Positions 1-54,375 are shown, counted from the stretch's first letter. The stretch: 54,375 nt of DNA from Tissierellia bacterium (GCA_012518035.1 JAAYTL010000050.1:1-54375), one strand, 5' to 3'. Translations and numbers: made by a program. Notes: generated by a model from the letters alone, not told the origin.

Positions 1-100
1 ATACCCTACGGGGTAAATTATTGTTGTAAACATAACGGGGAATGTGGTAAACTTATAAGAGTGAAGATAGGTATCTTATGTATTTAGAAAGGTGATTAAA

Positions 101-481
101 GTGACTAAAGGTGATAAATTATTAATAGTTTTTGTGCTCATCCTATCCCTGGCATCCATGGGATATATAAAAAGCCAAGGACTATCCAATAAAGATAAAT
201 ACGTAAGTGTACAAGTAAATGGCGAAGAAATCAAAAGGATAATCTTCGACAAGAGTGTAGTAGGAAAAACCATACCTATCGAAACAAAATACGGCTATAA
301 TTTAATCGAAGTCGGTGATAACCAGGTAAGAGTTATTGAAGCCAGCTGCCCGGACAAGATCGATGTTAAGCAAGGCTACATATCCCGTATAGGTGAAACC
401 ATAGTTTGCCTGCCTAATAGGCTGATAGTAGAAATCAAGGGAATAGACTCTGTTGATGGAATAGACATGATTAATTATTAG
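101..481 (+). CDS. NusG domain II-containing membrane-anchored protein
   Basis: A short protein (about 126 aa) with one N-terminal hydrophobic segment (around residues 5-22) followed by a small beta-rich domain typical of NusG_II (PF07009): a VSVQVNGEE strand, a conserved Cys in EASCPDK and a second Cys in ETIVCLPNRLIVEI. The frame is open from GTG at 92, but the GAAAGGTG ribosome site at 86-93 fits GTG 101 better (7-base spacing), so I chose 101. The role of this family is unknown. In clostridia it commonly precedes the Gx transporter gene, as here (12-base gap). It is probably exported and membrane-tethered. Assignment rests on pattern recall, with no database search. Confidence 0.8.
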   Translation: MTKGDKLLIVFVLILSLASMGYIKSQGLSNKDKYVSVQVNGEEIKRIIFDKSVVGKTIPIETKYGYNLIEVGDNQVRVIEASCPDKIDVKQGYISRIGETIVCLPNRLIVEIKGIDSVDGIDMINY

Positions 482-493
482 GAAGAGGTACAA

Positions 494-1012
494 ATGAAAA
501 AATTAAATAAGATGCTTTTTTTATCAGTATTAGTATCAGTAGGATTAGCCCTAAGCGTCCTAGAATCAGCAATCCCACTTCCTATTGCCTTTCCAGGTGC
601 TAGACTAGGTTTATCCAATATGGTGGTTTTAATAACCCTGGTAGTTTTTGGATTTACGGATGGTATAACGGTTGCTATGCTTAAAAGTATCGTACTGATG
701 CTTGTAACAGGAAGTGTATCGAGCTTTATATATAGTTTTTCTGGTGCAGTCTTAAGCTGCATCGCCATGTATTTTGGATATAGATACTTTTCTAATATAT
801 TCAGCTTAATAGGAGTAAGTATTCTGGGAGCCTTATCTCATAATTTTGCCCAGGTAACAGTAGCTACCATCATAATGAATAACTTGAAAATCTATACATA
901 CTTACCATTCTTGATGTTAGTTAGCATTTTCTCAGGCTATTTTGTAGGACTTGCTTCTACATACATAATCAGGAACCTAACGGTAAGCTTTAATATCATA
1001 TTTAGAAGGTAG
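494..1012 (+). CDS. Gx transporter family protein (HepT component I-like)
   Basis: A hydrophobic protein of 172 aa with about five predicted membrane segments. It carries the conserved GARLGLSNMV stretch (residues around 36-45) that marks PF07456, formerly called heptaprenyl diphosphate synthase component I. The family resembles the S components of ECF-type transporters, so a small-molecule uptake or isoprenoid-related role is plausible but unproven. The ribosome site GGAAGAGGT is well spaced from ATG 494. It sits between the NusG_II gene and maf (6-base gap to maf), so the three are probably one transcript. Confidence 0.8.
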   Translation: MKKLNKMLFLSVLVSVGLALSVLESAIPLPIAFPGARLGLSNMVVLITLVVFGFTDGITVAMLKSIVLMLVTGSVSSFIYSFSGAVLSCIAMYFGYRYFSNIFSLIGVSILGALSHNFAQVTVATIIMNNLKIYTYLPFLMLVSIFSGYFVGLASTYIIRNLTVSFNIIFRR

Positions 1013-1018
1013 GAGAAT

Positions 1019-1597
1019 ATGAGTAAGATTATTCTAGCAACTTCATCCCCTAGAAGGAAGGAACTATTCGATAAGTTTAATATAGATTACCAAGCAGTGG
1101 AAAGCAAGGTAAGTGAGGTTTTAGATCCTAGGGATAAGCCTATTCCATATGCCATGGCCATAGCCTATGCCAAGGCATATGAGGTAAGCAAGCAATATGA
1201 AGATAAGATAGTCATTGGAGCTGATACCATAGTGGTCTACAAGGACGAAATCTTAGAAAAACCCAAGGATGAGGAAGATGCCTATAGGATGCTCCAGCTC
1301 TTAAGTGGCAAGGAGCACCAGGTAATATCTGGACTTGCCATCATCAACCTATGCCAAAATAAAAAGGTTGTAGACTATGATCTTACGAAAGTAAAGTTTA
1401 GGGATTTAGAACCTATTACCATAAGAAAATATATAGAAACCGAGGAACCACTGGATAAATCTGGAGCCTATGGAATCCAAGGTTTAGGTGGTATTCTTGT
1501 TGAAAGTATAGTTGGTTCATATTATAATGTAATAGGACTGCCTTTGGTTAAACTTGACGAATTGATGTTGAAACATTTCAATAAGAGTTTAATATAA
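1019..1597 (+). CDS. maf: Maf nucleoside triphosphate pyrophosphatase
   Basis: The 192-residue protein starts with the Maf signature ATSSPRRKEL (residues 7-16) and carries GADTIVV (around 68-74), KPKDEEDA and SGAYGIQG (around 149-156), which form the nucleotide and metal site of the Maf/YhdE family. Maf proteins hydrolyse non-canonical or modified nucleoside triphosphates (dTTP/UTP class) to the monophosphate plus pyrophosphate, and in Bacillus affect septum formation. Its length is normal. It is followed 13 bases later by radC and then mreBCD, the classical maf-radC-mreB arrangement of Firmicutes. Confidence 0.95.
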   Translation: MSKIILATSSPRRKELFDKFNIDYQAVESKVSEVLDPRDKPIPYAMAIAYAKAYEVSKQYEDKIVIGADTIVVYKDEILEKPKDEEDAYRMLQLLSGKEHQVISGLAIINLCQNKKVVDYDLTKVKFRDLEPITIRKYIETEEPLDKSGAYGIQGLGGILVESIVGSYYNVIGLPLVKLDELMLKHFNKSLI

Positions 1598-1610
1598 AGA
1601 AGGTGAAATT

Positions 1611-2318
1611 ATGGACGTTAACCTGGATATTGAGAGGACTTATACCATCAAGGATTTGCCCATAAGTGAAAGACCTAGAGAGAAACTATATAGCTATGGT
1701 GTTGAATCTTTATCCAACGCTGAATTATTAGCTATCATAATAAGGACAGGATATGGTGAAAAAACAGCCATAGACCTTGCCCAGACAATTCTAAACATAG
1801 ATGATAAGGGTCTTCCCTTCTTGACAAATGTAAGTTTAGAACAACTTACTGAAATTAAAGGCGTAGGGAAATGCAAGGCTGCCCAAATCCTGTCTGCCAT
1901 AGAGATAGGTAAGAGGATCAGTAGGTGGAATGCAGAGGATAAGGTAAAGGTAACCTCACCCATGGTTATAGCCAACCTGGTAATGGATGATATGAGATAT
2001 CTAGAAAAGGAACATTTCAATATAGCCCTGCTAGACACAAAAAACCAAGTCCTAGGCATTGAAAATATCTCAGTTGGGACCTTAAATGCTTCAATAGTTC
2101 ATCCAAGAGATGTCTTCAACATGGCTATTAAGAGAAATGCCAATTCCATTATCCTATTACATAACCACCCCAGTGGTGACCCACACCCAAGTAATGAAGA
2201 TATAAATATTACCCATAGATTAGCAGAAGTTGGAAATCTAGTAGGAATAAAGGTACTAGATCACATAATCATTGGGGATAATAGATATATAAGCTTCAAG
2301 GAAAAGAATTTATTTTAA
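1611..2318 (+). CDS. radC: RadC family JAB1/MPN-domain protein
   Basis: A RadC homologue of 235 aa. The N-terminal part has the helix-hairpin-helix-like segment (IKGVGKCKAAQILSAIEIG, around residues 82-100). The C-terminal JAB/MPN domain has the metal motif HNHPSGDPHPS (around residue 184) and an upstream Glu consistent with a zinc hydrolase. The old DNA-repair annotation is poorly supported experimentally; the family's biochemical role remains uncertain. ATG 1611 is preceded by GAAGGTGAAATT. It lies directly upstream of mreB (18-base gap), as in Bacillus. Confidence 0.95.
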   Translation: MDVNLDIERTYTIKDLPISERPREKLYSYGVESLSNAELLAIIIRTGYGEKTAIDLAQTILNIDDKGLPFLTNVSLEQLTEIKGVGKCKAAQILSAIEIGKRISRWNAEDKVKVTSPMVIANLVMDDMRYLEKEHFNIALLDTKNQVLGIENISVGTLNASIVHPRDVFNMAIKRNANSIILLHNHPSGDPHPSNEDINITHRLAEVGNLVGIKVLDHIIIGDNRYISFKEKNLF

Positions 2319-2336
2319 CATTGGAAGGAGACATTT

Positions 2337-3368
2337 ATGAGACTTTTTGGATTTTTAAATAAAGATATGGGAATAGATTTAGGAACAGCCAACACCTTGG
2401 TCTATGTAAAAGGTAAGGGGGTAGTAGCTAGGGAGCCCTCAGTAGTAGCTATCCAAACCAATACCAAACAGGTCCTGGCAGTAGGTGAAGAAGCTAAGAA
2501 GATGATTGGTAGAACTCCAGGCAACATAGTGGCCATTCGTCCATTAAAAGACGGAGTTATAGCTGATTTTGATGTAACACAAGATATGTTGAAGTATTTC
2601 ATAGGCAAGGCCTACAAGAGAAGATCCATCATCCAGCCCAGGGTAGTAATCTGTGTACCCAGTGGGGTCACTGAAGTAGAAAAGAGGGCTGTTGAAGAGG
2701 CGGCCATCCATGCTGGAGCCAGGGATGCCTACCTAATAGAAGAACCCATGGCAGCAGCCATCGGAGCAGGCCTACCAGTCCAAGAGGCAACTGGTAGCCT
2801 AATTGTGGATATCGGTGGAGGTACCACAGAAGTAGCAGTTATCTCCCTTGGAGGTATAGTAACAAGCAAATCCATCAGGGTGGGTGGAGACGAGTTTGAC
2901 GAAGCTATCGTCAACTATATAAAGAAAGAATACAGCCTCATGATAGGAGAAAGAACAGCTGAAGAAATTAAGATAAACATAGGTACAGCTGATAAAGATT
3001 CTGAACTTGTGACAATGGACGTAAGGGGACGTGATTTAATAACCGGTCTACCCAAGACCCTAGAAATCTCATCTAAAGAAATCTATCAAGCCATGAAGGA
3101 GCCAATATTAAACATCATAGACTCAATCAAATCCACACTTGAGAAGACCCCACCTGAGCTAGCTGCAGATATCATGGAGCAGGGCATCATGCTAACAGGT
3201 GGAGGAGCCCAATTAGACGGCATGGATAGAGTAATCATAGAAGAAACAGGCATGCCAGTTATAGTAGCAGAAAATCCACTTGACTGTGTAGCTATTGGTA
3301 CTGGAAAGGCATTAGATAGCATTGATATATTGAAAAAGACAATGTATAACACTAAAAAAATGGGTTAA
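2337..3368 (+). CDS. mreB: Rod shape-determining protein MreB
   Basis: An actin-fold cytoskeletal ATPase of 343 aa. It shows the phosphate-1 motif [17 protein letters not shown] (around residues 12-28), phosphate-2 [14 protein letters not shown] (around 158-171), the adenosine motif [12 protein letters not shown] (around 286-297), and the hydrophobic N-terminal MRLFGF that helps bind the membrane. MreB filaments guide the elongasome (MreC, MreD, RodA, PBP2) during side-wall growth. It is first in an mreB-mreC-mreD-pbp2 cluster with 11-17-base gaps, so co-transcription is likely. Length and motifs are complete. Confidence 0.98.
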
Positions 3369-3379
3369 GTGGTGATACT

Positions 3380-4222
3380 ATGTATTTTTTTAGAAAATAC
3401 AAAAATAGAATGATGGTGACAGCTGTCGCTATCATTCTAATTCTTATAATTGGGTTTACTAACAAGGATAGGTTGTCTGTAAGTACTTTTGAAAACCTTA
3501 TGGGTAACATTTTTAAACCCGTCAACAAGGTAGTCTATAGCATTGGCAATAGGGTATCTGGATTTTTTTCTTCCATAAAAAACATATCCAGGCTGTCAGA
3601 GGAAAATGAGGAGTTACTGGCAAAGGTAGCTGCCTTAGAAGATGAAAACAGAGACCTCAACAACCTTATAGGCAAGTATGACTTCCTTAAAAATGAAGCA
3701 GGCCTGCTTCAAAACACAAGTTATGACCTGATTTCAGCCCAGATAACAGGCAAGGACCCTGGCAACTGGTATGATGTATTTACCATTGACAAGGGTTTAA
3801 ATCATGGGCTTAAGAAGAATGATAATGTAATCCAGGGAATTGAAACAGAGAATGGAGTTATAGAAGAAGGCCTTATAGGGCGTATAGCTGATATCGGAAG
3901 CAACTGGGCCAAGGTCATATCCATTATAGATGAGCAAAACAAGGTTTCCTTTAAGATAATAAGAACCCAGGACGGTGGTATGCTCAATGGCAAACTAACC
4001 ATTGACGGAACAATAGAAGGTTACCTCTTTGATAGTGAAGCAGATGTTATCCCTGGGGACAAGGTCTTTACCTCAGGATTAGGAGAGGTATTTAAGGAAG
4101 ACATATATATAGGTGAGGTGGCAGAAGTCCACCATGACGATGAAGAGTTGATAATGAGAATAACTGTAGACCCAGCCATAAACTTTAAGAAGCTCTACAA
4201 GGTACTTGTAATAAGAGATTGA
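3380..4222 (+). CDS. mreC: Rod shape-determining protein MreC
   Basis: A protein of 280 aa with a short cytoplasmic N-terminus, one membrane helix (about residues 11-26), a coiled-coil stretch rich in Glu/Leu (about 70-100, SEENEELLAKVAALEDENRD) and the extracytoplasmic beta-barrel domain with the MreC-typical KGLNHGLKKND and VFTSGLG motifs. MreC links MreB to the periplasmic-side synthases and activates PBP2. The start ATG 3380 follows AAGTGGTG. It lies between mreB and mreD in the elongasome cluster. Confidence 0.96.
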   Translation: MYFFRKYKNRMMVTAVAIILILIIGFTNKDRLSVSTFENLMGNIFKPVNKVVYSIGNRVSGFFSSIKNISRLSEENEELLAKVAALEDENRDLNNLIGKYDFLKNEAGLLQNTSYDLISAQITGKDPGNWYDVFTIDKGLNHGLKKNDNVIQGIETENGVIEEGLIGRIADIGSNWAKVISIIDEQNKVSFKIIRTQDGGMLNGKLTIDGTIEGYLFDSEADVIPGDKVFTSGLGEVFKEDIYIGEVAEVHHDDEELIMRITVDPAINFKKLYKVLVIRD

Positions 4223-4239
4223 TTTGAGGATTGATTTAA

Positions 4240-4740
4240 GTGAACATTCCAACCCTAATATTAATTTTAATCATAAATACCATATTTCAAAGCTCAATAC
4301 TACCCTATCTTAGCCTATTTGGATACCTGCCTAATACTGGCTTAGTTATCATAGTCATGGTAGCCTTAAGAAAGGGTAAGTATTATGGAGGCTTTTTTGC
4401 TTTAGCCCTAGGGCTAATTCAAGACATATTTTTTGGACAAGTAGTAGGGGTAAATGCCTTGATCTTATTTTTCCTAGGATATGGTTTGGGCTTGATACAT
4501 GAAGTATTGGACATTGAAAACATGGTGATTCCAATACTTTCTTCTGTTATAGGAACCATTTATTACAACTACTTCTATTATGTACTTATGTTCTTCCTAT
4601 CCCGGGAGATACCTAGGGAAGTTATGTTGCAGAAGGTATTTTCAATAGAAATTCTTTACAATGGGATTTTAGCTCTACTGCTTTATAAACTATTTTCCAA
4701 GATATTTGTTATACCTTCCCTAAGATTTGGGAAAAGGTAG
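4240..4740 (+). CDS. mreD: Rod shape-determining protein MreD
   Basis: A very hydrophobic 166-aa protein with about five transmembrane helices. It starts at GTG 4240, preceded by a GAGGATTGATTTAAG ribosome site. Sequence conservation in MreD is low; the call rests on topology, length, the LGLIQDIFFGQ and NALILFFLGYGLG segments that resemble the MreD family, and position between mreC and the PBP2 gene. It is the membrane partner of MreB/MreC in the rod elongation complex. Confidence 0.92.
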   Translation: MNIPTLILILIINTIFQSSILPYLSLFGYLPNTGLVIIVMVALRKGKYYGGFFALALGLIQDIFFGQVVGVNALILFFLGYGLGLIHEVLDIENMVIPILSSVIGTIYYNYFYYVLMFFLSREIPREVMLQKVFSIEILYNGILALLLYKLFSKIFVIPSLRFGKR

Positions 4741-4751
4741 GGGTGATATAG

Positions 4752-7700
4752 GTGAATATTCTCGATAAAATTAAAAATAGATACAATATAATAACCTTTG
4801 TTCTAATACTCTTGATGCTGGCCCTATCCATAAGATTGGCCACCTTGACAATAGCCCAAGGGGACTACTATAGGGATTTAGCTGACAACAAGAGACTAAA
4901 AGAGGTCTACACTACAGCCCCCAGAGGGGAGATCAGGGACCGCTATGGTAGACTACTGGCAGGCAACAAGTCCAGCTTTACCGTCCAGTTATTAAAGGAT
5001 GAGTTAAATAGGCTGGATTTAAAGACCAGAAACCAGGCCTACCTAGACCTGATAAGGCTCTTAGAAGAAGATGGGGTCACCTATGTAGATGAACTCCCCA
5101 TCCAACTGAATGTATTTAAGTACAGGACAGAAGGGGACTATCAAAAAGAATCTTTAGAGCCAATAGACAAGGTTATCCAATTAATCATGGACAACAACCT
5201 AATCCCTAGGCTTGTAGACTCCCACTATGTACATAGGGACTATCTAGGTCACTTCAAATTTATAACAGCTAACAAAACCATTAGGGCCATATTAGAGAAA
5301 GGCATAGACCTACCCATAGAAACAGACATCCAGGAGGGGCAGGTCCAGATCTTCTTTGATGAAAAAATCGACATCGACAGGTGGAAGAGATCTAAAGGTA
5401 TCCCTTCAGGAGCTTCAGCTAGGGATATTCTAATCCAGTACCTGGAAGAAGATACAACCATCTTAAGAAAGACCATAGACCATTCCCTATCTAGGAAGCT
5501 GGTATACGATATACTAGTAGAGAATGATTTGGTAGATAATATCTATCTTGAAGAGATTGCCATAACCTATGAAGAAGAGTACCTAAGCCAAAAAAGACAC
5601 TTGAGCAATATATATCCAAGAATAACCCTGACCTCAAGTGCAAAGGATGACTTCGTAAACATAGCCAAGCAATTCCCCTTGATGAATTTCCTAGAAACCA
5701 GCTATGAAAAGGAGGATGGTGGTAGGATAATCCCAGGCCAAGTCTTATTAGATTTCTTAAAGGAGGATAACATTTCACTTCCTCTAGAAATTACCTTAGC
5801 CGATGATAATTCTACAGTCCTATATAAGTATACGGGCAATGAGGATCTTGGTGATGAAAGCCCAGTAAACCTACTTATAAGATCCGCTGAAGAAGCTGGA
5901 ATCTTAATAGACTTTGTCACAGATGAAGAAATCTTGTATTTTCTTCAACTACAAATGTCCAATCAGGGAATAAGTCTAATATACTCCATAGATGAATTGA
6001 CTTCTGAGGACCTACCCCTAGGGGCAGTGGAAGACTTTATAGATACTACCAAGCAGTCTCCCTTGAAGAATTTCTTAGAAACCAGTATTCAGCGTGAAGA
6101 TGAGGATAGACTAATCCCAGGCAAAGTTCTACTGGATTTAATCAGGGAAAAGGGCGTGGAAGTACCAATAGAGGCAGAATTAGGAGATGATGAATCCTCA
6201 GTCATCTATAGATATACAGGCAATATTGATATCGGGGATGAGAACCTGGTTGATTTATTAATAAATTATGCTGAAAGGGCAGGAGTCCTAGCAGATTTCA
6301 TAACCAGGGATGATATTAAATACTCTGTCCAATCTCAACTATTAAGGGATGGCATCAATCCAAGGATTTCTGTAGCCAATAATTTCCAATATGTAGAAAT
6401 AAACAACCTAATCCAATTCTATACCAGCAGCAAGGTAATAGATGTGGAAGAAGGTGAAAATCCTAATATCCAAAGCCTTTTAAACAAGGACAAGGAGGAG
6501 GTCTTTAAGAAATTAAGAGATAGATATGAGATTGATGAAGGTTTAAGTATCTATGAGGCTAGAAAGATTCTCATTATCCATGAAGAAATAAGAAAACAAG
6601 GCTATCTGGCCTATAATCCAATAAACATAGCCTACGGCATCAAGGATGCCACTGTAGCCAAGATAGAAGAGACCTCGGCTGAGGTACCTGGCATCAGTGT
6701 TTCAGTAGAGCCCGTTAGGTACTATCCAGAAGGCCATTCAGCAGCCCATATCTTGGGCTACCTAGGCAAGATAAGCCAGGCCAATGAAATAGAAAAATAC
6801 GTGGAAGAATTAAAGTATTCACCCAATGAACTAATTGGGAAAACAGGTATAGAGGAGAGTTTTGAAGAAATCTTAAAGGGCAAAAACGGGGTTAAGGAAG
6901 TAGAAGTAGACTCCGTCGGTAACACAACCGGCGTCTTAACAGAGGAAAAACCCATTCCAGGCAACAATGTCTACCTCACCATTGACTTGAAACTCCAACA
7001 GGTTGCAGAGCAGGCCTTGAAGCATACCTTGGAAGAGATAAGCCGAGGAGGCACTTACCGTAGTCCCTGGGGATGGGGAGACTACACCTATGGTATCAAT
7101 AAAAGAAAGCGTAAGCCCTATGTAGCTAACTCAGGAGCAGTTGTGGCCATAGACGTTAAGACTGGTCAGGTCCTAGCCAGCGCTAGCTATCCAGCCTATG
7201 ACCCCAACCTCTTCTCCACAGGTATATCCAAGACTGACTGGGAGAGCCTCTTCCCCGAAAATGACAAGGACCAATTGGCCCCCAGACCCCTATATAATAT
7301 AGTCACCCAGACTGCTGTTGAACCTGGTTCCATCTACAAGATGGCTACAGGACTAACAGCCTTGGAAAAGGGGCTAGATCCCAAGTTAAGAATCAGGGAT
7401 ATGGGGAAAGTCGATATAGGAAATGATAGTTTTAAATGCCATATTTGGACCGGTGGTGGTAGGACCCATGGCTTTGTAAACGTATATGAAGCCCTTAGGG
7501 ACTCCTGTAACTATTATTTCTACACCCTAGCCCTAGGTTATAACCAGAAAACAGGGGCCAATATCGGAGTTAAGATTGACGTTGAGGATATAGCAGAAAT
7601 GTCTAAGAAACTTGGATTAAATGACAAGACTGGAATTGAGATAAATATCCCTGCCGAAGTATCTGGGGTGATACCTGATCCCCAAAGGAAGTTACTCAAT

Positions 7701-8504
7701 ACCAAGGCCCTCTTAAAATCCGTCTTAAATAGAAAGCTAGAAAAGTACTATAAGGAAGACCGTGAATATGACGAAGACTTCAAGGAAAAGGCCATAGAAG
7801 AGATCCTTACATGGCTAGAATATGATGAGCCCCTATCCAGAGGGGAAGTAGTAAGAAGGCTTGAAGATATGGGTATCAACTCTGAATTGAGGCTTCCTGG
7901 AGATAGGGAAGGGCTGGCTGATATGATTAAGTATACCTATATTAACTATGGTAGCTGGAGGCTATCAGACACAATAAATGTCACCATTGGACAAGGGGCA
8001 GGAGCCTATACTCCTATCCAAATGGCCAATTATGTAGCAACCATAGCAAACGGTGGCTATAAACACAAGCTGACCTTGATTGATAATGTAAAGAACTACA
8101 ACAATTCAGAGACCCAGTATGCCCACGATCCGAATCCAGACAGGATAGAATTAAACGATTATGAAAACCTCGAGCATATTAAAAGGGGTATGAAGATGGT
8201 ATCTGAAAGTGGTACAGCCAGAAGGGTATTTCAAAACTTCCCCATAGAGGTAGGAGTTAAGACAGGTACAGCCCAAAAAACTGGTATAAATCCATCAACA
8301 GGTGAGGTCTATGATGACTTTGCATGGTTTGTAGGATTCGCCCCCTATGATGAACCAGAAATAGCCGTGGCAGCCCTCATCTTCCAGGGGGGGTCAGGTG
8401 GTTATGCTGGTCCCATGGTTAGAGACATCATGGCCGAGTACCTCGGATTAAATGATTCTAGCATCGACGATAATCTACCCTACGAAAACTTCCCAACAAG
8501 ATAG
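4752..8504 (+). CDS. mrdA: Penicillin-binding protein 2, greatly enlarged elongasome transpeptidase
   Basis: A class B PBP of 1250 aa, versus roughly 600-750 for most PBP2s. It has a short cytoplasmic tail and one membrane anchor (about residues 13-32), then the APRGEIRDRYGRLLA pedestal motif (around 54-68). A long insert follows that contains two copies of a 128-residue module starting near residues 300 and 428. The canonical linker (YYPEGHSAAHILGYLG) and a complete transpeptidase domain come next, with SIYK (Ser860), SCN (918-920) and KTG (1170-1172). A charged helical insert between SCN and KTG is common in clostridial PBP2. GTG start at 4752, 11 bases after mreD. It cross-links side-wall peptidoglycan together with MreBCD/RodA. 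All catalytic residues are present, so the insert is unlikely to reflect decay. Confidence 0.95.
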   Translation: MNILDKIKNRYNIITFVLILLMLALSIRLATLTIAQGDYYRDLADNKRLKEVYTTAPRGEIRDRYGRLLAGNKSSFTVQLLKDELNRLDLKTRNQAYLDLIRLLEEDGVTYVDELPIQLNVFKYRTEGDYQKESLEPIDKVIQLIMDNNLIPRLVDSHYVHRDYLGHFKFITANKTIRAILEKGIDLPIETDIQEGQVQIFFDEKIDIDRWKRSKGIPSGASARDILIQYLEEDTTILRKTIDHSLSRKLVYDILVENDLVDNIYLEEIAITYEEEYLSQKRHLSNIYPRITLTSSAKDDFVNIAKQFPLMNFLETSYEKEDGGRIIPGQVLLDFLKEDNISLPLEITLADDNSTVLYKYTGNEDLGDESPVNLLIRSAEEAGILIDFVTDEEILYFLQLQMSNQGISLIYSIDELTSEDLPLGAVEDFIDTTKQSPLKNFLETSIQREDEDRLIPGKVLLDLIREKGVEVPIEAELGDDESSVIYRYTGNIDIGDENLVDLLINYAERAGVLADFITRDDIKYSVQSQLLRDGINPRISVANNFQYVEINNLIQFYTSSKVIDVEEGENPNIQSLLNKDKEEVFKKLRDRYEIDEGLSIYEARKILIIHEEIRKQGYLAYNPINIAYGIKDATVAKIEETSAEVPGISVSVEPVRYYPEGHSAAHILGYLGKISQANEIEKYVEELKYSPNELIGKTGIEESFEEILKGKNGVKEVEVDSVGNTTGVLTEEKPIPGNNVYLTIDLKLQQVAEQALKHTLEEISRGGTYRSPWGWGDYTYGINKRKRKPYVANSGAVVAIDVKTGQVLASASYPAYDPNLFSTGISKTDWESLFPENDKDQLAPRPLYNIVTQTAVEPGSIYKMATGLTALEKGLDPKLRIRDMGKVDIGNDSFKCHIWTGGGRTHGFVNVYEALRDSCNYYFYTLALGYNQKTGANIGVKIDVEDIAEMSKKLGLNDKTGIEINIPAEVSGVIPDPQRKLLNTKALLKSVLNRKLEKYYKEDREYDEDFKEKAIEEILTWLEYDEPLSRGEVVRRLEDMGINSELRLPGDREGLADMIKYTYINYGSWRLSDTINVTIGQGAGAYTPIQMANYVATIANGGYKHKLTLIDNVKNYNNSETQYAHDPNPDRIELNDYENLEHIKRGMKMVSESGTARRVFQNFPIEVGVKTGTAQKTGINPSTGEVYDDFAWFVGFAPYDEPEIAVAALIFQGGSGGYAGPMVRDIMAEYLGLNDSSIDDNLPYENFPTR
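5649..6416 (+). repeat. Two tandem copies of a ~128-residue module within PBP2
   Basis: Protein residues 300-427 and 428-555 of the PBP2 gene align end to end. Both begin with an acidic-Phe-hydrophobic motif and KQxPL, then NFLETS, IPGxVLLD, LPLE/VPIE, YxYTGNxDxGDE, LLI, and AGxLxDFxT. By eye they are about half identical. A weaker, partial third unit precedes them (about residues 230-299), ending at similar IYPRI/INPRI segments. DNA-level identity is low, so the duplication is old rather than an assembly artefact. Confidence 0.85.
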
Positions 8505-8590
8505 GGAATTTAGGTAGAAAAATGGTGAAATTTACAATTATATGATAAAATAGAATCATTATAGATTGACTAGGACGGAGGTACTGGCAA

Positions 8591-9241
8591 GTGAAAAATG
8601 GTACAATAGCCTTTAAAGGGGTAAATGACGGCGTATATTTAGAAATCTATGGTTCTGACATGGACAAGATCAAAGAAGAGCTAAAGACCAAGCTGGCTAA
8701 GTCATCGGGATTTTTTCAGGGTGTCAACTTCCTAGGGGTAAGTGGTGAAGACCTATCTCCAGAAGAGATGCTTGAGATACACCTAATCTTAAAATACAGG
8801 TATGATTTTGACATAGACCTAGGGGATGACCTCCTGGATAGGCTATATATGATCTACAAGAGCAAGAGGGAATTGGAAAGCTCCGTAGTAAAAAACTCTA
8901 AGGAGGGCATGACCAAGTTCCTATATGGAACCCTTAGGTCTGGCCAAATCGTAGAATATAATGGTAATATTGTAGTAGTAGGAGATGTTAATCCAGGGGC
9001 CTTTCTTAAGGCCACTGGCAATATTATCATCCTTGGGACCCTAAAGGGAGTAGCCCATGCTGGATTTAATGGTGACAATGAGGCTATAGTAGCTGCATAC
9101 AACCTAATTCCCAATCAATTGAGGATAGCGGATATAATTGTCAGGGCACCAGATGGCGATATATCAGAATATAAACTACCTGAAGTTGCAAGAGTATACG
9201 ATGGTGAAATCATAATTGAGCCATATTTACCTAATAAATAA
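8591..9241 (+). CDS. minC: Septum site-determining protein MinC
   Basis: A 216-aa protein with an N-terminal MinC_N-like half and a C-terminal beta-helix domain carrying the MinC signatures YNGNIVVVGDVNPGA and GNIIILGTLKGVAHAG (about residues 118-156). MinC blocks FtsZ ring assembly away from midcell when brought to the membrane by MinD. The GTG start at 8591 follows AGGACGGAGGTACTGGCAA. The 86-base gap after the PBP2 gene is AT-rich (TATGATAAAAT near 8541) and could hold a promoter, but I see no clear -35 box. Confidence 0.95.
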   Translation: MKNGTIAFKGVNDGVYLEIYGSDMDKIKEELKTKLAKSSGFFQGVNFLGVSGEDLSPEEMLEIHLILKYRYDFDIDLGDDLLDRLYMIYKSKRELESSVVKNSKEGMTKFLYGTLRSGQIVEYNGNIVVVGDVNPGAFLKATGNIIILGTLKGVAHAGFNGDNEAIVAAYNLIPNQLRIADIIVRAPDGDISEYKLPEVARVYDGEIIIEPYLPNK

Positions 9242-9256
9242 TAGGGAGGAACTTAC

Positions 9257-10066
9257 ATGGAAAATAAAAAGGGAACTGCAATCGTAGTCACATCGGGCAA
9301 GGGTGGAGTTGGCAAGACCACAACCAGTGCTAATTTAGGGACAGGCCTTGCAATGCTTGGCAAGTCAGTTGTTATAGTAGATGCAGATATTGGACTAAGG
9401 AACCTAGACGTAGTTATGGGGCTAGAGAACAGGATTGTATATGACATCGTAGACGTGGTAGAAAAAACCTGCCGCTTAAAACAAGGCCTTATCAGGGACA
9501 AGAGGTTTGAAAAACTTTATCTACTGCCAGCAGCCCAAACCAGGGACAAGTCAGCAGTAAAACCAGAGCAAATGATTGAATTAGTTAATGAGCTCAAGGA
9601 TGAATTCGATTACATAATAATCGACTCCCCAGCAGGTATAGAGCAAGGTTTCCAATATTCCATAGCTGGAGCAGATCTAGCAATCATAGTAACTACTCCA
9701 GAGATATCAGCTGTTAGAGACGCCGACAGGGTAATCGGTATTCTTGAAGCAAAAGGGCTGCATGACCACAGGCTCCTAATCAATAGGATAAGGCCAGATA
9801 TGGTTAAGAAAGGCGACATGATGAATAGGGAGGATATCGAAGATATCCTGGCCATTGATTTAATCGGAATAGTGCCTGATGACGAAGAAATAGTCATATC
9901 AACCAACAAGGGTGAGCCTGCTGTAATAGAAGGAAGATCATTGGCGGGTAAGGCCTATATGAACATAGCAAAGAGAATATTAGGTGAAGAAATAGAGCTC
10001 TTAGATATAGAAGATGATAACGAAGGCAAGATCAGTAAGATATTCAAGCTGATATTCGGAAAATAG
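9257..10066 (+). CDS. minD: Septum site-determining ATPase MinD
   Basis: A deviant Walker A ATPase of 269 aa: SGKGGVGKTTTSANLG (about residues 13-28), the MinD motif DADIGLRNLDVVMGLENR (about 42-59), and Walker B DYIIIDSPAGIE (about 115-126). The C-terminus ends in an amphipathic positively charged helix (GKISKIFKLIFGK), the MinD membrane-targeting sequence. It recruits MinC and is recycled by MinE, encoded next. Confidence 0.98.
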   Translation: MENKKGTAIVVTSGKGGVGKTTTSANLGTGLAMLGKSVVIVDADIGLRNLDVVMGLENRIVYDIVDVVEKTCRLKQGLIRDKRFEKLYLLPAAQTRDKSAVKPEQMIELVNELKDEFDYIIIDSPAGIEQGFQYSIAGADLAIIVTTPEISAVRDADRVIGILEAKGLHDHRLLINRIRPDMVKKGDMMNREDIEDILAIDLIGIVPDDEEIVISTNKGEPAVIEGRSLAGKAYMNIAKRILGEEIELLDIEDDNEGKISKIFKLIFGK

Positions 10067-10078
10067 GAGGGGAGAGTC

Positions 10079-10357
10079 TTGGATCTATTTAAGATGTTTG
10101 GGAAGAAGCAAGAGAAAAGCAAGAATATTGCAAAGGAAAGGCTTAAGTTGGTATTGGTGCATGACAGATCTGACTTATCACCTAGGTTTTTAGATATGAT
10201 AAAAACAGACATAATAAGGGTAATCACAGAATATGCAGATATAGATGAGGAAGGCCTAGACATAAAGATGACCAGGATGAAAAGAGATGGTGATTCAAGA
10301 CCCATGTCCGCCCTGGTTGCCAATATTCCAATCCTTAAGATGAAAAACAAGAATTAG
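10079..10357 (+). CDS. minE: Cell division topological specificity factor MinE
   Basis: 92 aa from a TTG start at 10079, preceded by GGAGGGGAG. Features are an N-terminal amphipathic membrane helix (LFKMFGKKQ), the MinD-binding anti-MinC region with AKERLKLVLVHDRSDLSP (about residues 18-35), and a C-terminal dimerisation domain. It stimulates MinD ATPase and drives oscillation. Its presence implies an oscillating E. coli-type Min system rather than the DivIVA-anchored type, although DivIVA could be encoded elsewhere. Confidence 0.95.
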   Translation: MDLFKMFGKKQEKSKNIAKERLKLVLVHDRSDLSPRFLDMIKTDIIRVITEYADIDEEGLDIKMTRMKRDGDSRPMSALVANIPILKMKNKN

Positions 10358-10392
10358 ATACAAACATATAAGTAAATGTGGTCTAAAACCTA

Positions 10393-10423
10393 GCCTTAAT
10401 AAATATTAATATACTATTAAGGC
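10393..10423 (+). promoter_or_regulatory. Inverted repeat abutting the ribosome site of the SpoIVFA-like gene
   Basis: GCCTTAATA (10393-10401) and TATTAAGGC (10415-10423) are perfect 9-base arms around a 13-base AT loop, immediately before the AGGTGAG ribosome site of the next gene. No T-run follows, so it does not look like a terminator. An operator or a hairpin that tunes translation is possible. Confidence 0.45.
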
Positions 10424-10433
10424 AGGTGAGAAT

Positions 10434-11075
10434 ATGAAGAGGAATTTAAGGAACATATTAGATCTTCTATCGACCAAGGGACCTGATATCTTAAAGAAAC
10501 TTTTACATAAGAGCCTGGTAGCCCTTAGTATAATATTGCTCTTACTATTCTTAAAGTCCTTGGACCTTAAGGCAACTAATGTCTTTTTAGAAAAGGTCAA
10601 GAGCAGTATTAACTATGAATTCAAGCTGGTAGAGGATAGTAAGAAGATATTTAGCAAGGGAAAGGACTTGCTAGATGATTCTAAGAAAGTCCTAGAGGTC
10701 TTCAACCTAGACAATGAGCCAGAATATCCAGCCCCAATCAAAGGCGAGATATTCAAGGGCTACCACAAGGAAACCAATAGGGGAATAGATATCCTATCCC
10801 ATGGAGACACTGAACCCAGGGCCATAGCAGCTGGAATTGTTAAGGATGTTATACTAACCAATAACAAGGGCTACTATGTTACGGTCGAAAGCGAAGAAAT
10901 AGACCATGTTTATGGTTACCTATCCAAATCCTACTTTGTTATAGGAGATAGGGTTTTAGAAGGGGATTTGATAGGCTATTTGGGGACCAATAAAGATGGA
11001 CAAAAATACTTAAGATTTGAAATCATTAAAGATGGGCAGCATGTAAATCCACTAAAATTTATAGAGTTCCAATAG
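10434..11075 (+). CDS. Membrane-anchored LytM/M23-fold protein, SpoIVFA-like, catalytically degenerate
   Basis: 213 aa with one membrane helix (about residues 28-44), a linker, then a C-terminal LytM (peptidase M23) fold (about 100-213). The zinc residues are missing: the HxxxD position reads NRGID, and the terminal HxH strand reads RFE, leaving only one His (DHVYGYLS). An inactive LytM domain downstream of minCD matches SpoIVFA of Bacillus, the regulator of the sigma-K-processing protease SpoIVFB. No SpoIVFB-type site-2 protease follows here, so either it lies elsewhere or the protein has another partner. ATG 10434 follows GGCAGGTGAGAAT. Confidence 0.7.
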   Translation: MKRNLRNILDLLSTKGPDILKKLLHKSLVALSIILLLLFLKSLDLKATNVFLEKVKSSINYEFKLVEDSKKIFSKGKDLLDDSKKVLEVFNLDNEPEYPAPIKGEIFKGYHKETNRGIDILSHGDTEPRAIAAGIVKDVILTNNKGYYVTVESEEIDHVYGYLSKSYFVIGDRVLEGDLIGYLGTNKDGQKYLRFEIIKDGQHVNPLKFIEFQ

Positions 11076-11079
11076 AAAC

Positions 11080-11117
11080 TATACCTCGGTATCCATTGCT
11101 GAGGTATATTATTTTGT
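11080..11117 (+). terminator. Probable intrinsic terminator after the SpoIVFA-like gene
   Basis: TATACCTC (11080-11087) and GAGGTATA (11101-11108) pair over 8 bases with a 13-base loop, followed by TTATTTTGT. It closes the maf-mre-min run. The T tract is interrupted, so strength is uncertain. Confidence 0.55.
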
Positions 11118-11265
11118 CTAAGCCTCTTTCTGTTTCTGCAGGAAAAAGAATAAATTTTCAAAATGAGACTCAAATTAAATCAATCTCAAAAATTAAGGAT
11201 GGATGTTTTTTTGTTTTAAGTATGGTAATATATAATAATACACTTTAGATTAGAAAGGATACATT

Positions 11266-13110
11266 ATGATAGAAAAGAAGAAGTTGGATAGAGTATTAAA
11301 CAAGGTTATAAAACCTGCTAGATACATAGGAATGGAGCAAAACTCCATCATAAAAGACTTAGACAAGGTTAAGGTAAAATTTGCCTTTTGCTTTCCAGAT
11401 GTTTACGATGTGGGTATGTCCCATCTAGGACTCCACATCTTATATAATCTCATAAACCAATATGACGACTTTGCCTGTGAAAGGGTATTTACCCCTTGGA
11501 TAGACATGGAAGAACTCATGCGCAAGGAGGGCATCCCCCTCTACACCCTTGAAAACAAGGAAGAGGTAAGGGATTTTGACATCCTAGGTTTTACCCTCCA
11601 ATATGAGATGAGTTATACTAATATTCTCAATGTCCTAGACCTATCAGGCATACCCCTCCTATCTAGAGACAGGTCTAATGATGACCCTCTAGTAATTGCG
11701 GGAGGTCCCTGTGCCTATAATCCAGAACCCCTAGCGGACTTTATAGATGTTTTTGTCCTAGGGGAGGGGGAAGAAGTAACCCTAGAACTGTTAAATAAAT
11801 ACAAGGAGCATAAGGAAAGGGGTTGGGACAAGGAGTCCTTCTTAAAGGACATCCTTGATATTGAAGGCATCTATGTTCCTAAATTTTATGATGTCCATTA
11901 TAAGGAAGATGGAACCATAAGGGAAATGGTACCCTTAATAGATGAAGCACCTAAAGTGGTTAAAAAGAGAAGAGTAGAGGATTTAGACTCCATGTTTGCA
12001 CCAGAGACCATGATAGTACCCTTTGTTGAGACAGTACATGATAGGGTGGTTCTGGAGTTATTCAGGGGTTGCACCAGGGGATGTAGGTTTTGCCAGGCAG
12101 GCATGCTTTACAGGCCAATCAGGGAGAAATCCCCTTCAAGACTGATGGACTTGGCCAGGGAGCTAGTGGACAATACAGGATATGAGGATATCTCCCTATC
12201 CTCCCTAAGTACCTGCGACTATAGTCAGCTCCAACTCTTGGTTTCCAGCCTTATGAAAGAGCATGGGGAGGACAATGTCGGTGTTTCCCTACCATCCTTA
12301 CGACTGGACTCCTTTTCCATAGATATTCTCAAGGAAATTGAAAAGGTTAGGAAAAGTGGGCTGACCTTTGCACCTGAAGCAGGTAGCCAAAGGCTTAGAA
12401 ATGTCATCAACAAGGGAGTAGATGAAGAGGACTTGGTTAAGGCTGTGAGCTACGCCTTTGATGAAGGCTGGTCCAAAATCAAGCTCTATTTCATGATAGG
12501 CCTGCCTACAGAGACAGATGAAGATGTACTGGGAATCAGGGATTTATCCTACTTGGTAAAGGATATATTCTTTAATGCTCCCAAAGAGAAAAGAAGGGGC
12601 AACTTCTCAGTAACAGCCAGTGGCTCCTGCTTTGTACCCAAGGCCTTTACCCCCTTCCAGTGGGTAAGTCAGGATTCCATAGAGGAGTTTAGGAGGAAGG
12701 CCTACCTGGTCAAGGATAGCATAAAGGATAAGAAGATTACCTTCAACTACCATGATCCAGAAGTAAGCTATGTGGAAGCTGTTATTGCCAGGGGAGATAG
12801 AAGGTTGTCTAGGGTTATAAAGAGGGCCTGGGAAAAGGGTTGCAAATATGATGGCTGGAGAGAACATTTTAATTTCCAACTATGGCAGGAAGCCTTTGAT
12901 GAAGAGGACATAGACGGTGGATTTTACGCACAAAGGGAAAGGAATGAGGATGAACTCTTCCCTTGGGACTTTATCGATATAGGGGTGTCTAAAAAGTATT
13001 TATACAGGGAATACCAAAAATCCCTGGCAGGCCAATTGACCCATGACTGTAGGCTAGCATGTACAGGATGTGGCATCAGGGACTGCTCCATGAGAGGTGT
13101 TTTTAATTGA
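11266..13110 (+). CDS. TIGR03960 family B12-binding-domain radical SAM protein
   Basis: A protein of 614 aa. The N-terminal half resembles a cobalamin-binding Rossmann domain (FCFPDVYDVGMSHLGLH, about residues 40-56). The radical SAM core has CTRGCRFCQ (about 268-276), the CxxxCxxC site for a 4Fe-4S cluster, then a TPE/GSQRLR-type segment (APEAGSQRLR). The C-terminus has further cysteines (CRLACTGCGIRDCSMRG), which may bind a second cluster. Members are found next to TIGR03936 and rng/rplU in many clostridia. The substrate is unknown; a tRNA or ribosome-linked modification has been suggested by context only. It overlaps the next gene by 4 bases, indicating translational coupling. Confidence 0.9.
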   Translation: MIEKKKLDRVLNKVIKPARYIGMEQNSIIKDLDKVKVKFAFCFPDVYDVGMSHLGLHILYNLINQYDDFACERVFTPWIDMEELMRKEGIPLYTLENKEEVRDFDILGFTLQYEMSYTNILNVLDLSGIPLLSRDRSNDDPLVIAGGPCAYNPEPLADFIDVFVLGEGEEVTLELLNKYKEHKERGWDKESFLKDILDIEGIYVPKFYDVHYKEDGTIREMVPLIDEAPKVVKKRRVEDLDSMFAPETMIVPFVETVHDRVVLELFRGCTRGCRFCQAGMLYRPIREKSPSRLMDLARELVDNTGYEDISLSSLSTCDYSQLQLLVSSLMKEHGEDNVGVSLPSLRLDSFSIDILKEIEKVRKSGLTFAPEAGSQRLRNVINKGVDEEDLVKAVSYAFDEGWSKIKLYFMIGLPTETDEDVLGIRDLSYLVKDIFFNAPKEKRRGNFSVTASGSCFVPKAFTPFQWVSQDSIEEFRRKAYLVKDSIKDKKITFNYHDPEVSYVEAVIARGDRRLSRVIKRAWEKGCKYDGWREHFNFQLWQEAFDEEDIDGGFYAQRERNEDELFPWDFIDIGVSKKYLYREYQKSLAGQLTHDCRLACTGCGIRDCSMRGVFN

Positions 13111-13805
13111 TATTAAGGGTAAAATTTAATAAGAAGAATTATTTGAAATATATAGGGCATTTAGATTTACTACGCCTCTTCCAGAGGACCTTTAGGAGGG
13201 CAGGGATTCCTGTTAAGTATTCCCAGGGATTCAATCCCCATCCAAAGTTTTCAATAGCCAATCCCCTTTCATTAGGGATAGAGAGCGAAGGGGAGTATAT
13301 GGATATAGAGTTAGAGGATAAGGTAGATATTGATGACTTTACACAAAAGATGAACCAGGTCTTGCCCAAGGATATCAGGATTCTAAGAGCAATATATCCT
13401 AAGGAAAACAAGTCCATATCCTCAGAGTTATCCTGGGCCCTCTATGGGGTTACATTGGAAATTGAGGAAGACCTAAGTATCGAAGATATCCAAGAAAGAC
13501 TAGACAACTGGCTAGCCAGGGGTGGAATAATAATATCCCGACTCAGAAAACAAGGTAAGAGAAAGGTCATGAAGGAAGAGGATATCGCCCCCCTGATAGG
13601 TGGCATAGATGTCAGGGATAAGACAGGGTCAGAAGTCACCCTGGAAGTCCTTATGAGGGTAGGAGAAGATGGAAACCTCAGACCCTTTGACTTCATAGAT
13701 GCCTTAAAGGCTAGTGATATCATTAAGCTTGATAAGGATTCGGTCTCCTTGATAAGGAAAGCCTTATATAAGGAAGATGGAGACCAGCTATACGAACCAA
13801 TCTAG
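13107..13805 (+). CDS. TIGR03936 family radical-SAM-associated protein (DUF2344)
   Basis: 232 aa from a TTG start at 13107 that overlaps the previous stop codon. The N-terminus is typical of the family: RVKFNKKNYLKYIGHLDLL followed by RAGIPVKYSQGFNPHPK (about residues 33-49). It has no radical SAM cysteines itself and accompanies the TIGR03960 enzyme, sometimes as a fusion in other genomes. It may act as its substrate-handling partner; this is inference from the fused and coupled arrangement. RNase G follows 9 bases later. Confidence 0.9.
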   Translation: MILRVKFNKKNYLKYIGHLDLLRLFQRTFRRAGIPVKYSQGFNPHPKFSIANPLSLGIESEGEYMDIELEDKVDIDDFTQKMNQVLPKDIRILRAIYPKENKSISSELSWALYGVTLEIEEDLSIEDIQERLDNWLARGGIIISRLRKQGKRKVMKEEDIAPLIGGIDVRDKTGSEVTLEVLMRVGEDGNLRPFDFIDALKASDIIKLDKDSVSLIRKALYKEDGDQLYEPI

Positions 13806-13814
13806 AATGGGAGT

Positions 13815-15047
13815 ATGTCTATGGATTATATATTTATAAGCTCCAAGGATGGAATCAATAAGGTGGGAGTTGTTGAAAACAACCGGCTGGTTGAATTCTA
13901 TACTGAGGAAGAAAATGATACAAAATTAGTAGGCAATGTATATAGGGGAAGAGTAGAGAACGTACTTAGGGGTATGGGGGCTGCCTTTGTAAATATCGGC
14001 GAGGGCAGGAATGCCTACCTCTATGTTAAAGATGCCTATAATAAGGAACAACTATTATCCAAGAAGAAATATTCCATAGACCAGGTCATAAAATCTGGCC
14101 AGGAAGTCATGGTCCAGGTCATCAAGGAACCCCTGGGTTCTAAAGGTCCCAAGGTGACCACCCATATCAGTCTACCTGGTAGATATGTAGTCCTTACACC
14201 TTTTTCCAAGGATATAAATATATCCAGGAAAATAAGCAAGAAGTCCGAAATCATAAGGCTAAAGGAGCTTGGCCAAAGAATCATAGAAGATGATATAGGT
14301 ATGATTTTTAGGACCAATGCCAAAGATAAGGACGAGGACATAATCCAAGCTGAGTATAAGCAACTATTAGCCATCTATAGGAAGATAGAGATGCAGAAGG
14401 GCTTCCTTCCTACACCTAAGAGAATCTACAAGGAATTAGACTTAATCTACAAAATTGTTAGAGAGACCTTCAATGAAAGGGACTATCAGATAATCGTGAA
14501 CAACAAGGAAGTCTATGACAACATACTAGAATTGGGCTACTTCTACTCCATTCCTGTAGAAAAAAGGATTATCCTGGATGAAGGCTTCTGTATGGAAGAG
14601 CATGCGGATATCCAAAATGACCTCCAACAGGCCTTCAAGAGAAAGGTCCCCCTAGATAACGGAGGCTACATAGTCATAGATGAAACTGAGGCCCTTACAG
14701 CCATTGATATTAACACAGGTAAATATACAGGCAATTTGTCCCTGAAGGATACCGTCTTAAGGACCAACCTGCTAGCAGCTGAAGAAATAGCCAGACAGAT
14801 TCGACTCAGGGATATAGGTGGTATTATTATCATTGATTTTATAGATATGAAAAGTAAAAGTGACAAATCAGAGGTCCTATCCAGACTGGCCAAGTGCTTT
14901 AAACTAGATAGGAACCAGCCCAATATAATTGGTATAACCAAATTAAATCTAGTAGAGATAACCAGAAAGAAAATCAGGCCCACCCTGGACAGTACCATAT
15001 CCATAACCTGTCCAACCTGCCTGGGTAGGGGGCGGATTCAAAAATAA
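13815..15047 (+). CDS. rng: Ribonuclease E/G family protein (RNase G)
   Basis: A compact RNase E/G of 410 aa. Order: an S1-like RNA-binding domain (about residues 35-115, [20 protein letters not shown]), the 5'-sensor/RNase H-like region, and the catalytic DNase I-like segment with [16 protein letters not shown] (about 288-303) and IIDFIDM (Asp residues that bind Mg2+). It ends in CPTC (Zn-link) and GRGRIQK. It cleaves single-stranded RNA, probably in rRNA maturation and mRNA decay. It lacks the long C-terminal scaffold of RNase E. Position upstream of rplU-prp-rpmA is standard in Firmicutes. Confidence 0.95.
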
Positions 15048-15052
15048 AAATC

Positions 15053-15081
15053 TTGACAAAACCTACTAGATTTGTTAAAAT
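15053..15081 (+). promoter_or_regulatory. Sigma-A-type promoter for the rplU operon
   Basis: TTGACA (15053-15058), 17-base spacer, TAAAAT (15076-15081). It begins six bases after the rng stop codon and lies just upstream of the L21 leader, so ribosomal protein transcription starts here even if there is read-through from rng. Confidence 0.75.
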
Positions 15082-15084
15082 GTT

Positions 15085-15158
15085 TTGGTGTGGAGCCGCT
15101 CAATTTAGGTTTTCAAGCATAGCACCTAATATTGGCGAGACTAGGTTAGAGGAGGTGC
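15085..15158 (+). promoter_or_regulatory. Ribosomal protein L21 leader RNA
   Basis: The roughly 75-base leader between the promoter and rplU has GGTGTGGAGCCGCTC, TTTTCAAGCATAGCACCTAA and TGGCGAGACT. These match my recollection of the conserved segments of the Firmicute L21 leader (Rfam L21_leader), which is thought to bind an r-protein for autoregulation. A covariance-model search would settle it. The open frame running through it from 15053 is not a real N-terminal extension of L21. Confidence 0.65.
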
Positions 15159-15163
15159 CGAGT

Positions 15164-15475
15164 ATGTACGCTGTTATAGAAACAGGAGGCAAACAATATA
15201 GGGTTCAAGAAGGCGATACCCTATTTGTAGAAAAGTTAGATGCAGAAGTTGGAGCAACTGTAGATTTTGATAAGGTACTTATCTTATCAAAGGAAGGTGA
15301 GCTCTTAGCTGGCAAGCCTTACCTTGAAGGAGCAAAGGTTGAAGCTAGTGTTCTAGAACAAGGTAAAGCAAAGAAAATCATTGTATACAAGTATAGAGCT
15401 AAGAAAAACTACAGAAAGAAAGCAGGTCATCGTCAGCCATATACAAGGGTAAAAATTGAAAAGATAGTAGGCTAG
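15164..15475 (+). CDS. rplU: 50S ribosomal protein L21
   Basis: A 103-aa L21 beginning [18 protein letters not shown], the invariant N-terminus. It also has the conserved [24 protein letters not shown] segment split over about residues 70-93 that contacts 23S rRNA. The start ATG 15164 has GAGGAGGTG upstream. A longer open frame exists from 15053 but covers the leader RNA and was rejected. First gene of the rplU-prp-rpmA unit. Confidence 0.98.
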
Positions 15476-15477
15476 AC

Positions 15478-15813
15478 ATGATTCGTGTTAAGATCTTTAG
15501 AAATAAGGATAGTATAAGAGGATTTGAAGTTAAGGGGCATGCAGAATATGCGGCCTATGGTCAAGATATAGTATGTGCTGCAATCTCCGTCCTGTCAATA
15601 ACTACCCTAAACTCCCTGATAGAAATCTGCGGGATAGACAAGGAAAGACTGGACTACAGGATTGATGAGGAAACGGGATTTGTAGACCTACATTTACCTA
15701 GAAATTTAAGTGAAGAAATATTCAATAATAGTCAAATTGTTTTAAGAACTTTTGAGTTAGGAGTTAAATCCATAGAAGAAAGTTACCCAAATAATGTGAC
15801 TCTCATGGAATAG
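15478..15813 (+). CDS. prp: Ribosomal-processing cysteine protease Prp
   Basis: 111 aa. The catalytic dyad is visible as KGHAEYA (His near residue 21) and DIVCAAIS (Cys near residue 33), the arrangement in Prp/YsxB. Prp removes an N-terminal extension from L27, a step required for functional ribosomes in Firmicutes. The downstream rpmA product has exactly such an extension. The ATG at 15478 is 2 bases after the rplU stop codon, suggesting coupled translation. Confidence 0.95.
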   Translation: MIRVKIFRNKDSIRGFEVKGHAEYAAYGQDIVCAAISVLSITTLNSLIEICGIDKERLDYRIDEETGFVDLHLPRNLSEEIFNNSQIVLRTFELGVKSIEESYPNNVTLME

Positions 15814-15826
15814 GGAGGTGTAACAG

Positions 15827-16117
15827 ATGATCAAATTGAATTTGCAATTATTTGCTTCTAAAAAGGGAGTAGGTAGCTCCAGGAACGGTAGAGACAGTAG
15901 GGCAAAGAGACTGGGTGTTAAAAGAGGAGCTGGTCAATTCGTACTAGCTGGTAATATCCTAGTTAGACAAAGAGGAACTAAAATCCACCCAGGCGTTAAT
16001 GTAAGAAGAGGTAGTGACGATACTCTGTTTGCAACAGTAGATGGAGTAGTAAAATTCGAAAGAATGGGTAGAGATAGAAAGAAAGTTAGTGTTTATCCAG
16101 TTGAAGAATTAGCATAA
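15827..16117 (+). CDS. rpmA: 50S ribosomal protein L27 with cleavable N-terminal extension
   Basis: A 96-aa L27. The N-terminus reads [18 protein letters not shown]; the LNLQLF segment is the Prp cleavage site and mature L27 should start at the Ala of ASKKG. The rest, with [16 protein letters not shown] and [10 protein letters not shown], is typical. L27's N-terminal arm reaches the peptidyl transferase centre. RBS GGGAGGTGTAACAG before ATG 15827; it is 13 bases after prp. Confidence 0.98.
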
Positions 16118-16123
16118 TTTATG

Positions 16124-16150
16124 AGCTTGCCAATAGGCAAGCTTTATTTA
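16124..16150 (+). terminator. Intrinsic terminator after rpmA
   Basis: AGCTTGCC (16124-16131), AATA loop, GGCAAGCT (16136-16143), then TTATTTA. A stable 8-base stem ends the rplU-prp-rpmA transcript. The following 80 bases before obg contain TATAAT at 16187-16192 but no convincing -35 box. Confidence 0.8.
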
Positions 16151-16232
16151 TCTAATAAAGACCTAGATTATTCATATACTAAGTACTATAATGAACTTAA
16201 GTATAGATTAAGTGTTAGAGGATGATGACCAT

Positions 16233-17507
16233 ATGTTTATAGATGTAGCCAAGATCTCCGTAAAAGGAGGCAAGGGTGGAAATGGAATAGTAGCCTGGAG
16301 GAGAGAAAAGTTCGAGCCTTCAGGTGGTCCCTACGGTGGAGACGGAGGAGACGGTGGCTCCGTAATCCTAAAGGCCGATGAAGGAATAAGGACCCTGATG
16401 GACTTTAGGTACAAGAGGCACTACAGCGGGGAAAATGGAGAAGACGGAAGAACCAAAAGACAATATGGCAAGAAGGGTCAGGACACCATCATTAGGGTAC
16501 CAGTAGGCACCCTAGTTAAGGACGCTAAAACCAAAAGAGTAATAGTGGATTTAAAGCATAAGGACCAGGAATTCGTAATAGCCAAGGGGGGCAAGGGGGG
16601 CAGAGGAAACGCCAGATTTGCTACACCTACCAGGCAGGCCCCTGGATTTGCAGAGCCAGGCACCAAGGGCCAGGAATTAGAAATTATCCTGGAATTAAAG
16701 CTCCTGGCAGATGTGGGCCTCATAGGTTATCCCAATGTAGGGAAATCCACAATCTTGTCCATGCTGTCAGCAGCCAAGCCCAAGATAGCCAACTATCATT
16801 TTACCACCCTCCAGCCCAATCTAGGAGTGGTCAGGGTGGATGAAGGAAAGAGCTTTGTCCTGGCTGATATCCCAGGACTTATAGAGGGTGCTTCAGAGGG
16901 TGTAGGCCTAGGCCATGACTTCCTAAGGCACATAGAAAGGACCAGGGTCCTAGTCCATGTCCTAGATGCATCTGGTTTAGAAGGCAGGGACCCGGTAGAG
17001 GATTTTTATAAGATAAACGATGAATTATTCCAGTACAACCCCAAATTAGAGGATAAGCCCCAGTTGATTGTGGCCAATAAGATGGACCTCCCTGGAGCTG
17101 AAGAAAATTTGGAGATGATAAGGGCGGAATTTGAGCCCCAAGGAATCCAGGTGTTTGAGACCTCAGCAGCTACAAGCCAGGGAGTGGCAGATCTGAAGTA
17201 TTCCATTTGGGAGTTACTGACCACCCATGAGGGGGATTATGAAACCTTTGATGAAGAATATGAAGAATTTGAAATTGTAGAGGAAGAAGAAACAGTCATA
17301 GTCAAGAAGGAGGATGGAATCTATATAGTAGAGGGAACCTTTGTTGAGAGGCTCCTAGAAGCAACCTATTTCGACGATATAGACTCTTTAAGATATTTCC
17401 AAGATGCCCTTAGGAAAAGAGGCATAGTTGAAGAATTGGAAAAGCTAGGTATTGAAGAGGGAGAGTCAGTATTTATCAGCGGCTATGAGTTTGAATTCTT
17501 CCATTAA
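16233..17507 (+). CDS. obg: GTPase Obg
   Basis: About 424 aa. The N-terminal glycine-rich Obg fold has KGGKGGNGIVAWRREKFEP (about residues 11-29) and repeated GGDGG. The G domain has GYPNVGKST (G1), DIPGLIEGA (G3) and NKMD (G4). A C-terminal OCT domain ends near EGESVFISGYEF. Obg is an essential 50S-assembly and stress GTPase. The frame is open from GTG 16212, but family N-termini begin MFIDxAKI, so I use ATG 16233, with AGAGG at 16217-16221. A conserved ribosome-assembly neighbourhood follows (yhbY, nadD, yqeK, rsfS). Confidence 0.97.
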   Translation: MFIDVAKISVKGGKGGNGIVAWRREKFEPSGGPYGGDGGDGGSVILKADEGIRTLMDFRYKRHYSGENGEDGRTKRQYGKKGQDTIIRVPVGTLVKDAKTKRVIVDLKHKDQEFVIAKGGKGGRGNARFATPTRQAPGFAEPGTKGQELEIILELKLLADVGLIGYPNVGKSTILSMLSAAKPKIANYHFTTLQPNLGVVRVDEGKSFVLADIPGLIEGASEGVGLGHDFLRHIERTRVLVHVLDASGLEGRDPVEDFYKINDELFQYNPKLEDKPQLIVANKMDLPGAEENLEMIRAEFEPQGIQVFETSAATSQGVADLKYSIWELLTTHEGDYETFDEEYEEFEIVEEEETVIVKKEDGIYIVEGTFVERLLEATYFDDIDSLRYFQDALRKRGIVEELEKLGIEEGESVFISGYEFEFFH

Positions 17508-17521
17508 AAGGAGTGTCAGGA

Positions 17522-17812
17522 TTGTTAACAGGTAAGCAAAGAAGTTATTTAAAGGCAAAGGCCAATAGCCTGGAACCAATTTTTCAAATAGGTAAAAATG
17601 GTATAACAGATAACTTCATCAAGCAAGTAGATGAAGCCCTAGAAGCCAGGGAATTGGTAAAGATTAAGATTTTACAAAATATAGACTTAGATGCCAAAGA
17701 AGTTGCAAGCGAACTAGCCCGCCTACTAGACGCGGAGTATGTACAAAGCATAGGGAGTAAGCTAGTCCTATACAGGGAATCCAAGGAGAATAAAAAGATC
17801 CAATTACCCTAG
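17522..17812 (+). CDS. yhbY: YhbY family ribosome assembly RNA-binding protein
   Basis: A CRM-domain protein of about 96 aa starting MLTGKQRSYLKAKA, with IFQIGKNGI (the GKNG RNA-binding loop, about residues 21-29). It binds pre-50S particles. The frame opens at GTG 17513, but AAGGAG (17507-17512) touches that codon; TTG 17522 has proper 9-base spacing and gives the family N-terminus. Sits between obg and nadD. Confidence 0.93.
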   Translation: MLTGKQRSYLKAKANSLEPIFQIGKNGITDNFIKQVDEALEARELVKIKILQNIDLDAKEVASELARLLDAEYVQSIGSKLVLYRESKENKKIQLP

Positions 17813-17848
17813 GACAGTTATTTTCTTGAAATATAAAGGAGAATTCTT

Positions 17849-18448
17849 ATGAAGATAGGAATTATGGGGGGGACCTTTAACCCAATTCATCATGGTCATT
17901 TGATACTAAGTGAATATATCAGGATAGGGGCAGATTTGGACAAGATAATCTTCATTCCAACAGGAATCCCGCCCCATAAGGATAATCAGGCCGTCCTAGA
18001 CAGCCAAATCAGACTGGAGATGGTAGCCCTGGCCATAAGAGAAAATCCCTACTTTATATGCTCTGACATGGAGGTTGTACGGAAGAAACTCTCCTATACC
18101 ATTGATACGGTAAATGAACTTAAGGAAATCTACAGGGACGACGATTTGTATATGATAATAGGTACTGATACCCTCCTATCCCTCCATACCTGGAAGGACT
18201 ATGAAAGAATCCTATCCATGATTAATATTATAGTAGCAGATAGGTTGGGTCTGGATAGAAAGAGGGTGGATAAGAGGATAGAAGAACTGACCAGGAGGTA
18301 CGGGGCCAGTATCATAAGTATGGATAGTCCTGTAATCGACATTTCCTCTACCCTCATAAGGGAAAGGCTAAAAAAGGGCCTATCCATCAAATACCTAGTA
18401 CCGGAAGTAGTAGAGGACTATATCTTAAAGAACAATCTCTATAGATAG
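17849..18448 (+). CDS. nadD: Nicotinate-nucleotide adenylyltransferase
   Basis: 199 aa with the nucleotidyltransferase motif GGTFNPIHHGHL (about residues 7-18) and ISSTLIRERLKKG near the C-terminus (ISSTxIR motif, about 171-183). It converts nicotinate mononucleotide plus ATP to deamido-NAD in NAD synthesis. AAGGAGAATTCTT precedes ATG 17849. Normal length. Confidence 0.96.
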   Translation: MKIGIMGGTFNPIHHGHLILSEYIRIGADLDKIIFIPTGIPPHKDNQAVLDSQIRLEMVALAIRENPYFICSDMEVVRKKLSYTIDTVNELKEIYRDDDLYMIIGTDTLLSLHTWKDYERILSMINIIVADRLGLDRKRVDKRIEELTRRYGASIISMDSPVIDISSTLIRERLKKGLSIKYLVPEVVEDYILKNNLYR

Positions 18449-18458
18449 GATGAATTTT

Positions 18459-19034
18459 ATGGATAAGAAGATCATAGACATGCTCATGGAAGATCTAGAT
18501 CAGTCCAGGCTGGAGCATACCCTAAGGGTTGTTGAGGAGGCCAAAAGGCTAGCCAGAAGGTATGATGTTGATATACAAAAAGCCACTACAGCTGCCCTAT
18601 TACATGATTGTGGCAAGCTAAAGGATAATAACAACTTATTGAAACTGGCAGATGACTTTGATATAATGATGACAGATAATAAGGATTTAATCCATGCCCC
18701 CCTAGGGGCAGCCTTAGCCCAGCATAAGTACAAGATAGAGGATGAGGATATCTTAAATGCCATAAAATACCATACCACAGGCAGAAAGGATATGTCTCAC
18801 TTGGAAAAGATAATCTATATAGCAGATTATATAGAACCCAATAGGAAATTTATTGGCGTTGAAAGGGTAAGGAGGCTAGCTTTCGAGGACTTGGATGAAA
18901 GTATCTGTCTAGCCATGGACCAGACCATAGTATTTTTGGTAAAAAGTAATAGAATAATATCCCTAGATACAATTGAAGCAAGAAATCAGCTAGTATCCAA
19001 GGGAAATAAGGGAGGGAGCCAATGGGCGAAATAG
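18459..19034 (+). CDS. yqeK: YqeK family HD-domain diadenosine tetraphosphate hydrolase-like protein
   Basis: About 191 aa. HD-domain motifs are visible: RLEHTLRVVEEA (His), LLHDCGK (HD pair, about residues 48-54), HAPLGA, YHTTGRKDM and IIYIADYIEPNR. The family hydrolyses Ap4A to two ADP. ATG 18450 is also in frame, but the ribosome site fits ATG 18459 better. It overlaps rsfS by 13 bases and is the usual nadD-yqeK-rsfS cluster. Confidence 0.92.
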   Translation: MDKKIIDMLMEDLDQSRLEHTLRVVEEAKRLARRYDVDIQKATTAALLHDCGKLKDNNNLLKLADDFDIMMTDNKDLIHAPLGAALAQHKYKIEDEDILNAIKYHTTGRKDMSHLEKIIYIADYIEPNRKFIGVERVRRLAFEDLDESICLAMDQTIVFLVKSNRIISLDTIEARNQLVSKGNKGGSQWAK

Positions 19035-19360
19035 AAAAGAAACTAGAAATTATAACCCATGCTATTGAGGAGAAAAAGGGTATCGATAAGCAGGTGATAG
19101 ATATTTCTGGTATGACCACCATTGCCGATTATTTTGTAATAGTCAGCGGTAATTCATCATCCCAAGCCCAGGCAATTGCAGATGGGATAGAGGAGGAGAT
19201 GGCCAAGGCTGGCTATGAGAAGTTATCTAGGGATGGTTATCAAAGCGGAAGGTGGATTTTATTAGATTATGAAGAGATAATAGTCCATATCTTCCATAAG
19301 GAAGATAGGGAATACTATAAGCTAGAAAGATTGTGGACTGAAGACAGAAAAACCAATTAA
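19022..19360 (+). CDS. rsfS: Ribosomal silencing factor RsfS
   Basis: 112 aa with the RsfS/Iojap signatures DISGMTTIADYFVIVSG (about residues 27-43) and DYEEIIVHIFHKEDREYYKLE (about 82-101). It binds L14 and blocks subunit joining under starvation. The start ATG 19022 lies inside the end of yqeK with a strong GGGAGGGAGCCA ribosome site, so translation is coupled. Confidence 0.96.
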   Translation: MGEIEKKLEIITHAIEEKKGIDKQVIDISGMTTIADYFVIVSGNSSSQAQAIADGIEEEMAKAGYEKLSRDGYQSGRWILLDYEEIIVHIFHKEDREYYKLERLWTEDRKTN

Positions 19361-19376
19361 TAGAGGAGGAAACTTT

Positions 19377-19757
19377 ATGTCATTAGAACTTATAGCAACT
19401 ACAAAAGCTCCAGGTGCAGTAGGACCTTATTCCCAAGGAGTTAAGGCAGGTAATATAATCTTTACTTCTGGACAATTACATATTGATCCAGAAAATGGAC
19501 AAATGCTAAAGGGAGACATCCAAGAGCAAACCAGGCTTTGCCTAGAAAACGTCAAGGCTATCCTTGAAGAAGGCGGAGCCAAGCTAGAAGACGTTGTAAA
19601 GGTAACCATCTTCCTTACAGACATGGCCAAGTTCTCAGCTGTCAATGAAATATATGGCCAATATTTTTCAAACCACAAACCAGCTAGAAGCTGTGTAGCT
19701 GTTAAGGAACTACCCTTAGGTGGAGAAGTAGAGATTGAGGCAGTAGCTGTAATTTAA
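19377..19757 (+). CDS. ridA: RidA family reactive intermediate deaminase
   Basis: 126 aa with the YjgF/RidA signature GPYSQGVKAG (about residues 16-25), FTSGQ, and the C-terminal PARSCVAVKELPLGGEVEIEA with the substrate-binding Arg (about residue 104). It hydrolyses enamine/imine intermediates such as 2-aminoacrylate. RBS GAGGAGGAAACTTT. It ends the obg-to-ridA run just before a strong terminator. Confidence 0.96.
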   Translation: MSLELIATTKAPGAVGPYSQGVKAGNIIFTSGQLHIDPENGQMLKGDIQEQTRLCLENVKAILEEGGAKLEDVVKVTIFLTDMAKFSAVNEIYGQYFSNHKPARSCVAVKELPLGGEVEIEAVAVI

Positions 19758-19767
19758 TAGGCATAAG

Positions 19768-19796
19768 AAAACCTGGTCTAAGACCAGGTTTTTTTA
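19768..19796. terminator. Bidirectional terminator between ridA and the carboxypeptidase gene
   Basis: CTGGTC (19773-19778) pairs with GACCAG (19782-19787), extended by AAAACC/GGTTTT on either side, with a three-base loop. T-runs on both strands allow it to serve ridA on plus and the converging gene on minus; the minus-strand stop codon (19794-19796) lies at its edge. Confidence 0.85.
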
Positions 19797-21062
19797 ATGG
19801 TAACCATAAAGGTTGCTGCTTCTACGTTTTCTCCTTCTTTTAGCCTTGCTATAGATATTGTAGGTCCTTAAAACTATCAGGGCAATAAAGACGAGTATAT
19901 ACCACTTGCTTATGAGGACCTGATGTAGCTTAGGAGGGGCTTGCTCAGCCACATCCATAGTAGATACAATATTTGCGCTACCCACTAGGGTTTCATCTAG
20001 ATAATAGTCTACCCTTCCAACTACATCCCCCTTGGATATAGGGGCACTTAAATCCTCATTAAAACTGATTTTCCTCTGAATCTTATCTAAGGAACCAGAA
20101 CTTAGAATAGTGTTGACATTATCTTCTAAAACAACAGAAACATATGGGTGTTGTCCATTTTCAATCTCTAAATTGTCGATAAACTCATTGGCATGTCCCA
20201 CTGCCACATAATCAAAATTATTGAATCCATAGTTCAAGAGCTTGTGGGTGTCAGCATAGACATCAGGGTTTTCTGATTTTAGAACTACAGTCAAAAGCTT
20301 CATGCCATTTCTTTCAGCCATGGTAACCAGACAATTCCTAGCCTGGCTGGTATAGCCGGTTTTACCACATACAACCCCGTCGTATTTAATGGGGATACGT
20401 TGACCATTGATATCAATCTTCATACTACCATAGAAGAACTGGTTTGTAGAATAGAGATACCTAGGCTCATCCTTCTTATTGGTAACGTCGATGGTATGGG
20501 TGCTCTTGCTAGCCAACTCCCTGAACGTTTCATTAGCCATGGCATACCTGGCTATCAAGGACAAGTCATAGGCTGTAGTATAGTGGTTATCATCATGTAG
20601 ACCACTAGGGTTGGTAAAGTTTGTATTGGTAGCCCCCAGCTCCTGGGCTTTCTGATTCATTAAATCCACAAAGTCATCCACCGAGCCAGACACATGCTTG
20701 GCCAAGGCTGCAGCTGCATCATTTGCCGAAGCAACCATCAAGGCATTGAGCAAATCCCTAACTGACATCTGTTCGTCATAGTCCAGGGCAATATGACTTC
20801 CATCTGTTAAGTCAATAACATCAGAATCAATGGTAACTATCTCATCCATCTTCCCATGTTCAATTGCCAAAATAGCAGTCATAATCTTGGTCGTACTGGC
20901 TGGATAGAGCTTGGTATTCATATTTTTCTGGTGGAGAACAGTACCGCTATCAAACTCAACCATGACGACACCTTCACCAACCAAGGACAAGTCAGCATCA
21001 GCAAAACTATATGTATTAAATAACAGAATAAGTGCTATAATTATCAAAATCTTCTTCTTCAA
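19794..21062 (-). CDS. D-alanyl-D-alanine carboxypeptidase, S11 family (DacF-like)
   Basis: 422 aa. A signal peptide (about residues 1-22) is followed by the S11 serine peptidase domain with SxxK (PASTTKI, about residue 56), SxN (SAND, about 113) and KTG (CGKTGYTSQA, about 234). The small beta domain follows, and then a C-terminal hydrophobic anchor (WYILVFIALIVL) and a Lys/Arg-rich tail. It trims the terminal D-Ala of peptidoglycan stem peptides; DacF homologues are often expressed in sporulation. AAGGAGGATATTGACTTG precedes the start. A good promoter lies at 21095-21122. Confidence 0.93.
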   Translation of the reverse strand: MKKKILIIIALILLFNTYSFADADLSLVGEGVVMVEFDSGTVLHQKNMNTKLYPASTTKIMTAILAIEHGKMDEIVTIDSDVIDLTDGSHIALDYDEQMSVRDLLNALMVASANDAAAALAKHVSGSVDDFVDLMNQKAQELGATNTNFTNPSGLHDDNHYTTAYDLSLIARYAMANETFRELASKSTHTIDVTNKKDEPRYLYSTNQFFYGSMKIDINGQRIPIKYDGVVCGKTGYTSQARNCLVTMAERNGMKLLTVVLKSENPDVYADTHKLLNYGFNNFDYVAVGHANEFIDNLEIENGQHPYVSVVLEDNVNTILSSGSLDKIQRKISFNEDLSAPISKGDVVGRVDYYLDETLVGSANIVSTMDVAEQAPPKLHQVLISKWYILVFIALIVLRTYNIYSKAKRRRKRRSSNLYGYH

Positions 21063-21094
21063 GTCAATATCCTCCTTCTGGGTTCAATATATAT

Positions 21095-21122
21095 ATTATA
21101 GCAGAAATGCCCCCCTTATCAA
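21095..21122 (-). promoter_or_regulatory. Sigma-A-type promoter for the D,D-carboxypeptidase gene
   Basis: On the minus strand TTGATA (complement of 21117-21122), 16-base spacer, TATAAT (complement of 21095-21100). It is followed by a short leader and the AAGGAGGA ribosome site of the gene that starts at 21062. Confidence 0.7.
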
Positions 21123-21235
21123 ACCCAAAAAAACCATAACCAAAAGAAGGAATTTGTAAAAATATGTAGAATACTTAACTAGGAGATATTTCGGAAATCG
21201 GTGTACATAAGAAATCAATTATAAAGGGGGCAACT

Positions 21236-21880
21236 ATGAAAGGTTACTTTACAAAAAAAGAACTAATAGCTATACTTTTAATTGTTTTTCTAGTAGTATC
21301 TTATACAGGTTATAAATTACTTTCAAACCTTTTGCTAGAATCCCGGGACACACCCCTGGAAATAGTAAACCATAACTCTCCTGAAGAGGAAGGAAATAAA
21401 GAGGATACCCCTCCCAGGGAGGAGGAAGAAGTCACCATCATCATGGTACATATTAGTGGCCAGGTATACCAGCCAGGCCTAGTAGTCCTAAATTCAGGCT
21501 CCAGGGTTATAGATGCCGTGGAATTAGCAGGGGGTTTGAAAAAAGAGGCAGATATTGATAAAATTAATCTTGCAAAGAAGTTGTCAGATGAAGAAAAAAT
21601 CTATATTCCCGCAATAGATGAAGAAGTCGATATAGGACTTATCTTCGATTCGTCAACCAGCTCAGGCAGCTCCAGTATATCTAGCTCAGGGAGAATAAAT
21701 ATTAATACCTCCAGCAAGGAGGAGTTGATGCAGCTGCCAGGAATAGGGGAGGTCACAGCCACCAGGATAATCGATTACAGAAGCAAGACACCCTTTAGGA
21801 CAATCGAAGATATCATGAATGTTTCAGGTATAGGAGTTAAGAAGTTTGATGCCATAAAAGAGATGATAAAGTGCAATTAA
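21236..21880 (+). CDS. comEA: ComEA family helix-hairpin-helix DNA-binding protein
   Basis: 214 aa: one N-terminal membrane helix (about residues 9-28), an acidic linker, a SLBB domain (VHISGQVYQPGLVVLNSGS, about 72-90), a Ser-rich spacer, then two helix-hairpin-helix motifs (INTSSKEELMQLPGIGEVTA and VSGIGVKKFDAI, about 151-210). ComEA is the surface receptor for transforming DNA. ComEB and ComEC are not adjacent; instead selD starts 12 bases downstream. RBS AAAGGGGGCAACT. Confidence 0.92.
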   Translation: MKGYFTKKELIAILLIVFLVVSYTGYKLLSNLLLESRDTPLEIVNHNSPEEEGNKEDTPPREEEEVTIIMVHISGQVYQPGLVVLNSGSRVIDAVELAGGLKKEADIDKINLAKKLSDEEKIYIPAIDEEVDIGLIFDSSTSSGSSSISSSGRININTSSKEELMQLPGIGEVTATRIIDYRSKTPFRTIEDIMNVSGIGVKKFDAIKEMIKCN

Positions 21881-21892
21881 AGAGGTGATAAG

Positions 21893-22939
21893 ATGGGAGA
21901 CCATAAGGAAATAAGATTAACACAATTAACCAAGGCATCTGGCTGAGCAGCCAAGATCGGTCCCGATATATTGACACAGGTCCTGTGTCACTTACCAAAG
22001 ATAGAGGATAAGGATTTATTAGTAGGCTTGGATACATCCGACGATGCCGCAGTATATAGGATTAATGAAGACTTGGCCCTGATTCAGACCTTGGATTTTT
22101 TTACCCCGGTAGTAGATGACCCCTACACCTTTGGGCAAATAGCTGCAGCTAACTCCCTAAGTGATATCTATGCCATGGGAGGAGAGCCCAGGCTAGCCAT
22201 GAATATAGTATGCTTTCCTAACTGTCTAGAGCCAGCAGTTCTTAGTGAGATACTAAGGGGAGGCTATGACAAGGTTGCTGAAGCAGGAGCCCTCCTAGTA
22301 GGAGGACACAGTGTTTCTGATGATGAGCCCAAGTACGGTCTTTCAGTTACCGGCTTTGTTCAACCAGACAGGGTTTTTACCAACCAGGGGGCTAAACCAG
22401 GGGACATTTTAATCCTAACCAAACCCCTAGGCTTAGGGATAATAAACACAGCCATAAAAGGGGAAATAATAGATGACTATTCCTACAAGGAAGCCGTCAA
22501 GGTAATGACTACCCTTAACAAGTATGCCAAGGAGGCCATGGATAAGGTCAAGTCCATCAACAGTGTTACGGATGTCACTGGTTTTGGGCTTCTAGGTCAT
22601 GCCTTGGAAATGGCAGAAGCCAGTCAGGTCTCCCTAATCATAGATAGTTCGGCTATACCAGTACTCCCCAATGCCCCTAAATATGCCAGCATGGGTCTGG
22701 TACCAGCAGGGGCCTACTCCAATAGGTCCTATATTGGAGACAAGGTAGCATTTAAGGATGGCGTGTCCGAAGTCATGAAGGATATCCTATATGACCCTCA
22801 AACATCAGGAGGACTCTTAATAGCAGTAGACAGGGATTACCAGGAGGACTTGCTCAAGGCCCTGGAGGATTCCTCCACAGACTATGCTATAATAGGTGAG
22901 GTCATAGAAAAATCAGCAACCTATATTCAAGTAGAATAA
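21893..22939 (+). CDS. selD: Selenide, water dikinase SelD, a selenoprotein (in-frame UGA)
   Basis: The frame runs from ATG 21893 (RBS AGAGGTGATAAG) through an in-frame TGA at 21944-21946 to TAA at 22939, 348 codons. Residues 15-21 read A-S-G-U-A-A-K, so the TGA falls exactly at the catalytic Cys/Sec position of SelD (Cys17 in E. coli), followed by the essential Lys. Downstream motifs are standard: [43 protein letters not shown] and [10 protein letters not shown]. It makes selenophosphate from selenide and ATP. It is followed by selA and selB. An ordinary gene caller would start at TTG 21971 and lose the active site. Confidence 0.97.
21944..21990 (+). promoter_or_regulatory. Sec UGA codon and candidate bacterial SECIS hairpin in selD
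   Basis: The UGA is at 21944-21946. A perfect 8-base hairpin follows: TGACACAG (21972-21979), loop GTC, CTGTGTCA (21983-21990). A smaller hairpin with loop GTCC lies nearer (21956-21967). A G at the start of the apical loop within a few tens of bases of the UGA fits known bacterial SECIS rules. Which hairpin SelB reads cannot be decided from sequence alone. Confidence 0.75.
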
Positions 22940-22957
22940 AAAAGAGGAAGTGATCAC

Positions 22958-24379
22958 TTGGCCAATGCAAATCTCTACAGTCTTCTTCCCAAGGTGGATG
23001 AATTATTAGAAGATAAAAGTATACAGGAATTATTAGATAAAATACCCAGAAGTCTTGTCTTGGATGTTATAAGACAGGAACTAGACACCCTCAGGGCTAG
23101 TATAAGGGAGAACAAGCTAGATAAAGAAGAACTTAAAGGCCAGCTTGATGGCCTGGTTGCTAGGATTAGCAGAAGGGCAAATCAAGAAGCCAGCTACAAG
23201 TTTAAAAGGGTCATCAATGCCACAGGAGTAATTATCCATACCAACCTGGGCAGGTCCCTTTTAAATGATAAAATCCTTGATAATATCAAGGAAATCGCCA
23301 GTAACTATTCCAATTTAGAATACGATTTGCAATCAGCTAAGAGGGGCTCTAGATATTCCATCATCGAGTCCCTAATCTGTGAAATCACAGGGGCGGAAGC
23401 AGCCTTGGTAGTAAATAACAATGCAGCAGCCGTCCTCCTAGCCCTTAGCACCCTGGCCAAGGGTAGGGAGGTCATAGTCTCCAGGGGTGAACTTATAGAA
23501 ATTGGAGGCTCCTTTAGGATTCCAGAGGTTATGGAGGAGAGTGGGGCCATCCTTAGAGAGGTAGGTACCACCAATAAAACCCACCTTAGGGACTATGAAA
23601 ATGTCATAGGGGAAGAAACAGCTGCCCTATTAAAGGTTCATACATCCAATTATAGGATTTTAGGTTTTACATCATCGGTATCCATTAAGGAGCTAGTGGA
23701 TTTAAAGACTAAGTACCAAATCCCCCTAATCGAGGACTTGGGAAGTGGGGTCTTGGTAGACTTGGCTAAATATGGTCTTAACCATGAACCTACAGTCCAA
23801 GAATCCCTGGCTAATGGGGCAGATGTAGTAACCTTTAGTGGGGATAAGCTCTTAGGAGGGCCCCAGGCAGGGATTATCTTAGGGAAAAAAGAGCATATAT
23901 CCCTGATGAAGCAAAACCCCCTCACCAGGGCCATCAGGGTGGATAAGTTCACCTTAGCTGCCCTAGAGGTAACGTTAAGATACTATTTGGATGAGGAAAG
24001 AGCCCTTAGGGAAATACCTACCTTAAGGATGTTAACCATGCCCATAGCTGAAATAGAAGCCAAGGCTAAGAATCTCTTAGACCTGATAGAAGGTCAGGGA
24101 CTTGACAAAGCCTTTACCTTGGAAATCCAGGATGACTTCTCAGAAGTAGGAGGTGGCTCCCTGCCCTTAGAGGAGCTGGCTACCAAGTGCCTGGTTCTAA
24201 GCTCAGATAAATACAAGATTGAATCAATTGAAGGCCTTTTAAGGGGCTTTAACCCACCAATTATCACACGGATTTATAGGGATAGGATCTACTTTGACTT
24301 AAGAACCATAAAAGAAGGAGAGTTTAAGACAATTGTGGAAGGTCTAACCCATGTAGCAAATACTTTGAGGGAGAGTTGA
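22958..24379 (+). CDS. selA: L-seryl-tRNA(Sec) selenium transferase
   Basis: 473 aa from TTG 22958 (RBS AGAGGAAGTG). It shows the SelA N-terminal helical domain, then the PLP fold with [20 protein letters not shown] (about residues 72-91), [28 protein letters not shown] and [13 protein letters not shown], whose Lys (about residue 295) binds PLP. It converts Ser-tRNA(Sec) to Sec-tRNA(Sec) using the selenophosphate from SelD. It lies 18 bases after selD and overlaps the selB reading frame opening. Confidence 0.97.
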
Positions 24380-24381
24380 GG

Positions 24382-26295
24382 ATGAAGCATTTTATTATAG
24401 GTACAGCAGGCCATATAGACCATGGTAAAACCACCCTAATAAGAGCCCTAACTGGTAGAAATACAGATAGGTTGAAAGAAGAGCAGAAGAGGGGTATTTC
24501 CATTGATTTAGGCTTTACCTACTTCGATTTACCTAGTGGTCAGCGGGCTGGAATAATAGATGTTCCCGGTCATGAAAAATTCATAAAGAACATGTTGGCA
24601 GGAGTAATGGGGATGGACATAGTCATCCTAGTTGTGGCTGCCGATGAAGGTATCATGCCGCAAACAGAGGAGCATCTCTCCATACTAAATCTCCTGGGTA
24701 TAGAGAGGGGCTTCGTAGTCCTGACCAAGGTAGATCTAGTTGATGATGAATGGCTAGATATGGTTGAAGAAGAGGTAAGAGAAGAAATCAAGGGAACCTT
24801 CCTAGAAACTAGTCCCATCCTCAAGGTGTCATCCACCAAGAAGGAGGGAATCCAGGAGGTCATTAACTTAATAGATGAATACGTTAAGGATATAGAAGAA
24901 AGGGATATATCGGAGATGCCCCGAATCCCCATAGACAGGGTCTTTAGCCTGTCTGGTTTTGGAACGGTAATCACTGGTACCCTACTATCAGGCAGTCTAA
25001 GAATAGGAGATGAAGTCCAGATATATCCAGGCAGGACCACAGCCAGGATAAGGAATCTGCAGGTACATGACGAAGACAGGGAGATAGCCTATGCAGGCCA
25101 AAGGGTGGCTGTTAACCTGGCAGGCCTTAAGAAGGACCAGGTTAATAGGGGGGATGTCCTAGCCCCCATAGACCAGATGAAGGAGACCAGGCTTTTAGAT
25201 GTCAAAATCAAGCTCCTAGACAAGGTAGATATAGTCTTAAGGCCCAGGACCAGGTTGAGGCTTTATATGGGCACCAAGGAACTCTTCTGTAGGATAGTAC
25301 TCTTGGATAAGGAAGTCCTAAATCCAGGTGAGGAGGCCTATGCCCAACTTAGACTTGAGGAAGAAATAGTGGCCAAGAGGGGAGATAGGTTCATCCTTAG
25401 ATTCTATTCCCCCATGTTTACCATTGGTGGAGGACTTGTACTAGAGCCCCACCCAGGTAAAAAGAAGGCAGGAGATGAGAAGGCCCTTGCTGAGTTAAGG
25501 CTAAAGGAGAAGGGCAGCCAGGAAGAAATTTTGGAAACCATAATCAAGGATAAGAGCCAGGACTTCTTAACGATAAAAGAATATGCAAGTATTACTTCCA
25601 TGCTAGAGAAGAACCTACTTGAGGAAGTAGATAGACTAAATGAGAATGGTAGGGTTATCTTATTTAACCTGACCAAGGACAAATACGTTATCCACCGAGA
25701 CTTTTATAAGGAAGTTAAAAATCAGATTTTAAGTGAAGTAGCAGGCTACCATAAGAAATATCCCCTCAGACCTGGTATGCCTAAGGAGCTAGTTAGGAGA
25801 AAGTTCCTGAAAAATGCCACACCCAGGCTGGGAGATTCCTTCATCCAAAGACTAATTGATGAAGGGGATTTGGACCAGAATCTAGAAGTCCTTAAAATAA
25901 GGGACTTCAAGATAGTCTATAATGATGAACAAGACAAGATAAAAGAAGCAATTATAGGAAATTATAAAAAAGCCCTTTATAAAATACCAAAAGTTGACGA
26001 CATGATAAATAGTATGACTTTTAAGAGGGAGGACTTCCTAGAAGTCTTTAATTCCTTGTATCATGCTGGGGAACTTATCCGGTTAGATGATGAAATCTTT
26101 ATCTTAAAGGGTTTGTATGACAAGTCCCAGGATATCTTGAAGGATTATATCAGAAAAAATGGCAGCATAACAGTTGCAGAATTCAGGGACTTATTGGATA
26201 CAAATAGGAAGATTACCCTAGCCTTATTGGAATCCTTTGACCAACAAGGACTGACTAGACGGGTAGAAGACAAGAGGTTTTTGACAAATCTTTAG
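24382..26295 (+). CDS. selB: Selenocysteine-specific elongation factor SelB
   Basis: About 637 aa. The N-terminus [19 protein letters not shown] contains G1; [13 protein letters not shown] is G3, and [10 protein letters not shown] is G4. EF-Tu-like domains II/III follow, and four winged-helix domains occupy about residues 380-637 and recognise the SECIS hairpin. It brings Sec-tRNA(Sec) to the ribosome at SECIS-coupled UGA codons. The frame opens at TTG 24376 overlapping the selA stop, but ATG 24382 gives the usual SelB N-terminus. Third gene of the selDAB set. Confidence 0.96.
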
Positions 26296-26319
26296 AGCAT
26301 AGAATTATGGGGTGAGTTA

Positions 26320-27015
26320 ATGGCTGGTAAAGTACTAATTGTCGACAGTGATAATGTTTTTGCGAATAGCTTAAAATATAGTCTGGAAAAAGACAGGTAT
26401 AAGATCGACATAATCAATACTGGGCGAGACATATCAAACAGGATAAAGAGCAACAACTATAAACTGGTCCTACTGGAACCAGAATCCAAGGGCATAGAGG
26501 GAGTAGCTATCTGCAAAAAGATTAGGGAGCTTTCAAACATCCCCCTAATCATTATCTCCCAAAACGATGAGGATATGAATAAGATTCTAGCCCTGGAATA
26601 TGGGGCAGATGATTATCTGGTTAAGCCTATCAATGTCCTGGAGCTAAAGGCCAGGGTGAAATCCCTCTTCAGGAGGATTAATTCCAACAATGAGGAAAAT
26701 GACAAGTATTATTACAAGTTTGATGATTTTACCATCGATGCCATCAAGCAGCTGGTTCAATACAAGAATGTAGATTTGAACCTTACCAGGAAGGAGTTTG
26801 AGCTCTTCTACGTACTTTCCTTAAATCCAGGCAAGGTCTTTACCAGGAAGGAACTGTTAAAGCGGATTTGGGGATATGAGTACTATGGTGATTTAAGAAC
26901 AGTGGACGTCCATATCAGGAGGATTCGTGAGAAGTTACAAAAGGAAGGTGCCTTAGAGTACCAATATATTTCCACCAAATGGGGAGTAGGCTACTATTTT
27001 CAGCTACCTAAGTAA
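26320..27015 (+). CDS. OmpR/PhoB-type response regulator with Glu in place of the phospho-acceptor Asp
   Basis: 231 aa: receiver domain (residues 1-118) and C-terminal winged-helix DNA-binding domain (about 130-231, NLTRKEFELFYVLSLNPG and RTVDVHIRRIREKL). The acidic pocket Asp9/Asp11 and the Lys of YLVKP are present, but the phospho-acceptor position reads V-L-L-E53-P where family members have D. The usual Thr is a Ser (IIISQND). Glu often mimics phospho-Asp, so it may be constitutively active or phosphorylation-independent. No histidine kinase gene is adjacent. It is 24 bases after selB and 37 bases before the next gene. Confidence 0.93.
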   Translation: MAGKVLIVDSDNVFANSLKYSLEKDRYKIDIINTGRDISNRIKSNNYKLVLLEPESKGIEGVAICKKIRELSNIPLIIISQNDEDMNKILALEYGADDYLVKPINVLELKARVKSLFRRINSNNEENDKYYYKFDDFTIDAIKQLVQYKNVDLNLTRKEFELFYVLSLNPGKVFTRKELLKRIWGYEYYGDLRTVDVHIRRIREKLQKEGALEYQYISTKWGVGYYFQLPK

Positions 27016-27052
27016 GCCATAGCTGATTGGTGAATTTGAAAGGAGTTATCTT

Positions 27053-28363
27053 ATGTCTGTGAAAGCAGGTTTTATTGTACCACATCCTCCCCTAATAATT
27101 CCTGAAATAGGTAGGGGAGAGGAAAGGAAGATACAGAAAACTATTGACTCATATGACAGGATTGCAAGAGAGATTTCCCAAATAAAACCGGATACCATCA
27201 TAATAACAACCCCCCACTCTATAGCCTATTCCGATTATTTTCATATTTCACCTGGGGATAAGGCCAAGGGTGATTTTAGGACCTTTGGACAGGGCAAGGT
27301 ATCCATGGAAGTAGAATACGATAAGGACCTAGCCCTGTATATTTCCAAGGAAGCAGAGAAGTATGGAATAGACGCAGGAGGGATGGGGGCCAGGGAAAGA
27401 CATCTAGACCATGGTTCTACAGTTCCCCTGTATTTTGTAAACAAGTATTATACCGACTATAAGCTTGTCAGAATCTCCATATCAGGCCTATCCTTGGAAA
27501 AACATTATGAGTTCGGAAAAGTCATAGGTCAGGTTATAGATGAGATGGGCAAGAAGGTAGTATTTATAGCTAGTGGGGATTTGTCCCACAGGCTCAAGGA
27601 GGATGGGCCCTATGGCTTTAGGGAAGAAGGACCCATCTTTGACAGGCAGGTCACCGAGGCCATGGCAAGTGGAGACTTGTCCAAGCTTCTTGAATTCGAT
27701 GCCTCCTTCCTAGATGCAGCAGGAGAGTGTGGCCTCAGGTCATTCTTGATAATGGCTGGTGCCCTGGGGGGCAAAAAGATAAGACCCAGCCTCCTATCCT
27801 ATGAGGGACCCTTTGGTGTTGGCTATGCAGTGGCCTCCTTCCATCTTGAAGAATCCAACGAATACCTTGATTTAGCCCGTAAGGCCTTAGAAAATTACAT
27901 CCTAAACAAGGAAGTAATGGAAAAGCCCAAACACCTAAGTAAAAAGCTTTTAGAAGGCAAGGCAGGGGCCTTTGTAAGCCTACATAAGGATGGAGAACTG
28001 AGGGGCTGCATAGGCACCATAATACCCACAAGGGAAAGCCTGGCCGAAGAAATAATCCATAATGCCATCAGTGCAGGTACAGCTGATCCTAGATTTAGTC
28101 CCGTCACCAAGGATGAATTACCCAGACTGGTTTACAGTGTAGATATAATGGGGGAAATTGAAGAGGTAGACTCCATAGAAGAATTGGACCCAAAGAGATA
28201 TGGTGTAATCGTTTCCAAGGGCTTCAGGAGGGGCCTATTGCTACCCAATCTTGAAGGGATTGATACGGCAGAAAAACAGGTCTATATAGCCCTCCAGAAA
28301 GCCGGAATATCCCCAAGGGAAAAGTATAAGTTGGAGAGATTTGAGGTGGTGAGACACCAGTGA
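27053..28363 (+). CDS. AmmeMemoRadiSam fusion protein: class III dioxygenase-like (B) plus AMMECR1 (A)
   Basis: 436 aa with two domains. Residues 1-260 resemble the LigB/MEMO class III extradiol dioxygenase-like fold (FIVPHPPLIIPEIGRG, TTPHSIAYSDYFH, LDHGSTVPLYF, ASGDLSHRL), with several His that could bind metal. Residues about 275-436 are AMMECR1 (AGAFVSLHKDGELRGCIGT, about 304-322, containing the invariant LRGCIG). The two are usually separate genes in the AmmeMemoRadiSam system (TIGR04335/04336/04337); here they are fused. Function is unknown. The stop codon overlaps the radical SAM gene start by 4 bases. Confidence 0.9.
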   Translation: MSVKAGFIVPHPPLIIPEIGRGEERKIQKTIDSYDRIAREISQIKPDTIIITTPHSIAYSDYFHISPGDKAKGDFRTFGQGKVSMEVEYDKDLALYISKEAEKYGIDAGGMGARERHLDHGSTVPLYFVNKYYTDYKLVRISISGLSLEKHYEFGKVIGQVIDEMGKKVVFIASGDLSHRLKEDGPYGFREEGPIFDRQVTEAMASGDLSKLLEFDASFLDAAGECGLRSFLIMAGALGGKKIRPSLLSYEGPFGVGYAVASFHLEESNEYLDLARKALENYILNKEVMEKPKHLSKKLLEGKAGAFVSLHKDGELRGCIGTIIPTRESLAEEIIHNAISAGTADPRFSPVTKDELPRLVYSVDIMGEIEEVDSIEELDPKRYGVIVSKGFRRGLLLPNLEGIDTAEKQVYIALQKAGISPREKYKLERFEVVRHQ

Positions 28364-29190
28364 CTACTCAAACCTGCAATATCTGCCCCCACAAATGTAA
28401 ATTAAGGGAGGACCAAACCGGCATATGCAGGGCCCGGAAAAATGTCAAGGGAGAAATTATATCTGTAAACTATGGACATGTAACCAGCCTAGCCCTTGAC
28501 CCCATTGAAAAAAAGCCCCTAAAGAGGTTTATGCCAGGGACCAATATCCTGTCTATAGGTAGTTTTGGCTGCAACCTCAGATGCTCCTTCTGCCAAAACC
28601 ATGAAATCGCCATGGCATCAGAGCCCAGGGTCTACTCAAAACACATGGAACCAGAGGAATTAATCCAGCTAGCCATAGAAACAAGGGACAGGGGCAACAT
28701 AGGCATAGCCTATACCTACAATGAACCCCTTATAGGATACGAGTACGTAAGGGACTCTTCAATCCTAGCCAGGGAAAAGGGGCTAAAAAACGTAGCTGTT
28801 ACCAATGGCTACTTTAACCAGGAACCCATGAAGGAGCTCCTTCCCTATATAGATGCCCTAAATATAGACTTAAAGGCCTTTACCAAGGACTTTTACAAGA
28901 GGATTGGTGGAGACCTGGATAGGGTGAAGGATTTTATCAAATTAGCTTCCAATTACAGCCATGTGGAAGTTACCACCCTGATTATTCCCGGTGAAAATGA
29001 TAATGAAGATGAAATCAGGGATTTATCCGAATTCTTAGCATCCATCAGCCCTGACATACCCCTTCACCTCACCAGATTCTTCCCCAGATACAAGTTGACA
29101 GGCAAGCTCCCTACCAGTGTTAGGAAGATCTTTAATCTAGCAGATATAGCAAGAGAAAGCTTAAATTATGTATATGAAGGCAACATTTAA
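28360..29190 (+). CDS. amrS: AmmeMemoRadiSam system radical SAM enzyme
   Basis: 276 aa from GTG 28360, coupled to the preceding gene. The radical SAM cluster motif is CNLRCSFCQ (about residues 70-78), with extra N-terminal cysteines CNICPHKC and GICRAR that may hold a further metal site, plus AYTYNEPLIGYEYV (about 113-126). It belongs to the PflA-like family; the substrate is unknown, though the permanent link with the MEMO and AMMECR1 partners suggests it acts on or with them. Followed by a terminator. Confidence 0.93.
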   Translation: MTTQTCNICPHKCKLREDQTGICRARKNVKGEIISVNYGHVTSLALDPIEKKPLKRFMPGTNILSIGSFGCNLRCSFCQNHEIAMASEPRVYSKHMEPEELIQLAIETRDRGNIGIAYTYNEPLIGYEYVRDSSILAREKGLKNVAVTNGYFNQEPMKELLPYIDALNIDLKAFTKDFYKRIGGDLDRVKDFIKLASNYSHVEVTTLIIPGENDNEDEIRDLSEFLASISPDIPLHLTRFFPRYKLTGKLPTSVRKIFNLADIARESLNYVYEGNI

Positions 29191-29193
29191 CCA

Positions 29194-29219
29194 GACCCAC
29201 CTTAGAAAGGTGGGTTTTT
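29194..29219 (+). terminator. Intrinsic terminator after the AmmeMemoRadiSam genes
   Basis: CCCACCTT (29196-29203), loop AGA, AAGGTGGG (29207-29214), followed by TTTTTG. It is the first clear plus-strand terminator after comEA, so comEA through amrS may be one transcript. Confidence 0.88.
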
Positions 29220-29227
29220 GTCTTTAC

Positions 29228-29257
29228 TTGATATGGTTTCCATATTAAGGATATAAT
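29228..29257 (+). promoter_or_regulatory. Sigma-A-type promoter for the hydantoinase-deacetylase pair
   Basis: TTGATA (29228-29233), 18-base spacer, TATAAT (29252-29257), about 33 bases upstream of the TTG start codon at 29290. Confidence 0.7.
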
Positions 29258-29289
29258 TATGGTAGGAGAGTAGAGGAAGGAGGATAAAC

Positions 29290-30966
29290 TTGATAGTAGC
29301 TATTGATATGGGTGGTACCAATATAGATGGAGTAATAGTAGAAGAGGGAAGAATCATAAAAACCATCAAGAGGCCCACAGACAGGTCCAATCTATTTAAC
29401 ACCATCTATTTCACCCTTAAGGAGCTTTTAGAAAATCAAGACAAGTCAAAAATCACTAGGATTAACCTAAGCACAACAGTTTCCACCAATGCCATAGTGG
29501 AGGATAAGATTACCCCAGTAGGCATGATAATCCAACCAGGACCAGGCTTGCCCTATGAGAATCTTGCCTGTGGCAGGGAAAATGCCTTTATATCAGGCTA
29601 CATAGACCATAGGGGGAATGTGGTTGAAAAAATGGATACAGCTGAAATAGTGGCTATAGGTGATAGATTTGTGGCAGCTGGAATTGAAGCTTGTGGTGTG
29701 GTTACAAAATTTTCCACCAGGAATCCCCAACATGAAACCATGATTAGGGATTTACTAGGAGATAGGTTTGCCACCATCACCCTGGGACACACCATGTCAG
29801 GCAAGTTAAACTTCCCTAGAAGGGTATATACCGCCTACTTAAACTCAGCAGTACATAGTAGCTTCTATAACTTTGCCACCAATATTAAGAAATCTCTTGA
29901 AGAAGAGGGTGTAGCTGTCCCTATCTATATCTTAAAGGCTGATGGGGGAACCATGAGCCTGGAGGCAGCCCAAGAAAAGCCTGTGGAAACCATTCTGTCA
30001 GGACCTGCTGCCAGCTTTATGGGTATAAGAGCCCTCCTGCCTACAGATGAGGATGCAGTCCTTCTTGATATAGGCGGGACCACTACTGACATCTTCTTTC
30101 TGGCAGATGGAGTCCCCCTCTTCCAACCCCTAGGGATAAAGATTAGGGAATACAAGACCCTGGTAAGGGCTATCTACAGTGTCTCCATGGGTCTCGGCGG
30201 TGACAGTAGTATTGATTTGATAGATAATAAAATCAAGATAGGTCCTGAAAGAAAAGGCAAGCCCTACGCCTATGGAGGACCTAAGGCTACCCCGACGGAT
30301 GCCATGATGGTCTTAGGTCTACTGGAGGCTGAAGCAGGAGTTAAGGCAAGGGCAGAGGAGGCCTTGGATGTTATAGGTAAGGTCTTAAATTTGAACACCA
30401 TCGAAACAGCTACCCTAATCCTAGATACCATGGGAGAGATGATTAAGTCTAAGTTACAAGGGCTTTTAGAGGAGATTAATAGCCAGCCAGTATACACCAT
30501 AAAGGAATTATTGTACGGAAAAAAGCTAGAACCCAAGCTAATCAATATAATAGGAGGACCAGCCAAGATATTAGCCCCCATCCTAGAGAAGAAATTAGGC
30601 CTGCCCTGCAATTATCCCTCTAATTACCTGGTAGCCAATGCCATAGGAGCTGCCCTGGCCCGCCCAACCATGGAGATTAGCATGCATGTAGATACCTCAA
30701 AGAAGATACTCAGCGTTCCAGAGTTGGAGCTTTATGAAAGGGTTAAGTCTAGCTTTAGTTTAAGTGATGCTAAAGAAAGAGCCTTAAACTTAATCCATGA
30801 GCATGCCCAGAAGACAGGAATGCCATGGGATGTAGAGGCAGAGATAATCGAAGAAACTAGCTTTAACATGGTAAGGGGGTTTTACAGCTCAGGCAAGGAT
30901 ATCAGGGTTAAGGCCCAGATAAGACCAGGCCTTATTCAGGAGTTAAGGAGTGATGAAAATGCTTAA
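29290..30966 (+). CDS. Hydantoinase/oxoprolinase family protein (HyuA-like ATPase)
   Basis: 558 aa from TTG 29290 with RBS GGAAGGAGGATAAAC. It has the actin-like ATPase motifs of the HyuA/OplA/acetone carboxylase beta family: AIDMGGTNIDGVIVEEG (about residues 4-20), STTVSTNAIVE (about 61-71), LSGPAASFMG, and DIGGTTTDIFFL (about 260-271). Members couple ATP hydrolysis to activation of amide or ketone carbonyls. There is no HyuB partner; the next gene is a deacetylase-fold protein overlapping its end. The substrate cannot be deduced. Confidence 0.88.
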   Translation: MIVAIDMGGTNIDGVIVEEGRIIKTIKRPTDRSNLFNTIYFTLKELLENQDKSKITRINLSTTVSTNAIVEDKITPVGMIIQPGPGLPYENLACGRENAFISGYIDHRGNVVEKMDTAEIVAIGDRFVAAGIEACGVVTKFSTRNPQHETMIRDLLGDRFATITLGHTMSGKLNFPRRVYTAYLNSAVHSSFYNFATNIKKSLEEEGVAVPIYILKADGGTMSLEAAQEKPVETILSGPAASFMGIRALLPTDEDAVLLDIGGTTTDIFFLADGVPLFQPLGIKIREYKTLVRAIYSVSMGLGGDSSIDLIDNKIKIGPERKGKPYAYGGPKATPTDAMMVLGLLEAEAGVKARAEEALDVIGKVLNLNTIETATLILDTMGEMIKSKLQGLLEEINSQPVYTIKELLYGKKLEPKLINIIGGPAKILAPILEKKLGLPCNYPSNYLVANAIGAALARPTMEISMHVDTSKKILSVPELELYERVKSSFSLSDAKERALNLIHEHAQKTGMPWDVEAEIIEETSFNMVRGFYSSGKDIRVKAQIRPGLIQELRSDENA

Positions 30967-32269
30967 GGCTAAAAATAAGCTGGGCCTAGTATTCTTCCCA
31001 GCCTTCGATTGGAGAATCAGTCCCAGCCATCCAGAGCGGGAAGAGCGACTACTATACACCCAGGACCAGCTTTCTGAAGAAGGCATAGAAGATATAGAAG
31101 GAATCAAGTTTTATAACCCATCCCTAGCTGAAGAAAGGGACATTGAAAGGGTGCATTTTTGCGTACCTGATGTAAAATCCAGGGTCACTGAATCCCATTT
31201 GATTTCAGCTGGGGGAGTCATTAAAAGCTTAGAAATGGTAATGACAAAGCAGGTAGACAAGGCCTTTGCCTTGACCCGACCCCCAGGCCACCATGCCCAG
31301 AGAGTTGTATATGGGGATAGAGGCTTCTGTATTATAAATGTAGAAGCCGTGGCTATTGAGAAGATTAGGCAAAAATATGGCAAGCTCCGGGTGGCCATAG
31401 TAGATACGGACTGCCACCATGGAGATGGAACAGAGGATATCTACTGGAATGACAAGGATACCCTGGTCATATCCTTCCACCAAGATGGAAGGACCCTCTA
31501 TCCTGGAACAGGCTTCATAAATGAGATGGGCGGCCCAGGAGGTTATGGATATAATGTCAACATCCCCCTACCACCAGGAACAGGAGAGGAAGGCTTCCTC
31601 TATGTTTTAGATAATTTAGTTATGCCCATACTTGAAGACTATAAACCGGATTTAATCATAAACTCCGCAGGGCAAGACAACCACTACACCGATCCCTTGA
31701 CCAGCATGAACTTCACAGCCCAAGGCTATGCCCAACTAAATGAGAGGTTAAACCCAGATTTAGCCGTCCTAGAAGGGGGCTACTCCATAGAAGGGGCCCT
31801 GCCCTATGTCAACCTGGGCATTATCCTAGCCATGGCTGGTTTGGACTATACCAAGGTCAAGGAGCCAGACTATAATAAGGAGAAGCTGAGACAATCTAGA
31901 GATATAACCGACTACATCAAGAAAACCACCGACACAGTCTATAGGCAGTGGCAGATGAAGGATGATTTATATATAAGAAACATTAGGGGACGGGACTATA
32001 TCCAGGAAAACAAGCGAATCTACTATGATACTGACGGCATAATGGAAAACCAGGTTCGAAGGTTCAAGGTCTGTAACAAGTGCACAGGAGTCAACACCAT
32101 CGATTCCAGCAACGATAGGGGAAGGCACATACTTGCCATAACTATTCCAAGGGATGCCTGCTCCAGCTGTCTAGACGAGGGTTATAGACTATACAAGACC
32201 ACATCCCATAGATACACCAACGTATATTTGCAAGACAGGGTCAATGACCAGTATCTGATTAAAGAGTAA
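30959..32269 (+). CDS. Histone deacetylase-family amidohydrolase with C-terminal Cys motifs
   Basis: 436 aa. The deacetylase fold has PSHPEREERL, TRPPGHH (about residues 104-110), DTDCHHGDG (149-157; Asp151 and His153 as zinc ligands), SAGQD (Asp240, third ligand) and LEGGY with the catalytic Tyr. Beyond residue about 330 is a tail with CNKC (372-375) and CSSC (401-404), a likely zinc ribbon not found in typical acetoin-utilisation or acetylpolyamine enzymes. The ATG at 30959 has AAGGAG (30945-30950) at correct spacing. It overlaps the HyuA-like gene by 8 bases, so the two are co-translated. Confidence 0.88.
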   Translation: MLKAKNKLGLVFFPAFDWRISPSHPEREERLLYTQDQLSEEGIEDIEGIKFYNPSLAEERDIERVHFCVPDVKSRVTESHLISAGGVIKSLEMVMTKQVDKAFALTRPPGHHAQRVVYGDRGFCIINVEAVAIEKIRQKYGKLRVAIVDTDCHHGDGTEDIYWNDKDTLVISFHQDGRTLYPGTGFINEMGGPGGYGYNVNIPLPPGTGEEGFLYVLDNLVMPILEDYKPDLIINSAGQDNHYTDPLTSMNFTAQGYAQLNERLNPDLAVLEGGYSIEGALPYVNLGIILAMAGLDYTKVKEPDYNKEKLRQSRDITDYIKKTTDTVYRQWQMKDDLYIRNIRGRDYIQENKRIYYDTDGIMENQVRRFKVCNKCTGVNTIDSSNDRGRHILAITIPRDACSSCLDEGYRLYKTTSHRYTNVYLQDRVNDQYLIKE

Positions 32270-32278
32270 GCTCATCAG

Positions 32279-32316
32279 CCTCCTTCGTAATATAAGACCC
32301 CGGAGGAGGTTTTTCC
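32279..32316 (+). terminator. Intrinsic terminator after the deacetylase-family gene
   Basis: CCTCCTTCG (32279-32287) pairs with CGGAGGAGG (32311-32319 region, one G-T pair) across a loop of about 23 bases, followed by TTTTTCC. The remaining 140 bases before the next gene hold only a weak promoter-like TTGTCA (32357-32362). Confidence 0.75.
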
Positions 32317-32463
32317 TTGACAAACCCACCAATGCTAGATATAGTATAGCCAAACATTGTCAACAAATTAACTATCCTATTAAGATAAGTCACTCCTTTT
32401 GTCCTAATTGTTCATATCATAATTGGAGAGGTGGCTTAAATAAATATAAAAGGGGCGAAGCTT

Positions 32464-33162
32464 GTGAAAATAGTAGTTCTGCACGGTCAGTCACACAAGG
32501 GGAGTACTTACAATATTACTAAGCTATTCATTGAGAATATTTCAGATGATGACACAGAGCTAGTAGAGTTTTTTATGCCCAAGGATACACCACCATTTTG
32601 CCTAGGCTGTTTTAATTGCTTTGAAAAAGGGGAGGACAATTGTCCCCATGCAGATAAGGTCCAACCCCTTGTTCAAGCAATTGATGATGCTGACTTGTTG
32701 ATATTGGAATCTCCCTGCTATGTATTTGGGATGAGTGGTCAGCTGAAAACCTTTCTTGACCATTTAGCCTATAGGTGGATGGCCCATAGGCCCCATCCTA
32801 GAATGTTTAGTAAGGTAGGACTGGTTATTTCTACAGCTGCAGGTGCAGGTACAAAAAGTGTCACAAAATCCCTAAAGACTAATCTATTTTATTGGGGAGT
32901 ACCTAAGGTCTACTCTTATGGCAAAAATGTTGCAGCATCAAGCTGGGAGGCTGTAAAACCTGAAAAGAAGTTAAAGATTGAAAAGGAAGTAAAAAAGAAA
33001 TCCAGTCAAATATCTAGCCAGATTGGCAAGGTAAGGCCGGGGTTAAAAACAAAAATATTATTTCTAATTATGAGAATGGCTCAAAAGGCCAATAACTGGA
33101 ATCCTACTGATAAGGACTACTGGATAAGGAACGGTTGGTTAGACTCTTCTAGGCCTTGGTAA
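32464..33162 (+). CDS. Flavodoxin-fold NAD(P)H-dependent oxidoreductase
   Basis: 232 aa. Begins KIVVLHGQSHKGSTYNITKL (the FMN phosphate-binding loop, about residues 2-21), then CLGCFNCFEKGEDNCPH (about 48-64) and ESPCYVFGMSGQLKTFLDHL (about 79-98), typical of iron-sulfur/flavodoxin NADPH reductases of the FMN_red type. The paired Cys resemble ISF-type members but no full 4Fe-4S pattern is seen. Base composition matches neighbours less closely (more A-rich). GTG start at 32464. Confidence 0.88.
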   Translation: MKIVVLHGQSHKGSTYNITKLFIENISDDDTELVEFFMPKDTPPFCLGCFNCFEKGEDNCPHADKVQPLVQAIDDADLLILESPCYVFGMSGQLKTFLDHLAYRWMAHRPHPRMFSKVGLVISTAAGAGTKSVTKSLKTNLFYWGVPKVYSYGKNVAASSWEAVKPEKKLKIEKEVKKKSSQISSQIGKVRPGLKTKILFLIMRMAQKANNWNPTDKDYWIRNGWLDSSRPW

Positions 33163-33164
33163 TT

Positions 33165-33192
33165 TAGATAGAAATGCTGTCTATATTTTATT
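33165..33192 (+). terminator. Possible terminator after the flavodoxin-fold gene
   Basis: TAGATAG (33165-33171), loop AAATG, CTGTCTA (33177-33183), then TATTTTATT. Seven pairs including one G-T; modest stability. Confidence 0.5.
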
Positions 33193-33234
33193 ACTAAAAT
33201 AGGTAAATCTATTTCTAAACAAGGGGGATTAGAA

Positions 33235-33534
33235 ATGAATCAAGTAATAGGAGTATGCGGATGCATTTGTAGCGATTGTAGGATTTACGGAATAGAGTGT
33301 GATGGGTGCCATGCAATAGAAGGAAAGGCATGTTGGTTAGATGAAGTAGGGCTAGAAATCTGTGATTTTTATGAGTGCAGTGTAATTGATAAAAACCTAA
33401 ATCACTGCGGCGAATGTACAGAAATACCATGTAGTAAATTCTGGGAGAATAAAAACCCTAAATGGACAGATGAAGAGCATAGGAGAATAGTAAATGAGCG
33501 AGTCATTTTGCTGAAAGGGCTAACTCAAGGATAA
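33235..33534 (+). CDS. DUF3795-like cysteine-rich protein
   Basis: 99 aa with 13 cysteines, opening VCGCICSDCRIYG (about residues 7-19) then CDGCHA, CWLDEV, CDFYECS, CGECTEIPCSKFW. This layout fits DUF3795, a small probable metal- or cluster-binding family of unknown function. ATG 33235 follows GGGGGATTAGAA. Isolated, with 72 bases before it and a decaying region after it. Confidence 0.8.
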   Translation: MNQVIGVCGCICSDCRIYGIECDGCHAIEGKACWLDEVGLEICDFYECSVIDKNLNHCGECTEIPCSKFWENKNPKWTDEEHRRIVNERVILLKGLTQG

Positions 33535-33605
33535 ACATAACCCAACTCTAAAATTGAACAGTAGATGAGATTAAGTTATTTATACAAGTATTTGGGGGAA
33601 TCTGT

Positions 33606-33868
33606 ATGGTTGAGAAAAATAAGAAGCTGACTAGGCTTAGATATAAAGTAGGAATGATAGGTATAATCACAATCATTCTTATAGCTTTCTACATCAAGTC
33701 TAACCCTAAGTTAAGCGTATTTACTGAAACTAATCTAGATCCTAACCAAAGTGATTTCGACCTTGAAATTACCAATTTGTTGACTGATAAGTTAAACTAC
33801 TTGGGGATACCTGGCATGCAGGTAACCATAATGCTGAATAATGATTTACATAATTATTATAAAGGTGG
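33606..33868 (+). pseudogene. 5' remnant of a serine hydrolase (beta-lactamase family) gene
   Basis: Only about 87 codons remain: an N-terminal membrane anchor (about residues 18-34) and the start of a beta-lactamase-like serine hydrolase (LTDKLNYLGIPGMQVTIMLNN, split here around residues 58-78). The reading stops at a TAA just after YYKGG, before any SxxK motif. The sequence then continues as the reversed interior of a MATE transporter gene, so the 3' part was deleted. ATG 33606 has TTGGGGGAATCTGT upstream and could still be translated into a useless peptide. Confidence 0.75.
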
Positions 33869-34736
33869 TTAATGCAACACTAAAGCTTGTAATTGGCAAA
33901 AATGCAAAACCCTCAAGTTTTGAGAAACTGCCACTACCTGCCATGGCGACTGAACCAAACTGATTAATATTTGACTGAACAATTACATTAGCAAATGCAA
34001 TAACTGAGTTTTGAACACCAGTAGGTAAACCCATATTCACTAAGCTCTTAAGCATATTACCGTCAATTTTAATTTTCCTAATGTATAATTTATGGTAGCC
34101 ATCAACCTTTGTAAGTTTAACAAAGCCTAATATTGCGCTTAAAAATTGAGAGATAACTGTAGCAAGAGCTGCACCAGCTACACCAAAATCAAAGACAGCT
34201 ACAAATAAGATGTCTAAAACTACATTTGTAATTGCTGCTATTATCAGATAATACAGTGGATGTTTACTGTCACCAACTGCCTGGAATATGCCCATACAAG
34301 AATTATACATAACAATTCCAATTCCGCCAGCAAAGTATATTCGTAGATATGTTACAGCATCTAGAAAAACATCATCAGGAGTTCCCATTAACTTTAAAAA
34401 CCATGGAGTGAAGATTACTCCAACGATTGTTATCAAGAGCCCAGATATAAATGCAAATGCCATAGTAGTATGGACAGCAATGGAGACTTTTTCTTCATTT
34501 TTTGCACCGAAGTATCTGGAAATTATTACTCCTGCTCCTACAAATACTCCACCTAAAAAACCCACAATCAAAAAAATTAAGCTGCCTGAAGAACTTACTG
34601 CAGCTAGTGCCTCCTTACCAAGAACATTGCCAACAACAAGAGAATCGACAACATTGTAAAGTTGCTGAAATAGATTACCCAAAAAAATTGGTAATGCAAA
34701 TAACATGATTTTTTTTGAAATATTACCTTCTGTCAA
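33846..34736 (-). pseudogene. C-terminally truncated MATE family efflux transporter
   Basis: 296 codons from a TTG at 34736. The first half of a MATE transporter is intact (SKKIMLFALPIFLGNLFQQL, VDSLVVGNVLGKEALAA, GVFVGAGVIISRYFGAKN), with about seven membrane segments. Homology ends at ALTTF, the point where family members continue into the second repeat (TTFVGQNLGA-type). After it come only IIIM and a stop. Full-length members are about 450 aa, so roughly a third is missing. The break coincides with the end of the serine hydrolase remnant. Confidence 0.8.
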
Positions 34737-34916
34737 ATTTATTCATCCTCATCCTTTAATAAGCCTATTATATCATAGGTTACAATATATAATTTTACTA
34801 TTTATCTTAGTTAAACACTATTTCTTACAAAAATTTGATATCAGGAAGTAATCCATATTTATTTAAAAATGATATAATATAAATGATACAAGAAGAGGAT
34901 TTCAATTATAAACATT

Positions 34917-34944
34917 TTGACAATCTCAACAAACATGTTATAAT
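34917..34944 (+). promoter_or_regulatory. Promoter of the tRNA-Sec gene
   Basis: TTGACA (34917-34922), 16-base spacer, TATAAT (34939-34944): both boxes are consensus. It lies 31 bases before the mature tRNA 5' end. Confidence 0.88.
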
Positions 34945-34975
34945 GTAGTAGTCATCACAATTACAATTGAAAAAT

Positions 34976-35072
34976 GGGGGTAGATGGGTGCTGGTGTGCC
35001 CCTTGGCCTTCAAAGCCAATGTGAGGCGTTCGGAGCGTCTTGGGTGAGTTCGATTCTCACATACTCCCGCCA
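34976..35072 (+). tRNA. selC: tRNA-Sec (anticodon UCA)
   Basis: A 97-base tRNA with encoded CCA. It has an acceptor stem GGGGGTA paired to TACTCCC plus discriminator G, and a long 6-pair D stem with a small loop (GGGTGC/GTGCCC). The anticodon stem is TTGGC/GCCAA with loop CTTCAAA, giving anticodon TCA at 35010-35012. A long variable arm (AGGCG/CGTCT) and T arm GTGAG-TTCGATT-CTCAC follow. The long acceptor/T architecture and UCA anticodon identify tRNA-Sec. The eighth acceptor pair is a G-A mismatch. It works with the selD-selA-selB genes about 9-13 kb upstream. Confidence 0.97.
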
Positions 35073-35077
35073 TTGAT

Positions 35078-35105
35078 AAAAAGCCGTTTTTACGGCTTTT
35101 TCTTT
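35078..35105 (+). terminator. Intrinsic terminator of the tRNA-Sec gene
   Basis: AAAAGCCGT (35079-35087) and ACGGCTTTT (35092-35100) form a stem with a TTTT loop, followed by TCTTTG. It makes selC a monocistronic unit. Confidence 0.88.
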
Positions 35106-35124
35106 GTGTACATATCCATAAAAT

Positions 35125-35562
35125 CCCTTTGAAGAACTTGCAGAAATCATGCTGAGAATCCAGAATCATTAAGGCTGACACAACATAAACCTGGTAAGCC
35201 CTACCCACTTTGTGCCCATATATTAGAAGCCTTTTATTTGGCTGCTGAAAAGGGTTAAACCTATCCCATGTATATAATTCCGAGGGATATGAGAAGGTAG
35301 GGAATTATCCAGAAAAGGTAAAACTAGCCTTAAAGGAGATGGACAGGCAAGTAGGCGGCTGAAGACCGATATGAGGGGAATAGCCTTTAGGGGCCTGCTC
35401 ATAAGGCACTTGATACTTCCTGGAGGCCTAGAGGATACCAAGGAGGCGCTGGATTTCGTAAAGAATAATCTATCCCCTGAGACCCTAGTAAATCATATGA
35501 ACCAATATTATCCTACTCACCTGGCCTATAAATATGATGAATTAAATAGAAGGTTGACTTTC
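35125..35562 (+). pseudogene. Degraded COG1313-type radical SAM (PflA-like) gene
   Basis: Fragments of one protein family appear in order in different frames: FEELAEIMLRIQNH then TAA (35170), G, TGA (35176), HNINLVSPTHFVP. Next, in a second frame, HILEAFYLAAEKG; in a third, LNLSHVYNSEGYEKV joined to YPEKVKLALKEMDRQVGG; and back in the first, LKTDMRGIAFRGLLIRHL, ILPGGLEDT, VNHMNQYYPTH and LNRRLT. The GYEKV-to-YPEKV join lacks the middle segment expected in the family. At least two stops, three frameshifts and one internal deletion make it a pseudogene. The 5' third with the CxxxCxxC cluster is absent; it begins right after the selC terminator. Confidence 0.8.
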
Positions 35563-35765
35563 ATTTTTTCCCACTTTGTATATATTATCTACAAAGCTGA
35601 AAAATATATACAAGCAAGTTAAAATAAGCTGCTTTATTCTACATTCCCTATGGTTTCATATACATAGTAAGATCATCCTTTCAAATTTATTTATTAAGAA
35701 GGAGGCTATTTTTTGTGTCAAGGTTGTCCCCTACTTCATAGAATATAAGGAAAGGAATGATTCAA

Positions 35766-36500
35766 ATGGTAAGATTAGCCTTAGATGCGGGACATGGTTT
35801 AAATACACCCGGTAAACGATGCTTAAAATCCCTAGACAAAAATGAGACCCGGGAGTGGGTCCTCAATTCTAGAATAGCCAACTATGTCCAAGAAAGCCTA
35901 GGAGACTATGAAGGGATTGAGGTCTTAAGGCTAGATGACACGACAGGTCGAGTCGACGTTCCCTTAAAAACCAGGACCGACAAGGCCAATAGCTTTAATG
36001 CAGATATACTAATTTCCATCCACCACAATGCTGGCATAAATGGTGGCAATGGAGGAGGAGTGGTAGTCTATAGGTACCCATCATCTCTATCTAAGACCAA
36101 GGACTACCAGAAAAAGCTCTACGATAAGGTAATCAAGCATAACAAGCTTAAGGGCAATAGGGTTTCACCACTTGCCACTGGCAACTTTCATATAACCAGA
36201 GAGTCCAAAATGCCAGCCCTAATCCTTGAGAATGGCTTCATGGATTCCAAGACGGATGTCCCCATTATCCTAAGGGATGACCATGCTAGAAAGACAGCCT
36301 CTGGAATCGTGGAGTTCTTAGTAGAGGAGTTTAAGCTTAAAAAAAGACCAGCTAAAGATGATAAGCTAAAGGATAACCAGGTCTATAGGGTTATCTGTGG
36401 CAGCTTTAAATCAAGAAAAAATGCTGAAATACGCCAGCAAGAACTCAGGAAAGCTGGATTTGATAGCTTTGTAGTTATCCATGACATCTCAAAAGAATAA
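35766..36500 (+). CDS. N-acetylmuramoyl-L-alanine amidase with C-terminal SPOR domain
   Basis: About 244 aa without an evident signal peptide. The amidase_3 domain (residues 1-180) shows LALDAGHG (zinc His), an ETREWVLN Glu-containing segment, ISIHHNAG (second His) and ALILENGFM (catalytic Glu). The C-terminal about 40 aa (YRVICGSFKSRKNAEIRQQELRK region) is a SPOR domain that binds denuded glycan strands. ATG 35757 is in frame but touches the AAGGAAAGGA ribosome site; ATG 35766 is better placed. Lacking an export signal, it may act in the mother cell at spore release or be exported by other means. About 200 bases upstream (35563-35765) show nothing else I can name. Confidence 0.9.
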   Translation: MVRLALDAGHGLNTPGKRCLKSLDKNETREWVLNSRIANYVQESLGDYEGIEVLRLDDTTGRVDVPLKTRTDKANSFNADILISIHHNAGINGGNGGGVVVYRYPSSLSKTKDYQKKLYDKVIKHNKLKGNRVSPLATGNFHITRESKMPALILENGFMDSKTDVPIILRDDHARKTASGIVEFLVEEFKLKKRPAKDDKLKDNQVYRVICGSFKSRKNAEIRQQELRKAGFDSFVVIHDISKE

Positions 36501-36629
36501 ACCCTTTAAAAGAAAAAATTTCAAATCTTTCATTACTTTTCTAATCCTTTCCTCTTGTTGACCAAGTATATTTAGGACTTTTAATGAGGATAATAATTTA
36601 GAATCTATTAGCTCATGAGGAGGGAGACA

Positions 36630-36821
36630 ATGAGAAAAGGATTGATACCAACAATGCTGGGGACAGCAGTAACTGGAGCAGCCCTGGCAAATAGGGTGCC
36701 CAAACTAACTAAAAGAAAATTGAAGAAGATGGATGTGGGTACCATGGTTGCAACTGGTCTCTTGGGTTTCGGAGTTGCCCATGTGGTACTGGGTTCAATG
36801 GATTTGTTTAGGGGTAAATAG
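36630..36821 (+). CDS. Small conserved-looking hydrophobic protein, function unknown
   Basis: 63 aa (MRKGLIPTMLGTAVTGAALA at the N-terminus) with two moderately hydrophobic segments separated by a Lys/Arg-rich linker (KLTKRKLKKMD). The ATG at 36630 follows GGAGGGAGACA with correct spacing; ATG 36615 in frame overlaps the ribosome site and was rejected. A terminator follows directly. I recall similar short proteins in clostridia, sometimes misnamed, but no function is known to me. Confidence 0.7.
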   Translation: MRKGLIPTMLGTAVTGAALANRVPKLTKRKLKKMDVGTMVATGLLGFGVAHVVLGSMDLFRGK

Positions 36822-36825
36822 GTTC

Positions 36826-36850
36826 AGCAGGGAGAAATCCCTGCTTTTTC
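36826..36850 (+). terminator. Intrinsic terminator after the small hydrophobic protein gene
   Basis: AGCAGGGA (36826-36833), GAAA tetraloop, TCCCTGCT (36838-36845), then TTTTC. Confidence 0.88.
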
Positions 36851-36976
36851 AATCATTCCAATAGCAACTCTCATATCAAATATTTCAATACTAATCAAGG
36901 GCCCCTAGATTAATCCTTAATCTACTGGGTAAATATCTCATACATAGCTACAAATAGTAAATAAAGGATGATTTAT

Positions 36977-37831
36977 ATGAAATCTTATCATAGCAAGCCT
37001 AACATATATGTTAATGAAATAGTCTTAAAGGTGTCTGATCTAGATAGGTCCATTAAATTCTATACCGAGATAATGGGCTTTAGCATTCTAAAAGTCCAAG
37101 ACAGGGAAGTTGTTTTTACGGCGGATGGGTTTAATCCAATTATAACCATAATTGAACTAGAAGACGCTATTCCCAAGCCACCCAGAAGGACAGGCCTTTA
37201 CCACTTCGCCATCCTCCTACCCAGCAGGTATTATCTAGGCCTTTTCTTGAAAAACCTTAAGGACAAGTGGTACCCCATAATCGGTGGTGCCAACCATGGT
37301 GTAAGTGAAGCTGTATACTTGGAAGACCCGGATGACAATGGCATTGAAGTCTATAGGGATATCGAGCCCAGCAAGTGGGACAAAAGAGGGGACAGGATTA
37401 ACATGGTTACTGAGCCCCTAGACTACGATGAAATAATAGCTGAGACAGGGGATGATAAATGGAATAAGACTCCTCTGACTACCATTATTGGTCATATCCA
37501 CCTCCATGTGGGAGATTTGGAAAAGGCTAAGGACTTCTATATGCAGGGTCTGGGCTTTGATTTGATCATGGAGGCTGGTAATTCTGCCATCTTCCTATCA
37601 TCGGGAGGCTACCACCACCATATAGGCTTAAATATATGGAACGGAAGGAATGCCCCACCTCTACCAGCAGACTCAGTTGGCATGAAGTATTACACCATCC
37701 ACTTCCCAGATGAGAAGGCCAGGGAAGAAAGGATAAAGAAGCTAGAGGATTTGGGATATGAGGTAATCAAGGAAAATGAGGACATCTTCGCCAAGGACCC
37801 ATCAGAAAACTTAATAAAATTTGCACTTTAA
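36977..37831 (+). CDS. VOC family protein (CatE-like extradiol dioxygenase/glyoxalase fold)
   Basis: About 284 aa made of two tandem vicinal-oxygen-chelate modules. The first starts NEIVLKVSDLDRSIKFYTEI (about residues 10-29), the second TIIGHIHLHVGDLEKAKDFY (about 168-187). Metal ligands are visible as HLHV, HHHIGLN and the C-terminal acidic EDIFAKDPS. Such two-module proteins include catechol 2,3-dioxygenase-like enzymes (B. subtilis CatE). The substrate is unknown. ATG 36977 is preferred over 36968 because AAAGGATG lies at 36963-36970. Flanked by terminators, so monocistronic. Confidence 0.9.
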   Translation: MKSYHSKPNIYVNEIVLKVSDLDRSIKFYTEIMGFSILKVQDREVVFTADGFNPIITIIELEDAIPKPPRRTGLYHFAILLPSRYYLGLFLKNLKDKWYPIIGGANHGVSEAVYLEDPDDNGIEVYRDIEPSKWDKRGDRINMVTEPLDYDEIIAETGDDKWNKTPLTTIIGHIHLHVGDLEKAKDFYMQGLGFDLIMEAGNSAIFLSSGGYHHHIGLNIWNGRNAPPLPADSVGMKYYTIHFPDEKAREERIKKLEDLGYEVIKENEDIFAKDPSENLIKFAL

Positions 37832-37836
37832 TATAA

Positions 37837-37874
37837 GGCCATGGAAGTAAGAAACTTCCATGGCCTATTTATTC
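37837..37874 (+). terminator. Intrinsic terminator after the VOC gene
   Basis: GGCCATGGAAGT (37837-37848), loop AAGAA, ACTTCCATGGCC (37854-37865), then TATTTATT: a 12-pair stem. Confidence 0.88.
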
Positions 37875-37877
37875 ACC

Positions 37878-37906
37878 TTTAAAATAGTTAAAGCCTATAT
37901 TATAAT
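37878..37906 (+). promoter_or_regulatory. Probable promoter upstream of the small membrane protein gene
   Basis: TTTAAA (37878-37883), 17-base spacer, TATAAT (37901-37906). The -10 box is consensus, the -35 weak. Confidence 0.55.
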
Positions 37907-37935
37907 AGAGTTAGAGACTATGAGAGGTGGATACA

Positions 37936-38139
37936 ATGAAGATACTCCTTTTTCCAATTATCCTAGCCTTAAAAATCCTTGAGTTTATCTTTAAGCTTAC
38001 CGGTAGATTAATAAGCATGTGTATAGGCCTAGTGCTTTTAATAGTAGGATTCTTCCTCTGTTTGACTATAATAGGTGCTATATTAGGAGTTCCATTATTA
38101 GTCCTAGGATTTGGGCTAATTATTAAGGGCTTCTCCTAA
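37936..38139 (+). CDS. Small integral membrane protein of unknown function
   Basis: 67 aa, nearly all hydrophobic, with two membrane helices (about residues 4-24 and 30-65, the latter possibly two short segments: LVLLIVGFFLCLTIIGAILG and VPLLVLGFGLII). ATG 37936 follows GAGGTGGATACA with 7-base spacing. It lies 47 bases before the rhodanese gene and may share its transcript. No family recognised. Confidence 0.65.
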   Translation: MKILLFPIILALKILEFIFKLTGRLISMCIGLVLLIVGFFLCLTIIGAILGVPLLVLGFGLIIKGFS

Positions 38140-38186
38140 TCTTTATATAAAAGTAGCATTAAAAATACATAATAGGAAGTGATGAC

Positions 38187-38990
38187 TTGAAAAACATAGT
38201 AACAGCTAGTTGGTTAAAGGACAATCTAGAATCAGAGGATTTGGTAATCCTAGATATCAGGAATGATTACGAGGATTATCACAATCAGCATATCAAGGGA
38301 GCCCAATTTGTTTCCTTAGATGAAGTTGCTGCAGGCAAGCTTTCCACCCATGGAGGAAGGCACCCACTACCTAACTTGGATAAGTTTATTGAAGACATGA
38401 AGGACCTAGGAGTAGGTGATGGGACTAGAGTAGTTATTTATGATGACGGCGACATCTCCAGGGCAGGAAGACTCTGGTGGCTACTAAAGTACATAGGTAA
38501 GGATGAGGTTTATGTACTAGAGGGAGGCATGGATGGCTGGGTAAGCCAAAGAGGAGAGATTAGCAGGGAGCTTCCCCAGGTAAACAAGGCCACTAACCTG
38601 ACCAAGAATATCAGGAAAGAGATGAAGGTGGACATGGAGTATGTAAGGGAAATCATCCACAAGGATAATGTAGCCCTAGTAGATGCAAGGGCCTATGAAA
38701 GATTCATAGGCAAGGTAGAGCCCCTGGATTTTAAGGCTGGACACATCCCTGGAGCCATGAATTGTCCTTGGGAGGACCTAATCAAGGATGGAGAGATTCT
38801 ACCTGTAGAAAGATTAGAGGAGAAGTTTAGACCCTTTAAGGACTATGATGAGCTAATAGTCTACTGTGGCTCAGGAATCACCGCTACAGTCCTCTACATT
38901 CTCATGGAGGAAGTAGGCCTTGAGCCTAAAATGTATGCAGGAAGCTTCAGTGACTGGATAAGCTACGATGATAATGAAATACTTCCATAA
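38187..38990 (+). CDS. Two-domain sulfurtransferase (rhodanese, SseA/TST-like)
   Basis: 267 aa. The N-terminal rhodanese domain is inactive (about residues 5-125, DIRNDYEDYHNQHIKGA). The C-terminal domain (about 150-265) carries the active-site loop YCGSGIT with Cys227 and DARAYERFIGKVEP. CGSGIT-type loops are typical of thiosulfate/3-mercaptopyruvate sulfurtransferases. It moves sulfane sulfur to an acceptor such as cyanide or a thiol. TTG start at 38187 with AGGAAGTGATGAC upstream. Confidence 0.93.
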   Translation: MKNIVTASWLKDNLESEDLVILDIRNDYEDYHNQHIKGAQFVSLDEVAAGKLSTHGGRHPLPNLDKFIEDMKDLGVGDGTRVVIYDDGDISRAGRLWWLLKYIGKDEVYVLEGGMDGWVSQRGEISRELPQVNKATNLTKNIRKEMKVDMEYVREIIHKDNVALVDARAYERFIGKVEPLDFKAGHIPGAMNCPWEDLIKDGEILPVERLEEKFRPFKDYDELIVYCGSGITATVLYILMEEVGLEPKMYAGSFSDWISYDDNEILP

Positions 38991-38995
38991 AAAAA

Positions 38996-39014
38996 CCCTG
39001 CCAATCTGGCAGGG
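38996..39014 (-). terminator. Terminator for the NAD kinase gene
   Basis: CCCTGCCA (38996-39003), three-base loop, TGGCAGGG (39007-39014). On the minus strand it is followed by a run of seven T (complement of 38989-38995), so it mainly ends nadK; it also sits directly behind the rhodanese stop codon and may help terminate that gene. Confidence 0.85.
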
Positions 39015-39021
39015 TGTCCTA

Positions 39022-39828
39022 TTATAGGAACTTGCTCTTTAGATTACTCCAGTACATATTCTTATCAAATATCAGCTTATAGATCTTCTTGTCTGAAATG
39101 GTGAAATTAATCCTATCCAGGTTGTTATACTTAAACTCCACTCCATCACGAACAATTAGGGTAGAGTTGGTATGCCTATGCCTCAGTTTCAGGGCAACTG
39201 TGGACTCTCCTGGCACCACTACACTATTTAAGAGGGAGCGGTAGGCTGCCGAGCTAATGGGAGCTAAGGGAGTTACCTGCATGGTATTTAGAGTAGGATA
39301 GATGATACTACCACCAACGGAAAAGTTGTAGGCAGTACTGCCTGAAGGGGTAGAGATAATCATCCCATCACCGCAAAAGTTCTCTAAGTGGTTGCCATCG
39401 ATGTATACATCCATATGGATGACCTTGGACCTGGCCCCCTTTACCACAATTTCATTGAGACCGGACAGATAGTAGCATTTCTCCTTGGTACATACCTCTG
39501 CATCTACCAGGGAGATTTCCTCAGTTATATACTGCTTATTCATATATTTATGGATGAAATCATCTATATTTTCAGGTAGGATTTCCTGGAAGAAACCCAA
39601 ATGTCCCGTATTGATGCCCACAAAAGGAATGGTAGGAAACTTATTCCTATGTATAGCCCTTAGAAAGGAGCCATCTCCACCCACGCATATATTTAACTCT
39701 GCATTAACATCATACTGATACTTGACAGTAAAGCCCTTGGCTGTCAGCTTTTCTGCCAGTTCCTTGCTGGTCCTCTTGGACTCTAGGTTTTTATTAGAGA
39801 TTACATTGATTATCCTTGGATTAGTCAA
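39022..39828 (-). CDS. nadK: NAD kinase
   Basis: About 268 aa with the NAD kinase motifs CVGGDGSFLRAIH (GGDG, about residues 46-58), GINTGHLGFFQE, NEIVVKG and STPSGSTAYNFSVGG (about 155-169). It makes NADP from NAD and ATP or polyphosphate. The frame is open further upstream, but AGGAGG (complement of 39836-39841) lies 7 bases before TTG 39828, giving TNPRIINVISNK as N-terminus. Divergent from the RluA-family gene. Confidence 0.95.
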   Translation of the reverse strand: MTNPRIINVISNKNLESKRTSKELAEKLTAKGFTVKYQYDVNAELNICVGGDGSFLRAIHRNKFPTIPFVGINTGHLGFFQEILPENIDDFIHKYMNKQYITEEISLVDAEVCTKEKCYYLSGLNEIVVKGARSKVIHMDVYIDGNHLENFCGDGMIISTPSGSTAYNFSVGGSIIYPTLNTMQVTPLAPISSAAYRSLLNSVVVPGESTVALKLRHRHTNSTLIVRDGVEFKYNNLDRINFTISDKKIYKLIFDKNMYWSNLKSKFL

Positions 39829-39848
39829 ATTTTTTCCTCCTAAAACCG

Positions 39849-39876
39849 TTACCATCATATATAAATCTGATATAAT
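39849..39876 (+). promoter_or_regulatory. Probable promoter of the RluA-family gene
   Basis: TTACCA (39849-39854), 16-base spacer, TATAAT (39871-39876), about 60 bases upstream of ATG 39936. It overlaps the 5' leader region of the divergent nadK. Confidence 0.6.
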
Positions 39877-39935
39877 GATAGCTGTATTATTCAAACTATA
39901 TTATATAACAAAAATCAGCTTTTAGGGAGTGTATT

Positions 39936-40835
39936 ATGGATTTATACAAGGAAAGTCCTAGTTTAATAGTTTTTGACTGTCAAAGGGACCAAATAGCGCT
40001 AGAGGAATTCTTAATTGAAAAGAACATATCAGGCCGCCTATTTAGAAGACTTTATAGGCGCAAAGATATTTATCTCAATGGTAAATTCGTGAGAAAATCT
40101 ACTATGTTAAAAAAGGGAGACAGGGTATCCATCTACATGGAGGATGAGGAAAATAACATCACCCCAGAAAGGATGGATTTAGACATCCTTTATGAGGATT
40201 ATGATATCCTGGTAATTAACAAGGGACCCGATATAGTAGTCCATCCAACCAAGTCACATCAGGAGGGGACCCTGTCCAATGGTATAGCCCATTACTTCAA
40301 GGAAAATAATATCCAGAAGAAGATTAGGTTTGTAAACAGGCTGGACATGGATACCACCGGCATCCTCATAGTGGCTAAAAACCCCTTTGGCCACCAACAG
40401 ATGGGCCTCCAGCTGGAAAAAAATACTGTAGTTAAAAAGTATCTTTGTCTGGTGGAAGGGCTTGTCCAGGATGATGAGGGTACCATAGACCTGCCAATTG
40501 GTAGGGAAGAGGAGAGGAGCATTAGGAAGGTAGTAACCAGCAGTGGCCAGAATGCCTTGACCACCTATAGGGTAAGAGAAAGGTATAAGGATGCCACCCT
40601 TCTAGAAGTACGAATCTTTACAGGTCGCTCCCACCAGATTAGGGTCCATATGAAGCACATGGGTCATCCCATAATAGGCGACAGCCTGTACAATAAGGAA
40701 AGCCCCTATATAAAGAGGCAGGCCCTGCATTCCTATTATTTGAAGGCCAAGCATCCTAGAGAAGAAAGGGAAATTGAATTCTATGCCCCCCTTCCCAAGG
40801 ATATGGAGAAGTTGATAGGTATACTGAAAGACTAG
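39936..40835 (+). CDS. RluA family pseudouridine synthase
   Basis: 299 aa: an N-terminal S4-like RNA-binding domain (about residues 14-75, LIEKNISGRLFRRLYRRKDI), then the pseudouridine synthase domain with VNRLDMDTTGILIVAKN (catalytic Asp near residue 138) and GRSHQIRVHMKHMGHPIIGD (about 229-248). RluC/RluD-type enzymes modify uridines in 23S rRNA or tRNA; the exact target cannot be told. The stop codon TAG overlaps that of the converging gene. Confidence 0.94.
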   Translation: MDLYKESPSLIVFDCQRDQIALEEFLIEKNISGRLFRRLYRRKDIYLNGKFVRKSTMLKKGDRVSIYMEDEENNITPERMDLDILYEDYDILVINKGPDIVVHPTKSHQEGTLSNGIAHYFKENNIQKKIRFVNRLDMDTTGILIVAKNPFGHQQMGLQLEKNTVVKKYLCLVEGLVQDDEGTIDLPIGREEERSIRKVVTSSGQNALTTYRVRERYKDATLLEVRIFTGRSHQIRVHMKHMGHPIIGDSLYNKESPYIKRQALHSYYLKAKHPREEREIEFYAPLPKDMEKLIGILKD

Positions 40836-40858
40836 GTTTTTTCTGGTCTTTCTTTTTT
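40827..40858 (+). terminator. Terminator overlapping both converging stop codons
   Basis: AAAGACTAG (40827-40835), loop of 7, CTGGTCTTT (40843-40851, one T-G pair), then CTTTTTT. The left arm contains the RluA-family stop codon and the stem lies inside the 3' coding end of the minus-strand gene. Confidence 0.7.
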
Positions 40859-41512
40859 GACCATTTTTTCCTTAGCTAATTCCTTCTTATCTCCTTCCTC
40901 CTTCTCCATCCCTTCCTTATCTTTTTCCTCATATGAGGATTCTTTTTTTGGCATATCCTTATCTGGCTTCTTAGAATTTGCTTCAGGTTTTACCTGCCTA
41001 TCTTCACCCTCTGGCTCCTTTTTACCATCCTTAGTCTTATTAAGAAGACTGATTATCTGAATAATCTTCTCAATATCCAGGGAGGCTTCCCCACTGGGCG
41101 ACTCCTTTTCCATTATAGGCTCTACCATCTTAAGGAGTTTATCCCTATCCTGGCCGAGGTTTTGGTTTTTCATCAGGGTATTAAGCAGGGTGAGCATCCT
41201 CTGATACTTATCAAAATTGACGATGAAGTCCAGGATAAAACCCATATTGCCCATCCTGGACTCAGGGGCCTCATTCTGAACAGTGGAGATGATCTTCCTT
41301 AGTCTTTCTTTATTATCACTAATAGTTACCTCTGACTCCAGGTTTAAATTCGGCCTGCTAGATAGATGCTCCTGCAACTCCAGGATCCTCATCAGGTTCT
41401 CAGTTATGTAGATGGATCTCTGGATGGGGTAGACATATTCTTCAGGCATTAGGGGGGCTATTTTCTTAGCCAGCCGAATCTTTTCTTCTGTATAATGCCT
41501 ATTTATCCTCAT
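40832..41512 (-). CDS. Hypothetical protein with charged low-complexity C-terminus
   Basis: 226 aa. The N-terminal about 145 residues look helical and folded (LAKKIAPLMPEEYVYPIQRS, GFILDFIVNFDKYQRML). The last about 70 are a Lys/Glu-rich tail (KKEPEGEDRQVKPEANSKK and similar). No membrane segment, signal peptide or known domain recognised. RBS AGGGATATCAATG-like upstream of ATG 41512. It overlaps the converging RluA-family gene by 4 bases. Confidence 0.7.
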   Translation of the reverse strand: MRINRHYTEEKIRLAKKIAPLMPEEYVYPIQRSIYITENLMRILELQEHLSSRPNLNLESEVTISDNKERLRKIISTVQNEAPESRMGNMGFILDFIVNFDKYQRMLTLLNTLMKNQNLGQDRDKLLKMVEPIMEKESPSGEASLDIEKIIQIISLLNKTKDGKKEPEGEDRQVKPEANSKKPDKDMPKKESSYEEKDKEGMEKEEGDKKELAKEKMVKKERPEKT

Positions 41513-41633
41513 TGATATCCCTCCATCTTATCCCATGATATTACAATATATGCAGCCACCTTCTAATGTTTACCTAAGAAAGTACTATATTTCAGTTTTC
41601 TTTCATAGATTATAGAAACTGGAGGTGCATATA

Positions 41634-41918
41634 ATGAAAAAAAGATTGAAGGATCTAGGGAAATATGGAAACCTAGGTGAGTTTGAATTAGCTGATGAGC
41701 ATATTGAGATGATTGAAGAAGTCACAGACAAATTTGAAGATAAGACCGATGATGAAATCTTCATGGAAATCATCTACCTCAATGAGCAGATGGAGAAGGA
41801 CTTGAGCCAGGAAGAATATGAGGCCATCTTTGAGCAATTAGAAGAAATCAGAGATCTCCTATCAGATGACCAGTTGGAAAAGCTGGATAAGATCCTAGAG
41901 ATGCTAGGGCGTAAATAA
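41634..41918 (+). CDS. Small acidic helical protein, unknown function
   Basis: 94 aa, strongly acidic and helical (DEHIEMIEEVTDKFEDKTDD, YLNEQMEKDL, FEQLEEIRDLLSDDQLEKL), with no Cys and no membrane segment. ATG 41634 follows GGAGGTGCATATA; the in-frame GTG 41625 overlaps the ribosome site. Divergent from the charged-tail protein gene. No family recognised. Confidence 0.7.
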   Translation: MKKRLKDLGKYGNLGEFELADEHIEMIEEVTDKFEDKTDDEIFMEIIYLNEQMEKDLSQEEYEAIFEQLEEIRDLLSDDQLEKLDKILEMLGRK

Positions 41919-41948
41919 GACTTGCTGGGTTCTTCCATATCAAGGAAA

Positions 41949-41977
41949 TAGACATGGTAGAGGGGTGGTGTTATAAT
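41949..41977 (+). promoter_or_regulatory. Promoter of the FtsH-like gene
   Basis: TAGACA (41949-41954), 17-base spacer, TATAAT (41972-41977), 40 bases before ATG 42017. Confidence 0.65.
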
Positions 41978-42016
41978 AGGAATAGACGTATTATGTAAAC
42001 CTGAAGGGAGAATCCA

Positions 42017-43762
42017 ATGAAAAGAAAAAATTATTTTCTTTTATTTATTATATTGCTTGTACTTATCTCCGGTACTTATTTCTTTGTGGAGAGGGTAAAT
42101 AAAATAGAAACCATATCCTATAAGTCATTTGTAGAAGAACTAGAAAATAACCAGGTGGAGAGGGTCATCTTAAGCGATTCGCCTCAGATTAAGGCAGAAT
42201 TAAGAAATGGGGAAAGAGTCTTAACAGACAACCCAAGAACCGAGGACTTCAAAAAGGAACTCCTCCTCTATGGGGTCAGGGTGGAGGAGGCTGGCCTAGG
42301 TCTTAAGGAAGTCCTCATCTTTCTTGCTCTGACCTCCGGCTTAATCTACCTGGTCTACTTCTTCAAAAACAAGGTTCCCAAGGAAGTAGAGAAGGAAATG
42401 TCCAACCTGTCCAATATGGAAGAGGTTGATTACGATACCAGGATAAGCTTTAAGGATGTGGCTGGCAACGAAGAAGCCAAGGAATCCTTGAAGGAAATGG
42501 TGGACTTTATCAAAAACCCCGAAGTCTACAACCAGTATGGGGCCAGATTACCTAGGGGAGTCCTCCTCTATGGACCTCCGGGAACAGGAAAGACCCTCCT
42601 AGCCAAGGCCTTGGCAGGTGAAGCAGGAGTCCCCATCTTTCCGGTATCAGGCTCAGACTTCGTCCAGGTCTATGCAGGTTTAGGGGCCAGTAGAATCAGG
42701 GGCCTCTTTAAGAAGGCCAAGGAAAAGGGCAAGTCCGTCATCTTCATAGATGAAATAGATAGTTTAGGTAAAAAGAGAAGGGACAACCAGGCCACAGGTA
42801 GCGAAGAGGGAGATAGGACCCTAAACGCCCTCTTGGCTGAGATGTCAGGCTTCAAGGAAAACGATGGAATCATAGTGGTAGCTGCCACAAATAGGATTGA
42901 TGTCCTGGATGAAGCCCTACTAAGACCAGGTAGATTCGATAGGCAGATAGAGGTCCAACTCCCTGATATAAATGCCAGGGAGAAGATTCTTAGGGTCCAT
43001 GCTAAAAACAAGCCCCTGGCTGAGGAAGTTGACTTAAGGAAGCTAGCAGAGGAAACAGTCTACTTCAGCGGGGCCCAGCTGGAAAGCCTCCTTAACGAGG
43101 CAGCCATGATAGCAGTCAAGGACCAGGACCAGCTAATCACCCAGGAGCATATAGGCAAGGCCTATTATAAGGTTCTGGTGGGGGATGAAAAGAAGGACAG
43201 GAGCAGCCTATCACATAAGGATAGGGAGATTACCGCCTACCATGAGGCAGGCCATGCCCTGGTAGCCAAACTGGTATCTAAGGAGAACAGGGTTACCAAG
43301 GTAAGCATCATACCCTCTACCAAGGGAATGGGAGGCTTTAGCCTAAACATCGGCCCAGAAAAAATGTATAAGAATAAAGAGGACATCCTAAACAATATCA
43401 AGATAGCCCTAGGAGGTAGGGCAGCAGAGGAGATTGTCTATGGACCAGACCAGATAACCACAGGAGCTTCTTCAGACTTGGAGAAAGCCACTGAAATGGC
43501 CCTGTCTTTAATAGGCCTATATGGCATGGACAGGCAGTCAGGCCTAATCTCATATAATGTCCTCTTATCCATGGACCTAAAGGATGAAATAGACCTAGTA
43601 AATAGGGCTAGGGAAATTCTGGAAGACATGTATTCAGAGACTAAGAATATTTTACTTGAATCTAGGGAAATACTAAATATACTAGCAGCGGGCCTCTTGG
43701 AAAAGGAAGTACTGGAAGAAAATGATATCGATGAAATTTTTAGCCAAGAGTTTGCTTCTTGA
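42017..43762 (+). CDS. FtsH-like ATP-dependent zinc metalloprotease (short form)
   Basis: 581 aa. Two membrane helices (about residues 5-23 and 95-115) flank a small extracytoplasmic domain. The AAA domain has GPPGTGKT (about 191-198), VIFIDEIDSLGKKR (Walker B) and the SRH with RPGRFDRQ. The peptidase has HEAGH (409-413) and the third zinc ligand in TTGASSDLEKAT. The architecture is full FtsH but shorter than the usual 600-680, mainly at the C-terminus. It degrades membrane and short-lived cytosolic proteins. The neighbours are not those of the housekeeping ftsH (tilS-hpt), so it may be a second paralogue. Confidence 0.92.
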   Translation: MKRKNYFLLFIILLVLISGTYFFVERVNKIETISYKSFVEELENNQVERVILSDSPQIKAELRNGERVLTDNPRTEDFKKELLLYGVRVEEAGLGLKEVLIFLALTSGLIYLVYFFKNKVPKEVEKEMSNLSNMEEVDYDTRISFKDVAGNEEAKESLKEMVDFIKNPEVYNQYGARLPRGVLLYGPPGTGKTLLAKALAGEAGVPIFPVSGSDFVQVYAGLGASRIRGLFKKAKEKGKSVIFIDEIDSLGKKRRDNQATGSEEGDRTLNALLAEMSGFKENDGIIVVAATNRIDVLDEALLRPGRFDRQIEVQLPDINAREKILRVHAKNKPLAEEVDLRKLAEETVYFSGAQLESLLNEAAMIAVKDQDQLITQEHIGKAYYKVLVGDEKKDRSSLSHKDREITAYHEAGHALVAKLVSKENRVTKVSIIPSTKGMGGFSLNIGPEKMYKNKEDILNNIKIALGGRAAEEIVYGPDQITTGASSDLEKATEMALSLIGLYGMDRQSGLISYNVLLSMDLKDEIDLVNRAREILEDMYSETKNILLESREILNILAAGLLEKEVLEENDIDEIFSQEFAS

Positions 43763-43787
43763 AAATAGGGTATAGATAAGGTATAAT
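43759..43787 (+). promoter_or_regulatory. Promoter of the 6S RNA gene
   Basis: TTGAAA (43759-43764), 17-base spacer, TATAAT (43782-43787), overlapping the last codon of the protease gene. Start of transcription expected near 43794. Confidence 0.8.
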
Positions 43788-43793
43788 TATATT

Positions 43794-43975
43794 AGAAAAC
43801 GACCTGAGATGTGCGTGACCTCAGATAATTCAACCACATAGATTACTAGGGAGTCTACGTTTAGTAAGCTATAAAATGCCTTAGTCCTAGCGGACTTTGG
43901 ACTTTAGAATTTATTAACCGGACACCCACCTGAAAAGAGGCGGGTGTGAATTAAATGAGGGAACGGCATATCGGG
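43794..43975 (+). ncRNA. ssrS: 6S RNA
   Basis: About 180 bases between a clear promoter and terminator with no reading frame. The terminal stem pairs CCTGAGATGT (43803-43812) with GCATATCGGG (43966-43975), the same strands as E. coli 6S RNA (CTGAGATGT...GGCATCTCGG). Internal hairpins include ACACCCACC/GGCGGGTGT (43922-43930 and 43939-43947), a frequent 6S feature, and a large central asymmetric region that mimics an open promoter. 6S RNA binds the housekeeping RNA polymerase holoenzyme and represses it in stationary phase. Confidence 0.85.
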
Positions 43976-43977
43976 TT

Positions 43978-44013
43978 AAAAAACCTCTTAGCGTAAGCTA
44001 AGAGGTTTTTTAA
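43978..44013. terminator. Bidirectional terminator between 6S RNA and the ABC transporter gene
   Basis: AAACCTCTTAGC (43981-43992), loop GTAA, GCTAAGAGGTTT (43997-44008), with T-runs on both strands. It ends the 6S RNA on plus and the ABC exporter operon on minus (stop at 44022). Confidence 0.9.
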
Positions 44014-44021
44014 TCTCTATT

Positions 44022-46025
44022 TTAATCACCATATTGAAGCTTATATAAGTCATAGTAGATGCCCTCCATCTCCAAGAGCTCTTGATGATTACCCATCTCC
44101 TTGATGACTCCCTTGCTCAAGACGATTATCTTATCGGCATGCTGGATGGTGGATAGCCTATGGGCGATAACTATGGAGGTCCTGCCCTTTATCAGCTTGC
44201 CCAGGGCATCCTGAATCAATAGTTCAGTCTCCGTATCGATATTGGAGGTAGCCTCATCTAGGATTAGAATCCTGGGGTCATAGGCCAGGGTCCTGGCAAA
44301 GGACAAGAGCTGTCTCTCACCAGAGGACAGGGTGGAGCCCCTTTCCATCACCGGCTCATCATACTTCTTAGGCAATCTATCTATAAAGTAGTTGGCATTT
44401 ACATATGAAGCAACTTCCTCGACCTCCTTCTGGCTCATGGACTTGTTGTTTAGGGTAATATTGTCCCTTATGGTCCCAGTAAAGAGGAAGACATCCTGTA
44501 GGACCACCCCTATAAGCCGCCTTAGTTTAAACTTGTCAATATCCTTAATATTTACTCCGTCTAGGAGGATTTCACCCTTTTGAATATCATAAAACCTAGT
44601 TATTAGGTTGATGATGGAGGACTTACCTGCCCCGGTAGCCCCTACCAAGGCTACAGTTTCACCAGGATTAATAGTAAAGCTAACATCCTTCAAGACCCAA
44701 TTCTCATCATCATAGGCAAACCATACATTCTTAAACTCTATCTTGCCCTTAATACCTTTCAAATCAACAGTATCCTCACTATTTTCTATCATGGTCTTAT
44801 CATCCAAGATGCCAAAGATTCTTTCACTTGAAGCCATGGAGGATTGGAGGATATTATACTTCTCAGTTAAATCCAAGATAGGGGCAAAAAACTTCTGGAT
44901 ATAGTCTATAAAGAGGTAGAGGACCCCAAACTCTATCTGGTTGGAAATGACCTTGCCTCCTCCAAAATAGATAATAATGGTAATACCCAGATACCTGATG
45001 ACTTCAACAAAGGGCCTAAAGTTAGCATAGATGGAAACCTCCTTGAGGCTGGTTTGTAGATAGTCATTATTAATCTCATCAAAGTCCCTAGCCAGCTTTT
45101 TCTCCTTGTTAAAGATCTGGATGGTCCTCATACCAGTGATATTCTCATTTAAACTAGCGTTAATCTTGGCCAGCTGAATCCTACCCAACCTATAGACCTT
45201 CCTCACGCTGTTCCTAAACCTATAGGCGCTAAATATAATCAAGGGGAGGAGGGCAAAGGAGGCCAGGGCTAGCTTATAGTTTAACCTCAGCATGATAGCC
45301 ATGATACCCAATAGCATTAAGACATCCTTGACTAGGGTGACCAGGACATTGGAGTACATCTCATTCAGGGTTTCCGTATCATTGGTAACCCTGGTGACCA
45401 GCCTCCCTATAGGGTTCTTATCAAAATAGGATACAGCCAGGCTCTTGACATGGTTGAAGATTTCCTCCCTCATATTGAAGATTATCTTCTGGGCCGTATA
45501 GTTTAGAATAAGGACCTGAAAATAGTTGAATAAGAAGGTAAGGAGAATCACCAGCAGGTAGAAGATGGACAACCTATTAATACCAGAGATATCCTGCTTC
45601 CTAAATCTTTCATAATCATTCTGGGAAAGCAGGAATCCACCATCCACACCTTCAGCTTCATAGTCCACAATATAGTAGGCACCCTCCTCCTTCATAATCC
45701 TCTTTAGAGGGGCCTGGGAGAGTTTATCTATATCCTCATCTTCTAAATCCCGGGCCTTTACATACTTGTAACCACCCAGGTCCACTCCATCATAAGGGCT
45801 ATCCAGGGATAACTCATACATGGGCTTTTCATTTCCATTCAAATAATCATCTATGGCCACCTTTAAAATATAGGGATTCAGTAGCTCTAATCCAGTCAAG
45901 GAGACCAGGAGAATCAAGGCCAGTAAGAGGTGCTTCCAATAGGGCCTAGCATATTTCAAAAGTCTCTTCATCAACCTGGAATCATAGGCCTTACCCATTA
46001 TTTCATCATGTAAATCCTTCTCCAT
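44022..46025 (-). CDS. ABC exporter subunit with extracellular domain (BmrD-like, catalytically competent)
   Basis: 667 aa. Six membrane helices, but between TM1 (about residues 33-55) and TM2 (about 150-172) lies an inserted roughly 90-residue hydrophilic domain. The nucleotide-binding domain has GATGAGKSS (Walker A), LSSGERQ (signature) and LILDEATSN with the catalytic Glu591. Size, extracellular insert and partner size match BmrD of B. subtilis BmrCD, a heterodimeric multidrug exporter. Second gene of a two-gene minus-strand operon, 10 bases after its partner. Confidence 0.92.
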   Translation of the reverse strand: MEKDLHDEIMGKAYDSRLMKRLLKYARPYWKHLLLALILLVSLTGLELLNPYILKVAIDDYLNGNEKPMYELSLDSPYDGVDLGGYKYVKARDLEDEDIDKLSQAPLKRIMKEEGAYYIVDYEAEGVDGGFLLSQNDYERFRKQDISGINRLSIFYLLVILLTFLFNYFQVLILNYTAQKIIFNMREEIFNHVKSLAVSYFDKNPIGRLVTRVTNDTETLNEMYSNVLVTLVKDVLMLLGIMAIMLRLNYKLALASFALLPLIIFSAYRFRNSVRKVYRLGRIQLAKINASLNENITGMRTIQIFNKEKKLARDFDEINNDYLQTSLKEVSIYANFRPFVEVIRYLGITIIIYFGGGKVISNQIEFGVLYLFIDYIQKFFAPILDLTEKYNILQSSMASSERIFGILDDKTMIENSEDTVDLKGIKGKIEFKNVWFAYDDENWVLKDVSFTINPGETVALVGATGAGKSSIINLITRFYDIQKGEILLDGVNIKDIDKFKLRRLIGVVLQDVFLFTGTIRDNITLNNKSMSQKEVEEVASYVNANYFIDRLPKKYDEPVMERGSTLSSGERQLLSFARTLAYDPRILILDEATSNIDTETELLIQDALGKLIKGRTSIVIAHRLSTIQHADKIIVLSKGVIKEMGNHQELLEMEGIYYDLYKLQYGD

Positions 46026-46035
46026 CTTATCCCTC

Positions 46036-47784
46036 CTAACCCTTAATTCTTTCTTCTAATAGCTGTTTCTCGTAGAGGTCGCTATACTGTCCCTTGAGGG
46101 CCAATAACTCCTCATGGTTACCCCGCTCTACAATTCTACCCTCTTCTAAGAAGAGGATTTCATCGGCATGTTTAATAGTAGAAATCCTATGGGCAATGAT
46201 AATAGTCGTAGTGTTTCTGGTGATATCCTTTATGTTACTGATGATTTTCTCCTCAGTTTCAGTATCTACAGCAGATAGACTATCATCCAAAATCAGGATT
46301 GGTGGTTTTTTAATCACAGCCCTGGCAATGGAGGTCCTCTGCTTTTGACCACCAGACAGGGTTACCCCACGCTCGCCCAAGATAGTATCAAACTTATCTG
46401 GGAAATCCATTATATTATCATAGACCTGGGCTAGTTGACTAGCCTTAACTATCTCATCAAAGGCCGGCTCCTCATCAAAGGCAAAGGCAATATTCTCTGC
46501 AATAGTCCTAGAGAACAAGAAGTTATCCTGGGGAACATAACCTATATTCTCCCTTAATGCCTTGAGACTCAAATCCTTGATGTTTATACCATCAATCAAG
46601 ATTTCCCCCTTATCAATATCATAGAGTCTCAGGAGGAGGTTGACTATGGTGGTCTTACCGCTACCAGTCCTTCCCACAATAGCCAGGGTCTTGCCCGCTT
46701 CTACAGTAAAGTTGATATCTTCCAGGGCTGGATACTTGCTTCCCTGATACTTAAAGGTCACCCTCCTAAACTCAATCCTTCCCTTAATATCATCAGGGAA
46801 TATAGGATTTTCTGCATCCTTAATCTCAGGCTCTTCATCCAAGATCTTGTTTATCCTATCCATGGAGGCAGCCCCCCTTTGGAAGACATTAATCAGCATC
46901 CCTACAGCCCTAACTGGCCAATTTAAAAGTCCTAGGTAGGAGGTAAAGGCCACGAAATTACCCAGGCTGATGCGACCTAAAATCACCATCCTGCCCCCCA
47001 GGTAGAGGGTGGCTAGTAGGCTTAGGGCAGATAGGAACTCTAATAGGGGACGGAAGGAACCCGACACCTTTACCAGGCTTAGGTTTTTCCTCAGGTTATC
47101 ATCATTAACCATGGTGAAATTATCCCCAACCAAGTCCTCTTGGACAAAGGACTTGATAACCCTAATCCCTGCAAAGCTCTCCTGGGTGACCTCAGTCAAT
47201 TCCGAAAAGGCCTCCTGGACCCTCCTGCTCCGACCATATATAAGGTTACCGAACTTCCTAGTTACCAGGAATATTATAGGCAGGTTAAATAGGGAAAAGG
47301 CCGTCAAGGTAAGATTGGTGGTCCTTACCATCATAAACAAGGAAAAACTTATTAAAAACAGGGCATCCACAGACATGATAAGGCCAAATCCCATGGACAT
47401 CCTGATGGCATTGATGTCATTGGTGGCATGACTCATCAAATCCCCAGTCTTATGATGGTTAAAATAGTTGGGGGATAGGGTCAATAGATGCTCAAAAAGG
47501 GTCTTCCTTAAGTAATACTCCAGCTTCCTGGAGTTACCATTGATATAGATCCTCCAGAAGTACCTACCAGCCCCGATAAGTAGGCCAGTAACCATGATAT
47601 AAATGCAGTAGCGGAGGATTCCACTTCTGTCCAGGAGGTTATCCTGGAAGGCATCTATTAAACTCCCCATAATCTGAGGAACTATCAACTGCATAGCGTC
47701 CACCAACAAGAGCCAAGCAATCCCAAGGACATAGGACCATTTATGCTCTTTGAAAAAATCCTTCAACCTGCCAAATGATTTCAT
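46036..47784 (-). CDS. ABC exporter subunit with degenerate catalytic site (BmrC-like)
   Basis: 582 aa: six membrane helices (about residues 18-290) and a nucleotide-binding domain with GRTGSGKTT (Walker A), TLSGGQKQR (signature) and LILDDSLSA. The last motif has Asp501 where the catalytic Glu should be, the hallmark of the degenerate site in heterodimeric exporters. It is expected to pair with the next gene's product in one transporter. Substrates may be drugs or lipids; the sequence does not say. A weak promoter-like region lies upstream. Confidence 0.92.
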   Translation of the reverse strand: MKSFGRLKDFFKEHKWSYVLGIAWLLLVDAMQLIVPQIMGSLIDAFQDNLLDRSGILRYCIYIMVTGLLIGAGRYFWRIYINGNSRKLEYYLRKTLFEHLLTLSPNYFNHHKTGDLMSHATNDINAIRMSMGFGLIMSVDALFLISFSLFMMVRTTNLTLTAFSLFNLPIIFLVTRKFGNLIYGRSRRVQEAFSELTEVTQESFAGIRVIKSFVQEDLVGDNFTMVNDDNLRKNLSLVKVSGSFRPLLEFLSALSLLATLYLGGRMVILGRISLGNFVAFTSYLGLLNWPVRAVGMLINVFQRGAASMDRINKILDEEPEIKDAENPIFPDDIKGRIEFRRVTFKYQGSKYPALEDINFTVEAGKTLAIVGRTGSGKTTIVNLLLRLYDIDKGEILIDGINIKDLSLKALRENIGYVPQDNFLFSRTIAENIAFAFDEEPAFDEIVKASQLAQVYDNIMDFPDKFDTILGERGVTLSGGQKQRTSIARAVIKKPPILILDDSLSAVDTETEEKIISNIKDITRNTTTIIIAHRISTIKHADEILFLEEGRIVERGNHEELLALKGQYSDLYEKQLLEERIKG

Positions 47785-47951
47785 AAAACAACCTACCTTT
47801 CAAAAATCTCTAACCTATATATTACCACAAGTGTGGAGATATTTCGACACCCTTAATATCTAATACCCATACTTGGTAAAAATATGTATAAAATCCAGAG
47901 AGAATGGAAAGATAAGAGATATAAGAAATAATTTAAAATGGAGGAATTCAA

Positions 47952-48146
47952 GTGAAGATATCAACTGAGGAAATCTTAAAAAAGAAGATATTAGATGTAC
48001 AGGAATTAGTTCGGGACTATGAAGCCCTATCCAAAAGAGTTAAAGACACAGAGGTAGCAGACCTCTTCAAGGAATATGCCGAAGAATGTGGCTTCCAGGC
48101 GGCTAATTTAAGAAAGTTACTCCAGAAGAATTTCCCTGAAAATTAG
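47952..48146 (+). CDS. Small helical protein, unknown function
   Basis: 64 aa from GTG 47952 (RBS GGAGGAATTCA). Predicted as two amphipathic helices (EEILKKKILDVQELVRDYEAL and VADLFKEYAEECGFQAANLR, each shown in part), somewhat like ferritin-like or rubrerythrin-type short helical proteins, but without their metal motifs. Precedes the YtxH gene by 77 bases. No confident family. Confidence 0.65.
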   Translation: MKISTEEILKKKILDVQELVRDYEALSKRVKDTEVADLFKEYAEECGFQAANLRKLLQKNFPEN

Positions 48147-48223
48147 GCCTAAGCTTGATTGTTCCATGGATTTTAGGGTAAATTAATATAATAGTACTAT
48201 AATAATGCAAAGGGGAGATTCAC

Positions 48224-48640
48224 ATGATTAAAAACTATTTTGAACAAAAGAAAAGAGAAGCCCAAAGAAGAAGGAAAATGGAAACGGCCAAAAATGTAGC
48301 CACAGGAACATTCATAGGTACGGCTTTAGGTGCCCTAGCAGGTCTATTATTTGCCCCTAAGTCTGGAGCAGAAACTAGGAAGGATATAGCTGACAAATCC
48401 AAGGAAGTGGCAGAGAATGTTAAACATACTGTCAGCGACTCCATAGAAGCAACCAAAGAATTGGCAGACAAGGTAGCCAAGGATGTTAAGGAAAATGTAG
48501 CTGCCATTAAGGACAAGAAAAAGAAGCTCACCGATGAATTCATGGAAGAAGCAGCAGAAGTCATGGAGGAAATAGGTGAGGAAATAGCCGAAGTAGGCGA
48601 AGAAATCGAGAAAAAAGCAGAAGAACTTAAGGAAGAATAA
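48224..48640 (+). CDS. YtxH domain-containing general stress protein
   Basis: 138 aa. A basic N-terminus (FEQKKREAQRRRKME) is followed by a Gly/Ala-rich membrane segment (VATGTFIGTALGALAGLLFAP, about residues 26-46) and the YtxH motif APKSGAETRKDI. The rest is a long charged helix (Lys/Glu repeats). YtxH-type proteins are membrane-associated and stress-induced in Bacillus; their role is unclear. The following DUF948-like gene supports the usual pairing. Confidence 0.88.
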   Translation: MIKNYFEQKKREAQRRRKMETAKNVATGTFIGTALGALAGLLFAPKSGAETRKDIADKSKEVAENVKHTVSDSIEATKELADKVAKDVKENVAAIKDKKKKLTDEFMEEAAEVMEEIGEEIAEVGEEIEKKAEELKEE

Positions 48641-48675
48641 GATAAAATTTCTACTTCAGATAAGGGGGTAACCAA

Positions 48676-49149
48676 GTGGATGCAAATTTAACTGTACAAG
48701 ACCTATTCAAGCTAATCCTCTTTTTAGTTGGGATAGGTGTAGGTACTTATTTCATTCTAGTTTTAAGCAAAATCAACAAAATCCTAGGCCAGGCCAAAGG
48801 TATAATTGATGCCAATATGAAGGAGTTAGACACCACCATCAAGCAGTTGCCTGAAATAAGCCAAAATGTCAATGACATCACCAGGGAAACCAAGGAGGTT
48901 CTTACTGAGCTAGGTCCAGAGGTAGGTGACCTGGTCCACAACATTAACTCCATTTCAGAGCAGGCCTCATCCATAACTAATACAGTTAAGGATACCACTG
49001 AGAAGGTGGGAAGCAGGGTGGAGGATGTGGCTGAAAGCATTGCAGATACAGCCCTAGCCTTCCAATATGGTACCAAGAGCCTGGCAGACTATATAAACAT
49101 AATTATGGAAATTTTTGAGGCCCTAAAAAATATGCTGAATAAGAGATAG
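48676..49149 (+). CDS. DUF948-like membrane protein
   Basis: 157 aa from GTG 48676 (RBS AAGGGGGTAACCAA). One membrane helix (about residues 10-32), then a long heptad-like region (INSISEQASSITNTVKDTTE and neighbours), as in DUF948 proteins that resemble chemoreceptor coiled coils. It commonly accompanies YtxH proteins. Its stop codon lies inside the arm of the following terminator. Confidence 0.8.
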   Translation: MDANLTVQDLFKLILFLVGIGVGTYFILVLSKINKILGQAKGIIDANMKELDTTIKQLPEISQNVNDITRETKEVLTELGPEVGDLVHNINSISEQASSITNTVKDTTEKVGSRVEDVAESIADTALAFQYGTKSLADYINIIMEIFEALKNMLNKR

Positions 49150-49174
49150 AGTCCAATTTTGGGCTCTATTTTTC
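49146..49174 (+). terminator. Terminator after the DUF948-like gene
   Basis: ATAGAGTCC (49146-49154), loop AATTTT, GGGCTCTAT (49161-49169, one T-G pair), then TTTTC. Confidence 0.8.
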
Positions 49175-49202
49175 TTGAAAATGACAGAATAACTGATATA
49201 CT
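49175..49202 (+). promoter_or_regulatory. Promoter of the lipid kinase gene
   Basis: TTGAAA (49175-49180), 16-base spacer, TATACT (49197-49202), 42 bases before ATG 49244. It abuts the T-run of the preceding terminator. Confidence 0.7.
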
Positions 49203-49243
49203 GTATATTAGATAGTATTATATATTTTGGAGAGGCTGATGAG

Positions 49244-50131
49244 ATGAAACGTGTAAAAATAATAGTAAACCCATCGTCTGGTAGGCAGGCAGCAGAAACC
49301 AGGATAGACAATATCAGCAAGATGCTACTAGATGATGGCTATGTGGTAGGTAAATTCACGACCAGTAAGAAAGATGATGCCATGCATGAAACCATTAAAA
49401 CATGCCAGGAGGACTGGGACTTCATCATCGTATCTGGTGGAGATGGTACAGTTAATGAAGTAGCCAAGGGTATAGCCTTGAGCAAGAGAAAGCTTCCTCT
49501 AGCCATACTATCCTCGGGTACGGTAAATGATTTTGCCACCTACTTAAAATTGCCTACTAAAAGCGCCAGTTTCTTCGAGATGATAAAGGCTGGGAAGCTT
49601 ATAGATGTTGATTTAGGAAGGTCAGGAGATGATTACTTTGTCAACGTTGCAGCTGGTGGCCTATTTACCAATGTAGCCTACCAAGTTCAAGCCGAAGCCA
49701 AGGCCATCCTAGGCAGGTTGGCATATTATTTAGAAGGCTTAAGGGAATTTGCCACAGAGGGAATTGAGCCCATTAGGATGAAATTCGAAAGTAAAGAGTA
49801 TACCAATGAGGAAGATGTACTATTATTTCTTATCTCCAATAGCTCATCAATTGGTGGTTTCAAAAACATAGCACCCCAGGCTGAAGTAGTAGATGGATTA
49901 TTTGATGTTCTCATAATCAGGAATTCAGATATAGCCGAAATCGCCAATATATTCTTTAGTCTCTTAAGGGGTGAACATATCAACCATCCCAATGTTAAGT
50001 ACTTTAAAACAGAAAAGATAACCGTCTCATGTGAGAAAAAAGTAGATATAGATCTAGATGGTGAATATGGTGGAGTTCTACCTAAAACCTTTGAAGTTAT
50101 AAAGCAAGGATTAAAAATCTTTGTCCCTTAG
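49244..50131 (+). CDS. YegS/DagK family lipid kinase
   Basis: 295 aa with the diacylglycerol kinase catalytic signature VSGGDGTVNEVAKGI (about residues 64-78) and IVNPSSGRQAAETRI at the N-terminus. Later motifs SSGTVNDFATYLKLP and DVDLGRSGDDYFVNVAAGG are typical of the YegS/DgkB-type fold. It phosphorylates a lipid alcohol such as diacylglycerol with ATP. RBS GGAGAGGCTGATGAG. Followed 14 bases later by a MarR regulator. Confidence 0.93.
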   Translation: MKRVKIIVNPSSGRQAAETRIDNISKMLLDDGYVVGKFTTSKKDDAMHETIKTCQEDWDFIIVSGGDGTVNEVAKGIALSKRKLPLAILSSGTVNDFATYLKLPTKSASFFEMIKAGKLIDVDLGRSGDDYFVNVAAGGLFTNVAYQVQAEAKAILGRLAYYLEGLREFATEGIEPIRMKFESKEYTNEEDVLLFLISNSSSIGGFKNIAPQAEVVDGLFDVLIIRNSDIAEIANIFFSLLRGEHINHPNVKYFKTEKITVSCEKKVDIDLDGEYGGVLPKTFEVIKQGLKIFVP

Positions 50132-50145
50132 AGAGAGGTGATATT

Positions 50146-50592
50146 ATGAATGAGGATAGAATCCATGAAAACATAGTAGAAATTGAAAGGCATTTAAGAA
50201 AGATTGACTATATAATCAGGAAAAAAGGTAGGGAAATCATCACAGAGGAAAATATCACCGCACCCCAGTTCCAAGCCCTACAAATCCTTATAAACAATGA
50301 AGAGATGACCATAGGCGAACTTAGTCAAAAAATGGCCCTGGCCTGTTCAACCATCACGGATTTAATAGATAGGATGGAGAAGGCTGAGCTAGTCCTTAGG
50401 CGTAAGAGCAAGAAGGACAAGCGGGTGGTAATAGTGGAAGTATTACCCCGGGGTCATGAAATCCTAGAAAAAGTACTAAAGAAAAGGATGGTATACCTAA
50501 GGGGCAAGATGGCTGATTACCAGCTAGAAGAGATGGAGCTTTTACGGGGCCAACTAGCAACACTCTACGAGGCCATAAAGAATGAAGACTAG
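50146..50592 (+). CDS. MarR family transcriptional regulator
   Basis: 148 aa. Winged helix with TAPQFQALQILINNEEMTIG (about residues 43-62), recognition helix region MALACSTITDLIDRMEKA, and the wing RRKSKKDKRVVIVEVLPRG. It likely represses a nearby gene in response to a small ligand. No operator could be identified by eye. It lies between the lipid kinase and a giant signalling gene, co-directional with both. Confidence 0.93.
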   Translation: MNEDRIHENIVEIERHLRKIDYIIRKKGREIITEENITAPQFQALQILINNEEMTIGELSQKMALACSTITDLIDRMEKAELVLRRKSKKDKRVVIVEVLPRGHEILEKVLKKRMVYLRGKMADYQLEEMELLRGQLATLYEAIKNED

Positions 50593-50620
50593 TACTTGTG
50601 AGTAAAAGGGGTAGGAGTCT

Positions 50621-53600
50621 ATGAAACTAATTAATAATAGGTTCAGGGTCAAGGAACCAATAAAGTATGGAAGGGATAGCGAAGCCTATATCATTAAGGA
50701 TTTACATGATAAAGAAAAAACTAAGGTCATCACCATCTACAAGGGTTGCAGACATAAGAAATCCATAGATTATTTTATTGACGAATTTAAGACTCTGGCA
50801 AGTGTCAGACATAAGAGCTTACTTAGATTAGAGAAGTTTGACATAATTGAGACCATAAATCTCAAAAGTTCAGGCTCCTTGGACTATTATTTTGTAATTA
50901 GCGAATACCTAAAGGGTAAAAGGTTATCAGACATAAAAGGAAGCCTGGATTTGAATACCAGTCTCAAGATTATCCTAGACGTAATGACAGTTATAGACTA
51001 CTTACATTTCAGGGGCTACATCTACAAACATGTCAGCCCTTGCAATATCTATGTCAATAAGGATTTTCAAATAAAGATAAAGGATTTGGCAAACATTAGT
51101 AGTGATTTTGAATATGCCCGCCATGACGACTTGACTGAAATGTTCATGGCACCTGAAATCTTCCATAGTGGCAGTGATTTGACCAAGTATGTGGATTACT
51201 ATTCCATAGGAATCTTGATGAAATACCTCCTTACTGAAGAATTTACCTTAGAAGACATAGACAAGGATAGCTTTAGGGAGGACTTTAACCTGGGCCCTAT
51301 TGAGAAGGCTTTTTTAATCTCTACCATTAAAAATCTGACTCAAAAAGAGGCTGCCTTTAGGGACGTAAGACTAGAGGACCATGTCGAAAACATCAAGTCC
51401 GTCTTTAAACTTGACTATGACCACGACCTTGTTAAGGAAAGAGAGCACCTCGTCCTAGATACAAAGCTTATAGGTAGGGATGAGGAGGTCAGGTATTTCC
51501 TGGAGCTGGACAAGTACCTCCAAGATGCCAATAAGAAATATAGCGGAGCCCTTCTGACAGGCAAATTTGGTACTGGAAAGAGCAAGTTTCTAAAGGAACT
51601 AGCCTTTAGACTCAAGATGTTAAATCGCTCCGTCTTCCATATCAAAGGGATGGAAGACAGTATTTCCAACAGCCTGGATATATCCAGCCTATTACGGGAG
51701 ACCTTTAAAACAGCACCTAATGAGATAATTCATAAGTATAGGGATGACTTCTCGGAAATCTTAAATAAAGAATCAAGCCATGATTTAAAATATACTGCCC
51801 TGGATGAAAAAACTACCCAGGAAAGGTATAGGATCTACAATAGGGTAGCCAGTTATTTTGCTGATTTATCCTTAGAAAAATCAATCTATATCCTAATCGA
51901 CAACTTAGACCATGCCCACAATCATTTCCTAAACCTTATAAACTATCTTATTTTTAAATTGGAAAAGCATAGGGTTTTCTTTATAATCACCAGCCTTGAT
52001 CCGGTATTTATAAAGGATGATTCTGTAAAGAGAAAGATCATAAGCATGATAAAGAATGATGATATCATGTTTATAGAACTAGAGAACTTAAACGAAAAGG
52101 ATTGTGGAAAATTTATCAAATCCATGATGGGTGTAAATATTGATTCCATCCTGGGTTTAGACTATATACCTCAAAAGTTCTTCTCCTTTACCTACAGGGA
52201 GAGCCTAGGGAATCCCAACTATATCACCCATATAATTAAGGAGATGTACAGGCTGGGACAACTCTATATGTCAGAGGATGGGAGATGGGCCATCAAAGAA
52301 ACTGACTATAATCAAATAGCCATCTCAATCGATGAAAACCAGGCTATAAACGAGCAAGTGAAAAACATAAATCCCCATGAGTATAGGGTGCTGGAATCCA
52401 TAGCCCTATCCAAGGATTACAGCAACAGAAGGCTCTTGATGGAAATCTTGGATTTGAAGGAAGAGGACCTGAACCCCATCATTGAATCCCTGATAAACTC
52501 TAAGATTATCGAAGAAACCAAGGATGGAAGCTCAGACGTTCTATTTATCAACAATCGGGAATTGAAGAAGATTGTTGATTCCAGAATAGACTACAATAGA
52601 AAAACCCAACTAAGGCAGAAGGCAGTAGATGCAATTATCAAGCTCTATAAGGACGATTATAGGCCTATAATCCAAGAGCTAACCCACCACCTGGCCAATC
52701 TAGGACAGCTGGAAGAAGCCTTGGATGTCCTCCTTGAGGAGGCCAAGAGACAAGACAACAAGTTTAGCGACTACTCCCTAAGCCTATGGGAGGACGCCTA
52801 TTTCCTTGTCAAGGACAAGGAGAATGATAAGATCCTAAGTATACTGGATACTCTAGTTTCCATCTATAGAATAAAGGGCTATACTGACATAGCCATAGAA
52901 CATGCAGTAGAAATGCAGGATATAGCACAAGAGAAAGATGATTTAATCTACTTGGTAAGGGCGAAAAACCATAAGATAGGCATCTACCTCATCGTAAACC
53001 GCCTGGAAATGGTCGAAAAATTGACAGGGGAGATAGAATACCTAATAGCCCAGCATCCTGACCTTCATGAAGGTAGGATAATCCTTTTAACCAATAAGGC
53101 AAGGCTAAACTTAAATCTAGGCAGGCTAGATGGAATAGGATCCTACCTAGATGAGGCCATAGAAATTTCTAAAACTCATGAAATTCATAGACACCTGGGC
53201 AATATATACAATATTTATGGCCTATATATGTATTATCTAGGCCAGCCCCAAGAGGCCATTGATTATTTCAACAGGAGTATTAGACGGTTTGAGCTGGAGA
53301 ACAATATAGTAGAAGGTATCAAATCAAACAATAACATTGGGAACATATATCTTAACGTCTATGGACAGGATGCAGAAGCCCTGGATTACTATGAAAAGGG
53401 GTATAGGATATCTTCTAAGTATGGTTTTTCCAGGGCCAGTTCAGCCTTCTTAAGTAATATAGCCGATATATATTTCAATAGGCTTAGCTTTAAGCAAGCC
53501 CTGCGCTACTATGAAAGGGCTAGGGACCTTGCAGACGATATTGGCGACTACAAGGGCACCCTGATATCTAACCTAAAACTTGGTTTAGTGTATTTAAGGC

Positions 53601-54375
53601 TTGACCAAAATGAAAAGGCCCATGCAGTCTATAAATACATCACCATCATCCAAGATAACGAGCCCATAGTGGATAAGGGAACCCTGATAGTCTATCATAG
53701 GTTCTTGGGAAGCTTTTATTATCATTTTGGCAAGTTAGATAGGGCCCTTGAGCACTTTAAGATTTTGGCCCATATCACCAAGGGTGTAACCCGCCAAGAC
53801 CATATCCTTGCCCGTGCCAAGATTCTAATAATCCAAGTCTTGCTAAATCGTGATTATAATAGGGAAAAAATGGATAAAATCTTAAATGACATCCAGGTCT
53901 TTAAGATGAATAATTTTAACATAGAAACCATCTTGAGGTTTGCTACCTTGGCCCTTATGCATGATGATAGGGCTTTCGCCAAGAAAATTATCAATATTGT
54001 TGACAGACAAGGAGATCTAGAAAAAGAGGACTTGCGTCTCCTCAGGGATGTAGTAAAGACCTCTATTTATCCTACTATTGTAAGGCTCAGGGCCATGGAT
54101 AAGTATAAGGACAAGGTAGCCTCCAATGAGACTAAACTTTATGCCAGCATCAAATTAGCAGAGCTCTGGTCCGCCTTTGGAGACATTAGTAGGAGTATCA
54201 ACTATAGTATCAATGCCCTAGACAATATCCTAAAACGCTCCCAGACCATAGAGGACAAGGATTTAAGATATCACTTCATCAAAAGAAGAAAGGGAGACAT
54301 GGTCAAGGATAGGTTAAGTAAGAATATCGAGATAAAATTCTGTAAGAGGATAGACTATATAGGCCTAGAGGAGGC
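50621..54375 (+). CDS. Giant STAND-type signalling protein: pseudokinase, AAA ATPase, TPR array (3' end outside window)
   Basis: The frame opens at ATG 50621 (RBS GGGGTAGGAGTCT) and is still open at the window end, at least 1251 codons. Residues about 1-250 align to a Ser/Thr kinase fold: beta3 Lys41 (TIYK), an alpha-C Glu (FIDEFKTL), and APE (MAPEIF). However, the HRD loop reads Y-K-H-V-S-P-C-N and DFG reads DLA, so the catalytic Asp is lost. Residues about 285-560 form an ATPase with Walker A GKFGTGKS (314-321) and Walker B ILIDNLDHA (Asp427). From about 690 on are TPR-like repeats (GLYMYYLGQPQEAIDYFNRS and others). Similar proteins end in a GGDEF, histidine kinase or DNA-binding output; here the end is missing. 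Confidence 0.85.
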   Translation, partial: MKLINNRFRVKEPIKYGRDSEAYIIKDLHDKEKTKVITIYKGCRHKKSIDYFIDEFKTLASVRHKSLLRLEKFDIIETINLKSSGSLDYYFVISEYLKGKRLSDIKGSLDLNTSLKIILDVMTVIDYLHFRGYIYKHVSPCNIYVNKDFQIKIKDLANISSDFEYARHDDLTEMFMAPEIFHSGSDLTKYVDYYSIGILMKYLLTEEFTLEDIDKDSFREDFNLGPIEKAFLISTIKNLTQKEAAFRDVRLEDHVENIKSVFKLDYDHDLVKEREHLVLDTKLIGRDEEVRYFLELDKYLQDANKKYSGALLTGKFGTGKSKFLKELAFRLKMLNRSVFHIKGMEDSISNSLDISSLLRETFKTAPNEIIHKYRDDFSEILNKESSHDLKYTALDEKTTQERYRIYNRVASYFADLSLEKSIYILIDNLDHAHNHFLNLINYLIFKLEKHRVFFIITSLDPVFIKDDSVKRKIISMIKNDDIMFIELENLNEKDCGKFIKSMMGVNIDSILGLDYIPQKFFSFTYRESLGNPNYITHIIKEMYRLGQLYMSEDGRWAIKETDYNQIAISIDENQAINEQVKNINPHEYRVLESIALSKDYSNRRLLMEILDLKEEDLNPIIESLINSKIIEETKDGSSDVLFINNRELKKIVDSRIDYNRKTQLRQKAVDAIIKLYKDDYRPIIQELTHHLANLGQLEEALDVLLEEAKRQDNKFSDYSLSLWEDAYFLVKDKENDKILSILDTLVSIYRIKGYTDIAIEHAVEMQDIAQEKDDLIYLVRAKNHKIGIYLIVNRLEMVEKLTGEIEYLIAQHPDLHEGRIILLTNKARLNLNLGRLDGIGSYLDEAIEISKTHEIHRHLGNIYNIYGLYMYYLGQPQEAIDYFNRSIRRFELENNIVEGIKSNNNIGNIYLNVYGQDAEALDYYEKGYRISSKYGFSRASSAFLSNIADIYFNRLSFKQALRYYERARDLADDIGDYKGTLISNLKLGLVYLRLDQNEKAHAVYKYITIIQDNEPIVDKGTLIVYHRFLGSFYYHFGKLDRALEHFKILAHITKGVTRQDHILARAKILIIQVLLNRDYNREKMDKILNDIQVFKMNNFNIETILRFATLALMHDDRAFAKKIINIVDRQGDLEKEDLRLLRDVVKTSIYPTIVRLRAMDKYKDKVASNETKLYASIKLAELWSAFGDISRSINYSINALDNILKRSQTIEDKDLRYHFIKRRKGDMVKDRLSKNIEIKFCKRIDYIGLEE

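Follow-up and report, generated by a model that had tools for sequence, protein, structure and literature searches.

A conserved gene pair of anaerobic bacteria joins a short HyuA-type ATPase to an HDAC-fold zinc hydrolase with a Cys4 tail

HyuA-type ATPases have been studied mainly as partners of HyuB, and HDAC-fold enzymes mainly as ATP-independent deacylases. In the caprolactamase CapAB, CapA carries out the ATP activation, the lactam is cut at a zinc site of CapB and a tunnel connects the two, and mutation of CapA residues D11 or D295 reduces or abolishes product formation (PMC8453981). Other relatives depart from this plan: the acetone and acetophenone carboxylases (Acx/Apc) combine a HyuA-related ATPase with a Cys4 zinc-finger element in a small gamma subunit (PMC5214803), and a class of short HyuAs (about 515–520 residues) forms tight pairs with DUF917 proteins of the S-methyl-thiohydantoin desulfurase family. 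On the deacylase side, a 2024 survey of bacterial deacylases mentions neither a pairing with HyuA nor hydantoinases (PMC11532494). We found no published description of a HyuA-HDAC pair in an open-access collection of 5.4 million papers. We know of no ATP-driven member of the HDAC superfamily. The gene pair described here is a well-defined, undescribed enzyme system in which both predicted active sites are intact, and it brings these two enzyme types together in hundreds of anaerobes.

The window, i.e., the whole stretch of DNA analysed, comprises 54,375 nucleotides from a Tissierellia bacterium (GCA_012518035.1, JAAYTL010000050.1:1-54375). The pair and its predicted signals are arranged as follows:

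29193–29217, plus strand: predicted terminator of the preceding radical-SAM gene, between that gene and the pair (11-bp stem, T tail, RNA fold z −3.3)
29228–29257, plus strand: predicted sigma-70-like promoter, TTGATA-18-TATAAT (11 of 12 consensus matches)
29278–29283, plus strand: ribosome-binding site AGGAGG of the HyuA-like gene (from the sequence)
29290–30966, plus strand: HyuA-type ASKHA ATPase, short form, 558 amino acids, TTG start (Pfam, AF2/Foldseek, residue mapping)
30945–30950, plus strand: ribosome-binding site AAGGAG of the HDAC gene, within the HyuA reading frame (from the sequence)
30959–32269, plus strand: class II HDAC-fold zinc hydrolase with a C-terminal Cys4 domain, 436 amino acids (Pfam, AF2, residue conservation)
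31991–32266, plus strand: C-terminal beta-rich domain, residues 345–436 (Cys4 codons at 32072–32083 and 32159–32170)
32277–32311, plus strand: predicted terminator 3' of the pair (11-bp stem, 13-nt loop, U run, −15.8 kcal/mol, z −2.5)

The first-pass annotation of this DNA had described the genes as overlapping by 8 bases, and this is confirmed (30959–30966) with the ATG at 30959 as the best start of the HDAC; an in-frame ATG at 30953 and a GTG at 30950 are possible alternatives, but they lie too near the ribosome-binding site. It had also given the pair its own promoter and terminator. A close promoter match and terminator stems are indeed present, but promoter-like matches are not in excess across the region (9 found versus 7.5 expected), so that a separate transcription unit has the standing of a prediction.

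The upstream gene had been assigned to the hydantoinase/oxoprolinase family, and its domains, ATP-site aspartates and fold all bear this out. The protein matches Hydant_A_N (PF05378, E 1e-32) and Hydantoinase_A (PF01968, E 1e-50), with the Pfam match ending at residue 461 and the C-terminal domain of full-length HyuA absent; its homologues are also short, at about 545–565 residues. In the alignment, D6 and D260 correspond to D11 and D295 in the ATP site of CapA, the former being kept in 70 of 71 sequences (with one gap) and the latter in all 71. The AF2 model is confidently predicted as an ASKHA ATPase (pLDDT 90.6), and its Foldseek matches (9h03, 5svc, 5l9w, 6yra) indicate resemblance to N-methylhydantoinase, acetone carboxylase, acetophenone carboxylase and caprolactamase. 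The subfamily carries the signatures DHRG, KFSxRNP, GHxxSGxLNFPRR, LKADGGT and GLGGDS. Another type of HyuA, of about 650 residues, occurs at two loci (L167 and L168); it is 35–37% identical to the paired protein, has the GGDS motif in common with it and is possibly its sister family. The L168 gene follows one that resembles, by eye, a B12-dependent methionine synthase activation domain.

The downstream protein matches the Hist_deacetyl family (PF00850, E 7e-66). Its AF2 model (pLDDT 89.9; best PDB match 8szu, TM 0.82 by target length) confidently places an HDAC fold at residues 1–295, followed by a helical linker and then the beta-rich domain. All zinc ligands had been reported as present, and so they are: D151, H153 and D240 are kept by all 83 family sequences, as are Y275 and the tandem H111/H112. 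The C-terminal CxxC pairs lie exactly where they had been placed, at 372–375 and 401–404, and Cys 372, 375, 401 and 404 are likewise found in every one of the 83 members. A DNH motif following the second zinc-ligand Asp is also invariant in the paired family, and position 239, immediately before this Asp, is Gln in 83/83 sequences versus Phe in HDAC6, a substitution from which the pocket is predicted to differ from that of a standard deacetylase. Near the N-terminus, the conserved stretch around FDWAISP has low confidence in the monomer model (pLDDT about 50), which makes it a possible interface with a partner. For the Cys4 tail, no credible match was obtained in Pfam or the PDB; the weak Pfam matches that recur and score best are to zinc ribbons of a generic kind and to the DnaJ CxxCxG motif.

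Conserved adjacency in other genomes was the feature on which the first-pass annotation had staked the link between the two genes, and it is pronounced. Within the order of the window genome, 25 of 199 genomes carry the paired-type HDAC (64–81% identity for full-length copies), and in all 25 the HyuA gene lies directly upstream in the same orientation. The reverse search retrieved the HyuA subfamily (at least 49% identity) from those 25 genomes and from one more (G110), where the contig ends 122 bp after HyuA; other HyuA matches in the order are of different types and below 38% identity. Co-occurrence of the two genes is very strong (Fisher p 7e-31, calculated over related genomes that are not independent), and all HDAC-family genes that the Pfam model retrieved from 120 genomes of the order were of the paired type. 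A scan of 84,980 species, with one genome per species, yielded at least 548 relatives; among the best 80 of these (58–78% identity), which come from Bacillota, Desulfobacterota and a few other lineages that are mostly metagenome-derived, HyuA is immediately upstream of the HDAC in 78. The two exceptions are a locus at a contig edge (L069) and one in which an intact HyuA is found on another contig of the genome (L093).

The tail-bearing HDAC family as a whole, spread over Bacillota, Desulfobacterota and other anaerobic lineages, retains 58–81% identity over its full length. Its tree has one side that is mainly Bacillota and another that is mainly Desulfobacterota, with some scattered labels that could reflect transfer or mis-binning. 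A mirror-tree comparison of HyuA and HDAC distances over 68 loci gave r 0.90, the best of 2000 permutations reaching 0.13. The pair is thus a conserved, co-inherited module across hundreds of anaerobic bacteria, and the case for a functional link between its two members is strong. Occasional damaged copies occur: in one genome (G023, locus L037) the HyuA and the HDAC gene are each interrupted by a single in-frame stop codon, and in another (G086, L034) a conserved position of the HDAC is hit by one, which represents either joint decay or assembly error.

Linkage has its limits in the Desulfobacterales, the order of genome G573, where about 132 of 194 sampled genomes, or about two thirds, carry the tail-bearing HDAC (genomes with E below 1e-100, by our count). 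Among the 30 most similar loci of this order, HyuA is adjacent in 19, three lie at a contig end and eight have no HyuA within 1.9–9 kb, so that the unlinked share in this one subclade is 8 of 27 informative loci. These eight HDACs retain the catalytic motifs and the CxxC pairs, and in the one of their genomes that was searched for HyuA elsewhere, it is present. Since the genes can be separated in this subclade, the operon is not obligatory. Ordinary HDACs of the same order (38–44% identity to the paired family) served as a control, and in none of 17 was HyuA found nearby (up to about 3.5 kb either way, depending on the length of the contig). The best matches among plasmid-borne relatives comprise only generic HDACs below 40% identity and HyuAs of the DUF917 type.

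The first-pass annotation had noted that the usual HyuB partner is missing from the locus. The absence extends well beyond the neighbouring genes: HyuB (PF02538) was found nowhere in the window genome and in none of 32 carrier genomes, and control genomes were positive. With HyuB missing, the paired HyuA has to do without its usual partner; the HDAC is the only hydrolase consistently associated with it.

How does the pair compare with the described systems? In common with CapAB, 5-oxoprolinase and N-methylhydantoinase it has an ASKHA HyuA with the ATP-site aspartates, a two-gene layout and a zinc hydrolase as second component (PMC8453981). Unlike the HyuA-HyuB systems, its ATPase is 558 rather than about 690 residues long and has the motifs listed above (here in the core forms SGxLNFPRR and GGDS), its hydrolase has the HDAC/arginase fold, and its genome encodes no HyuB. 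We keep it outside the HyuA-HyuB family because of this last difference; full-length HyuA is lacking as well, although the ASKHA domains and ATP-site aspartates are there. The HyuA-DUF917 pairs offer a parallel of a short HyuA with a non-HyuB partner, but that partner belongs to an unrelated family, their HyuAs are 27–32% identical to ours and carry NDGT and GGGS/T in place of ADGGT and GGDS, and neither the window genome nor 27 of the 32 carriers has DUF917 (PF06032); with an HDAC as its partner, the present HyuA does not belong to this class. The ketone carboxylases can be set aside as well: no HyuB-like beta subunit is present, the Cys4 domain is fused to the HDAC instead of forming a separate subunit, its CxxC pairs are spaced by 25 residues rather than the 49 of Apc gamma (Cys22/25/75/78), and the tail matches no Pfam family or PDB chain. 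Finally, the HDAC resembles the bacterial class II HDAC-like amidohydrolases HdaH, KDAC1, PrpH and DmhA in fold (TM 0.7–0.8 by target length), with about 30% identity and all catalytic residues in common, and differs from them by its Cys4 domain, the Gln before the zinc-ligand Asp and its genetic partner. By its probable working, the pair comes closest to the ATP-dependent two-component amidohydrolases.

We tentatively propose, as the simplest model, that the two genes encode an ATP-dependent amidohydrolase of two components, with the HDAC-fold zinc hydrolase standing in for HyuB. The HyuA-type ASKHA subunit would spend ATP on activating the carbonyl of a cyclic or otherwise stable amide, in the form of a phosphoimidate or an acyl phosphate, and the HDAC-fold zinc subunit would hydrolyse the activated bond, the job of HyuB or CapB in the ATP-dependent hydantoinases and caprolactamase. 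The two proteins would form a physical complex with coupled active sites, the Cys4 domain probably binding a structural zinc ion and perhaps docking the subunits. That HyuA itself phosphorylates a stable amide or lactam and passes it to the HDAC site, which would then be the catalytic subunit, is conceivable, and we put it forward with reserve. The intact catalytic residues of both enzymes, the architecture of CapAB and the existence of short HyuAs with the non-HyuB partner DUF917 point to an ATP-dependent amidohydrolase; against it, HDACs need no ATP, the chemistry does not require coupling, and HyuA is not adjacent in the eight Desulfobacterales loci described above. The earlier idea of ATP-driven amide or lactam activation coupled to deacylation consequently divides in two: the two-gene, HyuB-less module stands, whereas the chemistry fits the CapAB precedent by inference. 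To call it a new pathway goes too far, since the pair sits among unrelated housekeeping genes, which suggests an enzyme acting by itself and not a member of a catabolic gene cluster. This solitary position and the conservation across anaerobic phyla would make metabolite repair or salvage, acting on a common small amide, likelier than catabolism of a rare compound. If the proposal is true, the pair would contain the first HDAC-superfamily enzyme known to us to be driven by ATP, and HyuB would have a non-homologous substitute that is widespread among anaerobic bacteria. The pair could reveal a new ATP-dependent amidase or a new route of small-molecule deacylation in sulfate reducers, acetogens and amino-acid fermenters.

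As to the substrate, PxpA, the usual prokaryotic 5-oxoprolinase component, is present in 2 of 26 carriers versus 45 of 173 non-carriers (p 0.047, not phylogenetically corrected), and its rarity in carriers favours 5-oxoproline or a similar lactam at most weakly.

The two enzymes might instead serve the same pathway through separate reactions, the HDAC deacylating a small N-acyl compound alone and a HyuA kinase phosphorylating the product or precursor, with translational coupling providing co-regulation only. Each active site looks complete alone, the bacterial HDAC-like enzymes are ATP-independent deacylases (PMC11532494), and the genes are separable in Desulfobacterales with both kept in at least one genome, all of which makes this a serious, if somewhat doubtful, alternative. 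Against it, the absence of HyuB deprives HyuA of the partner with which it normally acts, the near-universal pairing and the common tree suggest a tighter link, and no other pathway gene is consistently near the pair in the sampled loci.

A regulatory arrangement is unlikely. Here the HDAC would be a protein lysine deacylase with HyuA, or its activity, as its target or regulator, in the manner of AcuC and AcsA, where a deacylase is likewise linked by operon (PMC11532494); its class II fold is closest to the bacterial HdaH/KDAC proteins and the Cys4 tail might serve for docking, but no acetyltransferase is consistently linked to the pair in the sampled loci. Still less probable is that HyuA spends ATP on activating or assembling the HDAC, or another protein, rather than on phosphorylating the substrate: ASKHA proteins do include activators, and the closest non-paired HyuA relatives include the one next to the activation-domain-like gene, yet none is known among HyuA-type proteins and metal loading of HDACs needs no ATPase.

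A role of the HDAC in EF-P or beta-lysine chemistry, which we regard as very improbable, is prompted by epmA (EF-P lysine aminoacylase, TIGR00462), found directly 3' of the HDAC at L256, L259 and L261 and in about half of the Desulfobacterales loci, on the same strand, usually within 0–130 bp and also where HyuA has moved away. However, epmA is never beside the HDAC in the Bacillota, Syntrophobacterales or Spirochaetota loci, and since other clades have rlmN-hisI-hisG or murB, the adjacency looks like clade-specific operon packing, a lead and not an explanation. Chance or a purely positional neighbourhood, to which a single window or flanks common by synteny within one family could be ascribed, can be practically dismissed given conservation across phyla in differing surroundings and the absence of HyuA beside ordinary HDACs.

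The neighbours of the pair vary by clade, also include MATE transporters and point to no particular substrate. In the window, an AmmeMemoRadiSam system (TIGR04335/04336/04337), consisting of a LigB/Memo-AMMECR1 fusion followed by the radical-SAM gene (27053–29190), ends about 100 bp before the pair. A link to these genes was considered and rejected as a general feature, as they are near the pair only here and in one other genome (G043, L047) and lie elsewhere in 26 others. Neither does a Wood-Ljungdahl connection hold (CdhC, PF03598, occurs in 6 of 199 genomes of the order, one of the six a carrier), nor a role in defence, with no PADLOC model match and housekeeping surroundings. Genes resembling selA and selB lie upstream in the window (22958–26295), and at L262, where HyuA stands alone, selA is about 7 kb away; this recurrence is possibly a coincidence. 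Downstream of the pair, an FMN reductase-like gene (32464–33162) is followed by one for a small Cys-rich DUF3795 protein (33235–33534), and further on, on the minus strand (33846–34736), a MATE-type transporter reading frame of 296 amino acids has an early stop and looks truncated or frameshifted.
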